64,000 nucleotides of DNA, taken from assembly GCA_903851415.1 (NCBI GenBank), contig CAINOE010000049.1, forward strand, positions 1-64,000, given 5' to 3'. A model generated the notes under the pieces. That model did no database searches, was not told the origin of the DNA, and worked only from the letters and a program-made list of their open reading frames with translations. Below, piece after piece: positions 1 through 64,000 of the stretch. Both the position numbers and the translations under genes were made by a program. How positions within the stretch are numbered: position 1 is the first letter of the stretch; each line of letters starts with the position of its first letter. The DNA is from an uncultured Rhodopila sp. (GTDB lineage Bacteria > Pseudomonadota > Alphaproteobacteria > Acetobacterales > Acetobacteraceae).

Positions 1-131
1 CGAGGATTCATTGACCATCCGGTGAGTCTAGGCCGCCCCCGGCCGGACCGGAATCTCCCCCTGCGGGGGGTCCGACCGCGGCACCGAAAGCGATTCGCTC
101 ATTCTTGGGCGTCGCCTTAAGGTCGCCAAAA

Positions 132-464
132 ATGCGAAAAACTCTCCTCGCTACCGTTCTGACTGTTGGCTTGCTGGTCGGCTCGGCCGGAACGGGCTTT
201 GCCGATGTTACGGTGATTGGTGCCGGCAATTCTTCATGCGGAACCTGGACGGCGGAACGACAGAAGGCGTATAGTCAGGGATATTCGCAGTGGGTTTGGG
301 GCTTTCTTTCCGGCATCGGTTATGCCGGAAAGGGGGAGTTCGATCCCTTGCACAATATGGACGGCAAAGGCGTCGCCGGCTGGATCGACAATTACTGCCG
401 TGATCATCCCATTGAGGACATCTCGGCCGCGGCCATAGCATTCTTTACGGCGCACCCCCGTTGA
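132..464 (+). CDS. small secreted protein of unknown function
   Basis: This encodes about 110 residues. I chose the ATG at 132 because it opens directly onto a Sec signal peptide: MRK, a hydrophobic core (TVLTVGLLVGSAG) and a likely cut after GFA. Upstream in-frame codons would add a charged extension before it. The mature part is rich in Trp, Gly and Tyr (WVWGFLSGIGYAG) and carries two cysteines (in SSCGTW and NYCRDH) that could form one periplasmic disulfide. Small exported alphaproteobacterial proteins with this WxxGFLSG...W-D-YC layout are common but uncharacterised. It is transcribed toward the converging Hsp70-like gene, so the two are not an operon. The function is not known. Confidence 0.7.
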   Translation: MRKTLLATVLTVGLLVGSAGTGFADVTVIGAGNSSCGTWTAERQKAYSQGYSQWVWGFLSGIGYAGKGEFDPLHNMDGKGVAGWIDNYCRDHPIEDISAAAIAFFTAHPR

Positions 465-538
465 CCCGGCAAAGCTGCCTAACGGGCATTATGGCATGTC
501 GAGCATGGACCCTAACCAGCGGAAAGCCAACCCCGCCC

Positions 539-2620
539 TCACCCCGCCGCCACCACCCGCTCCCCCGGCCCGGAAGCCCGCTCCAGCTCCTCCAGCACCC
601 CCAGATCCGCAATCGCCTGCGCGATCATCGCATCGAACGTCCGCACCGCCGCAGTAACGATCCCGTCCTTCCCGCCCGCCTGCTCCAGGCTCTCCACCAC
701 CTTCTGCGTCAGCGTCTCCACCGCTGCCGCCCGCCCCTCCGCCAGCTTTTGCCCCAGCCGAGCCTCGGAGAACGCCAGATGCAGCATCGTCCGGCTGACC
801 GCGTTGAACTCATGCTCCCGCACCGCCTTCTCCGCCGCCGCCCCGACCGCCCCGCCCAATCCCAGCCAGGTGGCTAGCGCGCCGATGCCCGCCACCACCG
901 CCAGGATCGGATGCGCCACCGCCAGCAGCACCACCACGTGCAAATTCACCGCCGCCACCACCAGCGTGCCGATACCCGCCGCCACCACCGTCATATCCCC
1001 GGCAAACCCGCCCAACTGAGTCGCAATCCGCCCGCCCGTCCCCTCATGCACCCCGCTCAGCGACACCGACCCCGCCGTTTCCGGAGCGTACCGGGACACA
1101 TCCCGGGCAATCTCATGCGCCCGCAGGAAGGCGCCCAGATTGTCCCGCAAAATCCGCAGCAGATCCGTGTCCAGCGCCCGCCACGCCCCGGCCACCAGCG
1201 CCGCCGCCTCCGGCTCGAACTCCTTGCAGATCGCCGTGACCTTCTCCTCCACCGCCTTCAGCGACCCGCCCTGGCGATACCACGTGCGGAACTCCGCCTC
1301 GATCGGCGGCATGGTGGCGTCCACCGTCGCCACCGCCACCTCATGCGCGAACGCATCGATCCGAGCCGACACCGCCTCCGCCACGCGCTGCCCCGCCGCC
1401 GGTCCGTCCGCCCTCAGCACCGCCCGCCGCGCCCGGTGCCGCGCCCGCAGCGCATTATACAGCGCCAGCCCGGAGCCAACCGTCGCCTCCGGGTCTTCCG
1501 AGCGCAAAATACCCTTTTCCGGATCGACCCCGAACACATCCGCCGCGATCTCCCGCATGAACGGCCACTCAGACGATCCACCCGTCAGCACCACCTTGCT
1601 GAACCGCTCCCGGATCGGCCCGCCATTGCCGTCCCGCTGCATCGTCCGCCGGATCCACGCCAGCAGATCGATCGCCTTGCCGGTCGCCAGCGGCGCGGGA
1701 AAGCCGAACCGCTCGAAATACGCTACCGCCAGCGGGCTGGGGCGATACGACCGCGCCCGTTCCAGAAACTCCGCCACCGAGGCATTCCGTAGCGTCTTCT
1801 TCGCCTCCCCCACATCGATCCGAAAGCGGAAATCGTTCATCCCGTCGCCCGCCATCGCCCAGCGGCGGGAGAACGCCTCCTTCATCTCCCGGCATTCCTG
1901 CTGCCAGACCGCCAGCGCCTCGCGTTCCTCGACATGGAAATCCAGGTTCTGGTCGCGCACCCACTGGTAGAACAGGTCGTCGAACAGCCGCCCCCCGAGC
2001 GACGGATCGCCCCACGGCGCCCGCAGCCCGTGCTCCGACGTGACCAGCGCAATATCCAGCGTGCCGCCGCCGAAATCGACAACCACGACGCCCTCATGCG
2101 CCTCGCCCGGCGTGATGCTGCCATTGGTCAGATGATACGCCAGCGCGCCGAGCGGCTCATCGATGCAAACCGCCTCCGAGAACCCGGCCGCACGGGCGAT
2201 TTCGCGCGTGCGATCCCGGTGCTCCTGGCTGATCTCCGCCGGCACGCCGATGACGGTCAGCCCGCCGCGCACCGCCGCCGGCTGAACTTCCGAAACGGCC
2301 TGGCAGACCTTGCCCAGGAACGCCCGCGCATCGACCCGAGCGCGTTCCGACCGCGCGATCTCCGGCTTGAAGCCGCAGGCGATCCGCCGCCCGGCCTGCT
2401 CCTCGCTGTCGTACTGGCTCCAGGTCTCCAGCGCCACCGTCCCGAACGCCTCGACAATCTCCCCGCCGCCCGGCCCGGCCCCCCACAGCACGCACGTCGC
2501 CGTCGGCGATTTCCCGCCAATCTTGATCGGCACCGCGGCCAGCGCGCCCTCGCCCTGGTCGTTGCAGTAGGCGACATGGGTGTTGCTGGTGCCGAAATCG
2601 ATACCGAGATAGGTGGGCAT
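539..2620 (-). CDS. Hsp70-family ATPase with C-terminal membrane segment
   Basis: This 693-residue protein has an N-terminal actin/Hsp70 ATPase fold: phosphate-1 loop GIDFGTSNT at residues 6-14, phosphate-2 DFGGGT at 182-187 and adenosine motif LTGGSS at 345-350. The canonical DnaK beta-sandwich substrate domain and lid are not recognisable. Residues about 400-540 look helical, residues about 543-595 are strongly hydrophobic (one or two membrane passes), and about 600-690 form another helical tail. It therefore looks like a membrane-anchored Hsp70 relative, not a general chaperone. The next gene on the same strand (2639-3691) is a membrane protein 18 bases upstream, so they likely form an operon. 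Divergent from them lie two dynamin-like GTPases. The ATPase assignment is firm; the cellular role is unknown. Confidence 0.85.
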   Translation of the reverse strand: MPTYLGIDFGTSNTHVAYCNDQGEGALAAVPIKIGGKSPTATCVLWGAGPGGGEIVEAFGTVALETWSQYDSEEQAGRRIACGFKPEIARSERARVDARAFLGKVCQAVSEVQPAAVRGGLTVIGVPAEISQEHRDRTREIARAAGFSEAVCIDEPLGALAYHLTNGSITPGEAHEGVVVVDFGGGTLDIALVTSEHGLRAPWGDPSLGGRLFDDLFYQWVRDQNLDFHVEEREALAVWQQECREMKEAFSRRWAMAGDGMNDFRFRIDVGEAKKTLRNASVAEFLERARSYRPSPLAVAYFERFGFPAPLATGKAIDLLAWIRRTMQRDGNGGPIRERFSKVVLTGGSSEWPFMREIAADVFGVDPEKGILRSEDPEATVGSGLALYNALRARHRARRAVLRADGPAAGQRVAEAVSARIDAFAHEVAVATVDATMPPIEAEFRTWYRQGGSLKAVEEKVTAICKEFEPEAAALVAGAWRALDTDLLRILRDNLGAFLRAHEIARDVSRYAPETAGSVSLSGVHEGTGGRIATQLGGFAGDMTVVAAGIGTLVVAAVNLHVVVLLAVAHPILAVVAGIGALATWLGLGGAVGAAAEKAVREHEFNAVSRTMLHLAFSEARLGQKLAEGRAAAVETLTQKVVESLEQAGGKDGIVTAAVRTFDAMIAQAIADLGVLEELERASGPGERVVAAG

Positions 2621-2638
2621 GCCGCCTCCGAAACTAAC

Positions 2639-3691
2639 TTACACCCGCCGCAACTCACCTTTGTGCACGACCTCGCCGTCCCGGGTCATCGCGGCGCGCT
2701 GGGTGCGGACAGGCGCGCCGGGCTGCACCGTGCCGAACAGCTCGAACAACGCCGCCATTTCGGGTTCGTACGCCGAACCCCGCGGGACCGATTTCCATTC
2801 GTAGCCGCTCTCCTGGAGCCGCTGCATCAGGTCGTCGCAGGCGTCGCGAATATCCCGGTCCGACCCGCCCCGCGCGATGTCCCCCTGCAACTGCGTCAGC
2901 GCCACAATCACCGGCCGGGGCAATCGGTCCGTCTCCGCCCGCGTCGCGCCGACCGGGGCGGCGAGACGCTCCGGATGGGCCCAGGCGACCGCCAGCGCCA
3001 TGTCGGCCGCCCGCGCGATGTCGGCCTTCCGCGCCGCGTCGTCGCGCACCGGCGCGGCATCCCCGGGCAAACGCGGCTGCAGCACGCTGAGTACCAGCGG
3101 CACCGCCATCAGCCACAGCACCGAGCGGCCCAGCCCGAGCGCCTCGCCGCGGATCGCCCGCCACACGCCCCCCATCACGACGCCGCCCGACGACAGCGCC
3201 GTCGCCGAACGCACCACCGCCACCAGCCGCGGCCGCTCCAGCAGCGCCGACACGCCCCGCACCGCCAGGAAGGCGCCCAGCGCCCCACCCAGGAACAGGC
3301 CGATCAGCCGGTTATCGAACCAAAGGAAGGTCAGCGGCGACACCAGCAGCGCGCCGATGGCGGACCCGACCGCCCCGGTAACCGCCCAGGCGGAGCCGCG
3401 GACATCCCCGGACTGCCGCGGCGGCGGCGATGCCGGCACCAGCGAGCGCAGCGCAGCCTCGATCTCATTCACCACCCGCGCCTTGTCCGCGGCCTGGTTC
3501 AGCCAGTATCCGCGCTCGATCATCCACGCCAGGCAGGCGGAGGCGATGCGCTGATAGGGCAGGCTGTCCAGGGCCCGGCGAGCGGCTGCCGGCTCCGCGT
3601 CGCGCCGGGGCCGGGGGTCCGCCTCGGCGATCAGCCGTGCCTTGGCCCGCCACGCCGGGATGGCGTCCTCCAATCGATGAAACTGTTCCAT
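2639..3691 (-). CDS. multi-pass membrane protein linked to Hsp70-like gene
   Basis: About 350 residues. It has an N-terminal soluble part (about 1-95), then three or four hydrophobic segments (roughly residues 100-125, 128-148, 158-177 and 189-205), then a soluble C-terminal domain of about 145 residues rich in charged helices. The domain ends with a conserved-looking block (YEWKSVPRGSAYEPEMAALF). I chose the ATG at 3691; a TTG at 3706 is also possible and neither has a strong ribosome site. No family is recognised. It sits directly upstream of the Hsp70-like gene in the same direction, so it may be the partner that brings that ATPase to the membrane or regulates its nucleotide cycle. That is inference from position only. 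Confidence 0.7.
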   Translation of the reverse strand: MEQFHRLEDAIPAWRAKARLIAEADPRPRRDAEPAAARRALDSLPYQRIASACLAWMIERGYWLNQAADKARVVNEIEAALRSLVPASPPPRQSGDVRGSAWAVTGAVGSAIGALLVSPLTFLWFDNRLIGLFLGGALGAFLAVRGVSALLERPRLVAVVRSATALSSGGVVMGGVWRAIRGEALGLGRSVLWLMAVPLVLSVLQPRLPGDAAPVRDDAARKADIARAADMALAVAWAHPERLAAPVGATRAETDRLPRPVIVALTQLQGDIARGGSDRDIRDACDDLMQRLQESGYEWKSVPRGSAYEPEMAALFELFGTVQPGAPVRTQRAAMTRDGEVVHKGELRRV

Positions 3692-3803
3692 CCGCCGATA
3701 CCGCAATGCCCCGTTGACCGACGCGGATGTCCGGGTGTCCGCGGCGATACCCTAGGAGGTGTTATCCGTTACGGCAACGTCCCGCAGCCGCCCCGGTTCC
3801 CCC

Positions 3804-3877
3804 GTCATGCCGGCGCAGGCCGGCATCCACGCCTTCTGCCGCAAGGCGTGGATGGTCCGCCTCCGCGGACCATGACG
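3804..3877. repeat. palindromic intergenic repeat, copy A
   Basis: Imperfect palindrome starting GTCATGCCGGCGCAGGCCGG, with the central pair CACGCCTT / AAGGCGTG and ending TCCGCGGACCATGAC. It lies in the divergent promoter region between the Hsp70-like operon and the GTPase operon. Three relatives lie at 7699-7781, 11641-11726 and 15530-15614. Confidence 0.85.
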
Positions 3878-3997
3878 ATTACCCGCGGGTGCCCTCATGG
3901 CCGCCTTCGGCGCCTCATGGAACGCCGAGCCGCCCGCCCCACTTTACAGCAACGCCGATGGCGTGCACTGGCGCCCCCGGCGCGGGAGATAACGGTA

Positions 3998-5866
3998 TTG
4001 GAAGCGCTTTTCAGCAGGATCGTCGCGGACCTCGACACCGTGCAGGCCGCCTATGAACGTGCCGGGCTGCTCGCCGATTCCGGCCCCGGCTCGGTCGGCT
4101 GGACCCTGCTCGGCGGCCACGACGCGGCCGACAGGTTCCGCCGCGAATCGCTGATGCTCAGCGCGCTGATGCGGTTGCGGGTGGCGCGGCTGATCTTCCG
4201 GCGCAGCGGACCCCGCCACCTCGTCGTGTTCGGTGGTAACAATGTCGGCAAGAGCACTGTCGCCAACATCCTCGCCGCCGCCCGCGTCGCCGGCACCAGC
4301 CCGGAAGGCGGGCATACCCGGCACGCCGAGGCGTTCACCACCGCGCCGGGACCGCTGTTCGCCTGGAACCCCTGCGCCTTCAACCGCTTCCGCGAGGTCC
4401 CCGCCGCCATCCTCGCCGGCGAGCCGTTCGACTGCTACGCCGTCACCCGGATCGTGACGGATGCCCTGCCGGACGATGTCGTGCTGTGGGACTCGCCCGA
4501 TTGTGACGCCGTCGGGTCGATCCGCTATCTGGCCTCGGTGGTCGAAACGGTCGCCGCCGCCGATGTCGTCGTCTACGTCACCAGCGTCGAGAAATACGCC
4601 GTCGCGGACCTGGTCGAATGGGTGTTCGACCTGTGCGATGCCGGCATCCCGATCCTGGAATGCCTCAACAAGACGGCCAGCAAGGATCGTCCCCTGGTCA
4701 TCCGCAAACAGGTCGATGACGTGTTCCCGGCGGTCGCGCAGCGATCCGGCCTGCCCGAACCGGCCATCCCGGTCGTTGCGCTGCGCTACATGACCGAGGG
4801 CGAGGAATCCGATCTCTGGGGCGAATACCATCCGGAAGCGACGGAATTGCGCGAAGCCGCCCTGACAAGCCTGTACGATGTTCACGCGGAGGCCGAGGCG
4901 CGGACGGCGCTGCGGTCGGTTGCGCGCCGGCTGGAGCGGGTGCTGGAACCCGCCCGGCTGGAACTGTCCGTGCGCGCAACATGGAAGGCGGCCGTGCGCA
5001 CCGCGGTCGCCGGGTTCCTTTCGACGTATGAGCGCGAATACCTGACCGGCGAATCGGTGATCGAACCGTTCAAGCAACTGAATGCCGCATTGCTGGAAAT
5101 GCTCAACCCCGACATCCCGGTCTGGGGCGGCGCGATGCGCGGCCTTCGCCTGGTGCAGAACATCCCGACCCGCCTGGTGCAGGCCGCCGCACGCGGTTTC
5201 GCCAGCCTGTTCACCGAGAAGGACGCGGCCGACAGCCGGCTCGCCCCCGAACTGAAAGCCTATGCGCTGGCGCATCGCGCGTTGCTCGGTTCGCTGTTCG
5301 AAAAGATCGCCGCCGAACGCCGCAAGCCGCGCCACCATCCGTTCTGGGACCGGATGGCCGATGAGTGGGACCGCCGCATGGCGCGGCTGGCCGATGAGTT
5401 CAGCCAGGCGACGGTGGTTCACATGCAGCATACCGACGAAGAAATAAAATCCGCCGCCGCCGACGTGCTGCGCGCGCTGGAGACCAAGCCCAACACCCTG
5501 AGGCTGCTGAAAATGGCGCGCGTTTCCCTTGATGTCAGCGGCCTGCTGGTGGGATTTGTCCTGCCCGGACACGGCGGCATCGTGCATGATGTGCTGCAGC
5601 AGGTGGTCATCGCCCCGGCCATGCTCGGCGCCACCGGCTTCGCCGCGTCCTCGGCGGTGGAGGGCTATGTCGCCCAGCGCCGCAGCGAGATTGTCGAGAA
5701 GCTGCGCGCGGACGCGAAGGAAATGGCGGATACGCTGTATCTCGGTCCGCTGGACGCGGTCGGAGACATCGTCATGTCCAGCGTCGGCGCGTTGGGCATC
5801 GAACCGGCGCTGCTCGATCGGCTGCCGGCGGATTTGCAACAATTGCGCAGCGGGCTGCACGCATGA
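3998..5866 (+). CDS. dynamin-like GTPase, first of a pair
   Basis: About 622 residues from a TTG at 3998, which has a GGGAG ribosome site nine bases upstream. The ATG at 3917 would extend the protein but lies just after the palindromic repeat. The P-loop is GGNNVGKST (residues 79-87), the G3 motif is DSPD (165-168), and the G4 position reads NKTA (224-227) in place of NKxD, so guanine specificity may be altered. The long helical remainder ends with a hydrophobic stretch around residues 510-560 (LLVGFVLPGHGGIVHD), fitting membrane association as in bacterial dynamins. It overlaps the next GTPase by four bases (ATGA). Both carry the same signature (VTSxEKY), so they look like diverged paralogues that could pair. 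Role unknown; membrane remodelling or stress/phage defence are possible by analogy. Confidence 0.82.
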   Translation: MEALFSRIVADLDTVQAAYERAGLLADSGPGSVGWTLLGGHDAADRFRRESLMLSALMRLRVARLIFRRSGPRHLVVFGGNNVGKSTVANILAAARVAGTSPEGGHTRHAEAFTTAPGPLFAWNPCAFNRFREVPAAILAGEPFDCYAVTRIVTDALPDDVVLWDSPDCDAVGSIRYLASVVETVAAADVVVYVTSVEKYAVADLVEWVFDLCDAGIPILECLNKTASKDRPLVIRKQVDDVFPAVAQRSGLPEPAIPVVALRYMTEGEESDLWGEYHPEATELREAALTSLYDVHAEAEARTALRSVARRLERVLEPARLELSVRATWKAAVRTAVAGFLSTYEREYLTGESVIEPFKQLNAALLEMLNPDIPVWGGAMRGLRLVQNIPTRLVQAAARGFASLFTEKDAADSRLAPELKAYALAHRALLGSLFEKIAAERRKPRHHPFWDRMADEWDRRMARLADEFSQATVVHMQHTDEEIKSAAADVLRALETKPNTLRLLKMARVSLDVSGLLVGFVLPGHGGIVHDVLQQVVIAPAMLGATGFAASSAVEGYVAQRRSEIVEKLRADAKEMADTLYLGPLDAVGDIVMSSVGALGIEPALLDRLPADLQQLRSGLHA

Positions 5867-7656
5867 CCGATCGATCGGAGGAGATCCTGGCGCGCATCGG
5901 CGAGTGGTCCACCGCGCTGCGCGAACGCGGCCAGATCGATGACGCCGTTGCCGAAAGCCTGGGCCGGACGCTGGCGGATTCCGGCGGCGAGCGGCTGGAC
6001 GCAGCGGACGATACGCTGCTGGTGATCATGCTGTGCGGCCCGACGGCGGTCGGCAAATCGAGCCTGATCAACGTGCTGGCCGGCGCCGACATCTCCCGCC
6101 GCGGCCTGGGTGCAACCACCCGCGCCGCGGTGCTGTATGTGCATGAGCGAGATGATCCCGCCCGCGTCTACGCCTACAGCCACGCGCTGGGCGAGGAGAC
6201 CGAACTGGTCCGCCACCGCAGCGACGCCTTGCTGCACAAGGTGCTGATCGATTCGCCGGATATCGACAGCGTCATGTTGCAACATAAGGAACTGACGGCG
6301 CGGCTGGTGCACACAGCCGATCTGGTGCTTTTCGTAACGTCGCCTGAGAAGTACAAAGTCATGCGATCGGCCCGCTGGGTGCTCGGCCAGCGCGAGCAGC
6401 GCGGCATGGCGTTCGTGCTGAACAAATGGGACCGCGAGGCGCTGGGCGTGCAATACGACCAACGCGCCACGCTTGAATCGGATTTCCACCGCGTGCTGGC
6501 GGATCAGGGTTTCGCCGACGCGCTGGTGTTCAAGGTTTCGGCCTTGCAACAGCCGGGCGGCGCCGGGAACGACCTGCCGGCGCTGCGCGCGTGGCTGGAG
6601 ACCGGGATCAGCCAAACAACCGGTGCCGCGATCCGGCAGCGCCGGCTGCGTGCCGCCTGGGGACGCCTGGCCGCCGCAATCGAGGCCGTGGTGCCGGAAC
6701 CGCTATCGAACCACCCCTTCCTGCCGGAGCTGAAGACCCGCCTGGCCGCCGGAGCCGTCGCGGCGGAGCAGGGCATCGATGTGGATGCCGCGATGCTCGA
6801 CCCCGCCGGCATCGACGACAGCGCCATGCCGGGCACGCCCGGATTGCTGGGCATGTGGACCCGCACGCGCCAGCGCTTCGGCACGACGGTGTCGGCGCTG
6901 CGGTCGGGAGTGTCCTTCCTGCGCTTGCCCCCGAGCGAAAGCGGCGGCCCGCGCCGGGATGGCTTCGGCCGCCGCAGCGCCGCGCTGCTCTCGGAGATTG
7001 CCGAGGATTTGATCCGCGACGCGTCACTGGCGCGGCTTTCCCTCGGTCCCGCCGGCGCGGCATGGCAGGCCGAGACCGCGCGGCTGGACCGGCAGCTTGC
7101 CGGCCTGCCCGTCGCCGCCGAAGCCGAGGTGCTGGCCGACGCGGGGCGCCGGACGCTGCGGCGGGTCGTCGGCATCGCCTGCATCTATGCGGTGGAAATT
7201 CTCATCGTTGCGGTTCTGCTGACCGCCGCCGTGCGGGTCGGGATTGATTTCGTTACTGGGGCGTATGCCCCCGGCAGCCTGTTCCTTACCGCCATGGAAC
7301 TTATTTTCATTCTTTTGCTGATCGGCCACGTCATTGCCTCCCTGTTCTTCCCGCCGCTGCGGAAACGGTTGCGGCGGCGTTCGTCCCAACAGGGGAAATT
7401 CATTATTAGAGCGGCGATCGACCAACTTCTCTCCAGCCTCAACGACCACGTGGAGGCCATCGATCGGCTTGCCCGCGAGGGCCGCGAGCTGTTGTCCGCG
7501 ATCGAGCGGACCGCAACGAAACTTGTTACGAACAGGCGGGAAGGCGCCGGCGTGGACCGCCTGTTCGGACAGTCCCCATCCGGACGGGCCGAGCCGCCGG
7601 GCGCGGCGGAACCGGAACCCGGGCCGGCGGCGCGGCGGCGGCCGCGTTTCGACTGA
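5863..7656 (+). CDS. dynamin-like GTPase with transmembrane hairpin, second of a pair
   Basis: 597 residues, start ATG overlapping the stop of the preceding GTPase, indicating translational coupling. Motifs are complete: P-loop GPTAVGKSS (59-67), G3 DSPD (130-133), G4 NKWD (187-190). Two strongly hydrophobic segments lie at about residues 428-490 (around VVGIACIYAVEILIVAVLL and MELIFILLLIGHVIASLFF), followed by a basic helical segment and a Pro/Arg-rich tail. The layout (GTPase, helical stalk, membrane hairpin, helices) resembles bacterial dynamin-like and fusion-type GTPases. With the degenerate first partner, this could be an active/regulatory pair. The Hsp70-like and membrane genes diverge from the same intergenic region. 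Confidence 0.85.
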   Translation: MTDRSEEILARIGEWSTALRERGQIDDAVAESLGRTLADSGGERLDAADDTLLVIMLCGPTAVGKSSLINVLAGADISRRGLGATTRAAVLYVHERDDPARVYAYSHALGEETELVRHRSDALLHKVLIDSPDIDSVMLQHKELTARLVHTADLVLFVTSPEKYKVMRSARWVLGQREQRGMAFVLNKWDREALGVQYDQRATLESDFHRVLADQGFADALVFKVSALQQPGGAGNDLPALRAWLETGISQTTGAAIRQRRLRAAWGRLAAAIEAVVPEPLSNHPFLPELKTRLAAGAVAAEQGIDVDAAMLDPAGIDDSAMPGTPGLLGMWTRTRQRFGTTVSALRSGVSFLRLPPSESGGPRRDGFGRRSAALLSEIAEDLIRDASLARLSLGPAGAAWQAETARLDRQLAGLPVAAEAEVLADAGRRTLRRVVGIACIYAVEILIVAVLLTAAVRVGIDFVTGAYAPGSLFLTAMELIFILLLIGHVIASLFFPPLRKRLRRRSSQQGKFIIRAAIDQLLSSLNDHVEAIDRLAREGRELLSAIERTATKLVTNRREGAGVDRLFGQSPSGRAEPPGAAEPEPGPAARRRPRFD

Positions 7657-7657
7657 T

Positions 7658-7826
7658 ACCAACCGGCGATGATGTTGACTCTCCGGCCGCGCCGCCTCGT
7701 CATGCCGACGGAGGTCGGCATTCACGCCTTTTTGCCCGCATAAACAAAGGCGTGGACGGCGGGCCTGCACCCGCCATGACGGTAGAGGCGATCGTGCCTA
7801 TGGGTCAAAGCCTCTGCCGGTTGGTA
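7658..7826. repeat. palindromic repeat copy B with flanking inverted repeat
   Basis: The core at 7699-7781 begins GTCATGCCGACGGAGGTCGG, contains CACGCCTT / AAGGCGTG, and ends CACCCGCCATGACGG. It is bracketed by an 11-base inverted repeat, TACCAACCGGC at 7658-7668 and GCCGGTTGGTA at 7816-7826, which suggests the ends of a small non-autonomous mobile element. No reading frame for a transposase lies inside. It directly follows the GTPase operon and could also stop its transcripts. Confidence 0.7.
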
Positions 7827-7983
7827 TAATACCGGCACCCGGCCGATCCGGGTGTGACCCGGCCACTCGGCGTGTCTTGCGGGGCGAAGATGAACTGGTG
7901 CCGTGCAATGAATACCGCTGTAGGCGCGATTCCGGATTGGTCCCCGCGGAAGCGGCTGGCCCGCGAACGGACCAGCCGGCTCC

Positions 7984-8061
7984 CTACTTCCGGACGATGG
8001 TGATCTTGACTTTTACGCCAATCTTCACCACTATCCTTGGCAGGAGATTGAGTTTTAGCAT
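7984..8061 (-). CDS. candidate 25-residue cationic peptide
   Basis: A minus-strand reading frame of 25 codons starting ATG at 8061, preceded by a good ribosome site (GGAGAG, about seven bases upstream) and ending TAG. The peptide starts MLKLNLLPR, and its second half alternates hydrophobic and basic residues (VVKIGVKVKITIVRK). It carries six lysines and two arginines and no acidic residue, a pattern typical of an amphipathic beta strand or a membrane-active peptide. The stretch is AT-richer than its surroundings. No homolog is recognised. It could be a toxin, a short leader or chance; the ribosome site and composition are the only support. Confidence 0.35.
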   Translation of the reverse strand: MLKLNLLPRIVVKIGVKVKITIVRK

Positions 8062-8080
8062 GTGCTCTCTCTCCGCAGGT

Positions 8081-8114
8081 AAGCCGGTCGGGACCATTCC
8101 CGGCCGGCTTTTTC
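8081..8114 (+). terminator. intrinsic terminator-like hairpin
   Basis: The stem AAGCCGGTCGGGA (8081-8093) pairs with TCCCGGCCGGCTT (8098-8110) with one G-U pair and a four-base loop, followed by a T tract (8109-8113) on the plus strand. It is strong enough to end plus-strand transcripts running through from the GTPase operon. On the minus strand it lies about 20 bases upstream of the candidate 25-residue peptide and has no T tract, so there it would be a 5' leader hairpin. Confidence 0.7.
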
Positions 8115-8733
8115 CTTTTGGCCGGGAAATCCGAAGATTCGGTTAACGCCCATGTTTGCTGGGACCGTGTGGAGTACAGTCGTGTGTTGCTGAAGTAACA
8201 TAACTGTGTCCGGCCGCGCCAGAAAGCGGGTTGGACTTGTCCGGACCCTCCGTTGCCGCCTGGTGCCCGGACGGAACGGGATGGTCCCGGGTTTGGTAGA
8301 GCAAGATCGCGATCCGGCTCGGATCTGCCCCGGGAAGTGTCCGATCCACAACCCGCGGGCGCAGCCGTGCCCTCCGGGATTGCACATCGGGCTGCTTTCG
8401 ACCGCTTGTTAACGCAGAGAAAGCAAATATTGCAATTCTCACGAAATGACTTTCCGAACGGAACTGCGAGCGGGGCTCTCCCGATGCAGCCAAACAACGA
8501 GTACCGCACGCATCCTCCCGGCGGGCCTCGATATCTCTGTGACCTCTGTGGCTCTCCCCGCTTCCTCCGTGTTAAAAAAAGCGCGGATTGAACCCCGATT
8601 CCCGGGCGCACGAACCCCGGGCCGGCGACTCCACGCCTTGATCGGTCGCCACGCCCTGCGCGCCGATGCCGATCACCTGGCCCGGGGGACAAAGGTCCGC
8701 TGATTCATCTGCCGGGATTTTCGGTGCAACTAA
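8115..8733. other. gene-free stretch with a low-complexity relic
   Basis: About 620 bases without a convincing gene on either strand; the open frames here are antisense or random and lack ribosome sites. Near 8527-8577 a low-complexity CTGTGACCTCTGTGGCTCTC stretch runs into CTCCGTGTTAAAAAAA, which looks like a degenerate repeat remnant. Nothing else is identified. Confidence 0.5.
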
Positions 8734-8747
8734 TTGATCTAGATCAA
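8734..8747. promoter_or_regulatory. perfect FNR/FixK-type palindrome
   Basis: TTGATCTAGATCAA is an exact match to the TTGAT-N4-ATCAA consensus bound by FNR/FixK/AadR-type regulators, and a perfect 14-base palindrome. It lies about 140 bases before the small reading frame at 8888 and roughly 210 bases beyond the stop of the Rrf2 gene. In Rhodopseudomonas palustris an FNR-type protein (AadR) controls anaerobic 4-hydroxybenzoate and benzoate genes. A link to the neighbouring hba/hcr-like cluster is plausible, but the site is not in that cluster's promoter region. Confidence 0.7.
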
Positions 8748-8887
8748 TGCAACCAGCCCTCGCCTGTGCTTCAGTCCGCCACCTGAAAACGGTAAAGCGG
8801 TATCACTTTCCGGCTATCAAAACCGCGATGACGACAAGAAGGCCGGGGACGGTGCACTGCACCCCACCCCGGCGAGAGGAAACGAAC

Positions 8888-8944
8888 ATGCAACCCGCGC
8901 CGCGTCCCGCCTGCGCCCACGCCGCCTCGGGCACCCGCCGATGA
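8888..8944 (+). CDS. candidate 18-residue peptide or leader downstream of FNR box
   Basis: ATG at 8888 has a good purine-rich ribosome site (GAGAGGAAACGAAC before it) and opens an 18-codon frame, MQPAPRPACAHAASGTRR, ending TGA at 8944. It is the only plus-strand frame with a plausible start between the FNR-type palindrome and the end of the converging Rrf2 gene. It could be a leader peptide, part of a regulatory RNA, or chance. No family is recognised. Confidence 0.25.
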   Translation: MQPAPRPACAHAASGTRR

Positions 8945-8958
8945 ACCCGGGCCAACGC

Positions 8959-9411
8959 TCAACGCGCCCGCCGCCGCAACGGCTTCGTTTCGGCCACCGC
9001 CCACGGCCGCCGCGCCACCAGCTTCAGCATGGTCGACAGGGTGATCGAGCGCAGCGTCGCCACCGTCTGCCGATCGAGCTCGGTCAAAACGAACCTCAGG
9101 GCCCGGGCGATCTCCTGGCCGGCGGCCTGCGGCGGCAGCTCGTCGGTGTCGGCGCTGACGTCTTCGAACAGGCTCACCACGTCCATCAACGTCAGCCGCT
9201 TGGCATTGCCGGAGAAACGGTATCCGCCGCCCACCCCGCGCACCGCATCGACCAGCCCGCCGCGCCCGAGGTCGCGCAGCACCTTGGCCAGATGATGCGC
9301 CGAAATCCCGTATTTCTCGGCGATCTCCACCGCCGTCATCTGCCGCTCGGGGTCGGCTGCGAGTTCCAGCACCGCATAGAGCGCGATCGCCGTGGCCTTC
9401 TGGAACCTCAT
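8959..9411 (-). CDS. Rrf2-family transcriptional regulator (BadM-like)
   Basis: 150 residues with the Rrf2 winged-helix N-terminus: MRFQKATAIALYAVLELA, then AVEIAEKYGISAHHLAKVLR, the recognition part GRGGLVDAVRGVGGGYR, and a helical dimerisation region. IscR, NsrR and RirA bind iron-sulfur clusters through three cysteines; this protein has none, so it is probably a ligand- or partner-sensing Rrf2 protein. BadM, the Rrf2-family repressor of benzoyl-CoA genes in Rhodopseudomonas palustris, is the natural comparison given the aromatic ligase and reductase genes transcribed away from it. It follows the GNAT gene by 12 bases on the same strand, so the two form an operon. BadM orthology is inference from family and context. 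Confidence 0.82.
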   Translation of the reverse strand: MRFQKATAIALYAVLELAADPERQMTAVEIAEKYGISAHHLAKVLRDLGRGGLVDAVRGVGGGYRFSGNAKRLTLMDVVSLFEDVSADTDELPPQAAGQEIARALRFVLTELDRQTVATLRSITLSTMLKLVARRPWAVAETKPLRRRAR

Positions 9412-9423
9412 GCGGAGGGGCGA

Positions 9424-9891
9424 TCAGTCAAGGCGCATCTCCAGTTCGATAAACGGGCCGGCCATCATTCCCTGGCTGCGGAAGAACGAGTGGATCACGG
9501 TGTTCTCCGGCGCCACCATGGTGCGCACGCGATCCACGCCCGCGGCGCGGAAGCTGTCGCACACCGCCTCGAACAGCCGCGACCCCAGGCCCTGCACCCG
9601 GTGCCCGGGCCGCACCTGCACCGCGAACACCCAGCCGCTCGGGGTGGAGCCGAACTCCCACGCGCGCACCTCGCCGACGATGAAGCCGTCGATCCGGCCG
9701 GCGTCTTCCGCGACCAGGAAGATCCGCGCGGCATCGGGATGCGCGCCGTAGCGGTCGAACATGTCGTGCCAGTACTCGCGCTTCAGCAGGCCGGTCACTT
9801 CTTCATCCAGGGCGATCACCCCCGGCACATCCGTCTCCGTCGCCGGGCGGATATCCGCGGCCTGTTCGCGGCGCGGCCGAGGCGTCTGCAT
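9424..9891 (-). CDS. GNAT acetyltransferase (BadL-like)
   Basis: About 155 residues with a single GNAT fold. DIRPATETDVPGVIALDEE forms strand 1 and helix 1, VFAVQVRPGHRVQGLGSRL is the acetyl-CoA-binding beta4-alpha3 motif (R/Q-x-x-G-x-G/A form), and ENTVIHSFFRSQGM is motif B. I chose the ATG at 9891; an in-frame ATG at 9936 would add 15 residues before the fold. It heads the two-gene unit with the Rrf2 regulator and diverges from the aryl-CoA ligase. In R. palustris the GNAT BadL sits beside BadM and modifies aromatic acids; protein-lysine acetyltransferases acting on aryl-CoA ligases are also known there. Which substrate is used here cannot be read from sequence. Confidence 0.8.
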   Translation of the reverse strand: MQTPRPRREQAADIRPATETDVPGVIALDEEVTGLLKREYWHDMFDRYGAHPDAARIFLVAEDAGRIDGFIVGEVRAWEFGSTPSGWVFAVQVRPGHRVQGLGSRLFEAVCDSFRAAGVDRVRTMVAPENTVIHSFFRSQGMMAGPFIELEMRLD

Positions 9892-10021
9892 TGTCCGTTG
9901 CACCCGATCCACTCCCGCGGCCAGCCGATTCGCCATCCATATCCGGCATTAAAGCACCGTTTTGCACCGATTCCCAGAACAACGCTGCACCGTCGCCCCG
10001 GCGTGCGGACAGGAGGACAGG

Positions 10022-11605
10022 ATGCAGGATCATAGCGTCGCGATCGAACCGGGTGCCGCCGGCAGCCGCATCGCCTTCGCGCCGCGCTTCAACGTCGCGG
10101 CGGCCTTCATCGATCGCCACCTGAGCGAAGGCCGCGGCGGCAAAATCGCCATCCGTACCGCCGCCGAGGACGTCACCTACGCGGCGCTGGCCGAACGCGT
10201 CGCGCGCTGCGGCAACGCGCTGCTCGGCCTCGGCATTCCGACCGGCGGACGGCTGATCCTGGTGGTGCTCGACGGACCCGCGTTCTTCTATCTTTTCTGG
10301 GGCGCAATCAAGGCCGGGATCATTCCCGTTCCGGTCAACACCCTGCTGCGCGCCGCCGACTACGCCTATCTGATCGGCGATTCCGGCTGCGCCGCCATCG
10401 TTTACTCGCCGGAACTGGCAGCCGAGGTCGAGCCGGCGCTCGATCTGGCGCCGCACCGTCCGGATATCGCGCTGCGCACGCCGGATTTGCCGGCGCTGCT
10501 GGAACGGGCGGCGGCGGTGCTGGAGCCGGCGGCAACAGAAGCCGGCGACGATTGTTACTGGCTGTATTCGTCCGGCTCGACCGGGCGGCCGAAGGGTGCC
10601 GTGCACAGCCACCGCACCATGGTGGTGACCAGCCAGCGCTACGGCGTCGAAACGCTCGGCGCCCGCGAGGACGACGTGTTCTTTTCTGCGGCAAAACTGT
10701 TTTTCTCCTACGGCCTCGGCAATGCGATGACCTTCCCGTTGTGGACAGGCGGCACCGCGGTGCTGATGCCGGACCGCCCGACGCCGGAAAGCACCTTCGC
10801 CGCGATCGGGCGGTTCCGGCCAACTCTGTTCTTTGGCGTTCCGACCTTGTACGCCCGCCAGATCGCCGAACTGCAGCACCATCAGGCCGATCTGTCGTCG
10901 GTGCGGTATTGCGTTTCGGCCGGGGAGGCATTGCCGGCGCATATCTTCGAAACCTGGCGGCGTCTGACGGGCATTGAGATCCTCGACGCCATCGGCTCGA
11001 CCGAGGCGGGCCATATGTATATCGCCAACCGGCCGGGCGACGTCGTGGCCGGCAGCAGCGGGCGCGTGGTGGCGGGCTATGCCGTGAAGGTGGTCGATGA
11101 CAACGGCCATGACGTGCCCCCCGGCATGCCGGGGCGGCTGCTGCTGCGCGGCGACTCGCTGGCGAAATATTACTGGCACAATCAGAAGCCGGTGCTGGAG
11201 GACGGCTGGTTCGACACCGGCGACACCTACCGCGCCAATCCCGACGGCACCTACGCCTATAGCGGGCGCAGCGGCGACATGCTGAAGGTGGGCGGCATCT
11301 GGTGCTCCCCGGCCGAGATCGAGGTGGCGCTGATCGAGCACCCCGATGTTCTGGAAGCCGCGGTCATCGGCCGCGAGGATGCCGACGGGCTGGTCAAGCC
11401 GGAAGCCTGGATCGTGCCGAAGGTGCCGGTGCAGGAGGTGCCGGAGGGGCTGGCGGCGGATCTGGTGCGGCATTGCCGCACGCGGCTCGCCCCCTACAAG
11501 TTCCCCCGCTGGGTGCAGGTGGTGCCCGACCTGCCGAAGACCGCGACGGGGAAAATCCAGCGCTTCGTGCTGCGCCAGCGGCACATGGCCGTGACACCGG
11601 GATGA
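10022..11605 (+). CDS. hbaA: benzoate/4-hydroxybenzoate-CoA ligase family protein
   Basis: 527 residues of the benzoate-CoA ligase branch of AMP-forming acyl-CoA synthetases. The enzyme converts an aromatic carboxylate, ATP and CoA to the aryl-CoA, AMP and pyrophosphate. Visible motifs are the ATP loop YSSGSTGRPKG (182-192), the mid-protein IGSTEAGHMYIANRPG region, the hinge segment YSGRSGDMLKVGG, and the C-terminal catalytic Lys511 in PKTATGKIQR. That last motif matches the site where lysine acetylation silences such ligases. The start at 10022 has an AGGAGG site. The following genes encode 4-hydroxybenzoyl-CoA reductase, so 4-hydroxybenzoate is the likeliest substrate; benzoate or a 3-hydroxy acid is possible. 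The symbol rests on this context. Confidence 0.82.
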   Translation: MQDHSVAIEPGAAGSRIAFAPRFNVAAAFIDRHLSEGRGGKIAIRTAAEDVTYAALAERVARCGNALLGLGIPTGGRLILVVLDGPAFFYLFWGAIKAGIIPVPVNTLLRAADYAYLIGDSGCAAIVYSPELAAEVEPALDLAPHRPDIALRTPDLPALLERAAAVLEPAATEAGDDCYWLYSSGSTGRPKGAVHSHRTMVVTSQRYGVETLGAREDDVFFSAAKLFFSYGLGNAMTFPLWTGGTAVLMPDRPTPESTFAAIGRFRPTLFFGVPTLYARQIAELQHHQADLSSVRYCVSAGEALPAHIFETWRRLTGIEILDAIGSTEAGHMYIANRPGDVVAGSSGRVVAGYAVKVVDDNGHDVPPGMPGRLLLRGDSLAKYYWHNQKPVLEDGWFDTGDTYRANPDGTYAYSGRSGDMLKVGGIWCSPAEIEVALIEHPDVLEAAVIGREDADGLVKPEAWIVPKVPVQEVPEGLAADLVRHCRTRLAPYKFPRWVQVVPDLPKTATGKIQRFVLRQRHMAVTPG

Positions 11606-11640
11606 TCGGGATGGATGCAACGGCGCACCGGCCCTTCAAC

Positions 11641-11726
11641 GTCATGGCGGGCGAAAGCCCGCCATCCACGCCTTGCGGTGTCCGGCCGCGCGAAGGCATG
11701 GATGGCGGGCCTTCGCCCGCCATGAC
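11641..11726. repeat. palindromic intergenic repeat, copy C
   Basis: Starts GTCATGGCGGGCGAAAGCCC and ends GGGCCTTCGCCCGCCATGAC, so its two ends are near-perfect reverse complements and can fold into one long hairpin. It sits between the ligase gene and hcrC inside the apparent operon, where it could modulate read-through or mRNA stability. Confidence 0.85.
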
Positions 11727-11741
11727 GGTAGGGCCAACCCC

Positions 11742-12200
11742 ATGAAATCCATCCTCACCCTCACCGTGAACGGCCGCCGCCGCGAGGACCTCGTCCCGGA
11801 CACCATGCTTCTCCTCGACTACCTTCGCGAGCAGCTCGGCCTGACCGGCACCAAGCAGGGCTGCGACGGCGGCGAATGCGGCGCCTGCACCGTCCTGGTG
11901 GACGACCAGCCGCGCCTCGCCTGTTCCACGCTCGCGGTGCAAATGCAGGGCCGCCGCGTCGAAACCATCGAGGGCCTGGCGAAAGCCGGCCGCCTGAGCC
12001 GCCTCCAGCAGGCGTTCCACGAAAAGCTCGGCACCCAGTGCGGCTTCTGCACCCCCGGCATGATCATGGCGGCCGAGGCGCTGCTGCGCCGCAACCCCAA
12101 CCCCGGACGGGACGAGATCAAGGCGGCGCTGGCCGGCAATCTGTGCCGCTGCACCGGATACGTGAAGATCATCGAATCGGTGGAGGCCGCTTCAGGATGA
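11742..12200 (+). CDS. hcrC: 4-hydroxybenzoyl-CoA reductase gamma subunit, two [2Fe-2S]
   Basis: 152 residues. The N-terminal plant-ferredoxin-type cluster is bound by Cys41, Cys46, Cys49 and Cys61 (motif [12 protein letters not shown]), and the C-terminal helical cluster by Cys100, Cys103, Cys135 and Cys137 (CGFCTPGM and CRCTGY). This is the small electron-transfer subunit of the xanthine oxidase family. I chose the ATG at 11742 because the fold starts there; upstream in-frame codons fall in the palindromic repeat. Its stop overlaps the start of the Mo subunit by four bases (ATGA). The specific call to 4-hydroxybenzoyl-CoA reductase depends on the neighbouring FAD subunit, which has the diagnostic extra iron-sulfur loop. 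Confidence 0.9.
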
Positions 12201-14518
12201 GCATCCACGACGACCTGAAACGGCGCGGCATCGGCTCCGTCGGCGTCCGCACCCCGCTGATCGACGGGGTCGAGAAGGTCACCGGCCGTGCGAAATACAC
12301 AGCGGATCTGGCGGCGCCCGGGGCATTGTGCGGGCGGATCCTGCGCTCGCCGATGCCGCACGCCCGGGTGCTTTCGATCGACACCTCCGAAGCCGAAGCG
12401 CTGGACGGCGTGGTCGCCATCTGCACCGGCGCCGACTGCCGCGTGCCGTTCGGCGTGCTGCCGATATCGGAGAACGAATACCCGCTGGCGCGGGAGAAGG
12501 TGCGATACCGCGGCGACCCGGTGGCCGCCGTCGCAGCCGTGGATGAAGCCACCGCCGCCGCCGCGATCAGGCTGATCCGCGTCGAATACGAGCCGCTGCC
12601 CGCCTATTTCGAAGCCAAAAAGGCCATGGCGCCCGGCGCGGAACCCATCCACGCGGAAAAGCCCAACAACATCCTGCGCGAAGTCCACAACGAGTTCGGC
12701 GACGCGGAAGCCGGGTTCGCCGCGGCGGACCTCGTGCGGGAAAAGACCTACCAGTTCGCGGAAGTCAACCACGTCCATATCGAGCCGAACGCCACCCTGG
12801 CCGAATACGACCCCGAGCGCGGCCACCTGACGCTGCACACCACCACCCAGGTGCCGTACTACGTCCAGCTCAACGTCGCGAAGTGCCTGGAGATGGAGGA
12901 AGGCCATATCCGCGTCATCAAGCCGTTCGTCGGCGGCGGCTTCGGCGCCCGCACCGAGTGCCTGCATTTCGAGATCATCGCCGCCATGCTCGCCCGCAAG
13001 GCTGGCGGCGCCGTGCGGCTGCTGCAAACCCGTGAAGAAACGTTTCTTGCCCATCGCGGCCGTCCGGAAACCGAGATCACCGTCAAACTGGGGATGAAAC
13101 AAGACGGCAGCCTGACCGCCTGCCACCTGCAAGCCACCCAGCGCGGCGGCGCCTATGCCAGCTACGGCATCATCACCATCCTCTATACCGGCGCTCTGCT
13201 GCACGGCATCTACAACCTGCCGGCCATCAAGCATGACGGCTGGCGCGTCTACACCAACACCCCGCCCTGCGGCGCCCAGCGCGGCCACGGCACCGTCGAT
13301 CCGCGCGCCGCCTTCGAGGCGCTGATGAACGAGATGGCCGAGGAACTCGGCCTCGACGCCTTCGCCGTCCGGCGCATCAACCTGCTGCGCGAGATCCCGC
13401 ACATCACGGCCTACGCCCAGCGCGTCCTCAGCTACGGCCTGCCGGAATGTCTGGACAAAGTCATGGCCGCATCCGGTTGGGCCGATCGGCGGGGCAGGAT
13501 GCCGAAGGGCAGGGGCCTCGGGCTGGCCTGCTCGCATTTCGTCTCCGGCACCACCACGCCCAAGCACTGGACCGGCGAGCCGCATGCCACCGTCAATTTG
13601 CGGGTGGATTTCGACGCCGGCATCACCGTGCTGACCGGCGCGGCCGATATCGGCCAGGGATCGAACACCATGGCGGCGCAGATGGTGGCCGAGGTGCTCG
13701 GTGTGGACTGGCACCGGCTGCGGGTGATCTCCGCCGACAGCGCCCTCACCCCCAAGGACAACGGCTCCTACTCCTCCCGCGTCACCTTCATGGTCGGCAA
13801 TGCCGCGGTGGCGGCGGCGAAGGACCTGAAACGCATCCTGGTGGAGGCGGCGGCGAAGAAGCTGGACGCCTCGCCCGACCTCATCGAATGCGGGCACGAA
13901 ATGTTCCGCGTCGCCGGCCAGGACCCCGGCCTGCCGTTCAACGAGGTGGTCAAGGCGGCGCTGATCGATACCGGACCCATCACCGTCAAGGGCACCTTCA
14001 CCAGCCCGGCGGAGTTCATGGGCGACAAGAAGGTCCGCGGCAGCGCCATCGGCGCCACCATGGGGTTCTGCTACGCCGCCCAGGTGGTGGAATGCTCGGT
14101 TGACGACGTCACCGGCAAGGTCACCGCGGAGAAGGTCTGGGTCGCCGTCGATGTCGGCCGCGCCATCAATCCGCTGGCGGTGGAAGGCCAGATCCAGGGC
14201 GCGGTCTGGATGGGCATGGGCCAGGCGATGTCGGAGGAGACCCGCTTCGATAACGGCCGCATGCTGCATGGCAACATGCTCGACTACAAGGTGCCGACGA
14301 TGGCGGAAAGCCCCGACATCGAGGTCTTCATCGTCGAAAGCATCGACCCCAACGGCCCGTTCGGCGCCAAGGAGGCCAGCGAGGGCATGCTCGCCGGCTT
14401 CCTCCCCGCGGTCATGGACGCGGTGCACGAGGCCATCGGCATCCGCCCCGACGCCCTGCCCCTGACCCCCGACCGCATCGCCGAATGGCTCGACGCCAAG
14501 GAACGGAGGCGGACATGA
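12197..14518 (+). CDS. hcrA: 4-hydroxybenzoyl-CoA reductase alpha subunit, molybdenum
   Basis: 773 residues, the length usual for the family. This large subunit of a xanthine-oxidase-type enzyme binds the molybdopterin-cytosine cofactor and performs the reductive removal of the para-hydroxyl from 4-hydroxybenzoyl-CoA to give benzoyl-CoA. Visible signatures are the N-terminal [16 protein letters not shown] segment, the cofactor-binding [10 protein letters not shown] segment, the [10 protein letters not shown] region, and the catalytic glutamate at about residue 726 in [11 protein letters not shown]. It overlaps hcrC upstream and hcrB downstream by ATGA, so the three are translationally coupled. 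The order C-A-B here is typical of some anaerobic degraders. The enzyme is expected to be cytoplasmic and oxygen sensitive. Confidence 0.92.
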
Positions 14519-15480
14519 ACCTGCTGCCGGACGTCCGGGTGCACCGCCCGAAGACGCTGGACGAGGCCGTGCGGCTGAAGGCGGCGTCCGAAGGGACGCG
14601 CTTCCTGGCCGGAGGCACCGATCTGCTGGTCAACCTGCGGCGCGGGCTGGGTGAGCCGACTTCCCTGATCGACCTGACCGGGGTGGCCGATATGGCCTCC
14701 GTCCGCCGCAACGGGGAGTCGCTGTGGATCGGCGCCGGGGTGACCCTGGCCGAACTCGCCCGGCATCCGGATGTGCCTCCGGCGCTGATCCAGGCGGCGC
14801 TGGCGGTGGCCGGGCCGACCCACCGCGCGGCCGCGACTCTGGGCGGCAATCTCTGCCAGGACACCCGCTGCGTGTTCTTCAACCAGAGCGAATGGTGGCG
14901 CGAGGCCAACAGCTTCTGCCTCAAGAAAGAGGGCGACAAGTGCCAGGTCGTCGCCAAGAGCGACCGCTGCTACGCGACGTATCATGGCGACATCGCGCCC
15001 GTGCTGATGGTTCTGGATGCCGAGGCGCTGCTGGTCGGCCCTGACGGCGCGCGGCGGGTGAAGGTCGGCGATCTGTATCGTGAAACCGGCGCCTCGCATC
15101 TGGCCTTGGCGGCCGGGGAGGTGCTGGCGGTGGTGGTGCTGCCGCCGCTGCCCGGCTGGCGCGCGGGGTATCGCAAGGTGCGCATCCGCGACGCCATCGA
15201 CTTCCCGCTCGCCGGCGTGGCGGCGGCGCTGAAGCGGGACGGGGATGTCATCGGCGATGTCCGGATGGCGATCACCGGGACCAACTCCGCGCCGCTTGCC
15301 GTGGCCACGGCGGGGCTGGCCGGGCGCCCCTGGGATGCCGATGCCGCCGCTCTCGTGGTGCAGCATTTGCGAAAGAAGGCCAGTATTCTCCGTACCACCG
15401 TCGTCGGCGCGGCCTATCGCCGGCGGGTGATGCAGGCGATGGCGCGCAAGCTGATGGACGAGCTGTGGGAGGGGGAATGA
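14515..15480 (+). CDS. hcrB: 4-hydroxybenzoyl-CoA reductase beta subunit, FAD and [4Fe-4S]
   Basis: 321 residues. The FAD-binding fold is shown by [12 protein letters not shown] (31-42) and [13 protein letters not shown] (107-119). After this comes the insertion that marks 4-hydroxybenzoyl-CoA reductase within the xanthine oxidase family: Cys119, Cys135, Cys143 and Cys152, spaced 16-8-9, which from memory matches the [4Fe-4S] ligands of Thauera aromatica HcrB. This cluster carries low-potential electrons in the reverse direction compared with related hydroxylases. Its presence is the strongest evidence that the cluster makes benzoyl-CoA reductively and does not hydroxylate. The start overlaps the hcrA stop (ATGA). 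Confidence 0.93.
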
Positions 15481-15529
15481 CCCTCACAGGCGATATATCA
15501 GCGGCCCCGGGGGTGCAATTTGCGCCCCC

Positions 15530-15614
15530 GTCATGCCGACGAAGGTCGGCATCCACGCCTTTCGCCCCGTTGCGACCGCAAGGCGTGGATGGCCCGCCTT
15601 CGCGGACCATGACG
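15530..15614. repeat. palindromic intergenic repeat, copy D
   Basis: Starts GTCATGCCGACGAAGGTCGG, carries CACGCCTT / AAGGCGTG and ends CTTCGCGGACCATGACGG. It lies between hcrB and the tandem GNAT gene. A long frame through it (beginning MPTKVGIHAF) is an artefact of the repeat. Confidence 0.88.
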
Positions 15615-15664
15615 GTGTCAGCACGATCGGGCCCGCACACATCATCAACGGGAATCTTCCAACC

Positions 15665-16633
15665 ATGACCAACACCACAACCGCCCTATCCCGCGCCGAT
15701 CGGCTGATCGTGCGCCGGCTTGAACGCAACGACCTGGAGGCGGTGGTGGCTGTTGACCAGGCCCTGTCCGGGCGCAGCCGGCGCGACTTCCTGACGCGGC
15801 GGCTGGACCACGCCGCCCGCGAGCCGAACGCCTTCGCCGCCCTGGTGGCCGAACACGAAGGCCGCTTCGCCGGCTTCGTCCTCGCCCGCATCGAGGAGGG
15901 GGAATTCGGCGCCTCGGCCCCGCAGGCCTCGCTGGACGCCATCGGAGTCGATCCGGCACTGGTCGGGCGGCACGGCGTCGGCAGCGAGCTGCTCGACCAC
16001 CTCGCCGCGGCGTTGCGGGCCCGCGGCATCGGCGAACTCGCCACCCAGGTCGATTGGACCGATCACCGGCTGATCGGCTTTTTCTCCCGCGCCGGCTTCG
16101 TGCTGGCGCCGCGCATCGTGCTGGAACGCGCCACCGCGGAGCTGCTGCCGGCACTGGCGCGGCTGGCGGGCGAGGAGGACGAGGCGGCGGAGGCGGCGGT
16201 GCGGGTGCGCTCCATGGCACGCGACGACCTGGCCGCTCTGGTCGCGATCGATCGTCGCATCACCGGGCAGGACCGGTCCGGCTATTACGGCCGCAAGCTG
16301 GAGGAAGTGTTCAGCGAATCCGCGATCCGGATGTCGCTGGTGGCGGAGATCGACAGCCATCCCGCCGGGTTCATCATGGCGCGGGTGGATTTCGGCGAAT
16401 TCGGGCACACCGATCCGGAGGCGGTGATGGACACCATCGGCGTCGATCCTCGGCACGCGCATGAGGGCGTCGCGACGGCGCTGCTGCGGCAGCTTGCCGC
16501 AAATCTAGGCGCGCTGCGGGCGGAATCGCTGCGCACTGAGGTGGGCTGGAACCGCTTCGGGCTGCTGGCCTTCCTCGATCGGATGGGGTTCCAGCCGCAC
16601 CGGCGGCTTGCCCTGCGGCTCGGGCTGGAGTGA
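15665..16633 (+). CDS. tandem-domain GNAT acetyltransferase
   Basis: 322 residues with two GNAT domains. The first (about 12-150) has IGVDPALVGRHGVGSELLDH as its acetyl-CoA motif, and the second (about 175-322) has IGVDPRHAHEGVATALLRQL. Each is introduced by R-x-L/M-x-R-x-D-L and followed by a short F-x-R-x-G-F strand. The ATG at 15665 was chosen because the longer upstream frame is repeat sequence. It follows hcrB in the same direction and may belong to the aromatic operon. By analogy with R. palustris, where aryl-CoA ligases are switched off by lysine acetylation, a role in acetylating the ligase at 10022 or a small aromatic is possible. That is inference. Confidence 0.8.
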   Translation: MTNTTTALSRADRLIVRRLERNDLEAVVAVDQALSGRSRRDFLTRRLDHAAREPNAFAALVAEHEGRFAGFVLARIEEGEFGASAPQASLDAIGVDPALVGRHGVGSELLDHLAAALRARGIGELATQVDWTDHRLIGFFSRAGFVLAPRIVLERATAELLPALARLAGEEDEAAEAAVRVRSMARDDLAALVAIDRRITGQDRSGYYGRKLEEVFSESAIRMSLVAEIDSHPAGFIMARVDFGEFGHTDPEAVMDTIGVDPRHAHEGVATALLRQLAANLGALRAESLRTEVGWNRFGLLAFLDRMGFQPHRRLALRLGLE

Positions 16634-16791
16634 TGGGAGACCGGGCGGAGGCCGGCAATCTCCCGTTCGTCGTGGCCCGGCTTGTCCGCATTGGCGCTTA
16701 TTGAGCGGATTCGGCACAGGCCGCGCGCATCGTGTCATGGCCGGACCAGGTCCGGCCCTGACACCGAGACGAGCAGCCCCGGCCTGAACCG

Positions 16792-17499
16792 TCAGCGTCC
16801 CGGCGGAAAAGCCGGCAACGGCGCGCCCGACACCAGCGCGGCGGCGGTTTGGGTCAGCGCTTCGACCCGCATCATCTCCGCCGCCCGCTCCTTCGGCGGC
16901 AGTTTGCCGATGTCCGCGGTCAGTTCCCCAGCCACCTCCGCCATCGCAGCGGCCCAGGCGCCGCGCCGCTGCGCCTCGGGCATCGGGGCGCGGGCCGCAG
17001 TTTCAGTCGCCGGGGCAGGGCGGGCTGCGGATCCAGGCGCCGGCGCCGGCGGCTGTTGCGCCGCCTTGATGCGGGCGTTCGCCTCCTGAACCATAAGCTG
17101 CGCGTCTGCGACAGCCGCCTCCAGCGCTGCCTCGTTCGGCAGGTCAGGAGATTCGGCGATGCGGCAATCCTGCTCCAGCGTCCGCCGGTTGCGCTCCGCC
17201 GCGCGGTCCATGCTGTTGGCGTTGCCACGCAGCCGCAAGGCCATGGACAGCGACAGATCCTCGCTCATCGACTGGCTGAGGGAACTCAGCGCGGCGAGTT
17301 CGAAAGCGATTATGCTGGCGGCGGCGATCAGGCTGAGCGGGCCGGTGGCGCGATAGGCGTCCAGCGCCTCGATGGCGGCGAGTTGGGCGAAGGTGATGTT
17401 GCCGCCGCTGGACCAGAGGAACATTGGCGCCAGGAACGCGACGACGACGTTCAGCAGGAGGCTCTGGCCGGGGTTATGGCCGGCGGCGGGTTGGGGCAT
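16792..17499 (-). CDS. two-pass membrane protein with coiled-coil tail
   Basis: 235 residues. Two hydrophobic helices (about 13-31 and 53-75) are followed by a helical, Ala/Glu/Gln-rich region (about 95-150, likely coiled coil) and a Pro/Ala linker (APAPGSAARPAPATETAA). A last helical stretch runs from about 180 to 225. No family is recognised. It is transcribed alone, away from the flavoprotein gene that starts at 17697, and converges on the tandem GNAT gene. Function not assignable; one explanation consistent with the layout is a small membrane scaffold. Confidence 0.65.
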   Translation of the reverse strand: MPQPAAGHNPGQSLLLNVVVAFLAPMFLWSSGGNITFAQLAAIEALDAYRATGPLSLIAAASIIAFELAALSSLSQSMSEDLSLSMALRLRGNANSMDRAAERNRRTLEQDCRIAESPDLPNEAALEAAVADAQLMVQEANARIKAAQQPPAPAPGSAARPAPATETAARAPMPEAQRRGAWAAAMAEVAGELTADIGKLPPKERAAEMMRVEALTQTAAALVSGAPLPAFPPGR

Positions 17500-17696
17500 G
17501 ACAGGCGTTCCTGGTTTGATCTCCCGCGTTCTATCGCCCGTTGTGGTTTTGTGTCAAGAAATATTTCCTAGTTAACGCGGCCGCCGCGCTTGCCGGCGGG
17601 GCGCGACGTAACACGTCACCCGTGCGTATTATGGCTATTCAACGCTCATCACGGATGGTATCACCTCCCCCCTCGGCCACATTGGGAGAGACCGCG

Positions 17697-18926
17697 ATGA
17701 ACGACACCGTATCGACAGGCGCCATCCCGGTCCCGTCTCCCGCGACGCCAGGCTCGCCCGCTCTGCGCGAGCTTTATGCCGTCATCGCCGAGGGCGCCTC
17801 CGCCCGCGACGCCAACCGGACCCACCCGTTCGAGGCGCTGTCGCTGCTGCGCGGCGCCCGCTTCGGCGCGCTGCTGCTGCCGGCATCCGAGGGCGGCGGC
17901 GGCGGTACGTTGCGCGATGTGATCGAGGAGGCCATCCACCTCGCCGAGGCGGACACCAACGTCGCCCATATCTTCCGCAACCATTTCACCTTCGTTGAAC
18001 GCTTCCTGATCGGTTCGACCGACAAACGCCGCCAGGGCTGGCGCCGGACCGTGCTGGACGGCGGTATCGTCGGGCTGGCAACGACCGAACTGGACCGGCC
18101 GCAAACCGGCGGCGCCTATCCATTCAAGACGACGCTGACCGCGGATGGAGACGGTTTCCGGTTGCGCGGCACGAAATACTACAGCACCGGCAGCCTGTAT
18201 GCCGATCTGATTTTGGTCCGCGCCACGGCGCCCGACAATATCGGAGTCACCGTCATCATCCCGGCCGATCGGCAGGGGGTTGAACTGCTGGACGACTGGG
18301 ACGGTATCGGCCAGCGCGTCACCGGGACCGGAACGACGAACCTCCATGACGTGCGGGTGGAAGCCTCCGAAGTCATCGTGGATCGCGACAATCCATCCTA
18401 CCTGCTGCCCTACACCAGCACGATCGCCCAGACCTTCGTCACCGCGGTCAATGCCGGGATCGTCCGCGCCGTGCTGCGCGACGCCAAGGCGCTGCTGCAC
18501 AGCCGGGGGCGCAATTTCTACTATGCGCCGTCGGAGATCGCGGCGCAGGATCCGATCCTGCAACAGACCATCGGCCGCATCGCCGCCGATGCGTTCGCCG
18601 CGGAGCTGGTGGTGCTGGCGGCGGCGGATAAACTGGCCCTCGCCGCGCAGGCCCGTTCCGCCGGCGACGCGGTGGCCGATATCGCGCATGATGCCGCGGT
18701 GGCGGCGGCGAAGGCGAAGGTGATCGTCGATGAGCTGGCGTTGCGGTCGGCCACGGCGCTGTTCGACGCCGGTGGCGCCTCCGCCGCGACCCTTCGAAAA
18801 AACCTCGATCGGCATTGGCGAAATGCCCGCACCCTGGCATCGCACAATCCCGCGGCGTACAAGGCGCAGCATCTCGGCGCCTATGAACTGCACGGCACGC
18901 GGCTGCCGGGTTTGGGATTCTTCTGA
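17697..18926 (+). CDS. acyl-CoA dehydrogenase-like flavin monooxygenase (SfnB/DszC type)
   Basis: 409 residues with the acyl-CoA dehydrogenase fold: N-terminal helical domain, middle beta domain (GLATTELDRPQTGGAYPFKT, then FRLRGTKYYSTGSLYADLI) and a C-terminal four-helix bundle. ETN-type catalytic residues of true dehydrogenases are not apparent. The sequence resembles the SfnB/DszC-like group, FMNH2-dependent oxygenases used to release sulfur from organosulfur compounds. Upstream codons in frame exist, but the ATG at 17697 has a GGGAG ribosome site about eight bases before it. The next gene is an XRE-cupin regulator in the same direction. Substrate unknown. Confidence 0.78.
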   Translation: MNDTVSTGAIPVPSPATPGSPALRELYAVIAEGASARDANRTHPFEALSLLRGARFGALLLPASEGGGGGTLRDVIEEAIHLAEADTNVAHIFRNHFTFVERFLIGSTDKRRQGWRRTVLDGGIVGLATTELDRPQTGGAYPFKTTLTADGDGFRLRGTKYYSTGSLYADLILVRATAPDNIGVTVIIPADRQGVELLDDWDGIGQRVTGTGTTNLHDVRVEASEVIVDRDNPSYLLPYTSTIAQTFVTAVNAGIVRAVLRDAKALLHSRGRNFYYAPSEIAAQDPILQQTIGRIAADAFAAELVVLAAADKLALAAQARSAGDAVADIAHDAAVAAAKAKVIVDELALRSATALFDAGGASAATLRKNLDRHWRNARTLASHNPAAYKAQHLGAYELHGTRLPGLGFF

Positions 18927-19035
18927 AACGGCGACCCGCGGGCGATCGTTCGTGTCCGACGCCAAACTACGCAGCCCGTTGCGCCGATTGGATGTGCATC
19001 CTACGTTGCACGCCCGTGATCCCCAGCGAGGTGAA

Positions 19036-19665
19036 ATGCCGCGACCGGACGATAGCGCCGGCAAGCCGCCCGGCACCCACGCTGAGGCGCACCACGTTAA
19101 CGAACTGCCGATCATTGTCGGCCGCAATCTGAGGCGCATTCGCACCCGGCAGGGGTTTTCGCTGGAACGCCTCGCCAAGGTTTCCGGCGTCAGCCGGGCG
19201 ATGCTGGGCCAGATCGAGACCGGAAAAAGCACGCCGACAATCGCGCTGCTGTGGAAGGTCGCCACCGCGCTGGGCGTTCCGTTCGCGACGCTGATCTGCT
19301 CGCAGGGCGAAACCGGCACCGTGGTCTTGCGCAAGAGCCACGAAAAACTGCTGAGTTCGTCCTGCGGACGCTTCACGTCGCGTGCGCTGTTTCCCTTCGA
19401 CGGGGAGCGGAATGTCGAATTCTACGAGCTGCGGATCGCCGGGTCGCATCTGGAGGAGGCGGAGGCACATGCCGGCGGGACGCGGGAGCACATCATCGTC
19501 AATCGTGGAAGCGTGGAAATCACGGTCGGAACGGATCGTCCGATCCTGCTGAGCGAGGGCGACGCGATCGTTTTTGATGCGGACGTCGCGCATTCCTACC
19601 GGAATGTCGAAACCGCCGAGGCGGTGCTGTATCTGGTCATGACCTATGTCGAGCGCGTCGGTTAG
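19036..19665 (+). CDS. XRE-family regulator with C-terminal cupin
   Basis: 209 residues. A helix-turn-helix lies at about 28-85 (RRIRTRQGFSLERLAKVSG, SRAMLGQIETGKSTPTI), followed by a cupin sensor domain (about 100-205) that contains EAEAHAGGTREHIIV and EGDAIVFDADVAHSYRN. Such proteins bind a small ligand in the cupin and control nearby catabolic genes. The ATG at 19036 has a GAGG site. It follows the flavoprotein gene by about 110 bases and may regulate it. It converges on the MntA/HepT pair. Confidence 0.85.
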   Translation: MPRPDDSAGKPPGTHAEAHHVNELPIIVGRNLRRIRTRQGFSLERLAKVSGVSRAMLGQIETGKSTPTIALLWKVATALGVPFATLICSQGETGTVVLRKSHEKLLSSSCGRFTSRALFPFDGERNVEFYELRIAGSHLEEAEAHAGGTREHIIVNRGSVEITVGTDRPILLSEGDAIVFDADVAHSYRNVETAEAVLYLVMTYVERVG

Positions 19666-19674
19666 GGCAGCCAG

Positions 19675-19983
19675 TCAACAGACCACCACCTTGTCGCGCT
19701 CGATAATCCGTTTGAACGACTCGCTGGTCGCCGCCCAATCCACCACGTCCACCCGCCAGGGCAGGTCGGAGTCGGAAAAATCCTCCGCCAGGGCTGCCAG
19801 GATGTCCGGAGGCAGGGGTTTGTCCGAAATCACCGCCAGATCGAGGTCGGAATACGGCTTTGTCGTCCCCTTCACCCGGGAACCGAACGCCCAAACCTCG
19901 TGACCGGGCACGCGCTTGCGCAGGATATCCCGGACGATGAGCCAAAGATCCGGCCGGATATCGATTGGCGGCCGATCATCCAT
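19675..19983 (-). CDS. mntA: MntA-type nucleotidyltransferase antitoxin
   Basis: 102 residues of the minimal nucleotidyltransferase family. The motif is FGSRVKGTTKPYSDLDLAV, with the metal-binding aspartates at 46 and 48 and a third at about 79 (WRVDVVDW). In characterised pairs this enzyme transfers AMP to a tyrosine of the HEPN toxin and so silences it. It overlaps the HepT gene upstream by eight bases, the usual type VII toxin-antitoxin arrangement with toxin first. Confidence 0.88.
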   Translation of the reverse strand: MDDRPPIDIRPDLWLIVRDILRKRVPGHEVWAFGSRVKGTTKPYSDLDLAVISDKPLPPDILAALAEDFSDSDLPWRVDVVDWAATSESFKRIIERDKVVVC

Positions 19984-20410
19984 TGCGCGCCTCGAGGGCG
20001 GCGAGCAGAGCTCGGGCGTCGCCGATGAATGCCGGGGTATCGCGGTAGATTGCCATGGCTTTTTCGCGATCGTAGGTATGCGAGGTCAGAGTGCGCATCC
20101 TGCGGTATCTGAACCAGGCCTCGACATCGGCGATCAGGCCCTTTTCCCCGGCGATTCGCAGCAGGTCTTTGAAACTGGCCGCGTCGATTTCCGCCGGACT
20201 GCTGGAATCCATCTCGATCCGGCGCCTGAGCATTTTGATGCTGAGTTCGTAGACGAACTCGAAATTCTGCACCACTCCGGCAATCAACGTGTTCTGGAGA
20301 TTTGCCGGTTGCCGATCAAACCAGGCGCTGGCGCTGACGATTTCAATGGCGCCTTCCAGCGAGGCGAGCGCTTTGCACAAGGAACCGAGATCGAGAACCG
20401 GCTCGTTCAT
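19976..20410 (-). CDS. hepT: HepT-type HEPN toxin
   Basis: 144 residues of the HI0074/HepT family, an all-helical HEPN ribonuclease. The catalytic motif R-x4-H-x-Y is present as RTLTSHTY (Arg106, His111, Tyr113), and the tyrosine is the position that MntA AMPylates in studied systems. The gene is first in a two-gene unit with mntA, overlapping it by eight bases. Both members appear complete, so the pair is probably functional in plasmid/phage or stress control. Confidence 0.88.
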   Translation of the reverse strand: MNEPVLDLGSLCKALASLEGAIEIVSASAWFDRQPANLQNTLIAGVVQNFEFVYELSIKMLRRRIEMDSSSPAEIDAASFKDLLRIAGEKGLIADVEAWFRYRRMRTLTSHTYDREKAMAIYRDTPAFIGDARALLAALEARNG

Positions 20411-20761
20411 CGCCTTGGCGCCCGGGATGGGCGGCGATCAGACAGAAGCGCCGCGTCAGGGCCGCGCTGATGCAGCACCCTATCCCTCGTAATGACAATC
20501 GATGCCCCGTTTGCCGCCGCCACGTGCTCTTCCCGCCCTAAACGGCACCTTTCTATCACGTGCGCGGCCGAAGTTCGATGGTTGGCGTCTATGCGGCGGC
20601 AAGCGGCACGGGCGACGGGTTGCGCCGATCGGCGGCAGGCTGGCGGTGCCGGCCCGTGGTGTCAGCATCGCATTGAAGAAGATCCGTGGAGCGGCCCCGA
20701 AGAGGCGTGAGGGTGCTCACGCCCGTATTCGCGGCCGCTGCGGTCAGGCGGGCGCCGAACC
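20411..20761. other. gene-free stretch upstream of hepT
   Basis: About 350 bases between the start of hepT and the end of the RiPP-like precursor, both on the minus strand. It must contain the hepT promoter. No coding signal or clear hairpin terminator was recognised. Confidence 0.5.
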
Positions 20762-21028
20762 TCAGCCGGGGATCGCCGGACCGTATTCCACGGCGAGACC
20801 AGGAGGACCAACAGGAATGGGCTGGACGCCATACAGGGGTTCGGGGTGCCCGCCATGTCGGGGCGGGGGCGGGGGCGGGGGCGGGACGCGGACGCCATAC
20901 AGGGGCGTGACTTCGAGGCCCCCTGCCACGGCCGCGATCTCGGAGTCCGTCAAGGTCGGCAGGGCCGCTGAACCGCTGGCGATGGTGGCCCACCGCAGCA
21001 GAAAGTCTCGTTTGCTGTCAGGTCTCAT
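20762..21028 (-). CDS. RiPP-like precursor peptide with PLYGV repeats
   Basis: 88 residues, ATG at 21028 with a GGAG site eight bases before it; it starts five bases after the stop of the radical SAM gene. The N-terminal leader ends with LTDSEIAAVAGG, which resembles the double-glycine leader ends of many ribosomally made peptides. The 51-residue core is poor in charged residues and holds TPLYGVRVP, a run of eight prolines, EPLYGVQPIP and VEYGPAIPG: two exact PLYGV units and a related EYGP. There is no cysteine, so any modification would be on Tyr, Val, Pro or other carbon positions. The adjacent radical SAM/SPASM enzyme is the probable maturase. The run of prolines is encoded by a tandem six-base repeat. 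Confidence 0.75.
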   Translation of the reverse strand: MRPDSKRDFLLRWATIASGSAALPTLTDSEIAAVAGGLEVTPLYGVRVPPPPPPPPRHGGHPEPLYGVQPIPVGPPGLAVEYGPAIPG

Positions 21029-21033
21029 GCGAT

Positions 21034-22131
21034 TTACTCCCATAGTTCGCCGATTTTCCGCAGGCTGCACGTCTCCACGCCGCTGTCGGCGGGATCGAAC
21101 AGATGGCAACCGCCGCCCTCGCACAGGTCCCAGTGGGCGCAGGCCCGGCATTGCGGCGCCGCCACGGCGTCGCGCTGGCGGAACGGCGTGAAGGCGTTGT
21201 TCCAGATGTCGAGGAAAGGTGTTTCGCGAATGTTGCCCTGCACGAACTTCCGGGAAACGCTGGGACAGCCGATCACCTGGCCGTCGTACAGGATGGAGCC
21301 GATGTTCACGCCGGAGCCGCAATAATGGAAATCCTGGCGGATGCGGCACTCCCAGTTCGGCCCCCAATAGCCTTCCTCCGACATCGTCACGTCGATGTCG
21401 GTGCGGCTGGCGCGCTGCGCGGCGATGAAGGCCAGCAGTTGCCGCGTCTGCTCGCCCGACAGCATCAGCCCGGACGCCGCGTCGGCGCGCCCGCGCGAGA
21501 ACACCGGCGTGAGCCGCACCCGCGGCACGCCGAGCGCCGCCAGGTAGTCCACGAAAGGCTCCAGGTGGTCGATGTTGAGCCGGCTGACGCAGCAGATCAC
21601 GTCGAACGTTCGCCAGAACGGATCTGCGACCAGCCGGCGCAGGGCGTCGCTGACCCGCAGGAAGGACCCCGGGCGGCGGCGCAGCGCATCGTGCTGCTCG
21701 GCCATGCCGTCGAGGCTGACCGCGATGGCCTTGAGGCCGGAGGCCTTGAGCGACGCCAGCCGCTTCTGATCCAGCAACATGGCGTTGGTGGTGATGCCCC
21801 AGGTGTAGCCGAGCGAAGCGGCGTATGCTCCCACCGCATCGATATCCCGCCGCACCAGGGGCTCGCCGCCGATGATGGCGAAGGTGATGCGCGCCGGATC
21901 GCATTGCCTGGTGATCGCATCCAGTTCCGCGCAGACGATCTCGGGCGCCAGTTCGCGCGCCGCGGTGGAGTCGTCACGCAGACAGTCGCTGCCGCAGTGC
22001 TGGCAGAACAGGTTGCAGCGCAGCGTCGATTCCCAGAACAGGTAAGTCAGCGGATGCTCGGCCCGCTGGCGCTGCTTCCAGGCGATCACGGATTCCAGGG
22101 CATCCGCCCAGGCGTTGACGCTGTCTGACAT
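21034..22131 (-). CDS. radical SAM/SPASM peptide maturase
   Basis: 365 residues. The radical SAM cluster is bound by Cys39, Cys43 and Cys46 (CNLFCQHC), followed by the GGEP motif at 88-91 and the TIM-barrel half (ITTNAMLLDQKRL, AVSLDG). The C-terminal SPASM domain has cysteines at 271, 289, 328, 331, 337, 342 and 355 (for example CRACAHWDLC), enough for two auxiliary [4Fe-4S] clusters. Enzymes of this kind cross-link or epimerise residues in small precursor peptides. The gene immediately downstream encodes a leader-core peptide with PLYGV repeats. No protease, transporter or recognition protein was seen nearby. The exact rSAM subfamily is not identified. Confidence 0.9.
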   Translation of the reverse strand: MSDSVNAWADALESVIAWKQRQRAEHPLTYLFWESTLRCNLFCQHCGSDCLRDDSTAARELAPEIVCAELDAITRQCDPARITFAIIGGEPLVRRDIDAVGAYAASLGYTWGITTNAMLLDQKRLASLKASGLKAIAVSLDGMAEQHDALRRRPGSFLRVSDALRRLVADPFWRTFDVICCVSRLNIDHLEPFVDYLAALGVPRVRLTPVFSRGRADAASGLMLSGEQTRQLLAFIAAQRASRTDIDVTMSEEGYWGPNWECRIRQDFHYCGSGVNIGSILYDGQVIGCPSVSRKFVQGNIRETPFLDIWNNAFTPFRQRDAVAAPQCRACAHWDLCEGGGCHLFDPADSGVETCSLRKIGELWE

Positions 22132-22520
22132 TCCTACCTCAAATCATTTATTGCCGTGGCCGCGGGCGCGGCGAACCGGCCGGCAACCAGGCGATGATTA
22201 TTGCAACCAACCGGGCAGTTTATTTCATATATTTCATATCTTGTAAATACAGATGTTCGTTAGCTGACCGGCGGGCATCCCGCCTCCCCGGCGCCGGCCG
22301 TTGCGCGGAATCGTATCGGCATCGCTCATCTTGGGCACAAAACGCACGAAATCGATGCGGTATATTTGGTTTACCATGCCGATGGCGATGCCGATGGCCG
22401 TGAAATCCGGCTTCCTGCCGATTACGATACTTTTAAGTTACAGTTTTGCCAGGGGACCCGTCCGCCGCTGCCGCGCAACCACCTTCCGGCCGCCCGGAAG
22501 CCGCGGGGCGGCGGCGCGTG
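22132..22520. other. AT-rich promoter region of the radical SAM unit
   Basis: About 390 bases between the starts of the radical SAM gene and the end of the histidine kinase gene. At 22195-22260 there is an unusually AT-rich block (TTTATTTCATATATTTCATA) in otherwise GC-rich DNA, likely the promoter of the radical SAM/peptide unit. A short run of GATGCCGATGGC units lies near 22375-22400. No gene is seen. Confidence 0.45.
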
Positions 22521-24743
22521 CTACTCCCGCCGCACGCCCCGGATATCGACCACATTCGCCGCCGCGCCGGGCTTCGCCCCGCCAAGCGCCTCGGCGACCT
22601 TGCGCGCCAACTGCTCGCGCTTGAACGGCTTGCCCAGGAGCTGCACCCCGTCATCCAGCCGCCCGTGATGCACGATCGAGTTCTCCGTGTATCCCGACAT
22701 GAACAGCACCTTGATGTCCGGCCGGATCGCCGTAATCCGCTCCCCCAGCTCCCGCCCGCGCACGTGGCCGGGCAGCACGACGTCGGTCAGCAGCAGCGCA
22801 ATGTCCGCCGCATGAGCGCCGAACACGCGCAGCGCCTCGTCGCCGTCCTGCGCCTCCAGCACGCGATACCCCAGGTTGCGCAGGATCGCCACCGCGATCT
22901 CCCGCACCGCGGCCTCGTCCTCGACCAGCAGGATGGTCGCCGAACCGCGCGGCAGCTCCGCCGGCACGCCGCTGCGCTGCATGTTCGGCACCTGGCCGCC
23001 GATGGCGCGCGGCAGATAGATCTTCACCGATGTGCCCTGGCCCGGCTCGGAGTAGACCTTCACATGCCCGCCCGATTGCTTGACGAAGCCCCAGACCATC
23101 GCGAGGCCAAGCCCGGTCCCGCGGCCCTCGGTCTTTGTCGTGAAGAACGGTTCGAACACCCGCGCCGCGACCTCCGGCGTCATGCCGTGGCCGGTGTCGG
23201 ACACCGCCACCATCACGTAGTCGCCGGGAGCGACTTCGGCGTGGCGCCGGGCGTACTCCTCGTCCAGCACCTTGTTCGCCAGCTCGATCGTCTGCCGGCC
23301 GCCGCCCGGCATGGCGTCGCGCGCGTTCAGCGCCAGGTTCAGCACCGCGCTTTCCAACTGGGCCGAATCCGCCATCGCCGGCCACAGCCCGGCGGCATCG
23401 ACGAAGCGCACCTCGATCGTCTCGCCCAGCGTGCGGCGCAGCAGCGGCACCAGCTCCGGCAAGCTGGACGACAGGTCAATCGGCGCCGGCGCCAGCGGCT
23501 GCTTGCGGGCGAAGGCCAGCAACTGGCTGGTCAGGGTGCCGCCGCGCTGCGCCGCCCACAGCGCGCGGTCGATCTGCGCCACCAGCGGATCATTCGGCTG
23601 CATCCTGGCGCGGGCGAGTTCCAGATTGCCCATGATCACGGTCAGAAGGTTGTTGAAGTCGTGCGCGATCCCGCCGGTGAGTTGCCCGATCGCCTGCATC
23701 TTCTGCGATTCCCGCAGCACCGCCTCGGACTGCGCGCGTTTCGTCATGTCGCTGACCGTGAGCACGAAGCCGTCGTCCGGAGTAGGCGTGCGGCGGATCT
23801 CCAGCAGCCTGCCATCCGCATGCACCCGCTCATAGACGATCGGCTCGTTGGTGTTCTGCTGGCCGTGGCGGACCTGGTCCTCGGTTTCCAGGAACTCGCC
23901 CCGGTCCCCGGCGGTGAAGTCCGCGAAGGCGGCATACGGCGTCTCCACCCGCACCAGGCCCGGCGGCAGGCCGAGCAGAACCTGAAAGCACTCGTTCCAG
24001 TGCCGCAGGCGGAACGCCGGGCCGAACACCGCGACGCCCTGGCTCAGGCTGTCGAGCGAAGCGCGCAGCCGCCCTGCCAGGGTGCGCTGGTCCGCCTCCG
24101 CGGCGTTGGAGCGCGACCACGCCTGATTGAGCATGCGCGCCGCCCAGAGCAACGCCAGAATGGCGAACCCGGCGCCGGCGAACGCCAGTTGGCGCACCCG
24201 GTCGCTGCGGGTTTCAGCCGCGTCCTGCCGCCGTGCCAGCAGCGCCTGCTCGTCGGCCGTCATGGCGTCGAGCGTGCTTTCGATCTCCTGCATCGTCGCG
24301 CGGCCGGCGTTCGTGCGCAGCAGGTCCGTGGCAGCCTCCAGCCCGGAGTCGCGGCGGAGCTGGATGGCCTGCGCGAGCTGCTGCAGCCGCTGCTGCATCA
24401 CCGGCGCCAGCGCGCGCAGGCGATCCTGCTGCACCGGGTTGTCGGCGGTGAGGCGCTGCAGCTCGCCCTGGAGGATGGAGATGCCGCCGAGCGCGGCGTC
24501 GTACGGCGCCAGATAGGCCTCGTCGCCGGTCAGCAGGAAGCCGCGCTGGCCGGTTTCGGCGTCGCGCGCGGTCATGCCGAGTTCGCGCAGTTTGGCGAGC
24601 ACCTGGTAGGTGTGCTCGGTCCATTGCCGCGCGTCGCGGGCGGCGCTGAAACCATCCCATGTCAGCGCGCCCATGAGCACCAGGAAGCCGATCAGAACGC
24701 CGAAGACCAGGAGATTGGCGCGGGCAACAAGCTGCTTGGACAT
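22521..24743 (-). CDS. hybrid sensor histidine kinase, CHASE3-PAS-HisKA-HATPase-REC
   Basis: 740 residues from ATG at 24743. A first transmembrane helix lies at about 10-29. A periplasmic CHASE3-type sensor follows (about 35-185, with DAETGQRGFLLTGDEAYLAP), then a second helix at about 187-205, and a PAS-like domain at about 225-335. The HisKA phosphosite is His361 (GGIAHDFNNLL), the ATPase has DTGHGM and RGTGLGLAMV, and the receiver domain (about 602-720) has Asp654 in LLTDVVLP and Lys705. Kinases of this type pass phosphate to their own receiver and on to another regulator; none is adjacent. It is divergent from pdxJ. Confidence 0.88.
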   Translation of the reverse strand: MSKQLVARANLLVFGVLIGFLVLMGALTWDGFSAARDARQWTEHTYQVLAKLRELGMTARDAETGQRGFLLTGDEAYLAPYDAALGGISILQGELQRLTADNPVQQDRLRALAPVMQQRLQQLAQAIQLRRDSGLEAATDLLRTNAGRATMQEIESTLDAMTADEQALLARRQDAAETRSDRVRQLAFAGAGFAILALLWAARMLNQAWSRSNAAEADQRTLAGRLRASLDSLSQGVAVFGPAFRLRHWNECFQVLLGLPPGLVRVETPYAAFADFTAGDRGEFLETEDQVRHGQQNTNEPIVYERVHADGRLLEIRRTPTPDDGFVLTVSDMTKRAQSEAVLRESQKMQAIGQLTGGIAHDFNNLLTVIMGNLELARARMQPNDPLVAQIDRALWAAQRGGTLTSQLLAFARKQPLAPAPIDLSSSLPELVPLLRRTLGETIEVRFVDAAGLWPAMADSAQLESAVLNLALNARDAMPGGGRQTIELANKVLDEEYARRHAEVAPGDYVMVAVSDTGHGMTPEVAARVFEPFFTTKTEGRGTGLGLAMVWGFVKQSGGHVKVYSEPGQGTSVKIYLPRAIGGQVPNMQRSGVPAELPRGSATILLVEDEAAVREIAVAILRNLGYRVLEAQDGDEALRVFGAHAADIALLLTDVVLPGHVRGRELGERITAIRPDIKVLFMSGYTENSIVHHGRLDDGVQLLGKPFKREQLARKVAEALGGAKPGAAANVVDIRGVRRE

Positions 24744-24937
24744 AGTGATACGGATCCCGACTGAAATGCGCGATCTGCGGCCGCACCACGGAGCAGGTCT
24801 GGAACGAGTGGAACTATCTTTGGCGCGATCGGGGATGTGTCCATTCAACACCTTCGGCGCGGCGAACCGGTATGCCGGCTTCACGAACGCGGGCTCACGC
24901 GTTGAGTTGCGGCGGCATCCGCGCTAAGACGCAACGC

Positions 24938-25675
24938 ATGGCCCGTCTCAGTGTCAATCTCAACAAAATCGCCCTGCTGCGCAATTCGCGCCACACCGGC
25001 GTGCCCGACATGCGGCGTTTCGCAACGCTCGCGCTGGAGGCTGGCGCGCACGGGCTGACCGTGCATCCGCGGCCGGACGAACGTCACATCCGCGGCAGCG
25101 ACGTGCCGGTGCTGGCCGAGCTGATGCGGCCGGTTCGTCCCGGCATCGAATTCAACATCGAGGGCTATCCGGACGCGCGGCTGATGGAGATCGTGCGGGC
25201 GGTGCGGCCGGAGCAGGTGACGCTGGTGCCGGATGCGCCGGGGGCGTTCACCTCGGAGGAGGGCTGGAAGCTTGATCCGGCGCAGGCGGCGGTGGCCGGA
25301 CCGGCGGTGGCCGAAATCAAGGCGCTGGGCGGCCGGGCGGTGCTGTTCATCGACGCCGAGCCCGACGTGATCGAGCGCGTGCGCGACAGCGGCGCCGGCG
25401 GGGTGGAGATCTACACCGGGCCGTATGCCCATGCGTTCCGCGCCGGCTCGCATCAGCCGATACTGGACCGGATCGCGGCGACCGCCGAACGCGCGCGGGA
25501 GGCCGGGCTGGTGGTGAACGCCGGGCACGACCTGAACCTGCACAACATTCCGCCGCTGGTGGCCGCCGTGCCGTTCCTGGCGGAGGCGTCCATCGGGCAT
25601 GAACTGACCGCGGACGCGCTGGAGAACGGCTGGGCCGCAACGATTGCCGCTTATGTCGCGGCGCTGCTCGGGTAG
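24938..25675 (+). CDS. pdxJ: pyridoxine 5'-phosphate synthase
   Basis: 245 residues, normal family length. PdxJ condenses 1-deoxyxylulose 5-phosphate with 3-amino-2-oxopropyl phosphate to make pyridoxine 5'-phosphate in the DXP-dependent vitamin B6 pathway. Signatures seen: the start LSVNLNKIALLRNSR, the catalytic HPRPDERHI segment, EFNIEGYPD, VTLVPDAPGAFTSEEGW, GGVEIYTGPYA, and the C-terminal VNAGHDLNLHNIP and IGHELTADAL. The ATG at 24938 was chosen because it starts the conserved fold. It stands alone between a divergent kinase gene and a long gene-free gap. Confidence 0.95.
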   Translation: MARLSVNLNKIALLRNSRHTGVPDMRRFATLALEAGAHGLTVHPRPDERHIRGSDVPVLAELMRPVRPGIEFNIEGYPDARLMEIVRAVRPEQVTLVPDAPGAFTSEEGWKLDPAQAAVAGPAVAEIKALGGRAVLFIDAEPDVIERVRDSGAGGVEIYTGPYAHAFRAGSHQPILDRIAATAERAREAGLVVNAGHDLNLHNIPPLVAAVPFLAEASIGHELTADALENGWAATIAAYVAALLG

Positions 25676-26561
25676 GCACTCGTTCGGCCGGTTGTGACGG
25701 ACGGCGTTGGGGCGGCGACGAACCGGTTTCATGCACCGGCCTCGCATCCATTGCATAGAGCTGATTTTCCCCGCGGCGGTTCCGGGCTTGGCTGCCGCAC
25801 GCGCGGATGGCGCGCTGCGTGCCGCCGACGGTTTGGGGCCATCGGCGCGATACCGACAGTCGCAGTACTTTATATCTCTGTGGGAAGCGGCGCGGATACG
25901 GACGAGGCCTGGACGATCGGTCATCGGCAGGCGTGCGGGTGCCGGCGCGGCAGGGCTTCGGTGCGGGCGGGTCGGCACCGCCGGTGCGGCCGCCTGTCGG
26001 TCCTCGGATGCGCGGCGGCCCTTCATGAACGAAAAATGCGACGATTACAGAATTATGACGGAATCGGCGGCGCAGTGCGAAAAAGATACGGTAAAGAAAT
26101 TTCTATGTAGAGGCGCCGCTTCGCCCGGGATTTGATAAGAGAAAGGAATACCGGGCGACCGGCGGTCCGGCGCGCATTGTCTGTTGCGCCCGGCACGCTT
26201 GTTTCATCCGATACAGCCGTGCACCGGGCGCAATGCTTGAGCGCCGGGTCGCCGGCAAGGTGAAAAAAACGGCCTTTGGACTGCCTCAGCCATGACGGTC
26301 AGGAAGTACAGACGGCGCTGCGCCGCGGGTGTGCCGCTTTTCCGCCGCCGCCGCCGCGCGACACCGTATTTCACTATTGCCCAAACCGACACGTTGCGAT
26401 ATTTTAACACTTGCGGTCGGGACACGAAGGCGCTGCCAGTCCACACCGCGGAGGCATGGCTTTCAATTTATCAATACGACTACAGAATGGTATTTCTTGG
26501 GATGATCTGCCCTGTGGATTGAACGGGCGGAAGTAAGACCTCGCAATAAGGATCAATCGCG
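25676..26561. other. long gene-free gap before the curli locus
   Basis: About 885 bases with no convincing gene. A short frame at 26025-26135 (36 codons, starting MNEKCDDYRIM) has AT-rich codons but no ribosome site and is not called. From 26390 to 26560 the DNA is AT-richer (for example GCGATATTTTAACACTTGCG) and ends with AAGGA before the csgF start, so the curli promoter is probably here. Confidence 0.5.
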
Positions 26562-27047
26562 ATGTTTGGTCATCAACGCCCCGGTTCCGCGGGACCGTCC
26601 GGCCGCGCGGGCCGGCGCCCGCTTTTCATGATCGCCGCAGTGCTGCTCATGAGCTTCCCGGCGGCCCGGGCCGCCCTGGCAACCGATCAGTTGTACATAA
26701 TGCAATCGCCCAATTTCGGCGGCGTCAACGCGTCGTCACTGTCCGCCGCGCAAACCGCGGTGTCCATGGTCAAGCAACAGGAGGCCGCCGCCGCCGCCGC
26801 GACCGCCGCCGCCAGCGCAGCGGCGAACAGCCCGAGCCAGCAATTCGCCAACTCGATCATTTCGCAACTGGATGCCATGGTCGCGCGCAACATCGCCGCG
26901 CAGATCGCCGGCGCCCTGCCGGGGCAGGGCGGCACCATCCAGTCCGGCAGCACCTCCATCTCCTATACCAACGTGGACGGCACGCTCAACGTTTCGATCA
27001 CCACGCCGACGGGAACCACGACCCTGGCCATGCCGTCGGGCAACTAG
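26562..27047 (+). CDS. csgF: curli assembly protein CsgF-like
   Basis: 161 residues. ATG at 26562 has an AAGGA site. The N-terminal signal region is long and Arg-rich before the hydrophobic core (LFMIAAVLLMSFP), with a cut near ARAALA. The mature start TDQLYIMQSPNFGGVNASSL contains the N/S-P-N-F-G-G motif that in CsgF inserts into the CsgG pore and caps its constriction. The rest is Ala/Gln-rich helix and a C-terminal beta segment. It is followed by csgG with a four-base gap, confirming the assignment. Confidence 0.85.
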   Translation: MFGHQRPGSAGPSGRAGRRPLFMIAAVLLMSFPAARAALATDQLYIMQSPNFGGVNASSLSAAQTAVSMVKQQEAAAAAATAAASAAANSPSQQFANSIISQLDAMVARNIAAQIAGALPGQGGTIQSGSTSISYTNVDGTLNVSITTPTGTTTLAMPSGN

Positions 27048-27051
27048 CCCA

Positions 27052-27849
27052 ATGTCCAGGTCGCGCCTCCACACCCGCGGCATTTCAAGGATCGTGGCAA
27101 CCGTGCTGCTGCTGGCGGGCTGCGTGCAAGACCCGCTGCCGTCGCCCACGCCGCAAGTCATGGATGAAGACGAAATCCCGCTACCGCCGAAGCCGAAGCA
27201 CAGCCTCACGGTGGGCGTCTACAATTGCATCGACACCACCGGGCAGAAGCGGCCGACAGGAACCTATCAGGAGCTCAGCAGCGCGGTGCCGCTGGATTGC
27301 ACGCCCTACCTGATCGAGGCGGTTCGCGCGCTGACGCCGGGCTATATCTTCCTGGTCGAACGCCAGCACGTGGACGAGTTGTTGCGGGAGCGGCAGCTCG
27401 CCACACTGGCCCTGAACAGCGCCGCCGAGGCGCAGACAACCGACCCGGCGCACCCCGCGGCGCATCGCCGGCTGGCGACGCTGCGGGTGGCCGAACTGCT
27501 GCTGATTGGCCAGGTCGTCGCCTATGACCGGGAAACCCGGCAGATCACCGGCGGTCTCGCCATCGGCGGCAGCAACGGCACCGGCAGCGTGATCACCGAC
27601 GTGTTCACCTTCAGCCTGCGCGCCGTCGCGGTGCAGACCGGTGAAGTCCTCGGCCAGACCACGGTCACCAAGTCGGTCACCTCGGTGAAGATCGGCGGGC
27701 AAACAACACAGATTCTCCCTGTCACGGTGCTGAACATTGAAGCCGGCATCGGCGGCAACGAGGCGGTTGGCCTGGCGCTGCGCGTCGCGGTGCGCAGCGC
27801 GCTCGGCCGGCTGATCAACCAGGGAGTTCAAGATGGCTGGTGGTCTTGA
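27052..27849 (+). CDS. csgG: curli secretion channel CsgG-like lipoprotein
   Basis: 265 residues from ATG at 27052. A lipoprotein signal peptide ends in LLLAGC with Cys24 as the lipidated residue. The mature protein keeps the CsgG core: VGVYNCIDTTGQKRP, ALTPGYIFLVERQHVDELLR, VAELLLIGQVVAYDRETRQ, GGLAIGGSNGTGSVITD and VRSALGRLI near the end. In known systems nine copies form an outer-membrane channel that exports unfolded curlin subunits. It lies between csgF and the curlin-like gene in one unit. Confidence 0.9.
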   Translation: MSRSRLHTRGISRIVATVLLLAGCVQDPLPSPTPQVMDEDEIPLPPKPKHSLTVGVYNCIDTTGQKRPTGTYQELSSAVPLDCTPYLIEAVRALTPGYIFLVERQHVDELLRERQLATLALNSAAEAQTTDPAHPAAHRRLATLRVAELLLIGQVVAYDRETRQITGGLAIGGSNGTGSVITDVFTFSLRAVAVQTGEVLGQTTVTKSVTSVKIGGQTTQILPVTVLNIEAGIGGNEAVGLALRVAVRSALGRLINQGVQDGWWS

Positions 27850-27896
27850 AGACCAGTCACAACCCGCGCGGCAACGCGCATGCAAGGAAGAGGAAA

Positions 27897-28976
27897 ATGA
27901 AACGGGTTCTTACGGCAACAACGATCCTGGCAGCCCTTGGCAGCCCGGCTTTCGCGGCCAGCTTCAACGACATCAACATTGATGCCACCGGCACAGCCGG
28001 CAACACCGGATCGGTGACGTCGCTGGCGATCCTGCAGGACACCACCGGCACCACCGCCGCCACTGGGACAGGCACCACGGTCAACAACCTCGTGAGCGGT
28101 GAAACCACCGCGGGCCACGCCGACAAAACCCAGGCGCTGGCGGTGCGGGGCGCCTGGAAAAGCATCTCCATAACGCAGAACGGCGCCAACAACAGCTTCT
28201 CCGGCAGCCTCAAGACGGCGGCTGGCTCAACCAACGCTACGCTGGCAGCCACCTATACCGGCGGCGGCAACGTCCATTCGTTGAACGTCGGCGCCGCGGC
28301 GGCACCGCTCGATCCGACGATCACTGTCAGCGTCAACGGCGCCAGCAACAAAATCACTGACACCCTCGACACGGGCAGCACTGCTGACTCGACGTATACC
28401 GGCGGAGCCCTGACCTATGCCCTGGCGATCACCGGCGCCTCCAATATCCTGGTGAACAGCCTCGCTACAAAAACCGGCATCACGCTGAATGAGACCATCA
28501 ACGGCAGCAGCAACACCGTCACCAACGCCACCACCAGCGGGTCGGCCGTCACTACCGCGACGATCAACCAGACCATCAACGGCAGCAACGGCACATACGT
28601 GACCGACTACACCGCCGGCGCCGGCGGCACGCAAACCTCGACCCTGAATGTCGATGCCACCTCAGTCGCCAACTACCTTGCCAGCTCCGACGGCCTCAAC
28701 CAAACCACCAACGTCACCCTGAACGGCTTTCACGCCACCGGTGGAACCATGGCGGATGTCGTGATCTTGCAGACCAGCAACGCTGGTGGTGCGTCCGCAA
28801 CCGTGACCTACAATGGCAACGGCAACAACGCAGGCCAGCTGGGTTTAATTGGTGGCACCGGGCCGGCGGCTGCCTATAATCCGGCTGTCTATGTCCTTCA
28901 GAGCAGCCCTGGTGCCCAGCTGAGCGCAAACGTCAGTGCGTCGGGACCGAACTACACTGCCTCTTTCATACACTAG
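27897..28976 (+). CDS. curlin-like repeat protein (functional amyloid candidate)
   Basis: 359 residues. The signal peptide MKRVLTATTILAALGSPAFA is followed by a Thr/Asn/Gly/Ala-rich mature protein with no cysteine. At least six repeats of the form hydrophobic-x-(N/T)-G-x-x-N occur at irregular distances: SITQNGANNSF (91-101), TVSVNGASNKI (143-153), ALAITGASNIL (175-185), LNETINGSSNTV (197-208), INQTINGSNGTY (223-234) and VTYNGNGNNAG (303-313). The first fits the curlin signature S-x5-Q-x-G-x2-N. This is much longer and less regular than CsgA (about 130 residues mature). It follows csgG by 47 bases and is the probable export substrate. Export and amyloid formation are inferred. Confidence 0.78.
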   Translation: MKRVLTATTILAALGSPAFAASFNDINIDATGTAGNTGSVTSLAILQDTTGTTAATGTGTTVNNLVSGETTAGHADKTQALAVRGAWKSISITQNGANNSFSGSLKTAAGSTNATLAATYTGGGNVHSLNVGAAAAPLDPTITVSVNGASNKITDTLDTGSTADSTYTGGALTYALAITGASNILVNSLATKTGITLNETINGSSNTVTNATTSGSAVTTATINQTINGSNGTYVTDYTAGAGGTQTSTLNVDATSVANYLASSDGLNQTTNVTLNGFHATGGTMADVVILQTSNAGGASATVTYNGNGNNAGQLGLIGGTGPAAAYNPAVYVLQSSPGAQLSANVSASGPNYTASFIH

Positions 28977-29066
28977 TCTGAACCTGACGTCTCAGAACCG
29001 ATGTGGGCCGGGCAACCGGCCCATGTCCGGTGTTGCGCGTCACGCCTCATTACCAAGGTATCGTCC

Positions 29067-29525
29067 ATGCCGAACCCTCCGTCCCGACGAAGCGTCCCAT
29101 GGCGGCGACCGGCTGCAGGCGCGGCGGCGGCGACCCTGTCGCTGGCCATGGCGTCCGCGCCCGCCGCCGCCAACCAGTTCCTGGTCTGCCGCGCCATGGA
29201 CATGGCCTCCCCGCTGATGAGCCCCCTGCTGGTCCCGGCCAGCTCACTGTTCCGCGACAACGGGCGGGCGGACGATCCGCTGGCCTCGTTCGGCAACGAC
29301 CGCTGGCAACTTCGGGTGGAGACTCTCGCTGCCGCAACGATTAAGCCGCTCGACTCATGCGTTCTGGTGCGGGTGCATATCGTCAGCGACTCGGCGGTCA
29401 AGTCCGTCACGAACGCCGACAATCGGACCTTTGTCTATGCCGGCAACTACCAGCTCCTTGATCGGCCGGACGAATCAGAGGAATTGCTCAGCACACGCGG
29501 ACGTGTTCTGGATGATGTTCATTAG
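29067..29525 (+). CDS. secreted protein of unknown function, curli locus
   Basis: 152 residues with a twin-Arg-containing, Ala-rich signal peptide (GAAAATLSLAMASAPAAANQ). The mature part has two cysteines (FLVCRAM and LDSCVLV) that could form a disulfide. It is the last gene in the csgF-csgG-curlin direction and starts about 90 bases after the curlin-like gene. It does not show CsgE or CsgH features that I recognise. A role as a periplasmic chaperone or nucleator is possible but only from position. Confidence 0.65.
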   Translation: MPNPPSRRSVPWRRPAAGAAAATLSLAMASAPAAANQFLVCRAMDMASPLMSPLLVPASSLFRDNGRADDPLASFGNDRWQLRVETLAAATIKPLDSCVLVRVHIVSDSAVKSVTNADNRTFVYAGNYQLLDRPDESEELLSTRGRVLDDVH

Positions 29526-29695
29526 TCCGAGTACGAATCGGCCGAATTGCCACGGACTGCGTTCGGCGCTTCCCTGACGGAGCGCGCGAAGAACCAAAAC
29601 CGCCCCAACCTGATCCGAACGCGGGAGATGGTGCGGCGTCAGGCGGCGGCGCAAACCGCCGGCCTGCTTTTGCAACGCCTATCGGCGCACCGGCA

Positions 29696-29848
29696 CTACG
29701 GGCCGGGCTTGGGGCCGCCGGGCGGATCCACTTTGGGGGTACGGCTGACGCCATATTGCGGCAGTTTCGGGTAGCTGCCGTCAAACGGCCAGTAGCCGAA
29801 ACGCCAGAGCAGGGCGACGACAACGACGACAATAATGAGAGTAGTCAT
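29696..29848 (-). CDS. 50-residue single-pass membrane protein
   Basis: ATG at 29848 with a ribosome site (AGGAAGCGCAAA before it) opens a 50-codon frame. The N-terminus is an uninterrupted hydrophobic helix (LIIVVVVVALLW, residues 4-15), followed by WRFGYWPFDGSYPKLPQYG and a Pro/Gly/Lys-rich tail (KVDPPGGPKPGP). Small membrane proteins of this design are common in Rhodospirillales-type genomes, often in stress contexts. Length, start signal and codon use support a real gene. It converges on the secreted-protein gene. Function unknown. Confidence 0.65.
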   Translation of the reverse strand: MTTLIIVVVVVALLWRFGYWPFDGSYPKLPQYGVSRTPKVDPPGGPKPGP

Positions 29849-30224
29849 TTTGCGCTTCCTTTATTCTTCAGCCTGCAACGGCTGCCGATCGGCAGCCGCG
29901 ACGTCCTGATCGGGTTGCTGCGTATCCGAGCCGTCCGAACCCTGATGCGGCCGGCCGGGCTTCTGCTTTGCCGCGATTCCGTCGGCGCGCTGCCGATCTC
30001 CCGGCCCTGTTGATGTAAACGCGTTCGGGAGGGCGGTTGCGGTCGGTGTTCTCTCCATTGGGCGGGCGCATTATATCGCGTTCGCGGGGGATGGATAGAC
30101 GGGGGAGCCGGAGTTTGTGCAAAGATGCGTCTCCGGGTGCATCCCGCGCAAGGTCACGCTGTTGAGTCGCAAAATCTACCCGAACGGTTTTTATTGATTA
30201 TCAATATTGGCTTGCAGCCGCCGC
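29849..30224. other. gene-free stretch
   Basis: About 375 bases containing only the small membrane protein's promoter side and the end of the phosphatase gene. Near 30185-30205 the DNA is AT-rich (TTTTTATTGATTATCAATAT), with a short inverted repeat, ATTGATTATCAAT. No gene is recognised. Confidence 0.45.
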
Positions 30225-30845
30225 TCAATATCCCGGCGCCTCGTTCACGCACATCACCCGCCAGGCCTCCGGCGTCCTCTCCAGCCGGGTCAGCGACAGG
30301 TTCTGCACCGCCATGTGCAGCGCGTTGTCGGGGCCGATCTGCAGGGCGTGGGCAATGGCGCCGCGGATCGCGCCGCCGTGGCTGACGATCGCCACGTCGT
30401 GTCCGGCGTGCGCCGTCGCCAGCCGCTCCATCGTGCGGCCGACGCGAACGATCACCTCCGCCATGCTTTCGCCGCCCGGCGGCTTCTCGTGCCCGCCCAG
30501 CGGCCAGAACGCGTGCGCCGGCAGCGCCAGCCGCGCCGGCAGATCGGCGTGCGGCAGGCCCTGCCACTCGCCCAGCGACTGTTCCGTCAGCCCGGGTTCC
30601 TCGGTCAGGTCCGCCGCCGGATAGCCATGGGCGAAGATCGTCTCGGCGGTGCGGCGGGTGCGCGACAGCGGGGTCACCAGCCAGTCGGCCGGGCGGGGCA
30701 GCCTCGCGGCCAGCGAGCGATACATCGGCGCCTGCTCCAGCAGCGTGGTTTCGCACAGCGGCACATCCATCACGCCGTAGAGCATCGCGCGGGCATTCTC
30801 CGCCACCAAAGCGTGGCGGATCAGCCAGAACCGGGTTGGCGTCAC
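30225..30845 (-). CDS. histidine phosphatase family protein
   Basis: 206 residues starting with a GTG at 30845 whose last two bases overlap the TGA stop of the permease gene (GTGA), so the two are translationally coupled. The catalytic motif L-I-R-H-A is at WLIRHALV (residues 7-14), and the second histidine is at VSHGGAI near residue 160. The fold also shows SLGEWQGL, the usual Glu region. Family members remove phosphate from small molecules such as alpha-ribazole phosphate or sugar phosphates. The partner is unusual for a phosphatase, so the substrate is not inferred. Confidence 0.83.
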   Translation of the reverse strand: MTPTRFWLIRHALVAENARAMLYGVMDVPLCETTLLEQAPMYRSLAARLPRPADWLVTPLSRTRRTAETIFAHGYPAADLTEEPGLTEQSLGEWQGLPHADLPARLALPAHAFWPLGGHEKPPGGESMAEVIVRVGRTMERLATAHAGHDVAIVSHGGAIRGAIAHALQIGPDNALHMAVQNLSLTRLERTPEAWRVMCVNEAPGY

Positions 30846-31648
30846 TCGCCGATGCTCAGCAGCGCGCCGCGCACCCGCGCCTGGTGGAACTGCCGCGCGA
30901 ACAGCAGCAGGGTGGCGGATAGCCAGACGCAGTTCAGGGCGAACGCGGCAATCAGGTGGTCCCAGCGGATCTCGTTTTGCAGCAGGATGGCGCGCATGCC
31001 CTCGAACACATGGGTGGTCGGCAGCATCAGGGAGACGGGCTGGAGCCAGGCGGGCAGCACGGTGACCGGATAGAACACGGCGGACAGCGGCGCGATGCCG
31101 AACATCACGCCCCAGGCCAGCGCCTCGGCCCCCATGCCGTGCCGCAGGATCAGCGAGATCACCACCAGCGCCACCATCCAGCCGAAGATCATCAGATTGA
31201 TGAAGAACAGGATCAGCACCGGGCCGAAGGTGAACAGGTTGAAGGCGTAGAACGCCCAGGCCAGCAGGATCGCCGGCATGACCCCTATCAGCATGCGGAT
31301 GATCGACATGGCGACCAGCGCGGCGAGCATCTCGGACGGGCGCAGCGGGGAGACGAAGACGTGGCCGAGGTTGCGCGACCACATCTCCTCCATGAAGGAG
31401 ATCGACATGCCCATCTGGCTGCGGAGAGTCACCTCCCAGAGCAGCACGCCGCCGAGCAGGGTGGCGCCGGCCATGAGGGCGGGGTTGTTGCCGGTGCGCA
31501 TGGCCAGGAAGCGCGCGGTGAACCCCCAGATGCACATTTGCAGGATCGGCCAATAGGCGAGTTCCAGCAGGCGCGGCCAGGAACGGCGGTAGAGCGCGAG
31601 GTGCCGGTACATCAGGCCCCAGATGCGGCGGAATGCGGCGGAATTCAT
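30842..31648 (-). CDS. ABC-2 type transporter permease
   Basis: 268 residues with about six hydrophobic segments (WPILQMCIWGFTARFLAM, MLIGVMPAILLAWAFYAF, PVLILFFINLMIFGWMVAL and others) and the ABC-2 signature region EEMWSRNLGHVFVSPLRPSE. This is the membrane half of an exporter; an ATPase must be supplied elsewhere because none is encoded beside it. The start at 31648 was chosen as the first codon before the family's N-terminus (AFRRIWGLMYRHL). It is coupled to the downstream phosphatase. The cargo is unknown. Confidence 0.85.
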   Translation of the reverse strand: MNSAAFRRIWGLMYRHLALYRRSWPRLLELAYWPILQMCIWGFTARFLAMRTGNNPALMAGATLLGGVLLWEVTLRSQMGMSISFMEEMWSRNLGHVFVSPLRPSEMLAALVAMSIIRMLIGVMPAILLAWAFYAFNLFTFGPVLILFFINLMIFGWMVALVVISLILRHGMGAEALAWGVMFGIAPLSAVFYPVTVLPAWLQPVSLMLPTTHVFEGMRAILLQNEIRWDHLIAAFALNCVWLSATLLLFARQFHQARVRGALLSIGE

Positions 31649-31857
31649 GCGGAGAGGGATGGCATGCGGGGGCGGGGGTGTCCAGGGAGGCCGATGACGC
31701 TCCGGCCCATTCGCCAACGCGCCGATCGGCCGGCCGCGCCTTGGTTTCATTACGGCTGTGCCACACAATCAGAACAGAACAGCGGTTTGGTTGATGAGAG
31801 CCTTGCCGAACGCGGCTTCGGTGGCGAACCGCGGCGATCAGGGCTTCCAACCAGCCA

Positions 31858-32280
31858 CTACGCCGGGGCGGGCGAACGACCGAACGGGTTCCGGATCGTC
31901 AGCCGCCCGCCGATCACCTGTCCGTCCTGCATGTCCTCCGAAAGCAGCGTCGAGCACCCGGCCTCCAGCGCCGAAGCAACAATCAGCGAAGCGCAAAACC
32001 CAAAACCGTGCCGCGCCGCGATGTCCACCGCCGCATCATGCGTGGCGAGGCTCATCGGCCGCGGATCCGGAAACAGGACGCGCAACGCCGCGAGGGCGTC
32101 GGCGATCTCCGGCCAGCTCCGCCGCAATTTCCGGCGCGCCACATTGGCGAATTCGTTCAGCACCTGGACGCTGATGACGCCGCCTTGCCGCAGCAGTGCC
32201 GCCGCTTGCAGCGTCCGCGCATCGTCTTGAGCAATGCCGTAAACCAGGACATCCGTGTCGAGGAAAACGTCAGCGCTCAT
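31858..32280 (-). CDS. vapC: VapC-type PIN-domain toxin
   Basis: 140 residues with a PIN nuclease fold starting VFLDTDVLVYGIAQ. Asp8, Glu43 (VLNEFANV) and a C-terminal SEDMQDG are in place. The usual fourth acidic position in the F/Y-x-D-A-L-I-V-A segment reads FGFCASLIVASA: the Asp is lost, so metal binding may be weakened. It overlaps its antitoxin gene by 11 bases. Partner and order (antitoxin first) are those of type II VapBC pairs that cut RNA. Confidence 0.83.
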   Translation of the reverse strand: MSADVFLDTDVLVYGIAQDDARTLQAAALLRQGGVISVQVLNEFANVARRKLRRSWPEIADALAALRVLFPDPRPMSLATHDAAVDIAARHGFGFCASLIVASALEAGCSTLLSEDMQDGQVIGGRLTIRNPFGRSPAPA

Positions 32281-32500
32281 TCGCCTCATCCCGGCTGAAA
32301 CGGAAGCCTGGTGGCAGCGTCCAGTTCAGTGCTTTCAGCCGATCCAACGCGTCGTCGCGGCTGCTGTCCCGCTTCACCCTGAAGGCGCGCGCGCCGGCGA
32401 TTTCGATCTCGATCTCGTCGCCCTCCTTCAACCCCAGTCCTTCAACGAGCGATGCGGGAAGCCGGACCGCCAGACTGTTGCCCCATTTGCCGACCTGCAT
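32270..32500 (-). CDS. vapB: VapB/AbrB-type antitoxin
   Basis: 76 residues with an N-terminal SpoVT-AbrB swapped-hairpin DNA-binding domain (MQVGKWGNSLAVRLPASLV, GLKEGDEIEIE) and a C-terminal toxin-binding tail (ALNWTLPPGFRFSRDEANER). First gene of the VapBC pair, overlapping vapC by 11 bases. It probably represses its own operon; the AT-richer stretch just upstream (near 32515-32540) may hold the promoter. Confidence 0.87.
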   Translation of the reverse strand: MQVGKWGNSLAVRLPASLVEGLGLKEGDEIEIEIAGARAFRVKRDSSRDDALDRLKALNWTLPPGFRFSRDEANER

Positions 32501-32558
32501 GATCGCCTCCCTGATCTACAGGAATAATGTATATCACAGACGCGGGGTCTGCAGGGCC

Positions 32559-33197
32559 TCAACCCTCCGCCACCGCCGGGTAAGGCTGCTCCCACCGGTC
32601 CAGATACACGCACTCCGACAGCTTCCCCCGCCCAACCGGCCCGAACTTCCCCATCGGATAGCCGATCGGCAGAATGGCGTAGGAGTGCACGCCGTCGGGG
32701 AGCCCCAGCGCGGCGTCGGCTTCCTTCGCGTGCAGCAGATGCCGCGTCGTCAGCGTGGACCCGAGGCCGAGCGCCCGGATCGCCAGCAGCATGTTCTGCA
32801 CCGCCGGATAGATCGACGCCCCGGCGCCGCGGCCCGGGTTCGCGCCATCCTTCAGACAGGCAACGATCCACACCGGGGCCTCGTGGAAATGCTCCGTCAG
32901 GTATGCCACCGCGCTGTGCTGGCGCTGGTACTTCTCCGCCGTCACCCCGGGCGGCGGCGCGCTGGTGGCGTAACGAGGGCCGACGACTTCGTCGAACGCC
33001 TTCTTGTACCAGACCTGGACCGCTTTCTTGATCTCCGGGTCCTTCACCACCAGGAACCGCCAGGTCTGGTAATTGCCGCCGTTGGCCGCCGCGGTGCCGG
33101 CCTCCAGGATCTGCCTGACCAGGTCGTCCGGCACCGGATCGGCTTTCAGCCGCCGCATCGACCGCGTGGTTCCGATGATCTCGAACAGATCAGGCAT
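32559..33197 (-). CDS. nitroreductase family protein
   Basis: 212 residues of the FMN-dependent nitroreductase fold. Signatures: TTRSMRRLKADPVPDD near the N-terminus (FMN phosphate binding by the Arg residues), GGNYQTWRFLVV, a gap in the middle (ASIYPAVQNMLLAIRALGLG) and the C-terminal GYPMGKFGPVGR. Substrate not predictable. It is followed upstream by an SDR gene 15 bases away and then by a CoA-transferase, all on the same strand; the three could form one catabolic unit. Confidence 0.88.
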   Translation of the reverse strand: MPDLFEIIGTTRSMRRLKADPVPDDLVRQILEAGTAAANGGNYQTWRFLVVKDPEIKKAVQVWYKKAFDEVVGPRYATSAPPPGVTAEKYQRQHSAVAYLTEHFHEAPVWIVACLKDGANPGRGAGASIYPAVQNMLLAIRALGLGSTLTTRHLLHAKEADAALGLPDGVHSYAILPIGYPMGKFGPVGRGKLSECVYLDRWEQPYPAVAEG

Positions 33198-33212
33198 TGC
33201 GTTGTTTCCCTG

Positions 33213-34010
33213 CTAACCCCGTTTCGCCGCCGCCGCGCCGCCCGCGCCGGAGCGGCCGCCGTCGATCACAATATGCGTCCCTGTCACGTCACTGGCCACA
33301 TCCGAGCACAGGAACAGCACCGCCCCGGCGACTTCCTCCGGCAGCGCATAGCGACCGGTCGGAATTCCAGCCGCCAGGGCAGCTTGCGCCGCCGCCGGGT
33401 CGTCCGGACTGCGCTGCGCCTCCAGCGAGCGCATCATCCGGGTTTCCACCGGACCCGGGCACACCGCGTTGACCCGCACACCAAGCCCCGCCACATCGGT
33501 GGAGGCGACCTTGGTCAGCCCCAGCACCCCATGCTTGGACGCGACATAAGCCGGCATCCCCGGCGAGCCGAACAGCCCGGCCACCGAGGCGGTGTTGACG
33601 ATCGCCCCGCGCCCCTGCTTCAGCATCACCGGCAGGACGTGGCGCAGCCCGAGGAACACGCCTTTCAGATTGACGGCGATGACCTGGTCGAAGACGTCCT
33701 CGTCATAGTCCTGCGTCGGCCGGACCATGCCCTCGATGCCTGCATTGTTGAAGAAACAATCGATGCGGCCATGGATGGCGACCGCCTTGTCGACGTAATC
33801 CCGGACCGAGGCTGAATCGGTGACGTCCGCTTGCACGAACGATGCCGAACCGCCGCGCTGCTCGATGATGCCGGCGCTGGCCTGGCCGGAGTCCGCATCC
33901 GAATCGACCACAACGACCAGCGCGCCGCGCTGCGAAAAGCCCATGGCGGTTGCCCGGCCGATCCCGCCGCCGCCGCCGGTGATCAGGGCAACCTTTCCGG
34001 TGAAGTCCAT
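33213..34010 (-). CDS. short-chain dehydrogenase/reductase
   Basis: 265 residues of a classical SDR. The coenzyme motif is TGGGGGIG (11-18), NNAG is at 88-91, the catalytic Ser142 lies in NTASVAG and Tyr155 and Lys159 are in YVASK. The Asp at residue 36 after the second strand suggests NAD over NADP. Substrate unknown. Sits between the nitroreductase and CoA-transferase genes in one likely operon. Confidence 0.9.
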   Translation of the reverse strand: MDFTGKVALITGGGGGIGRATAMGFSQRGALVVVVDSDADSGQASAGIIEQRGGSASFVQADVTDSASVRDYVDKAVAIHGRIDCFFNNAGIEGMVRPTQDYDEDVFDQVIAVNLKGVFLGLRHVLPVMLKQGRGAIVNTASVAGLFGSPGMPAYVASKHGVLGLTKVASTDVAGLGVRVNAVCPGPVETRMMRSLEAQRSPDDPAAAQAALAAGIPTGRYALPEEVAGAVLFLCSDVASDVTGTHIVIDGGRSGAGGAAAAKRG

Positions 34011-34047
34011 TGTTTGTTCCTCCCTTGTAAGTTATTGGCGGACTGCG

Positions 34048-35232
34048 CTAAACCACCTTCGCCGCCCGCAGCGCCGCAATCTCCCCGGCGCCATATCCCA
34101 ACTCCGCCAGCACCGCGTCCGTGTGTTCCCCCGGCTCCGGCGTTGCATTGCGAATACTCCAGGGCGTGCGGCTGAGTTCCATCGGCTGGCCGATGACCTC
34201 GACATCGCCGAGCACCGGATGCGGCACCGTGCGCGTCATTCCCAGGTGCTTCACCTGGGCATCCGCGAACACCTGATCCATCGTGTAAATCGGCCCTGAC
34301 GGCACCCCGGCGGCGTTCAGCGCCTCGATCCATTCCGCCGAGGTCTTCCGCCGGATGATCGCGCCGATGGCCTCGTTCAGCGCATCGCGGTTGGCCGAAC
34401 GCGCCCGCCCTGCCGCGAACGACGGGTCGTCTGCGAGGTGGTCCGCGCCGATGGCCCGGCAGAACCGGCGGTAGATGTCGTCGCCCGAGGCGGCGATGTT
34501 GATGTGACCGTCGGCCGTGGCGAACACGCCGGTCGGGATGCTGGTCGGGTGGTTGTTGCCCGCCTGGCCCGGCACCTCCCTGCCGATGGTCCAGCGCGCC
34601 GCCTGGAAATCCAGCATGGAAATCTGCGCGCCGAGCAGCGAGCTTTGCACCCACTGGCCCTCCCCGGAGTGTTCCCGTTCCAGCAGCGCAATCAGGATGC
34701 CCATCGCGGCGAAGAGGCCCGCGGTCAGGTCCGCCACCGGGATCCCGGCGCGCATCGGCCCGCGCCCCGGCTCGCCGGTGATCGACATCAGGCCGCCCAT
34801 GCCCTGGGCGATCTGGTCGAACCCGGGACGGTCGCGATACGGCCCGTCCTGGCCGAAGCCGGAGACGCTGGCATAGACGATGCGGGGATTGACTGCCTTC
34901 AGGCTCTCGTAATCCACGCCGAGGCGGTATTTCACGTCCGGCCGGTAGTTCTCCACCACCACATCCGCCCGCGCCGCCAGCCGCTTCAGCACGGCCAGAC
35001 CTTCCGGCGCCTTCAGGTTCAGGGTCAGGCTGCGCTTGTTGCGGTGCAGGTTCTGGAAGTCCGGCCCGTGGCGTTCGCCGCCGAGGCCGGCATCGCCGTC
35101 CGGCGCCTCGATCTTGATGACATCGGCGCCCCAGTCGGCCAACTGGCGCACGCAGGTGGGACCGGCGCGCACCCGGGTCAGGTCGATGACCTTGAAGCGG
35201 GCGAGGGGGCCACGGCTCGGGCCTTTGGTCAT
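34048..35232 (-). CDS. CaiB/BaiF family CoA-transferase
   Basis: 394 residues of class III CoA-transferases: opening FKVIDLTRVRAGPTCVRQL, ADVIKIEAPDGD, LNLKAPEGLAVLKRL, ADVVVENYRPDV, then ASVSGFGQDGPY and GMGGLMSITGEPG. These enzymes move CoA between carboxylic acids. The ATG at 35232 was chosen for its GGGAGG site eight bases upstream; a nearby in-frame codon at 35259 would add nine residues. It heads the SDR and nitroreductase unit. Confidence 0.9.
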   Translation of the reverse strand: MTKGPSRGPLARFKVIDLTRVRAGPTCVRQLADWGADVIKIEAPDGDAGLGGERHGPDFQNLHRNKRSLTLNLKAPEGLAVLKRLAARADVVVENYRPDVKYRLGVDYESLKAVNPRIVYASVSGFGQDGPYRDRPGFDQIAQGMGGLMSITGEPGRGPMRAGIPVADLTAGLFAAMGILIALLEREHSGEGQWVQSSLLGAQISMLDFQAARWTIGREVPGQAGNNHPTSIPTGVFATADGHINIAASGDDIYRRFCRAIGADHLADDPSFAAGRARSANRDALNEAIGAIIRRKTSAEWIEALNAAGVPSGPIYTMDQVFADAQVKHLGMTRTVPHPVLGDVEVIGQPMELSRTPWSIRNATPEPGEHTDAVLAELGYGAGEIAALRAAKVV

Positions 35233-35410
35233 CCGATCATCCTCCCGGTCGAAAAGCAAATGCTGCCACGGGAGGGCGGCGGCGGTCGAGGCCGGCGCGG
35301 CTTGCAGGTCCGTGCGAAGGCAGTGAAGTCTTCGTATTCAAGGCGCGTGCTCTGGCCAGACCCGCCGGATGACGTAGAGTTGGCAAAAGATCCGAGCCGG
35401 GAGGAAGCAA

Positions 35411-36292
35411 ATGCCCTACGCCACGACCGATGACGGGGTCCGCCTGCACTATGAGGAAACCGGCTCCGGCACGCCGCTGATCTTCGTGCATGAATTTGCC
35501 GGCGATCACCGGTCGTGGGAGCCGCAGTTGCGGCATTTCGGCCAGCGCTACCGGGCGATCAGCTACGCGGCGCGCGGCTATCCCCCGTCGGATGTGCCAG
35601 ACGATCCCGCGCGCTACTCCCAGGATCGCGCCGCGGACGACATCGCCGCCGTGCTGGACCACCTGAGCATCGCCAAGGCCCACGTCGCCGGCCTGTCGAT
35701 GGGCGGCTTCGCGACCCTGCATTTCGGCTTCCGCCACGCCGCACGCGCGCTGTCGCTGGTCGTCGCCGGCTGCGGCTACGGCGCGGAGAAAAGCCGGCAG
35801 GACATGTTCCGCGCCGAGGCCGCCGCCACCGCGTCCTTTCTCGACGAGCACGGCATCGAAGCCTTTGCCGCGAAATACGCCTGCGGGCCGACGCGGGTGC
35901 AGTTCGAGAACAAGAATCCGCGCGGTTTTGCGGAGTTCAAAAGCCGGCTCGCGGAACACTCCGCCATCGGCTCGCGCAACACCCAGCTTGGCGTGCAGGG
36001 CCAGCGGCCGTCGCTGTATGACCTGACGGATCAAATGGCCTCGCTGACCGTTCCGACACTGATTCTGACCGGCGACGAAGACTGGCCCTGCCTGCAGCCC
36101 GCGCTGCTGATGAAGCAGACGATTCCGGCCGCTGCCCTGTCGGTGATGCCGAATTGCGGCCACACGATCAACCTGGAGGACGCCGATGAGTTCAACCGGC
36201 TGGTGGGCGCGTTCATCGCTCAGGTCGATGCCGGGCGCTGGCCGAGGCGCGATCCGCGCGCGCTGGCGCGGTCGATCACCGGGATGACGTAG
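35411..36292 (+). CDS. alpha/beta hydrolase
   Basis: 293 residues with an alpha/beta hydrolase fold. The oxyanion segment is FVHEFAGDHRSW, the nucleophile Ser96 lies in GLSMGG, the acid is probably in LTGDEDW (about 222), and the histidine is in NCGHTINLED. Substrate unknown; relatives include esterases and C-C bond hydrolases of aromatic pathways. The gene diverges from the CoA-transferase unit across a 150-base promoter gap and has a GGAGG-like site (CGGGAGGAAGCAA) before its ATG. Confidence 0.88.
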   Translation: MPYATTDDGVRLHYEETGSGTPLIFVHEFAGDHRSWEPQLRHFGQRYRAISYAARGYPPSDVPDDPARYSQDRAADDIAAVLDHLSIAKAHVAGLSMGGFATLHFGFRHAARALSLVVAGCGYGAEKSRQDMFRAEAAATASFLDEHGIEAFAAKYACGPTRVQFENKNPRGFAEFKSRLAEHSAIGSRNTQLGVQGQRPSLYDLTDQMASLTVPTLILTGDEDWPCLQPALLMKQTIPAAALSVMPNCGHTINLEDADEFNRLVGAFIAQVDAGRWPRRDPRALARSITGMT

Positions 36293-36349
36293 CGCCGACG
36301 CGCCTGTGATTGGACCGCCGATGCCGGCGCAGCGATACCGGCGCGTGTA

Positions 36350-36868
36350 ATGGCGCCTCGGTTCCGCGTTCCCGTCCTGCTGCTGGTCTGCGCCGGCGCC
36401 GCTTCCGGCTGCCAGTCCGTGCTGACAGCCTCCACGGCCGATGTCGCCGGCATTGCCGGCGCCGGCATCGCCAATGCGGTGACGAAGAGCCCCGCGCTGG
36501 CCACCGGCATTGGCCTCGGCGTCGCCGCGGGCGCCACGGCGGGGCTGCAGGCCGTGGAACGGGATGTCCACCGGGCGGAGCAGGACCGGATCGCGGAGGC
36601 TGCCGGTTCGCTCGATCCCGGCGTGGTCGGGCATTGGACAGTGACGCACCGCATCCCGATCGAGAACAACGAGCACGGCGATCTCGTGGTCACCCGGCTC
36701 ATCGGCGGTGCGGATTTCGCCTGCAAGGAGATCGTCTTTTCCGTCGACACGGCGGACCAGACCGGCGAGCACCGGGCCTTCTACACGGCGACGGTCTGCC
36801 AGGACGGCTCGGTGTGGAAATGGGCCTCGGCGGAACCGGCGACGGCGCGCTGGGGCTCGCTGCAATGA
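36350..36868 (+). CDS. lipoprotein, first of a homologous pair
   Basis: 172 residues. Lipoprotein signal peptide with lipobox AASGC (Cys21). The mature protein has a glycine/alanine-rich hydrophobic stretch (about 30-65, a possible membrane-embedded glycine-zipper) and a C-terminal beta domain containing VTHRIPIENNEHGDLVVTR, FACKEIVFSVD, ATVCQDGSVWKWASAEPA and a final RWGSLQ. The next gene encodes a shorter copy with the same motifs (IRHPLPIGNEHGQLRVVR, CKEIAFSVDEG, WKWAAAEPA, RWGYLQ). Two proteins of the same fold in an ATGA overlap suggest partner subunits, not a recent simple copy. No known family recognised. Confidence 0.72.
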   Translation: MAPRFRVPVLLLVCAGAASGCQSVLTASTADVAGIAGAGIANAVTKSPALATGIGLGVAAGATAGLQAVERDVHRAEQDRIAEAAGSLDPGVVGHWTVTHRIPIENNEHGDLVVTRLIGGADFACKEIVFSVDTADQTGEHRAFYTATVCQDGSVWKWASAEPATARWGSLQ

Positions 36869-37353
36869 TCCCGCGCTGGCTGGCGCTGGCGGCGGTGCTG
36901 CCGCTGGCAGCCTGCAGCTCGTTCTCGGAGATCACCGGTCTGATCACGGGCGGCGCGGCCGGGGCCGCCACCGGCAGCCCGGCGGTCGGCTTCCTCGTTG
37001 GCGTGGCGGTGGATGCTGCCTCCAATGCGGGGGTAAGCTATGTCACGCGCGTGTGGCATGGCGCCGAGCAGGACGCCATTGCCCGCGCCGCCGCGGATCT
37101 GCCGGAGGGCGGGGAAGCGGCGTGGCAGATCCGGCATCCGCTGCCCATCGGCAACGAACACGGGCAGCTTCGCGTTGTCCGTGCGATCGGCTCGCCGCTG
37201 GCCGAGTGCAAGGAAATCGCCTTCTCGGTCGATGAAGGGACGGCCGGGACGCTGAAGCGGGCGTGGTTCGTTACTTCGATCTGCAAACAGGACAAGACCT
37301 GGAAATGGGCGGCGGCCGAGCCGGCGGTGGAGCGGTGGGGGTATTTGCAGTGA
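36865..37353 (+). CDS. lipoprotein, second of a homologous pair
   Basis: 162 residues, ATG overlapping the first copy's stop by four bases. The lipoprotein signal ends LPLAAC (Cys17). The hydrophobic glycine-rich segment (GLITGGAAGAATGSPAVGF) and the C-terminal beta domain mirror the first copy. Conserved residues across both are the paired Cys (CKEI and a later S-I-C-K), NEHG, W-K-W-A and E-P-A. Function unknown; outer-membrane or periplasmic location is inferred from the lipobox. Confidence 0.72.
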   Translation: MIPRWLALAAVLPLAACSSFSEITGLITGGAAGAATGSPAVGFLVGVAVDAASNAGVSYVTRVWHGAEQDAIARAAADLPEGGEAAWQIRHPLPIGNEHGQLRVVRAIGSPLAECKEIAFSVDEGTAGTLKRAWFVTSICKQDKTWKWAAAEPAVERWGYLQ

Positions 37354-37386
37354 CTCTGTTCGGGTCATCGCCTGCCGGGGTGTCCT

Positions 37387-37770
37387 CCGGGGCAGGTCCA
37401 GCGGTCCGGCGTGTGGTTCGACTTCCACTTTATGCGCGGGGGTCGCTAAGATTTTGGCTCTTATGGCGTTAGCCTGCTGGCAAGCGACTTTATCCCGAGG
37501 GGACGCCACCCACGCGCCTGGACTGTGTTCATCCGCGTTCATCGGCGTTCATCGGCGTTCATCTGTGTTTCCAAACCTGCCCGAGCGGTCGAGGACGGCG
37601 CCTGTTGTCGGAACGCAATGGAAACACGGATGAACGCGGATGAACGCGGATAAGTCGACTCGGGTACTGCGCCCACCAAGGCGGGAGGCCCAGCGCCTGC
37701 GTCCCGAATGCCAACAACCAACGCCATAAGAGCCAAGATTTTAGGATCGCAGAGATGGGTCCTGCCCCGG
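37387..37770. repeat. nested inverted repeat with 10-base reiterations
   Basis: Three nested inverted pairs bracket a common centre. The outer pair is CCGGGGCAGGTCC at 37387-37399 against its reverse relative at 37757-37770. The middle pair is 37446-37482 (core TTGGCTCTTATGGCGTT) against 37709-37745. The inner pair is 37527-37572 against 37620-37652, made of near-copies of the ten-base unit GTTCATCCGC/GTTCATCGGC ending TGTGTTTCC. No transposase is encoded inside. It looks like a degenerate repeat element or the scar of one, sitting just before the SUFU-domain gene. Confidence 0.8.
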
Positions 37771-37849
37771 CAAGACCTCCCGTCTTGCTGATCGTTGCCC
37801 AATTTGAATTTGCATGATATCTTCATACAGTTGATTGAGGGGACGTATT

Positions 37850-38416
37850 TTGGATCTCGAGGAGGTGTGGCGCATTCGGGAGGAAGAGATTTATCCGAAG
37901 CTGTTCGGAGTGACCGGCAAGGGTATCTATACCCTGTCGCAGGCTCTCTTTGCCGAACGATTCAAGCAAACCGATGTAGATCCCCGATGGCTATTTTTGG
38001 GGATCTTTGAGTTTGCGCCAACCGGCAGCAGGCCCTTCCGGATCTATGCAACTTCCGGACGTTCGAACCCGTGGGAAGCCGTTTTTGACGGTACCGAAGC
38101 GGACGGACCATCCGGCTCCGGAACCGAATTCTTGTTGGCGGCGTCAAGTCCAGGCGAATGGGCAATCGTTACGTTATTGAGTTTGCTGGCATTTGACCTT
38201 CTCCCGGATGCCGGGCGTTACCCCGGCAAGGCTGCACTCAACAGCGGCGATAGAATTCCATTACGAGCCTCAATCAACGGCAACGATGACTGTTGCATCC
38301 GAAACCTGATCGTAACCCATGCCGATGATCTCTGGCCGGGCTTTATTCTGCCTTCCGGCCGGAGGGAAAAACTGTCCTCGGCAAGTAATTTCCAACACAT
38401 CTTACAGACCTTATGA
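37850..38416 (+). CDS. SUFU (suppressor of fused) domain protein
   Basis: 188 residues from TTG at 37850, chosen for a GAGGGG site about eight bases before it; a TTG at 37835 is possible. Family marks in order: EEEIYPKLFGVTGKGIYTLS, FKQTDVDPRWLFLGIFEFAP, RIYATSGRSNPWE, SGTEFLLAASSPGEWAI, AGRYPGKAALNSGDRIPL and a C-terminal LIVTHADDLWPGF. Bacterial SUFU-domain proteins are often found among polymorphic toxin immunity genes, though many are orphans. The DNA is less GC-rich than its neighbours and the gene follows an inverted-repeat scar, both suggesting arrival by transfer. No toxin gene is adjacent. Confidence 0.8.
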   Translation: MDLEEVWRIREEEIYPKLFGVTGKGIYTLSQALFAERFKQTDVDPRWLFLGIFEFAPTGSRPFRIYATSGRSNPWEAVFDGTEADGPSGSGTEFLLAASSPGEWAIVTLLSLLAFDLLPDAGRYPGKAALNSGDRIPLRASINGNDDCCIRNLIVTHADDLWPGFILPSGRREKLSSASNFQHILQTL

Positions 38417-38647
38417 CCTGACGGCTGGCGACACGGCGGACGAATCTGCGTGAGACATGCCAACGGCCTGCGCCCGATGCGCTGAAACGCTTCTCCGCGA
38501 TGGGAAAATCTCGTGGATCTCTGCGCATAAAAGGGGAGGTTCAGCCCACGCCAGCGGAGGCGGTTGTGCCACCTTCGGTGTAGCCGCCCATATGCCGGGC
38601 AGGCACTCAGCCGGCCGCCCGGCAGCAGGCGCATTCTCATTTTGAAA

Positions 38648-39712
38648 TCATACCCGCTTCAGGACCTGCCGGGCGAATGTCTCCGCCAGCCGCCATTTTC
38701 CCGGATTGCCGACGGGAAAGATCATTTCCTGCAATCCATCCTGCTCCAGCGCCCGGATGCGTTCGACCAGCTCGTCCGCGGTGCCGGCCAGGCAGGTGTC
38801 CCGGATCAGTTGTTCATCGATCAGCTCCGCCTCGCCAGGATGCAGATCGGTGTAGTGGAACTCATGCGTGCGGAAATGCCGGTGCTCCGGCGGAGTCTGC
38901 TCGACCAGGGCGCAGTACGGCTTCCAGATCCGCTCCAGGAAGGCCGGCGGCTCGATCCCGCGCTCCTGCACCAGATCGTAGTAGTAATACACGGTCGCCA
39001 TGACGTTGGGGCCGATGGCCGCCTTGATGCGGTCCGAGTCGGCGGGCTCGCCGGGTTCCAGCAGCGCGATGTTGGTCAGCCCGGCGTTGCGGAAGCCGGC
39101 CATGTCGCGTCCGCTGCGGGCCGCGCCTTGCCGGGCGTGGCCCAGCGCCTCCTGTATCGGCGCGCCGCGCGGCGGACTGGTGAATACCAGCCCGTCTCCG
39201 TATTCGCCCGCCAGGGCCATCGCCCGCGGTCCGTATCCCGAGACATACAGCGGAATCCGCGGCTTGAGGTTCATGAACCGCGTGTCGTGCCGCAGCATCT
39301 TTATCGGCCTCGTTCGGCCCGCATATGTGTAGTCCACCACCTCGCCGTCGAGCAGCGCGGTCAGCACCCGCAGGTACTCGGCGAATGCCGCCGTGGTCAT
39401 CGGCTTCTGCCCCATGGTCCGCATCGCCGTGTTGCCCGTGCCGATGCCGAGGAACACCCGTCCCGGCGCCATCCGGTTCAAGGTCGCGATCGCCGCCACC
39501 TGGACGGGCGGGATGCGCGTGCCGCAGATCGCGGTGCCCGGGCCAATCCTGAGGGTACGCGTGTGCTGGGCGGCCACGGCGCAGACCGCGTAGACGTCCG
39601 AGAACATCATCTGGCTGTCGGCCACCCAGACGGAGCTGTACCCCAGGTTCTCGACGAAACTGAAAAATCCGATCTGGTCGATGTCCGACATCACGCAGAA
39701 GCCGAATTTCAT
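38648..39712 (-). CDS. luciferase-like (LLM class) flavin-dependent oxidoreductase
   Basis: 354 residues of the bacterial luciferase fold, a TIM barrel using FMN or F420. Signatures: KFGFCVMSDIDQIGFFSFVE at the N-terminus, LRIGPGTAICGTRIPPVQVA, and GRVFLGIGTGNTAMRTMG, followed by LLDGEVVDY and IPLYVSGYGPRAMALAGEYG. Sequence alone does not separate FMN- from F420-using members. Monocistronic; 230 bases without a recognised gene separate it from the SUFU gene, which converges on it. Confidence 0.87.
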   Translation of the reverse strand: MKFGFCVMSDIDQIGFFSFVENLGYSSVWVADSQMMFSDVYAVCAVAAQHTRTLRIGPGTAICGTRIPPVQVAAIATLNRMAPGRVFLGIGTGNTAMRTMGQKPMTTAAFAEYLRVLTALLDGEVVDYTYAGRTRPIKMLRHDTRFMNLKPRIPLYVSGYGPRAMALAGEYGDGLVFTSPPRGAPIQEALGHARQGAARSGRDMAGFRNAGLTNIALLEPGEPADSDRIKAAIGPNVMATVYYYYDLVQERGIEPPAFLERIWKPYCALVEQTPPEHRHFRTHEFHYTDLHPGEAELIDEQLIRDTCLAGTADELVERIRALEQDGLQEMIFPVGNPGKWRLAETFARQVLKRV

Positions 39713-39916
39713 CGGAGTCCTCCCGCATCAGGCGACCCATTTGCCGCCGCACCGGGGCGTTCGGCAAGGACCCTCGCATGCATCCTAACTATCAAGGACT
39801 TATACCGCATTGGGTAGGGAAAGTCCCGCGGCATGGGGGACCGGCTGCGGTTCCGGCATTGCCGCCGCCCGTGCGCCCGGATAGCGTCGGTCCGTCCAGG
39901 TCCCGGGGAAACGATC

Positions 39917-41188
39917 TTGAGACGCAGTCTGCTCGCCGCGGTCCTGGCGCTGTGCCTGGCTCCGGCCGCCATCGCAGCCGATGGGCCGGCCGCGGCGCCG
40001 GCGGCCGAGGCGATCGTCCGGTTCGACCGGATCAGCCGGTTCTTCGCCGCCGAGACGGAAGGGAAACGCATCCCCGGCGCCGTCGTCATGATCGCCCGCA
40101 ACGGCACGGTCGTCTATGATGAGGCTTTCGGGCTGCGCGACCCGGCCACCGGCGCGCCGATGCGGACGGACAGCATCTTCCGCATCTACTCCATGACCAA
40201 GCCGGTGACCGGGGTCGCCGTGCTGATGCTGATGGAGGAGGGGAAGATCCGCCTCTCCGACCCGGTATCGAACTACCTCCCGGCGCTGAAGCACATGAAG
40301 GTCGCGGCGGAAGCCGCTGATGCGCAGGGCAGGCGGGTCGTGTCGCTGGTGCCGGCGGAACCGGAGATCACCATCGAGGACCTGCTGTGCCACACCTCCG
40401 GCATCACCTATGGCGGCGGCGATTCGGCGGCCGAGCAGGCGATGCGGCAGGCGGGGCTGGGCATCCAGCTCGGCCGCGGCGACGGCAACCCGATGTCGGT
40501 GCGGATGACCGACCAGCAGGCGGTGGAGGCAATCGGCGGGTTGCCGCTGAAGTTCCAGCCGGGTTCGGCCTGGGCTTATGGCCGGTCGACCGATGTGCTG
40601 CTGGCGCTGATCGAGGCGGTGTCGGGCCAGCGCGGCGACGTGTTCATGCAGCAGCGGATTTTTGCCCCGCTCGGCATGACCGACACGTTTTTCAATGTGC
40701 CGGCGGACAGGCTGGATCGCGTGGCTCAGCCGGGGCCGGACCCGGAGACCAGGGAGACAGCCGATCTGACCGACGTGACGCGGACGCGCCGGTTCCTGGG
40801 GGGCGGCGAGGGGCTGCTGTCCACCGCCTCCGACTATATGCGGTTCGCGCTGATGCTGGCTTCCGGGGGAGAGGGCAACGGCGTGCGGCTGCTGTCGCGG
40901 CAAACGGTGGCGCTGATGACGTCCGACCATCTCGGGCCGGGGCTGGCGCAGGGGCCGGATTTCATGCCAGGGCCGGGTTACGGGTTCGGGTTGACGGTGG
41001 CGGTCCGGACGCAACCGGGGACGCCGGGGAATATCGGGGAATACGGGTGGTCGGGTGCGGCCGGCACTGTTTTCTGGGTCGATCCGAAGGATGCCCTGGC
41101 GGCGATCCTGATGATCCAGGCGCCGCGGCAGGGGGGATTTGAGCGCTCGGCGTTTCGCGACCTGGTGTACCAGGCGGTTGGAGATTGA
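39917..41188 (+). CDS. serine hydrolase of the beta-lactamase/DD-peptidase family
   Basis: 423 residues from TTG at 39917, which opens a signal peptide (RRSLLAAVLALCLAPAAIAAD); an earlier start would put an arginine-rich stretch before it. The nucleophile motif S-x-x-K is SMTK (Ser92, Lys95). The tyrosine motif is not the classical YxN but AYGRST (about 219-224). Other landmarks are EDLLCHTSGITYGGG and the C-terminal GYGFGLTV...YGWSGAAGTVFW. Members are esterases, peptidases or lactamases, so no resistance function is implied. Periplasmic. Confidence 0.85.
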   Translation: MRRSLLAAVLALCLAPAAIAADGPAAAPAAEAIVRFDRISRFFAAETEGKRIPGAVVMIARNGTVVYDEAFGLRDPATGAPMRTDSIFRIYSMTKPVTGVAVLMLMEEGKIRLSDPVSNYLPALKHMKVAAEAADAQGRRVVSLVPAEPEITIEDLLCHTSGITYGGGDSAAEQAMRQAGLGIQLGRGDGNPMSVRMTDQQAVEAIGGLPLKFQPGSAWAYGRSTDVLLALIEAVSGQRGDVFMQQRIFAPLGMTDTFFNVPADRLDRVAQPGPDPETRETADLTDVTRTRRFLGGGEGLLSTASDYMRFALMLASGGEGNGVRLLSRQTVALMTSDHLGPGLAQGPDFMPGPGYGFGLTVAVRTQPGTPGNIGEYGWSGAAGTVFWVDPKDALAAILMIQAPRQGGFERSAFRDLVYQAVGD

Positions 41189-41195
41189 GCGATTG

Positions 41196-41510
41196 TCAGG
41201 CGGCGTGGCGGTCGTCCTCGTCGTCCCGATCGAAGTCCGTCTCGATCCGCGCCGGTATTTGCTTCAGCCCATCGGCCAGGGCGCGCGGGATGGAAGGGCG
41301 TTTTGCCCCCGCCGGTCGTGCCAGAAAGCTGTAACAACAACGTCGAGCGCCCCGCGCTTCAGAAGTTGCTGGAATGTCCGAATGGCCGCCGGCTCGGGCC
41401 CGACCCGTCTGAGCAGGAACGCCAGGTGGTCGGCCTCGGTCTCGGAGTCCGAGCACTTTGTGTCGAGGCGGAACAAGCTTTTCGCGCCTCGACCACCGCC
41501 ATGACGCGCG
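41196..41510 (-). pseudogene. frameshifted remnant, possibly DUF4279-like
   Basis: On the minus strand two overlapping frames read as one coherent protein end. The first gives LFRLDTKCSDSETEADHLAF ... TFQQLLKRGALDVVVTAFWH. Near 41320 coherence shifts to another frame giving SIPRALADGLKQIPARIETD, then DFDRDDEDD before a stop at 41196. The switch falls in a GGGGGCAAAACG tract, a typical indel spot. The pattern (a leading strand, L-x-x-L helix, and a final I-x-x-D) resembles the C-terminal half of DUF4279 proteins. The N-terminal half is missing, cut by holB. I rate this as a decayed gene with low-moderate confidence. Confidence 0.35.
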
Positions 41511-41537
41511 CGGGCGATCTCCGCTATACCCGTCGCC

Positions 41538-42551
41538 ATGCCCAGCCCCGACCCACGCGCCAACCCGATTCTGCTCGGCCACCGGGAGGCCGAGGCGACC
41601 ATCCTCGACGCCATGCGCGCCGGGCGGATGCACCATGCCTGGCTGATCACGGGACCGGAGGGCATCGGCAAGGCGACGCTGGCCTACCGCTTCGCCCGCC
41701 GCCTGCTGGCGGGGCAGCCGAAGGAGGATTCGCTGGCGCTGGACCCGGGGAATCCGGTGTTCCGCCGCGTCGCCGCCGGGTCGCATGCCGACATGAAGAC
41801 CATCGAACTGGCGTTCAATGAGAAAACCAGGCGGATGAGGACGGAGATCGCTGTCGATGACGTCCGCAAGCTGAACGGCTTCATGGCGCTGACCCCGGCC
41901 GAGGGCGGCTGGCGGGTCGTCGTCGTCGATGGCGCGGAGGAGCTGAATGCATCCTCCGCCAACGCCTTGCTGAAGATTCTTGAGGAACCGCCGCCGCGGG
42001 CGATCCTGCTGCTGGTGTGCTCGGCGCCGGGGCGGCTGCTGCCGACGATCCGCAGCCGCTGCCGCCGCCTGCGGCTGTCGCCGCTGGACGATGAAGCGAT
42101 GGGGCAGTTGCTGGCTGGGTATTTGCCTCAGTTGGGTGCCGATGAGCGGGGGCGGCTGATCACGCTGGCGGAAGGCTCGCCGGGGCGGGCGATCATGCTG
42201 GCGGAGGATGAAGGGCTGAAAATCGCCGCGCTGGTGGACAAGCTGCTGTCGGACATGCCGGGCGTGCCGATGTCTCGGGGGTATGAGATCGCGGATTTTC
42301 TGGGGCGCAGCGAGACGGGGTTCTCGACGTTCATGGATCTGGTGCGGGCGGGGGTGGCGGCGGCGGTGCGGGAAAGCGTGCGGGGCAGGGCGGATCCGGA
42401 GCAGGCGCGGCTGGTCGCGCTGCGCCCGCTGGATGCGTGGGGCGAGGTGTGGGCCGGGCTGACGAAGCTGCAGGATGAGACGGAGCGGTTCGCGCTGGAC
42501 AAGCGGCAGGCGATTGTCGCGGGGATCGGGATGCTGAGCGGGGAGGCGTGA
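41538..42551 (+). CDS. holB: DNA polymerase III delta' subunit
   Basis: 337 residues of the clamp-loader ATPase family. N-terminal FLGHREAE-type opening (ILLGHREAEATILDAM), Walker A-like GPEGIGKATLAY, the sensor region NALLKILEEPPPRAILLLVC, and SRCRRLRL at the end of the AAA+ core. The Walker A keeps GxxxxGK. It loads the sliding clamp with the delta and gamma/tau subunits at the replication fork. In many alphaproteobacteria it follows tmk and precedes metG; here neither is nearby. Confidence 0.9.
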   Translation: MPSPDPRANPILLGHREAEATILDAMRAGRMHHAWLITGPEGIGKATLAYRFARRLLAGQPKEDSLALDPGNPVFRRVAAGSHADMKTIELAFNEKTRRMRTEIAVDDVRKLNGFMALTPAEGGWRVVVVDGAEELNASSANALLKILEEPPPRAILLLVCSAPGRLLPTIRSRCRRLRLSPLDDEAMGQLLAGYLPQLGADERGRLITLAEGSPGRAIMLAEDEGLKIAALVDKLLSDMPGVPMSRGYEIADFLGRSETGFSTFMDLVRAGVAAAVRESVRGRADPEQARLVALRPLDAWGEVWAGLTKLQDETERFALDKRQAIVAGIGMLSGEA

Positions 42552-42659
42552 AGAGAATGCTGGACACCTCAGTCCAGTATGTCATGGCGGCTTCCGGGAA
42601 TTTCGTATAGGCGTTGTGCGTGCCGCTGCCCGATTCGGTAGGACGCTTGAGGGGGAGTC

Positions 42660-45600
42660 GTGGAGACTAAGGAATTTGCTGAAGCCCTTGTTGGCCAACT
42701 CGCCCGCGATAACTTCCATACCGTAGGGTCTCTCGCCGCTTATCTCGCTCTGCCGGAGCGGGATCGCGGAGGTGACGAAGCCAACATTGTCGATTCTCGA
42801 ATTAGCCGATTGCTGCTCGAAGCGCTCGGCTACGGTGGAGCCGAAATTGACTATAATGCCGGCAAGGACAATTTACGCCCGGATTTCGTTGTACGTATTC
42901 GTGCTTTTCCGGGTTGTTGCTTCATCGTCGAAGACAAAGCGACTGTTGAACGCCGTCTGGAGTCTCATCGTCCGCAGCTTGGCGGATACATGGCAGCGTT
43001 TCGTTGCCCGCGCGGCCTATTGGTAAACGGCGAACGCGTCTTCGGCTATGACGATACCGGTCCTGTAACCTCGGCAACGCTGCAAGTGTCGCTTCATGCG
43101 GCGGTCCGCATTTGGCGGGGTGAAGACAGGCTAGCCGCCGGTCAGACCGGGTGGGATGCGCTACCGCAACCGGATCGCGATGCGCTTGCGGTCCTGTTGC
43201 GGCGATATGGGCGTGCTGCCTTTGAGGGCGTTGGCCGCCTGGTTGAGGACCTGACGCTCGATCAGGATGGCAACCCTCATCTTCTGGACGGAAGCACCTG
43301 GCGCCACGGCCGGACGCGCATCCTGATTGCCGATGCACGGGGGGCGGCCGATCATCTCGTGCAAGTCGTGCAGGAATTGATTGGCGAACTGCGAGAGGAT
43401 GTGGCGGTTCAATTCGCAGCTCGGCTGGCCGAACACGAAGCATTCCGTGACGAAATAAGACGAGCTCCCGGCTCCACGGTCGCGGCTGATGACATTATCA
43501 ATCACCACGCCGACGATCTATTGGCGCTTTGGCCACGGGCCTCCGCGGAAAAGCGAAACGAATTGCGGGAACGCCTGTACCGGGCCATGCGCGGTGATTT
43601 ACCGGATACAGAAATTGACAGTATCGCGGCTCTTATCCGGGTTGAAATTTCCGGACGCACCGGGACGGGTGCCGATGCGCTCTCCCGGGCCGCGGGCGAG
43701 GCGCGCGCTTTTGCGCTGCGATACAGCCGCCATGTAACACGCGCTCGCGCCCGCCATGTCGCTGGCGTCCAGGCGGTCGAAGCCTTCGAACGATGGCAGG
43801 CCGCTGTGGGAACATTACTCCTGCCAGGCGCCAACCCCGAAAAGGCCCGTGACGAGTATTTTGCCCAGACTGCCTATTTGGTTGTCGTTCGCATGCTCAT
43901 GGTCCGGGTGCTGGAGGACAAGGGGCTGACACCTCGCGTTTTCACCAATGGCGGTGCGGCCCTCTGGTTTCGGCAGGTTGAGCCGCACTATTTCAGTCTC
44001 GCCCGCGGCCGGAGCACCGCCCGCCTGCTGGAGATTGCCTACGAGAACGCCCAGTCGACCTACGCCCATTTCTTTGATGACCATCGTGTTTTCGATTGGT
44101 ATGTGCCGGACCGCATCACTGTCATTCGCGTTCTGCACCGACTGGCGGGCTTCGACCTTTCGTCGATGGACCGCGACATTGTCGGCACTATTTACGGCCG
44201 CTTTGTGAATGAGCGCCATAAGCATGAACAGGGCATGTACTACACGCCGCCCAGCGTCGTGGCGTTCATTCTTGACCGCGTCGGTTGGTCCGGGGCGGCG
44301 ACTGTTGAGGCGCGTCTGCTGGATCCTGCCTGTGGCTCCGGCGCCTTTTTGGTGGAGGCCGCCCGCCGGGCTGTCGAAGCCTATCGTGAACAGGCGCGCG
44401 CCGAAGGCCATGCGGAAATACCTCCCGAACGGATTCAGGCCGTTCTGGACTCTCTGCGGAATGGCTTGGTCGGCTTCGACCTCAATCCCTTTGCCTGTGC
44501 GTTGGCCGAGATCAACCTTCTTGTTCAGGTGCTGGACCTGGTCGCCCACGCGCACCGTCACAACGAACAGGCACGGCTTGAACGCTTCCGCATCTATGCG
44601 ACCGATGCGTTGCGCGTTCTGCCTGCCGCCCGTGCCATCCTGGAGAATGGTCTAGACCCTTCCGAGGCGGAAGACCTTCCGGATGAAGAACAGGCAAAGA
44701 GCAAACTCGGCATCTTTGCATCCGGCTTTGACGTCGTTGTCGGTAACCCACCATATGTCCGAGCGGATGAAGGGGCTGAAGGGCTGCTGCGTTATCGTCG
44801 CCAGGTCGAGAATCATCCGATTTTGCAGCGCCTGGAAGTACTCACACAGAAATGGGATCTGTTTGTTCCGTTTGTCGCACTTGGCCTTCACCTGCTGCGC
44901 AACCCCGAAGGCCGGCTCGGCATGATCGTGAGCAACGCTCTTGAAACAGTATTGTATGCCGGAGCACTTCGCCGCCATCTGGCAACGACAGCGACTGTAG
45001 AAGAAGTTCATTTCTTTGAACCCGGTGTGAAACTGTTCGCTGACGCCGTAGTACGAAATACCATTGTTATATTACGACGCAAGCCGCCATCGGCGGATAT
45101 CGAAACCTTGCGAGACTGGCATGCTGACGCGCCTCCCAACGCGCGGCGCCGGCAACTATTGCGTCAAGCGACCTATGGTGCGGAAGTCTTCCGTCCCGCA
45201 CTGCCGGCGCTTCGCGTTCCGGCGAACGTCGCGGCTCACGCAGTGAAGCACATTTGCTATGTTTCGGTGGGGATGGTCCTGAACGCGCACGAGCGGCTCG
45301 CGCAAGGTCAGTTCAGGCTCGATGACCTGCTGGTGGACCACCCCGATGCCGTTCATCCCCGGCCGTATGTCGGCAGCGAAGATTTGCGACTACCGAACGC
45401 CACAATTGGCGACTTCCCTTTCGCGCCGATGCGGGTTCGCTACCTGGAATATGGCACGGAACGGGTGCCGGCATTGATCCGTCGTCCGACCTTTCCGGAA
45501 CTTTATGACCGGGAGAAGCTGATGGCAGGCGAATTCGGTAGCGTGGTGCATGATGACGGCAGGTTGGATCCGCTTGGATTTCTTGTCTGCAATCACTCCG

Positions 45601-46409
45601 TTTTTCAATTTGTTCCCTGGCACTCTCTTGCCGGTGTCCGAAATCGTGCGCTGTTGGAACGCGAGCGAGACGTCGGTCGTCTTCGTTCGGAAATGGAGGT
45701 ACTGTCGCGTCTGTATCCTCTGCCTTTTCTGGCCGGCCTGCTCAACAGTAGCGCTTGGGCAACTATCATGGCCGGTCGTGCGGCGACCTCAATCGCTGGT
45801 CGCGCCCAACCGAATGACTATGCCGATCAGGCGATTCCCGTTCCCGAACAGGAAATTGCCGACGCAGTTGGCCAGGCTGCGACCGCAGCACGCCGCGAGG
45901 GGCACGCGCTTGCGGCTCTGCTCGCCGCCGGCTGGCAACGCCATCCGCAGGGCTGGCGTTCACCTCCGACTGTCGCAGCCAGTGTTCAACAAGGCGCATT
46001 TGGTATCGCCCGCACGCGGTGGGGCTTGACCATCGAACGCCCAACCATCCGCTGTGCCACCCTTCGGCGAGAAGGCGAAACATTCGTCTCCGGCGAGCGT
46101 GTCGCCGCCCGGCTTCCCGCTGGCACAGATCAAGCTGCCGCGGACTTCTTGCTACGTGTGCTGAATGCCCAGGGTGTCAGCACATTGCAAAGCGTAGAGG
46201 CTGGAACGGTCGCTATTCCGCTCCGCCCGCTAGATGCGAGCGCCACGGAACGCGCCTTGCTGGCCGCCGAACGAGCGGCTCTCGCTCGCGAACAGGTGAT
46301 TATGGACCTCCGGTCCGAGATCGACGCATTGGTTGGGCCTCTTTTCGAAGCCGTGCCGCAGCCGCCAATCAAGGATATCACTCGGTTGGGACGGGTTGGC
46401 GAGGTTTGA
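42660..46409 (+). CDS. fused restriction-methylation enzyme (type IIG/PglX-like)
   Basis: 1249 residues from a GTG at 42660 with an AGGGGGAG site. The N-terminus looks like a PD-(D/E)xK nuclease: PDFVV at 74-78 and FIVEDKA at 88-94 (Glu91, Lys93). A long helical region follows, then the adenine methyltransferase with motif I LLDPACGSGAFLVEA near residue 553 and motif IV NPPYV near residue 695. The C-terminal third is probably the target-recognition domain. Single-chain enzymes of this type methylate and cut DNA, and PglX of BREX has the same methylase-specificity layout but no nuclease part. No other BREX, DISARM or R-M genes are adjacent. GC content is lower than in the neighbours, suggesting transfer. 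Confidence 0.85.
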   Translation: METKEFAEALVGQLARDNFHTVGSLAAYLALPERDRGGDEANIVDSRISRLLLEALGYGGAEIDYNAGKDNLRPDFVVRIRAFPGCCFIVEDKATVERRLESHRPQLGGYMAAFRCPRGLLVNGERVFGYDDTGPVTSATLQVSLHAAVRIWRGEDRLAAGQTGWDALPQPDRDALAVLLRRYGRAAFEGVGRLVEDLTLDQDGNPHLLDGSTWRHGRTRILIADARGAADHLVQVVQELIGELREDVAVQFAARLAEHEAFRDEIRRAPGSTVAADDIINHHADDLLALWPRASAEKRNELRERLYRAMRGDLPDTEIDSIAALIRVEISGRTGTGADALSRAAGEARAFALRYSRHVTRARARHVAGVQAVEAFERWQAAVGTLLLPGANPEKARDEYFAQTAYLVVVRMLMVRVLEDKGLTPRVFTNGGAALWFRQVEPHYFSLARGRSTARLLEIAYENAQSTYAHFFDDHRVFDWYVPDRITVIRVLHRLAGFDLSSMDRDIVGTIYGRFVNERHKHEQGMYYTPPSVVAFILDRVGWSGAATVEARLLDPACGSGAFLVEAARRAVEAYREQARAEGHAEIPPERIQAVLDSLRNGLVGFDLNPFACALAEINLLVQVLDLVAHAHRHNEQARLERFRIYATDALRVLPAARAILENGLDPSEAEDLPDEEQAKSKLGIFASGFDVVVGNPPYVRADEGAEGLLRYRRQVENHPILQRLEVLTQKWDLFVPFVALGLHLLRNPEGRLGMIVSNALETVLYAGALRRHLATTATVEEVHFFEPGVKLFADAVVRNTIVILRRKPPSADIETLRDWHADAPPNARRRQLLRQATYGAEVFRPALPALRVPANVAAHAVKHICYVSVGMVLNAHERLAQGQFRLDDLLVDHPDAVHPRPYVGSEDLRLPNATIGDFPFAPMRVRYLEYGTERVPALIRRPTFPELYDREKLMAGEFGSVVHDDGRLDPLGFLVCNHSVFQFVPWHSLAGVRNRALLERERDVGRLRSEMEVLSRLYPLPFLAGLLNSSAWATIMAGRAATSIAGRAQPNDYADQAIPVPEQEIADAVGQAATAARREGHALAALLAAGWQRHPQGWRSPPTVAASVQQGAFGIARTRWGLTIERPTIRCATLRREGETFVSGERVAARLPAGTDQAAADFLLRVLNAQGVSTLQSVEAGTVAIPLRPLDASATERALLAAERAALAREQVIMDLRSEIDALVGPLFEAVPQPPIKDITRLGRVGEV

Positions 46410-46483
46410 GCCAAAATCAGTCAGGTAACTCATCCACGGAAGCGTCTGGCGCGGTTGTTCGATATACCGCGCCGCATCAGGCA

Positions 46484-46807
46484 TCACAGGTCAACGCCGT
46501 CCCGCCGGAGTTCCATCATCAGGCCCGTGCGATTGTTATACGCTCCCGCGTGGAACGGCATCGTGTTGATGACGGCGCCCGTGTCATCCAGGATGTCCGT
46601 CTCGATCTCCGCCAGCCGGTGCGACTCCTGCCAAAAGCTGTCGGGCTCGTGAATGAACACCGCGATGTCGTAATCCGAATCCGGGCGCGCGTCGCCTCGG
46701 GCGCGCGACCCGTACAGGACCACGCGCTCCAGCCTGGCTCCATACGCCTCGCCGAGCGCCCGCCGGAAGCGCTCCAGGATCAGCCGATCGGCTTCGGATC
46801 GCGGCAT
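46484..46807 (-). CDS. orphan MNT-type nucleotidyltransferase
   Basis: 107 residues with the nucleotidyltransferase signature [20 protein letters not shown] (Gly33-Ser34, Asp45, Asp47), starting at an ATG at 46807. The C-terminal half is longer and richer in Asp/Arg than usual. It is of the MntA/antitoxin type, but no HEPN partner is found within 300 bases. It converges with the restriction enzyme gene. It could be an antitoxin that lost its toxin or a standalone enzyme. Confidence 0.8.
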
Positions 46808-47085
46808 ATCCACCCCTGTCCTCCGCGACTGGTAGCACATCCGGCCATCAAAGGCGAAGTCCGAACTGCTCGTTTTGGACTGGCGAGCGGACATCCGGCG
46901 CCCAACCCTTGATGGCCGACCGGCGCCGGAGGCGGTCGATCCAGGCCGCGTCACCGGGGCCGCGGCATCCGCTGGCGTGCGGCGAACGAGGCGGCGCGGC
47001 AGCGAGGCGATCGCCGCTCATTCTGCCGCGGATTGGGGCCCCGTTCGCCATGGCCGTATCCCTGGCCGCGGTCGTCCGATCAGTG

Positions 47086-48138
47086 TCAGGCGCAAGCCTC
47101 CAGGATCATGTTGAACGGCGTCTCCGCCGCCTTCCTCACCCGGGTGAACCCGCCCTGATGGATCGCCGACGACAGCCTTTCCAGGCCCGCCTGGGCGCCG
47201 AGAGCCGCGCCCATCGGCTGGGCGAGCGAGGTCGGGATGCAGATCATCGTCGAGGCCGCGAAGAACAGCCGGCTGACCGGGTTCAGATTGTCCTCCAGCC
47301 GGTCACCGGCCTGCGGCTCGACGATCATCCAGCGTCCGTCCGGCTTCAGCGTCCGCCTGACATGCCGCGCCGCGCCCACCGGATCGCCCATGTCGTGCAG
47401 GCAATCGAAGAAGGTCACCAAATCGAGGCCCTCGCCAGGGAAGTCGGCGGCGGATGCGACCTCGAACCGCGTGTTGGCCGTCACGCCATGCTGCTCCGCA
47501 TGGATCCGGGCCTGCTCGATCGAGCCTGCGTGGAAGTCGTAGCCGACGAAGGTCGATCGCGGGAACGCCTTGGCCATGATCACGGTCGAGAAGCCGTGCC
47601 CGCAGCCGACATCGGCGACGGCCGCGCCGCGCTCCAGCTTCGCCGTCACGCCGTCCAGCGCCGGCAGCCACGACTGCACCAGGGCGGTGTGGTAGCTTGG
47701 GCGGAAGAAGCGTCCGACGGTGCAGAACAGGCAGGGCGACTGCTCGCCCCAGCCGACGCCCTTGCCGGTGCGGAACGCCGGCTCGACCAGCGCCTGGTTC
47801 TCCAGCATGACCGCCGCGAGATCGAAGGCGCCCTGAAGATAGACCGGGCTGTCTGCTTCGGCGAACACCATCGCCTGCTCCGGCGGCAACGTGAACGCGC
47901 CGGCTGCCGCGTCGTACGCGAGGTATCCCGAGGCCGCCTGATGCGACAGCCACTCGCGCGCGTAGCGCTCGGCGATGCCAGCCTTCCGCGCCAGCTCGGG
48001 CGCCGTCATCGGGCCGCTCTCCTGCAACGTCCGGTACAGTCCCAGCCGGTCGCCGATGCGCACCATCGGCACGCTGAACGCGCCTCCGAGGTCGCCGAGC
48101 ATCCGGCCGACGAACTCATGCAGCCTGGTTTCGTCCAT
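47086..48138 (-). CDS. SAM-dependent methyltransferase with winged-helix N-terminus
   Basis: 350 residues. The N-terminal part (about 1-95) is a winged helix of the kind that precedes small-molecule methyltransferases: [48 protein letters not shown]. The methyltransferase core has motif [20 protein letters not shown] (about 180-198), [19 protein letters not shown] as post-II/III and [11 protein letters not shown]. Natural-product and hydroxyl methylases share this layout. The ATG at 48138 is used; one at 48147 would add three residues. Divergent from the hybrid kinase gene. Substrate unknown. Confidence 0.84.
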
Positions 48139-48402
48139 CACCCTCATCCCTTCTTCTGTTTCGTTGGCATTGATCGGCTTTGCGCCGGCGGACCGGCTTG
48201 CGGGATGTTGCCAGCGGTCTGTCGCAGGGCGATCTTGCGAGCGGCCGAAGATGTCGCGTCTGTCGCGCCCGGAGGATCGTCCTGCATCAAAGGGTTGCGG
48301 CGACGGACGCGACAGACGCGACAAAACCGGCCCGCTCGCGCGATACGGGCGCGACCGAACCCTGCGACGAGATACGGGCTGCTCAACCGAAGGAGCCGAG
48401 CT

Positions 48403-50547
48403 GTGACGGAGCCTGATCCCGCCGCCCTGCGCCTGGCCGGCACGCCGGAGATCCCAGGCGCCGCGGATACGCTGCGCGAGCTGCAGGAGGCGCAGGAGTA
48501 CCGCATCGCGACCAGCGAGATCCTGCGCGTGATCAGCCGATCGGCGTTCGACCTGAGCAGCGTGCTGCTGACGGTGGTCACGAATGCGACCACGTTGTGC
48601 CGGGCGGAGATGGCGGTGTTGTTCCGGTACCAGGACGGGGCCTACCGTTTCGATGTCGGCCACGGCCTCACCCCCGAGTATGAGGCCATAGAACGCCGGC
48701 AGGCCATCCAGCCGGGGCGGGGCACCATCATCGGCCGCGCCGCGCTGGAGCGGCGGACGGTGCAGATCGTCGACGCCTGGAACGAGGAGGTCTACGCCAG
48801 GAAGGACGATGCGCGGCTCGGCCGGGTCCGCACCATGCTGGGCGTCCCGCTGCTGCGCGAGGGCGTGCCCATCGGCGTGATCGGCCTCGGGCGGGCGAAG
48901 GTGGAGCCGTTCACCGGCCGGCAGATCGAGCTGGTGTCGACCTTCGCCGATCAGGCGATGATCGCGATCGAGAACGTGCGGCTGTTCGAGGAGCTGCAGT
49001 CGGCCCGCGAATCCGCCGAGCGCGAGCGGGACCTGGCCGAGGCGGCGCGCGCCGGGGCGGAGGCGGCCGACAGGGCGAAGTCCACCTTCCTCGCCGCGAT
49101 GAGCCACGAGATCCGCACACCGATGAACGGGGTGCTCGGCATGATGGAGGTGCTGGAGCGCTCGCGGCTGGAACCGGCGCAGGCGCGCTGCGTCGCCGTG
49201 ATGCGCGACAGCGCCCAGGCGCTTCTGCGCATCATCGACGACGTCCTGGACTTCTCGAAGATCGACGCCGGGCGGATGGACGTCGAGCGGCTGCCCTTCA
49301 GCATCGGCGAGTTGGTCGAGAGGACGGTCGAGACGATGCGGCCGCAGGCGCTGCGCAAGGGTCTGGCGCTGTTCGTCGATCCGTCCGCGGGCGGGCCGGA
49401 CCGGGTCGCCGGCGACCCGATGCGGGTGCGCCAGATCCTGTTCAACCTCGTCGGCAACGCCATCAAGTTCACCGACCGCGGCTACGTCCGCGTCAGCGCC
49501 GCCAGCCGCGCGGGGCCCGGCGGCGTCGTGCTGGTCCGCATCGCCGTCAGCGACAGCGGAATCGGCATGGACGAGGCAACATGCGCACGCCTGTTCCAGC
49601 CGTTCACGCAGGCCGACAGCTCGACGACGCGGCGCTTCGGCGGCACCGGCCTGGGCCTGTCGATCTCGCGCCGGCTCGCGCAGTTGATGGGCGGCGACGT
49701 GACCGTCCGCAGCGCCCCCGGCGAAGGCAGCAGCTTCGTCGTCACGCTGCGTCTGGATGGTGTCGGCCCTGCCCGGGCGCCCGAGGCGGCTGCGGCGCGC
49801 CAGGTTCCGGCCGCCTCGGCGCCGAGGCGCGACACGGCGCGGATTCTCGTCGTGGACGACCATCCGGTGAACCGCGAGGTGATCTGCCGCCAGCTCGAGC
49901 TGCTCGGCCTGTCTGCCGAGGTCGCGGAGGACGGCGCGGCGGCGCTGTCGCTTTGGCGCGAGTCCCCGCAGGCGCTCGTGCTGCTCGACCTGCACATGCC
50001 GGTGTTGGACGGATTCGGCCTGGCCGCGGCGATCCGCGGCGACGAAGCGATGCGCGGCAGGCCGCGCACCGGGCTGATCGCGGTGACCGCCGACGCCTTG
50101 AAGGGCGAGGACGCGCGCTGCTACGCCGCCGGCATGGACGCGTTCCTGCCCAAGCCCGTGTCGGTGGATGCGCTGGCCCGCGCGCTCGCGCGCTGGATCC
50201 CGGACCTCGCTTCGAGCGAGCCCGTCGGCGCGCTGTTCGATCCGGAGGCGCTGCGCAGCCTGTTCGGCGCCGGCGCGCGCCTCGCCGGCGTGGTGCAGAG
50301 CTTCGCCGGCAGCGCTGCGCGCGACGTCGCGGCTCTGGCGGCGGCGGAGAACGCCGATGGGCTTGCAGCCTGCGCGCACCGGCTGAAAGGGGCGGCGCAG
50401 ATGGCAGGCGCTCGACTGATCGCCGGGCAGGCGGCCCGTGCCGAAGCGGCTGCGAGGGCCGGCGACCTTGCGGGCGCGCGGCAGGTTGCGGACGGCATGG
50501 CTGCGCTGCTGGCGGAGACGCTGCGCGTGATGCGCTCAGTCGTCTGA
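48403..50547 (+). CDS. hybrid histidine kinase, GAF-HisKA-HATPase-REC-Hpt
   Basis: 714 residues from GTG at 48403 with an AAGGAG site. No transmembrane helix, so it is cytoplasmic. A GAF sensor lies at about 40-195, followed by a coiled-coil linker and HisKA with His235 ([20 protein letters not shown]). HATPase shows [20 protein letters not shown] and [13 protein letters not shown]. The receiver (about 484-600) has Asp529 in [13 protein letters not shown], and the C-terminal Hpt domain has a phosphorylatable His near 659 ([13 protein letters not shown]). The full His-Asp-His relay should hand phosphate to a separate regulator. The OmpR-type protein converging at 50536 is the obvious candidate partner. 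Confidence 0.9.
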
Positions 50548-51279
50548 CGGCACGAACATGTAGCCGACGCCGCGCACGCTGCGGATCGCCTCCGGCCTGG
50601 CCGGGTCGCGCTCCAGCTTGCGGCGCAGGCGCATGATGCGGTTGTCGATCGCCCGGTCGAACGCCTCCGCCTCCCGATGCGCGATGGTTTCCAGCAGCCA
50701 GTCGCGCGTCAGGGGACGGTTCGGGTTCTCGACGAAAAGGCGCAGCAGCTCGAACTCGCTGGCGCTCAGGCTGTCCGGCGAGCCGCCGGCGAGGGTGAGC
50801 GTCCGGCGTTGCAGGTCCAGCATCGCGGCGCCGACGCGCACCTCCGTGAGGCGCGGCGGCGGCGGGGCGGCGGTGGTGCGGCGCAGCAGCGCCTTCACGC
50901 GCGCCACGAGCTCGCGCGGCTCGAACGGCTTGGCGACGTAGTCGTCCGCGCCCGACTCCAACCCGACGACCCGGTCGATGACGTCTCCGGACGCGGTGAG
51001 CATGAGGATGCCGACGCGCGCCGATCGGCTGCGCAGCCAGCGCGCCAGGGCGAAGCCGTCCTCCGCCTCGTTCAGATGCACGTCGAGGAGTGCCACGTCC
51101 GGCATGGCGTGCTGGGCAAGGCGCTTCAATTCGGCGCCGGAGGCGAACGTGGTGGGCCGCAGGCCGTGCTGCGCCAGGCACTCAGCGATCGCCTGCCGCT
51201 GGAATGGCTCGTCTTCGACCAGAACGATCTTTGCCGGGCTGTTCAGGCTGGGTGCTCGTTCGTTTGGTTGTGTTACCAA
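50536..51279 (-). CDS. OmpR/PhoB-type response regulator
   Basis: 247 residues. Receiver domain with Asp66 ([10 protein letters not shown]), Thr95 and Lys117, and a C-terminal winged helix (about 145-243) with [32 protein letters not shown] and [19 protein letters not shown]. Likely a transcription factor phosphorylated by the neighbouring GAF hybrid kinase. The two genes converge and overlap by 12 bases at their stop codons. Confidence 0.92.
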
Positions 51280-51839
51280 ATGCAGCCCAACAATACAGCT
51301 GTGCGAGGCGGCCCGCCACCAGAGTCCATAACGGCCTTAACTTGCTGCGTGGCCTGAGGCGCACGCGCTCCGCCGCGTTTTGGCGGACGGATGGGTTGGC
51401 GGCCTGCGGACGATGGCCGCCGTGGGCGAGCCCAATGGTGAGTGTCCGCTTCTGAGCCGTGCGTCGCCTGTAGCCGCCGGTCCGCTTCGGCCGATCGCGG
51501 CCGGGCTTGGTGCGAAGGGACAGGGCGGGAGGCGACCGATGGGTTCCGACACTTCGACCGGCGCCGGCGGCGGTGCCGCGGCAAGCAGTTCGCGGGCGCG
51601 TGCTATATCGGCCTTGCGGGCGGAACTGGCGAGCAGGCCGTAATGCCGGCGCCGCGGATCGCCCGCCTGAACGGGGACTGGGATGCTTATCGGGCGGCGC
51701 TCGCCGCCAACCCGCCCGCCAATCTCAACGGGCCAAAAGCGTCACCGAAGGTCGCCGCTTGATCGCATAACTTTGGTTCGCACCCCGTGTGATTTCGGGG
51801 TTTTGCGCTGGGAGGACGATCTGGTATAGGGCGTCGTGT
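51280..51839. other. gene-poor gap with one doubtful small frame
   Basis: About 560 bases holding the promoter side of the response regulator and the upstream part of the tRNA. A plus-strand frame of 39 codons starting at 51643 (MPAPRIARLNGDWDAYRAAL, then a Pro/Asn-rich tail) has a weak GAGCAGG site and reaches a stop at 51762. It is not supported enough to call a gene and could be a fragment of a larger lost one. No terminator hairpin was recognised. Confidence 0.4.
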
Positions 51840-51916
51840 GTCTCCGTAGCTCAGCAGGATAGAGCACCAGATTCCTAATCTGGGGGCCGTGGGTTCGAAT
51901 CCCGCCGGGGACGCCA
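51840..51916 (+). tRNA. tRNA-Arg (anticodon CCU)
   Basis: 77 bases with encoded CCA. The acceptor stem GTCTCCG pairs with CGGGGAC, the D arm is AGCTC...GAGC, the anticodon stem CCAGA/TCTGG encloses TTCCTAA with anticodon CCT, and the T arm shows GGTTCGAATCC. It reads AGG codons. Flanked by low-information DNA, so it is transcribed alone. Confidence 0.97.
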
Positions 51917-52388
51917 TTTCGGAACAGAACTTCGCGGCCATCCCGTGGCAGGCGATCACCCTGACGGGGCGCTCGATGCGTCACGATCCGCTTCGCGCGT
52001 CAGGCTGACAGCCAGCGTTCCAGCCGGCCAACATCTGAACGATAGCGCACTACTTAAGATTGCGCAACGGCAGCCGGAGGTCGCCCGGGCATGGCCGTAA
52101 ACCGGCTCAGTGACAGGGATCGCCTGGACAGCGCGGCTCCGGCGCGCCGGGCGGGTCAGGCTGCGGCCATCGCCCGCGATCCGATCTCATCGCCCGTTCG
52201 ATCCGGATTGTCACTTGATCGAGATTTGCTTAATAGGATCGTGACGGCCGCGATGGCCGCCGGAACAGGAGTAACGCGGCCATGGCTAAGCGATGTCCGT
52301 TGCAGGCTCTCGCGGTGTGCAGGCTCCCGGGGCCGGTGCATCGGCCGGCTCCACCCGCGGATGTCGCCCGTTTCCATGGCCGAATCGC
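51917..52388. other. gene-free gap before the glycan cluster
   Basis: About 470 bases between tRNA-Arg and the glycosyltransferase start. It contains part of the promoter of the glycan cluster. Near 52200-52240 it is AT-richer (GATTTGCTTAATAGGATCG). No gene or clear signal is recognised. Confidence 0.45.
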
Positions 52389-54248
52389 ATGACCACCCTC
52401 GTCCCTGGCGCTCCGGCTCCGCGAATCGCGGTCCTGATCCCCTGCTATAACGAGGAAATCGCCATCCCCCGCGTCGTCGCCGATTTCCGGCGCGTCCTGC
52501 CGCAGGCGGCGGTCTACGTCTACGACAACAACTCCAGCGACCGCACCGCCGCCGTGGCGCGCGCCGCCGGGGCGACCGTCCGCCGCGAGGGGCTGCAGGG
52601 CAAAGGCAATGTCGTGCGCCGCATGTTCGCCGACATCGAGGCCGACATCTATGTGCTGGTCGATGGCGACGACACCTACGCCGCGGCCGACGCGCCGGAG
52701 ATGGTGCGGATGCTGGTGGACGAACGGCTCGACATGGTCACCGGCCTGCGGGTCAGCCACAGCATAACCGCCTATCGCCGGGGCCATCGCTTCGGCAACT
52801 GGATGCTGACCTTCATGGTCCGCGCGGTGTTCGGCCAGGGCATTTCCGACATGCTGTCCGGCTACCGGGTGTTCAGCCGCCGCTTCGTGAAATCCTTCCC
52901 GGCGGTGGCAACCGGTTTCGAAACCGAGACGGAGTTCTCGGTGCACGCGCTGGAAATGCGCATGCCGATCGACGAGCTGCGGACGGCATACAAGGACCGC
53001 CCGGCGGGGGCGGCGTCCAAGCTGCAGACCTACCGGGACGGGCTGCGCATCCTGCGCGCCATCGTGCAACTGGTGAAGCAGGAACGACCGCTGCAGTTCT
53101 TCAGCATCGCCGGATTGTTTCTGGCGCTGCTGGGGATCGGCCTTGGCGTGCCGGTCATCCTGACCTTCCTGGCGACCGGGCTGGTGCCGCGGCTGCCCAC
53201 GGCGCTGCTGGCGACGGGGCTGATGCTGCTGTCGTTTCTGTCCTTTTCGGTCGGGCTGATTCTCGAATCGGTCGCGCAGGGGCGGAAGGAGATGAAGCGC
53301 CTGGCGTATCTCGGGATTCCCACTTTCGCGCCGTTTGTCCTGTCCGCCGCTCAGCCCGCCGGCGACATTGCCGATGGCGCGGCGCAGCGAGACGAGCTTG
53401 TTCCGGTGGCGGCGCTGGTGTCGTCCGGTTCGGGCGCGGAGGCGATCGCCGCTCATGCGATCCGCGGGCAGTCCGGAAACGGCTGGCCTGACGCCGGACT
53501 CTCCGGCCGCGCGGTCCGCGGATCAGGCCATGACCCGGGCGTCGAAGCCGGCCCGCCGGTGCCGGCGCAGGTTGACGGGAAATACTACGAAGTCGCGACG
53601 CCGCGGTCGCTTTCCGAACGCCTCGTTATTTGGGCGAGGGACCGGATCTATGCCGATTTCATGCGGTTGTGCGTTCCGGCGGCGCAGGACAGGGTTCTCG
53701 ACGTCGGCGTTTCCGATGTCGTCGGCGACGCCGCCAACGTGCTGGAGCGCCGCTATCCGTACCGGCAGCGCATCACCGCGGTCGGGTTGGGCAGCGGCGA
53801 GGATTTCACCGCCGCTTACCCGGACGTTGCCTACCGGCAGATCGAAGCCAACCGGCCGCTGCCCTTCGCGGATGATGAGATTGACATCGTAACATCGAAT
53901 GCCGTTCTGGAGCATGTCGGCAGCCTGGAAAACCAGCGCCGCTTCGTCGCGGACCTGATGCGCGTCGGGCGGCGCGGGTTCCTGACCGTGCCCCACCGCT
54001 TCTTCCCGGTCGAGCATCATACCGGAATCCCGCTGCTGCACTGGATGGATCGCAGCTTCGCTGTTGCCTGCCGGGTGTTCGGCAAGCAGGATTGGAGCCG
54101 CCCCGAGTCGCTGATCCTGATGTCGCGTTCGCGGCTGCGCGCGGCGTGCCCGCCGGGCGCCGCTGTGCGCATCGGCACGACCGGACTGCTGCTGGGACCG
54201 TTCAGCGCCAATTTGTATCTGCATTGGGACCGGCGGCGTGGCGTTTGA
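52389..54248 (+). CDS. family-2 glycosyltransferase fused to a methyltransferase domain
   Basis: 619 residues. Residues about 1-310 are a DPM1-like GT2 enzyme: VLIPCYNEEIAIPRVVADF, DNNSSDRT, GKGNVVRRMF, DGDD at 92-95 with metal-binding role, SGYRVFSRR, then two helices (about 236-262 and 273-292). A low-complexity linker of about 80 residues follows. Residues about 395-600 resemble a class I methyltransferase (DRVLDVGVSDVVGDAANVL, SNAVLEHVGSLE). In most genomes such enzymes are separate. It overlaps the GtrA gene by 11 bases. Likely acts at the membrane in polyprenyl-linked sugar synthesis. The start is the ATG at 52389 with a weak ribosome site. Confidence 0.8.
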   Translation: MTTLVPGAPAPRIAVLIPCYNEEIAIPRVVADFRRVLPQAAVYVYDNNSSDRTAAVARAAGATVRREGLQGKGNVVRRMFADIEADIYVLVDGDDTYAAADAPEMVRMLVDERLDMVTGLRVSHSITAYRRGHRFGNWMLTFMVRAVFGQGISDMLSGYRVFSRRFVKSFPAVATGFETETEFSVHALEMRMPIDELRTAYKDRPAGAASKLQTYRDGLRILRAIVQLVKQERPLQFFSIAGLFLALLGIGLGVPVILTFLATGLVPRLPTALLATGLMLLSFLSFSVGLILESVAQGRKEMKRLAYLGIPTFAPFVLSAAQPAGDIADGAAQRDELVPVAALVSSGSGAEAIAAHAIRGQSGNGWPDAGLSGRAVRGSGHDPGVEAGPPVPAQVDGKYYEVATPRSLSERLVIWARDRIYADFMRLCVPAAQDRVLDVGVSDVVGDAANVLERRYPYRQRITAVGLGSGEDFTAAYPDVAYRQIEANRPLPFADDEIDIVTSNAVLEHVGSLENQRRFVADLMRVGRRGFLTVPHRFFPVEHHTGIPLLHWMDRSFAVACRVFGKQDWSRPESLILMSRSRLRAACPPGAAVRIGTTGLLLGPFSANLYLHWDRRRGV

Positions 54249-54651
54249 GCGGGCGCTGACGGCGAAAATCCCGTGGGCGGCGGATTTCGTCCGCTTCGGC
54301 ATCGTCGGCGCCGTGGGCTTCGTTACGAATGTCGCGACGCTTTATTGCGTGCGCTGGCTGCTGGGGTTGTATGCCGGGGGGATTGTGGCGTGGCTGGTGG
54401 CGGCGACCGTGACGTGGTGGCTCAACCGCGCCTGGACGTTCAGCGGGCGGAGCACCATGCCGCCGCACCGCCAGTGGGTTTTGTTCCTGGGCGCGAACTT
54501 CCTCGGCTTTGTGCTATACTACGGGACTTATGTGGGCCTGGTCACCTGCAGCCCGTTCTGCCAGCAATGGCCGGTGGCCGCGGTGTTCGGCGGCATGCTG
54601 GCCGGGATGGTCGCGAATTTCATGCTGTCGCGGGCGCTGGTGTTCGGGTGA
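54238..54651 (+). CDS. GtrA-family membrane protein
   Basis: 137 residues, GTG start overlapping the GT2 fusion by 11 bases. Four hydrophobic segments (FGIVGAVGFVTNVATLYCV, GIVAWLVAATVTWWLNRAW, WVLFLGANFLGFVLYYG, VFGGMLAGMVANFMLSRAL) match GtrA, a helper that moves or holds polyprenyl-phosphate sugars made by DPM1-like glycosyltransferases. The pairing with the GT2 enzyme is the usual one and supports both calls. It converges on the MBOAT gene 85 bases away. Confidence 0.9.
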   Translation: MAFERALTAKIPWAADFVRFGIVGAVGFVTNVATLYCVRWLLGLYAGGIVAWLVAATVTWWLNRAWTFSGRSTMPPHRQWVLFLGANFLGFVLYYGTYVGLVTCSPFCQQWPVAAVFGGMLAGMVANFMLSRALVFG

Positions 54652-54735
54652 AGCTGCGATACGCGCGGACTGCGTTATGGTTTCGCCCTTCCCGGCCGCC
54701 CGGAGTTCTCCCGTCCTGCTCACTACGGACTGGCA

Positions 54736-56142
54736 CTAGAACTGAAAGTAAATAAACGGGATCGATACATCGGTGCGGGAAAACAACTCAAGCACCACGA
54801 AGGCGCTGGCAAGTGCCGTGGAGGCCCGTAAAGCCCCGCTAACCCCGGAGCCGTTCGCGAGCCATGTTTGAAGACGGCGATCCCGATCCAGCGCGGTCCA
54901 GGCTGCGCTGGTGCCCAACAGTACCCAGAACGACACCGGCGCGGCGCCGGGCCCGGTCATCGATCCATCAAACAGTTCGCCCAGCACCTGGATCGTCGTG
55001 GTGAAGTCGGGCGCCCGAAACGTCACCCACCCGAGCGTCACCATAAGGAACGTCGCCGCGACGCCCAGCGCTCGCCCGGCTCCCCGTTCGAGTACGCCCG
55101 CCGCCGGGCTTTGGCGCCACAACCGGTGCCCGGCCAATAGCAACCCATGATAGACGCCCCAGACCAGAAAGTTCCAACTGGCGCCGTGCCACAGTCCCCC
55201 CAGACCCATGGTGATCAGCAGGTTGACATAGGTGCGCGCGGCCCCGCGCCGGTTGCCGCCGAGAGGAATGTAGAGATAGTCGCGCAGCCAGGTGGAAAGC
55301 GAGATATGCCAGCGGCGCCAGAACTCCGCGATGTCGGCGGCAAGGTATGGACGCTCGAAATTCGGCGGGAACGAGTAGCCCAGCAGGCGCGCGCAGCCGC
55401 GTGCGATGTCGGTATATCCGGCAAAGTCGAAATATATCTGCATGGAGAACGCGACTGTCCCGACCCATGCGGCGCCCATCCCGGCATGGCCGATCGGCCC
55501 GTTGAAATAGGCGTTTGCGATCACCGCGAAGTTGTCGGCATACACGGTCTTCTTGATAAGTCCCTTGATGATCTGCGTCGCGCCCCAGGTCATGTCCTCG
55601 GCGGACGGAATCGTCCGCCCCGCGAGCTGCGGAAAGAAGTGCGCCGGCCGGATGATCGGGCCGGCCACCAGATGCGGGAAAAACGAGATAAACAATGCAA
55701 AGTCGAAGAGCTTGGTTCTTGCCTCGATCGTTCGGCGATACACATCGACGTTGTACGAAATGGCCTCGAATGTGTAGAACGAGATCCCTATTGGTAGCGC
55801 AATATGATTGAAGAAATCGTTGCCCGGCACGTGCAGCGCCCGGGCGGCATTTCCGGCGATGAAGCCGGCGTACTTGAAGAAGCCCAACGCGGCAAGGTTG
55901 ACCGCCACCGCCGTCACCAGAACCGCGCGCCGGCCGCCGCGGCTCCGGCTGAGCGCCAGGCCGGACAGGAAATTGAACCCGATATAGGCGATCAGGAGAA
56001 GCAGCAGGAGCGGATTGGCGGACCCGTAGAAAAACAGACTGCCGGCAACCAGCGTCGGGATACCGGCACGCCGTGGCACGGCGAAATAAAAGACAGCGCA
56101 GATGCCGAAGAACAGCCAGAATTCGAAAGAGTTGAAAGCCAT
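54736..56142 (-). CDS. MBOAT O-acyltransferase (AlgI-like)
   Basis: 468 residues with eight or more hydrophobic helices. AlgI-type signatures are LPIGISFYTFEAISYNVDVY, FFPHLVAGPIIRP, WRRWHISLSTWLRDYLYIPL, and the active-site His in GLGGLWHGASWNFLVWG. The ATG at 56142 was chosen over a GTG at 56154 because family members start with xFNSxEFxxFF. It acetylates an exopolysaccharide or surface glycan in the periplasm. The gene is eight bases after the SGNH-domain gene, its usual partner. Confidence 0.93.
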   Translation of the reverse strand: MAFNSFEFWLFFGICAVFYFAVPRRAGIPTLVAGSLFFYGSANPLLLLLLIAYIGFNFLSGLALSRSRGGRRAVLVTAVAVNLAALGFFKYAGFIAGNAARALHVPGNDFFNHIALPIGISFYTFEAISYNVDVYRRTIEARTKLFDFALFISFFPHLVAGPIIRPAHFFPQLAGRTIPSAEDMTWGATQIIKGLIKKTVYADNFAVIANAYFNGPIGHAGMGAAWVGTVAFSMQIYFDFAGYTDIARGCARLLGYSFPPNFERPYLAADIAEFWRRWHISLSTWLRDYLYIPLGGNRRGAARTYVNLLITMGLGGLWHGASWNFLVWGVYHGLLLAGHRLWRQSPAAGVLERGAGRALGVAATFLMVTLGWVTFRAPDFTTTIQVLGELFDGSMTGPGAAPVSFWVLLGTSAAWTALDRDRRLQTWLANGSGVSGALRASTALASAFVVLELFSRTDVSIPFIYFQF

Positions 56143-56150
56143 CCCCCGGA

Positions 56151-57272
56151 TCACTCCGGTCCGGTCAGGCGTTGCAGCATCGCCGATGCCAGGCTTCGGC
56201 TGAACAATACCCGCCCGGTCGCGTTCAGATGCAGTTCATCAAAAAAGTATTCCGGCCGCTCCAGATTATCGAACAATGGCGCGGGAAGCAGATTGAGACG
56301 CCCGGCGCGCTGCAAGACTGCCAATGAGCCCGTGGTAGCATCGTCCTGAGTAATCATGAAATGAAAAGGACCCCTCGGTATGCGAAGAACATAAAGCGGT
56401 ATGCCCGCCGCCTCGCAAAGCGTGGCGATCCGGCCGAACCAAAGGCTTCTGTAGTCGCGCGACGATTGATTTTCCGGCGGCCGGCCCGCGGCGGCGCGCA
56501 GCTCAGCGGCATAGGATGCCAGTCGGGCGGTTTTCCCCGATGGCGCGTCCGGCGGCAACGAGACGGCACCGGACGACAGATCGAGCGTGGCTCCCTTGAG
56601 CGATTCGATGTGGCCAGGGTAGTCGTCGAGCCACATCGAACCGTGCTCGTTCCAGGCCGTCACGGTCTCCACGCGCAGGGCGGGATTTTCAATGAGCCTG
56701 GAAACGTCGTTCTTGTAGTAATATCCGCTGAGCAGGATCGCCTCGGCGGCGGACACTTTGTCCGCCGCCGAGGGAAACGACGACGGGAACGCCACCAAAT
56801 CGCTGAACTGAAGCAACGGATGCACGAACACGATGTCTGTCGCTCTCGCAGACAGGGTTTCGGTCTCGTTGTCATGATATGTCGTCGTCATCATGACAAC
56901 AGCGGCGGGCTTACCGGTGTGCAGCATGCGTCGAAGCATATAGTACCACACCCGCGGCGTCGTACCGGGGACCGCGCCGTTGATAAAACCGATCGCATGC
57001 CCGGCGGCCAAAGCCTCAGCCGACGCAGCCTTGGCGGAAAATCCCTCGGCGATTCGCGAATCCCCCATGACCAGGACTGTACTTGCCGTCCGGTTGGCAT
57101 GACCCGCGTTTGCCATGACCTGCGCCAGGGTGCCGGTGGACGAGTTTGGATCAATCAGGCTGAAGTAGGCGCCGCTGCGAAAGATAGCGGAATCAAACAG
57201 CGTGAACAGCAACACTCCGAGCAGGAGTCTGCCAACGAAGCCGGTGCACCGCCGCCGAAGTTCATTCCGCAT
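56151..57272 (-). CDS. SGNH/AlgX-J-like protein of the O-acetylation pair
   Basis: About 373 residues from ATG at 57272; a GTG at 57311 would add 13. One N-terminal helix (GRLLLGVLLFTLFDSAIF) anchors it. The catalytic block I is VLVMGDSRIAEGF with the SGNH serine, and DELHLNATG near the end supplies the Asp-x-x-His of block V. Such proteins transfer the acetyl group handed over by the neighbouring MBOAT enzyme to the polymer. The spacing of eight bases to that gene supports the pair. Confidence 0.85.
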   Translation of the reverse strand: MRNELRRRCTGFVGRLLLGVLLFTLFDSAIFRSGAYFSLIDPNSSTGTLAQVMANAGHANRTASTVLVMGDSRIAEGFSAKAASAEALAAGHAIGFINGAVPGTTPRVWYYMLRRMLHTGKPAAVVMMTTTYHDNETETLSARATDIVFVHPLLQFSDLVAFPSSFPSAADKVSAAEAILLSGYYYKNDVSRLIENPALRVETVTAWNEHGSMWLDDYPGHIESLKGATLDLSSGAVSLPPDAPSGKTARLASYAAELRAAAGRPPENQSSRDYRSLWFGRIATLCEAAGIPLYVLRIPRGPFHFMITQDDATTGSLAVLQRAGRLNLLPAPLFDNLERPEYFFDELHLNATGRVLFSRSLASAMLQRLTGPE

Positions 57273-57436
57273 ACTTTTTGCGGCAGGCCTGTTCAAAGCG
57301 TCTGCGCTCACTGGTTCGAATCCACAGAATCATTGCCATGCACCCGGCCGGGTGCCGGGACGAATATCTGACTTTCAGAACGAGGTCCACCGCCGCCGCG
57401 GTTCGCGGCAGTGTCCCGGATCGATCCGGCCCGCGG

Positions 57437-59098
57437 TCAGGAGGGGCAGATCGGATGCGATGCAGCGTCGGCATGCCAGCGGACAGCGGTCAGCACAGCG
57501 ACTCCGTCATATTGTCGGTAGACGGTCACGTCGGGCCGACCCCAGCCGATATCGTCGATCCAGATCGGTAGCCTGGCCGGGTCCTTGTCAGCCATCAGGG
57601 CCAACAGGACGTCTTTGCCTTCGCACAATGTCCGGCGCGCATCCTGCGGCGTGAAATCAGTCACGAGGGGGATGTGTCCTCGCGTGATCATCTCAAACGG
57701 CATGAATACTCCCCAATCCGGGAAAAACGCCCGGGTCGCGGTCCGGTTTTGCCGGCTGTCTTCGCTGAAGCGCTCGATCGCGTCGGATGCAAGGCCGACG
57801 CCACCGGTCCTGCTCAGTTCGGCCAGCATGGCCTGGCGATCGATCAAGTTGCCGGCGATCAGCGGCAGAATGATTGCAATCACCGCTACGGAGATCGCTC
57901 GGGCTCGCCGCGGCCCGAAGGCGGACGCCAATCGTTCGAGCGTCAACGCCAACGCGATATACAACAATGGAAGAACGAGTGCGAAGTGTTGAAGCCAGAG
58001 ACGATTGCCGAACAGCGCGGTCAGCGCCGCCTCGCCTGAGACAAAACCCGCCAGGACAAACAGCCCGGGTGATCGCGGTGCCCGGATCAGGGATACAAGA
58101 AGGCCAAGCGCAGGCAGCGCCACGAGCAGAAAGGTCTTGATACCGGGGAGCGAAAGCGGCAGCGCTTTCTGGAGCATCATCGCTGATGGTCCGACATCGA
58201 GCGTCGTCCAGGAAACCATGTCCTTGAAGTAAACCGCCCGTTGCGCCAGCGAGAGCGGTGAACTGGCCGGGGCAAGTCCAGCCAGATTGTTGGCCAGGAA
58301 GCTGATGAACCCGCGCAGACCGCCGGTCTGGAACAGGATCAGGATCATCCCCAGCAAATACGGCGATCCGCCCAGGACGAGGCCGCCAATCCAGCCGAGC
58401 CACAGGCGCCGCCGATGCCGGTCGCCGCGCCACGCCCGGGCCGCATGCAAGGCCGCGGCGGGAACGAGAAAGGCGTATATGAAATACCCGTATATCGAGG
58501 CACCGGCAAGAAAGCCGGCTCCAACCGCGATGCCAGGGGCTGGGGCCATGCGGCGATGCTCCACCAGCGCCACTGAAGATAGCATCAGCGCCAATGGAAG
58601 CAGCGTGATGTAAAACTGGATGCGAAAGCTGAACAGAAATCCCGGATCGAGCGCCAAAGCTGCAAGGCAAACCCCTGCGATGACGCTGCGCACCCTGAAG
58701 GCTTTCAGGAAGAACGCCGCGGCCATGAGCACCAACAGACCGAACAGGAGATTGGCTAATCTTACGCCGACAATACCGGTTCCGAACAGCGCGTAGACGG
58801 GCAAGCCAAGATAGAACGGCAGCGCACCATGATAGATCTGGCCAATGACGGGGAACAGACCGAATAATAGCGTGCCGGGGAGTATCCAGACCGGAACCTC
58901 GGCGCCAGGGTTTAGCACCCGGACAACCATATAGTCGGGGTTCACGGCATCCATATACAAGCCCGGCACCATAATGTTGGTGACCGCTCCCACGCAGAAG
59001 AGGATCGCCGCCGGAAGATACACAGCCCAATTCGCAAGCACTGCCGAGCCCGCGCTGGTGAGATCGGCGTCTCGGGTTGCGCTTGCCGGATGTCCCAT
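57437..59098 (-). CDS. glycosyltransferase family 39-like membrane protein
   Basis: About 553 residues, starting at an ATG at 59098 (upstream ATG at 59137 also possible, with no better ribosome site). About ten hydrophobic segments (LANWAVYLPAAILFCVGAV, GVRLANLLFGLLVLMAAAFF, and others). The first loop has MDAVNPDY, the position of the conserved acidic residue of GT39/PMT-type enzymes. The C-terminal 150 residues are soluble and probably periplasmic (RAFFPDWGVFMPFEMITRGH). This type uses polyprenyl-phosphate sugars to modify lipids or proteins, fitting the GT2 and GtrA genes nearby. Confidence 0.82.
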   Translation of the reverse strand: MGHPASATRDADLTSAGSAVLANWAVYLPAAILFCVGAVTNIMVPGLYMDAVNPDYMVVRVLNPGAEVPVWILPGTLLFGLFPVIGQIYHGALPFYLGLPVYALFGTGIVGVRLANLLFGLLVLMAAAFFLKAFRVRSVIAGVCLAALALDPGFLFSFRIQFYITLLPLALMLSSVALVEHRRMAPAPGIAVGAGFLAGASIYGYFIYAFLVPAAALHAARAWRGDRHRRRLWLGWIGGLVLGGSPYLLGMILILFQTGGLRGFISFLANNLAGLAPASSPLSLAQRAVYFKDMVSWTTLDVGPSAMMLQKALPLSLPGIKTFLLVALPALGLLVSLIRAPRSPGLFVLAGFVSGEAALTALFGNRLWLQHFALVLPLLYIALALTLERLASAFGPRRARAISVAVIAIILPLIAGNLIDRQAMLAELSRTGGVGLASDAIERFSEDSRQNRTATRAFFPDWGVFMPFEMITRGHIPLVTDFTPQDARRTLCEGKDVLLALMADKDPARLPIWIDDIGWGRPDVTVYRQYDGVAVLTAVRWHADAASHPICPS

Positions 59099-59620
59099 TG
59101 ATTTCACCGGATGTTCCACGTTTGGCAAGGAGAACATCTCGCTTGCGGCAGGTCCATATAGAATCCCGCCGGACAATGTGCCAGCGGGTTCGAACCGCTC
59201 GTAGGCGCCGATATCAAGTCGGTCGTTCAGGGTCTGACGGGCCAGCGCCGCAGTCCTCGGCCACCGCCGGCGCGGATGATCCGGGATTCCACAAAGACGC
59301 GCAACCAGCCGCGGCAGACCGGGGCCGGTTGACATCGCTCGCCCGTGGCAGCAAGGCTGCCCCGCACCAGCGCTCGTGCCTGCCGCCTCAGCGTCGCAGC
59401 AACCCAACGTGGTGCGTTATTCAGGTGCCGCATTGCCGGGGATACCGCCGCGCCGCGTTTGCCCTTGGACCCTGGCCATGCGGCATGCAGGACAGGAGTT
59501 CGCCGATTGCCTTATCCCGGCAGACATGTTCGCGCTATCGCTCGCCGCGTCCTGGGCCGCTCAGGCGGCGTTTTGGCGGAACCGGACGCGGTCGAGATAA
59601 ACCCTGCCGTTTTGGTTGAG
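59099..59620. other. gap with a possible beta-helix protein remnant
   Basis: About 520 bases without a gene that I call. On the minus strand at about 59188-59257 a short run reads LNDRLDIGAYERFEP, resembling the C-terminal CDIGAYEY ending of choice-of-anchor Q parallel beta-helix proteins; the rest of such a protein is missing and it is probably a scar. The upstream end of the plus-strand methyltransferase gene cannot be fixed here. Confidence 0.3.
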
Positions 59621-60433
59621 GTGAACGAAAGCTTCGGTTCCCTGGAGGCATGGTCCGGCTGGGCGGCAAGCCACCCTGGTGTCTACGATGCCTCGGAAGC
59701 GGCGACGACCGCCGAACGCATTCTGCAGGCCGGGTTCCAGGAGCCTTTGACCGGCCGCGTGGTCACCCCGCAGGAGATCAGCGCGCCGGACGCTAACTGG
59801 CGCGAAGGGTTGGCCGCGAACGGGTTGAACTCCCGGCTAAGGGCGGTGCTCGCGCTCATCGCCGGCGCGACGGCAGGGCAGCCTGTGCAGGAGGTGCGCA
59901 TATTCGCCACCGAGGCGGTAACCCCCTTTGCTCTGCTTATGCGCGGGATTTTCCCGCGTTTCCTGGGCGCCGAATATGGCTTCGACGCGACGGCGCGGGA
60001 GGCGCTGTTTCCAATCCCGCACCAGGACCTGACCGCGCTCGACCTGCCCTCCGGCCGGTTCGACCTGGTGACGACGAACGAAGTGCTGGAGCATGTGCCG
60101 GACCTGGATGCCGCGTTGCGGGAGATCGCGCGGGTGCTGAAGCCTGGCGGCCTGCACATCGGAACTCATCCGTTCTGGTTTACCCGGGAAACCGGGGACG
60201 TGCGGGCGAAGCTGGTGGACGGACAGGTCGTGCACCTGAAGGAGCCGGAATATCACGGCAACCCGGTGGACCCGGACGGCGGATCGCTGGTGTTCGAAAC
60301 CCCCGGATGGGACATCCTGCGGCGCGCCCGCGCGGCCGGCTTCAGCGAGGCGTCGATGCGCTTCGTGGCCTCCGAGTCAAAGGGGTACATCACCGAAAAC
60401 ACGGGTGTTTTCGTCTTCTGCGCGCAGCGGTGA
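59621..60433 (+). CDS. class I SAM-dependent methyltransferase
   Basis: About 270 residues. The start is uncertain: GTG at 59621 puts the protein start at NESFGSLEAWSGW, while TTG codons at 59612 and 59573 are alternatives, none with a good ribosome site. The core shows GAEYGFDATAREALFPI, the product/acidic loop LPSGRFDLVTTNEVLEHVPD and ALREIARVLKPGGLHIGTHP. A conserved leading domain (ANWREGLAANGLNSRLRAVL) seems specific to this subgroup. It follows the GT39-like gene divergently and belongs to the surface-glycan neighbourhood. Substrate unknown. Confidence 0.78.
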   Translation: MNESFGSLEAWSGWAASHPGVYDASEAATTAERILQAGFQEPLTGRVVTPQEISAPDANWREGLAANGLNSRLRAVLALIAGATAGQPVQEVRIFATEAVTPFALLMRGIFPRFLGAEYGFDATAREALFPIPHQDLTALDLPSGRFDLVTTNEVLEHVPDLDAALREIARVLKPGGLHIGTHPFWFTRETGDVRAKLVDGQVVHLKEPEYHGNPVDPDGGSLVFETPGWDILRRARAAGFSEASMRFVASESKGYITENTGVFVFCAQR

Positions 60434-60824
60434 GGCGCCGCCCGCGCGGCTTCAGGGTGTCTTCCCGGGGGCTGGCGCGGACGCTGCCGCGCCCGGCGGC
60501 GGAAAGAGCTTGAACGCCCGCCGCCACGGCACCGGCGCACGCCTTTGAATCGTCCGCTACCGGCGGACGGCCGGCGCCGCGCGGCTTTGTTCCGGTATCG
60601 CCTCGCCTGCCGGCCTCGATGCCTGCCGAACGCCGATGCCAGCCGTTTCCGGCGGCGGCCGGGGCAATCCCGCATGATACCGCAACGACCCGTTTGCGTT
60701 CCGGCCCGGGATGACACGCGGCAAGGACCGTGTTAGAGCCTCGACTGCCATCCCGGCCCGCGCCGCAAGGGCGGGCATTTCGAGGCCGGCTTCACGGCCT
60801 CTTTCCGACAAAGGACGCTGTGCC
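60434..60824. other. gene-free gap
   Basis: About 390 bases between the methyltransferase and the membrane protein. No gene, hairpin or repeat is recognised; the ribosome site AAAGGA of the next gene is at the end. Confidence 0.5.
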
Positions 60825-61391
60825 ATGTCCGCCTCAGTCACCCAAAGCCCGACAGCCGCTCCGCCTGAAGCCGCCGCCAGGCCGAAAGCCAGGCGTTTCA
60901 CCATCGGCCGCTGGCTGCTGCACGAATTGCCGTATATCGCGATGCTGGTCGCCGGCCTGTCCGGCGCGCTGCTGCATCTGCCGGTCAGCTACTGGCTGAT
61001 CCTGGTGCCCGCCTTCGGCCTGATCACCATCGTCGCGGGATGGAACAGCTTCCCGACCGCGCTGGGCCGCCTGTCGCACATGTGGACGCAGGTCTTCACC
61101 TGGGCCGCGCTGATGTTCGCCATCTATGTGCTCTACAGCAGCGGCACCCAGGTCACGCTGCTGAACGCGAACGCCAATCCGCAGGTGATCATGACCCTGG
61201 TCGCGCTCGGCACCTTCATCGGCGGCGTGCAGGCGAGGCTCTGGCAGACCTGCGCCGTCGGCATCGTGCTGTTCCTCGCCGTGCCCAGCATCACGCTGAT
61301 CCACCAGTCCGCGCTGCTGCTGGTCGGGATTTCCGTCGTCATCGTCATCATCGGCGGGTTGACCTGGTCGGTTTCCGAGCGTCGCGGCTGA
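60825..61391 (+). CDS. multi-pass membrane protein of unknown function
   Basis: 188 residues from ATG at 60825 with an AAAGGA site. The N-terminal 25 residues are Ala/Pro-rich and basic. Five or six hydrophobic segments follow, roughly at 33-50, 53-72, 90-105, 120-138, 142-160 and 163-182, with short loops (GWNSFPTALGRLSHMW, SSGTQVTLLNANANPQ). No family is recognised. It ends with WSVSERRG and converges on the kinase gene with 27 bases between. Confidence 0.75.
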   Translation: MSASVTQSPTAAPPEAAARPKARRFTIGRWLLHELPYIAMLVAGLSGALLHLPVSYWLILVPAFGLITIVAGWNSFPTALGRLSHMWTQVFTWAALMFAIYVLYSSGTQVTLLNANANPQVIMTLVALGTFIGGVQARLWQTCAVGIVLFLAVPSITLIHQSALLLVGISVVIVIIGGLTWSVSERRG

Positions 61392-61418
61392 CGCGCTGAT
61401 CCCACCCGCGGCCGAACC

Positions 61419-63626
61419 TTACCCGGGTTCGGCTGCGGAACCGGACCTTCCGCCCGCATCCAACGTCCGCCGGACCGCTTCGAGCAGATCGTCCCCCGCA
61501 TAGGGCTTCGTCAGCACCTTGTCGCTGGGATCGACCCCCTCCGACTCCAGAGGTTCGGCGTGTCCGGTCAGATAGATCACCGGCAGCGCCGGGAATCGCT
61601 GCCGTGCCTGGCGCACGAACTCAATGCCCGACATCCCCGCCATGCCGTGATCGACCAGCGCGATGGAGACCGGCCCGCTTTCCAGCGCCGCCAAACCGTC
61701 CGCCCCGCTCCCGACGGCGCCCACGCTGTAGCCCGCGTCCTCCAGGAACGCCACCGCAACGTCCCGGACGTCGTCCTGGTCGTCCACGACAAGCACCGTG
61801 ATCCCGCCCGGCGGCGGCGCGTTGCGCGGCCGGGTTTCCTCCTCCTCCTCCTCCGCAGCCGCCGCCGGGTCGTCCGCGCGTGGCAGGTAGACCTCCACCA
61901 CCGTTCCGACGCCGACTGTGCTGCGCAGCCGGGCGGTGCCGCCGAACTGCTGCACCACGCCATGCACCTGCGCCAGGCCGAGGCCGCTGCCCTTGCCGAT
62001 CGGCTTGGTGGTGAAGAAGGGTTCGAAGGCTTTGGCGAGGACGTCCGGCGGCATGCCGCTGCCTTCGTCCTCGACCGTGATCAGCACATAGTCCCGCCGC
62101 TCCAGCTCCGCCGGCAGGGTGGCTTCGCCGCGATGGACATTGCGCGTGGCGATGCGGACGCCGCCGCCCTCCGGCATCGCGTCGCGCGCGTTGATCGCCA
62201 GGTTCAGGACAATCGACTCCAGTTGCACCGGATCGGTTCGCGCTGCCCACAAATCCGGCGCCAGGCTGGTTTCGATCGATATCAAACCGCCCAGGCTGCG
62301 GCCGAGCAGATCCTGCATCCGCGTCACCACGGCATTGGCATCGACCGCGCGCGGCTCGACATGCTGCTTGCGGGCATAGGCCAGAAGCTGCCGCGTCAGT
62401 TCGCCGCCGCGCCGCGCCGCGGCCAGCGCCGACTCCGCCTGGCGGATCGCGCGGCCGTCCGCCAGAACCGGCCGCAGCAGTTCCAGATTGCCGATGACGG
62501 CGGTCAGCAGGTTGTTGAAGTCGTGCGCGATCCCGCCGGTGAGCTGGCCGATGGCCTCCAGCCGCTGCGCCTGCATCAGCGCCGCCTCGGCCTTCTTGCG
62601 TTCGGTGATTTCCTCGGTCAGCCGCGCATTCGCCTCGGCCAGTTCGCGGGTTCGCTCGCGCACGCGCAGTTCGAGTGTTTCGGCGAATCGTTTCAGCGCG
62701 TCCTCGCTTTGCTTGCGGCGCGTGATGTCGCGCAGGTACACCGACAGGCCGCCCTCGCCGGGAAAAATGGTGATGTCGACCCAGCGGTTGAGCACCGGAG
62801 ACATCGCCTCGACGGTGACGACCCGCTGCTCGCGCGCGGCACGCAGATGCGCTGCATGGATCGCCCCTTCGGCCGCTTGCGGGAACTCTTCCCAATACAC
62901 CTTGCCGAGCAGGTCGCCGCGCGTGCGGCCCCAGAGATCCTCGGCCTTGCGGTTGAAATAGGTCAGCTTCCAGTCGCGATCGACCGCGTAGAAGGCGTCG
63001 CTGATGCTTTCCAGAATGTCGCTGGTCTGCGCGTGGGAAGCCTCCAGCGCCGTCTCCGTCCGGCCGCGGTCGAGCGCGAGGCCGAGCAGGTTCGCGGCCG
63101 CCTGCATGAACGCCAGATCCTGCGGCTCAAAATCGCCCGGGTGCCGGCTGTCGGCTTCCAGCACGCCGAAATGCGCGTCGTTGCTGCGGATGATGACATT
63201 GATGGCGCGCTGGATGCCGTGTTCGATCAGCAGCGCCGGAGTCTGGAACCGGGCCTCGGCGCCGAGGGAATTGGAAATGACCGGTTTTCCCGTCTTCAAC
63301 GCATATCCGGCCGGCGACTCCAGATCGGCGCCGATGCGGGCGTGGCCGACAACGCCATCGCGCCAGCCGACTCCGGCTATCACGAGCAGTTGATCATCGG
63401 AGGGCCGATATTCCAGCACCTTGCAGAACATGGTTTCCAGGCCAAGTGCGACGAGGCGGGTGGCTTCCTGGAACAGGCTTTCGGGCTGGCCTCCGCGCAC
63501 GGCAAGCGTGCCGAGCTCCGCGAGGATCTCCTGCTGGCGCAGCCGCAGACGCAGTTGCTGGTCGACCGGCAACGCGGTCATCGGCCGTTTGACCGCGGTT
63601 GAGCGCGATGCCGCGGGCATGGCCAT
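61419..63626 (-). CDS. hybrid histidine kinase, GAF-PAS-HisKA-HATPase-REC
   Basis: 735 residues, no membrane helix. A GAF domain lies at about 35-190 (IEHGIQRAINVIIRSNDAHF), a PAS domain at about 200-305 (SDAFYAVDRDWKLTYFNRKA) and a coiled-coil linker follows. The HisKA phosphosite is His368 in GGIAHDFNNLL. The ATPase part has NLAINARDAMPEGG, DEGSGM and GKGSGLGLAQV, and the receiver at the C-terminal end has DDQDDV and the Asp of IALVDHGMAGMSG. It shares its kinase core with the kinase at 22521-24743. No receiver-only partner is adjacent. Confidence 0.9.
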   Translation of the reverse strand: MAMPAASRSTAVKRPMTALPVDQQLRLRLRQQEILAELGTLAVRGGQPESLFQEATRLVALGLETMFCKVLEYRPSDDQLLVIAGVGWRDGVVGHARIGADLESPAGYALKTGKPVISNSLGAEARFQTPALLIEHGIQRAINVIIRSNDAHFGVLEADSRHPGDFEPQDLAFMQAAANLLGLALDRGRTETALEASHAQTSDILESISDAFYAVDRDWKLTYFNRKAEDLWGRTRGDLLGKVYWEEFPQAAEGAIHAAHLRAAREQRVVTVEAMSPVLNRWVDITIFPGEGGLSVYLRDITRRKQSEDALKRFAETLELRVRERTRELAEANARLTEEITERKKAEAALMQAQRLEAIGQLTGGIAHDFNNLLTAVIGNLELLRPVLADGRAIRQAESALAAARRGGELTRQLLAYARKQHVEPRAVDANAVVTRMQDLLGRSLGGLISIETSLAPDLWAARTDPVQLESIVLNLAINARDAMPEGGGVRIATRNVHRGEATLPAELERRDYVLITVEDEGSGMPPDVLAKAFEPFFTTKPIGKGSGLGLAQVHGVVQQFGGTARLRSTVGVGTVVEVYLPRADDPAAAAEEEEEETRPRNAPPPGGITVLVVDDQDDVRDVAVAFLEDAGYSVGAVGSGADGLAALESGPVSIALVDHGMAGMSGIEFVRQARQRFPALPVIYLTGHAEPLESEGVDPSDKVLTKPYAGDDLLEAVRRTLDAGGRSGSAAEPG

Positions 63627-63838
63627 TCCGGTTTCGCTCCGAGCGCCCGCTGCCGGGACGGTCGCTGCCTGATTGCGGTCGGGTGTGCCAATGCCGTCCC
63701 TCTGACGCTCTGGTCAGAACGGCGCTTATGGCGTCGGGTTTGTCCGGCCAATGAAACCATTTTCATCTTGTGCCGGCCGCAGGATTGACCGGCCTCGATC
63801 CCGGTCAGGATAATCCGGGCCGCCGCGCAGAAAGCGCC

Positions 63839-63862
63839 AAGGCCGGGGTCTGACCCGGCCTT
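63839..63862. terminator. GC-rich hairpin after the truncated gene
   Basis: AAGGCCGGG (63839-63847) pairs with CCCGGCCTT (63854-63862), perfectly complementary with a six-base loop GTCTGA. No T tract on either strand, so it may work with help or as an mRNA 3' end stabiliser. It lies about 30 bases after the stop of the minus-strand gene at the right edge and could end transcripts from both sides. Confidence 0.55.
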
Positions 63863-63890
63863 GTCTGCGCTTCCAACGTTTGACGGGTCT

Positions 63891-64000
63891 TCAGGTCTGC
63901 TCGGTCGGCCCCAGGTTCAGGATCAGCCTGTCGGGAAGCGCTGCGCGCGGTTGATGCGGGAGTAAACCGAACATGTAGCGGCCGTGGTCGCCGGCGGGCC
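63891..64000 (-). CDS. C-terminal end of a truncated gene
   Basis: The last 36 codons of a minus-strand gene run off the right edge. It ends PDRLILNLGPTEQT then stop at 63891-63893, preceded by DHGRYMFGLLPHQPRA. Base use at third codon positions is GC-rich, as in real genes of this window, and a hairpin follows the stop. Too little is visible to assign a family. Confidence 0.55.
   Translation of the reverse strand, partial: PAGDHGRYMFGLLPHQPRAALPDRLILNLGPTEQT

Follow-up and report, generated by a model that had tools for sequence, protein, structure and literature searches.

The radical SAM/SPASM enzyme PlpX acts together with PlpY on precursors that carry several X-Tyr-Gly sites, LYG among them. 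In Pleurocapsa, PlpXY convert residue X of such a site into an alpha-keto-beta-amino acid with the loss of C8H9NO (PMC10533398, PMC11002830), and the plp precursors are described as having leaders that resemble nif11 or nitrile hydratase (PMC11002830). The splice tags tested follow the pattern PIRP[L/G]YGLPI and, when tags were inserted into FtsZ, two with LYG were not accepted and two with GYG were (PMC10533398). Protease inhibition by spliced peptides is reported in reviews (PMC10373908, PMC11002830). A second group is formed by the enzyme-lipoprotein pairs of Bacteroidota and Treponema that correspond to the NCBIfam models TIGR04133 ("rSAM_w_lipo") and TIGR04134 ("radical SAM-associated putative lipoprotein"). 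These pairs are already named but unexplained, and no publication naming either model or its family name was found in the literature searched, which did not include the 2022 splicease survey. Further points of comparison are the mycofactocin maturase MftC (TIGR03962), which uses the C-terminal Tyr and the adjacent Val of a small peptide (PMC8326336), and the sactipeptide and ranthipeptide maturases, which are radical SAM/SPASM enzymes encoded beside short precursors and need Cys donors.

The locus described here lies in a 64,000-nucleotide stretch of contig CAINOE010000049.1 from an uncultured Rhodopila sp. (hereafter the window, meaning the whole stretch analysed), and consists of an enzyme gene and a peptide gene (Table 1). 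It resembles PlpXY in that a SPASM radical SAM enzyme is encoded beside a precursor with several X-Tyr-Gly sites, including LYG, and the PlpXY splice tags (PMC10533398) have P-L-Y-G in common with the window's LYGV sites and YG-x-P in common with 16 of the 21 substrates collected in this work. It differs in that the enzyme falls outside the PlpX family by profile score, shows no conserved PlpY-like neighbour within 6 kb in the eleven loci compared, and has most of its relatives beside lipoprotein-like substrates; moreover, the precursor, unlike those of plp, has no Pfam match. With the TIGR04133/TIGR04134 pairs, which represent the best-scoring family over the full length of the enzyme, the locus shares an adjacent substrate containing X-Tyr-Gly, whereas in those pairs the motif stands behind a lipobox Cys and the window substrate has neither a lipobox nor a TIGR04134 match.

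Table 1 Positions of the features of the enzyme-peptide locus and of other features noted in the window and in compared loci
Feature	Position	Strand	Basis or remark
Radical SAM/SPASM enzyme, 365 aa, TIGR04133-like	window 21034..22131	-	ORF, profile matches, alignment
Precursor peptide, 88 aa	window 20762..21028	-	ORF; GGGAG upstream of start; like arrangement in G143
DSKRDFLLRWA, residues 4-14	window 20987..21019	-	Proposed enzyme-recognition segment; alignment, putative function
Leader end LTDSEIAAVAGG, residues 26-37, GG-type	window 20918..20953	-	Possible C39-peptidase cleavage site; predicted cleavage
First PLYGV unit (Y44)	window 20891..20905	-	Alignment
Second PLYGV unit (Y66)	window 20825..20839	-	Alignment
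Third X-Tyr-Gly unit, EYGP (Y82)	window 20777..20788	-	Alignment
HEPN/MNT-like pair adjoining the peptide gene	window 19675-20410	-	Nucleotidyltransferase PF01909 and HI0074-family PF08780; MntA antitoxin model below cut-off
Apparent tandem GNAT acetyltransferase domains (two)	window 15533-16633	+	By eye
Curli-type secretion genes	window 26562-27849	+	CsgF PF10614, 45.9 bits; CsgG PF03783, 90.6 bits
Grouped with the CsgF/CsgG genes	window 27897-28976, 29001-29525		
Four tandem lipoproteins	L004 2288-5463		Two of the four hold two X-Tyr-Gly sites each
Lipoprotein of Treponema saccharophilum	L023 4589-4978		Lipobox Cys itself is X (TSC-YGMP)
Radical SAM enzyme of genome G863	L048 11407-12903		TIGR04103, 435 bits; small upstream protein with PLYAV

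The enzyme and its family

The enzyme carries a CX3CX2C motif at residues 39/43/46 and matches the Pfam families Radical_SAM (PF04055, 59.0 bits) and SPASM (PF13186, 38.7 bits), both above cut-off. The radical SAM cysteines C39, C43 and C46, as well as C271, C289, C328, C331, C337 and C355 in the SPASM region, are invariant among the 14 aligned relatives. The top NCBIfam model is TIGR04133, with 320.4 bits over 349 residues against a curated cut-off of 425, and by this curated rule the enzyme is related to the family and not a member of it. The same applies to the scores of the relatives at L001 (300.2) and L004 (308.8), while the enzymes of Phocaeicola (617.5) and Treponema (451.4) lie above the cut-off. 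The model in second place is the mycofactocin maturase TIGR03962; MftC also acts on a Tyr of a small peptide, but the score of 105 bits is far below the cut-off of 265. TIGR04103, the nif11-class maturase model that we take to be of the PlpX type, is ninth in the list with 93.3 bits against a cut-off of 725, a score that rules out membership of the PlpX family. PlpX-type comparators were sought in 299 genomes, which gave a single match, in G863, itself below this cut-off (Table 1); no X-Tyr-Gly precursor was seen among its listed neighbours.

A first structure model of the enzyme was poor (mean pLDDT 54). A deeper alignment brought the mean to 75.7, with a good barrel and low confidence at residues 253-271 and 335-365, and no conclusion is therefore drawn on the cluster ligands. 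The enzyme model retrieved general radical SAM enzymes with Foldseek, SkfB coming first and PqqE and SuiB also being among the top matches.

The precursor peptide

The two genes are separated by five bases on the minus strand, and GGGAG is found eight bases before the start of the peptide gene. The peptide is made of MRPDSKRDFLLRWATIASGSAALPTLTDSEIAAVAGG followed by a Pro-rich core with PLYGV, PLYGV and EYGP, the last of which can be grouped, by its sequence, with the two LYGV units as an X-Tyr-Gly site. Three YG dipeptides within residues 21-88 are improbable from composition (shuffle p 0.0018). In the alignment, DSKRDFLLRWA is the counterpart of the Tat-like [ST]RRDFLLRFA segment of alphaproteobacterial relatives. 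No Pfam or NCBIfam model, TIGR04134 included, matches the peptide. The initial annotation had described a SPASM maturase and, five bases away, an 88-residue precursor of its own with a Cys-free core containing two PLYGV and one EYGP, and the ORFs and the sequence bear this out. Since the peptide contains no Cys, the thioether (sactipeptide or ranthipeptide) reading is excluded.

A similar two-gene unit is present in another genome of the same family, G143. Its enzyme is 84% identical to that of the window, and its peptide, of 82 aa, shares the N-terminal segment, has GGGAG at a similar place, and harbors two PLYGV units and no EYGP. The leader end reads AVAAG in G143 against AVAGG in the window (AAGW against AGGL), and dN/dS between the two loci is 0.20 for the enzyme and 0.29 for residues 1-46 of the peptide. 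As G143 holds the same enzyme-peptide unit, the peptide ORF of the window is a real gene. X-Tyr-Gly in the precursor, a feature of spliceotides, occurs three times in the window peptide and twice in that of G143. The HEPN/MNT-like pair next to the peptide gene was set aside as a component of the system because it is absent beside the G143 pair.

Apart from the window and G143, the pair is rare among relatives. At E 1e-30 it occurs in 2 of the 200 family genomes searched, one of them being that of the window, and draws from the order, class and phylum returned the own genome alone (1 of 299 at 1e-60, 1 of 385 and 1 of 398 at 1e-80). A search for a second copy of the peptide in its own genome gave weak matches only (E 0.027, with two stops, and 0.46), and plasmids gave none at E up to 1. 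The C39 peptidase family is matched once in the producer genome, by an ABC exporter with an HlyD-like gene alongside (by eye), which could cut and export the window peptide; it sits on another contig, unlinked to the peptide.

Relatives of the enzyme and their substrates

A search of genome contigs gave 17 matches, five of which were kept (L001-L005, 51-69% identity), the 12 others (L006-L017, 23-31% identity) being other radical SAM enzymes that were excluded from the family and used as negative controls. All three matches in plasmid records were kept (L022-L024, from Parabacteroides, Treponema and Phocaeicola, 38-39% identical to the window enzyme). Of 55 genomes from the Magnetospirillum moscoviense family, nine had matches, five of them new (L043-L047), and the match found in 1 of 39 Calditrichota genomes was the locus already collected. 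No relative turned up when viral contigs were scanned with the peptide, the alignment of the enzymes and two enzymes from Bacteroidota, nor did phages yield any. Together with the window and G143, these make 15 loci.

Every one of the 15 loci encodes, next to the enzyme, a protein whose first part contains X-Tyr-Gly, and in the ten loci measured the first substrate starts between -20 and +5 bases from the enzyme stop. The adjacent protein has a lipobox-like Cys at 11 of the 15 loci, and in the motif region the Tyr follows this Cys at a distance of 1-22 residues; the Cys is lacking in the window, G143, L043 and L047. At L001-L003, L005 and L043-L046, the substrate combines the Tat-like [ST]RRDFLLRFA segment with a site of the kind VVYGPPP and with an OmpA domain, which was present in all eight scanned. 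Seven of these eight loci (L001-L003, L005, L044-L046) have a lipobox-like Cys, usually as GAGC, which differs from the classical lipobox, and L043 has none. The 94-aa substrate of L047 contains the RDFLLRFA segment and lacks both a lipobox Cys and a Pfam domain. Tandem substrate paralogues, each with a site, are present as three copies in L003, four in L004 and two in L001. Those of the Calditrichota locus L004 are lipoproteins with EYGPVPAYGPTP, SLYGPPP, VYGVTPLYGP and PMYGPQ, and two of them are double-site proteins (Table 1). In Bacteroidota and Treponema, the substrate is the TIGR04134 lipoprotein (207.1 bits in L022, 43.7 in L023 and 138.8 in L024, with no match for the L004 lipoprotein), and the sites are EYGSP, CYGMP and EYGTP. 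In the Treponema saccharophilum lipoprotein, where the lipobox Cys takes the place of X, lipidation and the proposed splicing would coincide on one residue.

The X-Tyr-Gly motif

When the 21 substrates are aligned, YG forms an invariant column, while X and the residue after Gly vary. The substrates were chosen among nearby ORFs by the presence of YG (L022 and L023 are annotated neighbours and were not picked by motif), so that the selection itself accounts for part of this invariance; it does not account for the presence of a qualifying gene directly adjacent at every locus. Among 27 YG occurrences, X is V in 11, L in seven, E in four, and A, M, I, C and Y in one each, the Y case being YYGT at residue 67 of the Treponema protein, outside the motif region. 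The residue following Gly is P, V, A, S, T or M. YG-x-P accounts for 16 of the 27 occurrences, and is absent from the three window sites and the two G143 sites.

Several comparisons indicate how far such motifs are expected by chance. Any YG at residues 21-88 was found in 9 of 102 gene-like ORFs from ten stretches of the same loci; at least three of these nine are substrates, and YG[PVATSM]P occurs in these three only. Ten ORFs are lipobox-like; YG within 45 residues occurs in two of these, and just one of the two is a substrate. A mechanical scan for a same-strand ORF with YGxP within 1 kb, run on 13 of the 15 loci (the window and L046 were left out), was positive at 9 of 13 member loci against 0 of 12 non-member radical SAM loci. 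The four misses are G143 (no YGxP), L043 and L044 (where the overlap of the longest ORF with the enzyme gene exceeds the 250 bases allowed) and L022. At the 13 loci besides the window and G143, shuffle p-values for YG range from 0.07 to 0.42, none being significant singly, and because the substrates are homologous these values are not independent and their sum was not used. The pairing of enzyme and substrate is strongly supported.

The variation around the motif bears on the initial annotation, which had guessed a crosslink with a mass shift of 2 Da, or an epimerisation, at the PLYGV units. In three-residue cyclophane enzymes, the partner residue two positions on is kept and the aromatic residue is variable. 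This class does not agree with the alignment, where Tyr and Gly are fixed (Tyr partly through the selection for YG) and the position two residues after Tyr is P, V, A, T, S or M. We know of no crosslinking family that follows a rule of free X, fixed Tyr and fixed Gly. A carbon-carbon or carbon-oxygen crosslink at Tyr, as a cyclophane or an aryl ether, would be in line with the presence of the crosslink-forming SkfB, PqqE and SuiB among the nearest solved structures, and with the second-best model being a maturase that acts on Tyr and an adjacent Val (PMC8326336). However, both residues flanking the fixed Tyr-Gly vary, Pro and Cys included, and the alignment shows no constant partner residue in the neighbourhood of the site; we consider a crosslink quite unlikely. 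Fixed Tyr and Gly with varying X fit tyramine splicing better.

Phylogeny and the proposed change from lipoprotein to peptide

A tree was built from 14 enzymes, L005 being omitted from it and from the enzyme alignment because a contig end cuts its enzyme gene. The window and G143 enzymes form one clade (100/100). L047 stands next to it with 88/98, below the program's mark for strong support, and the branching of the surrounding enzymes, of the OmpA-lipoprotein type and from Calditrichota, is not settled, which leaves the place of the clade largely undecided by the tree; the program also flags long branches and uneven composition for the outgroup rows.

The window and G143 peptides keep [SA]KRxFLxRWAxIA and lack the twin Arg, the hydrophobic stretch, the lipobox and the OmpA domain. 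Their maximal 13-residue hydropathy is 1.1 and 0.25, respectively, against 1.4-2.4 in the other 19 substrates. Both have an LTDxExxAVAxG-type leader end and a second site, with a third site in the window alone. The retention of the N-terminal segment where no export signal is evident suggests that the segment may be what the enzyme recognises.

The same two peptides bear on the possibility that X-Tyr-Gly serves a structural or binding role in the lipoproteins, the enzyme acting elsewhere on them or on another target. Tyr-Gly could indeed belong to a linker, and Pro-rich linkers are common behind lipid anchors, but the short peptides preserve little of the lipoproteins other than the N-terminal segment and X-Tyr-Gly, and even have further sites, so that this explanation appears very improbable.

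A probable splicease-type reaction

Judging from the motif and by analogy with PlpXY, it is rather probable that the enzyme acts on the peptide encoded next to it through splicease-type chemistry at X-Tyr-Gly. Tyramine splicing has the best support because the rule of a free X, a fixed Tyr and a fixed Gly recurs here, as does, in the window's two LYGV sites, P-L-Y-G; this support comes from the motif, not from homology. In this reaction, a SAM-derived radical would attack the Tyr of X-Tyr-Gly, a tyramine equivalent (C8H9NO, about 135 Da per site) would be excised and the chain rejoined, and residue X would become an alpha-keto-beta-amino acid, Leu-derived at the two LYG sites and Glu-derived at EYG. 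To our knowledge, no other published reaction follows an X-Tyr-Gly rule with free X. The same enzyme and sites might nevertheless serve another change centred on Tyr or Gly, such as epimerisation, hydroxylation, loss of the Tyr side chain, Gly chemistry or cleavage of the YG backbone. The pairing in 15 of 15 loci marks a site and not a reaction, and the fixed Gly would suit Gly chemistry, yet X-Tyr-Gly with free X is the published rule of tyramine splicing (PMC10533398, PMC10373908), and we regard these other changes as unlikely.

These results modify the remaining expectations of the initial annotation. It had proposed to check that homologues of the maturase stand beside peptides with repeated x-L-Y-G-V; the motif-bearing neighbour is there in 15 of 15 loci, whereas the motif turned out to be X-Y-G (X being V, L, E, A, M, I or C) and the neighbours are mostly lipoprotein-like. 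Nor is the class of the core, given there as unrecognised, without precedent, as X-Tyr-Gly is the motif published for spliceases (PMC10533398).

A comparison of neighbouring ORFs of at least 40 aa within 6 kb at eleven loci showed no gene widely shared besides the enzyme and substrates, and no conserved PlpY-like neighbour. The window neighbours have two weak matches (27-28% identity) to ORFs of the distant L001 and L002 and none in G143, and the similar loci L044-L046 have some downstream genes in common. On sequence grounds, the whole is best read as a splicease-like family with no clustered PlpY that would act mainly on lipoproteins and, here, on a lipoprotein-derived peptide. The usual substrates of TIGR04133 enzymes and of their alphaproteobacterial and Calditrichota relatives would be exported, lipoprotein-like proteins with one or two X-Tyr-Gly sites shortly behind the lipobox Cys. 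The window product would probably be a short peptide, cut after the leader and exported, with up to three electrophilic ketoamides, since the window and G143 peptides no longer have a lipobox, a hydrophobic segment or an OmpA domain, and show a GG-type leader end and additional X-Tyr-Gly sites. Protease inhibition would be the likeliest use of such a secreted, Pro-rich ketoamide peptide.

Other features of the window

The window also contains curli-type secretion genes (Table 1). CsgF and CsgG are followed by a repeat-like protein of 359 aa that has no Pfam match and, judged by eye, may be the curlin-like subunit. A gene with two apparent acetyltransferase domains lies elsewhere in the window.

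Significance for the enzyme family

More tentatively, and with slightly less than even confidence, the TIGR04133-type enzymes may be a second splicease lineage with no clustered PlpY, whose usual task in gut Bacteroidota, spirochaetes, Calditrichota and alphaproteobacteria would be to equip envelope lipoproteins with an alpha-keto-beta-amino acid in the backbone close to the lipid anchor; the window would then be an example of such a system turned into a multi-site peptide with a GG-type leader. A path from modified protein to modified peptide is suggested, in which the lipobox and the domain were lost and a GG-type leader end and extra sites gained. If this is true, these enzymes would be candidates for installing beta-amino acids in proteins with a single enzyme. 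A function could then also be assigned to the named enzyme-lipoprotein pair TIGR04133/TIGR04134, which is present in gut genera, and the backbone of envelope lipoproteins would contain a reactive ketoamide.
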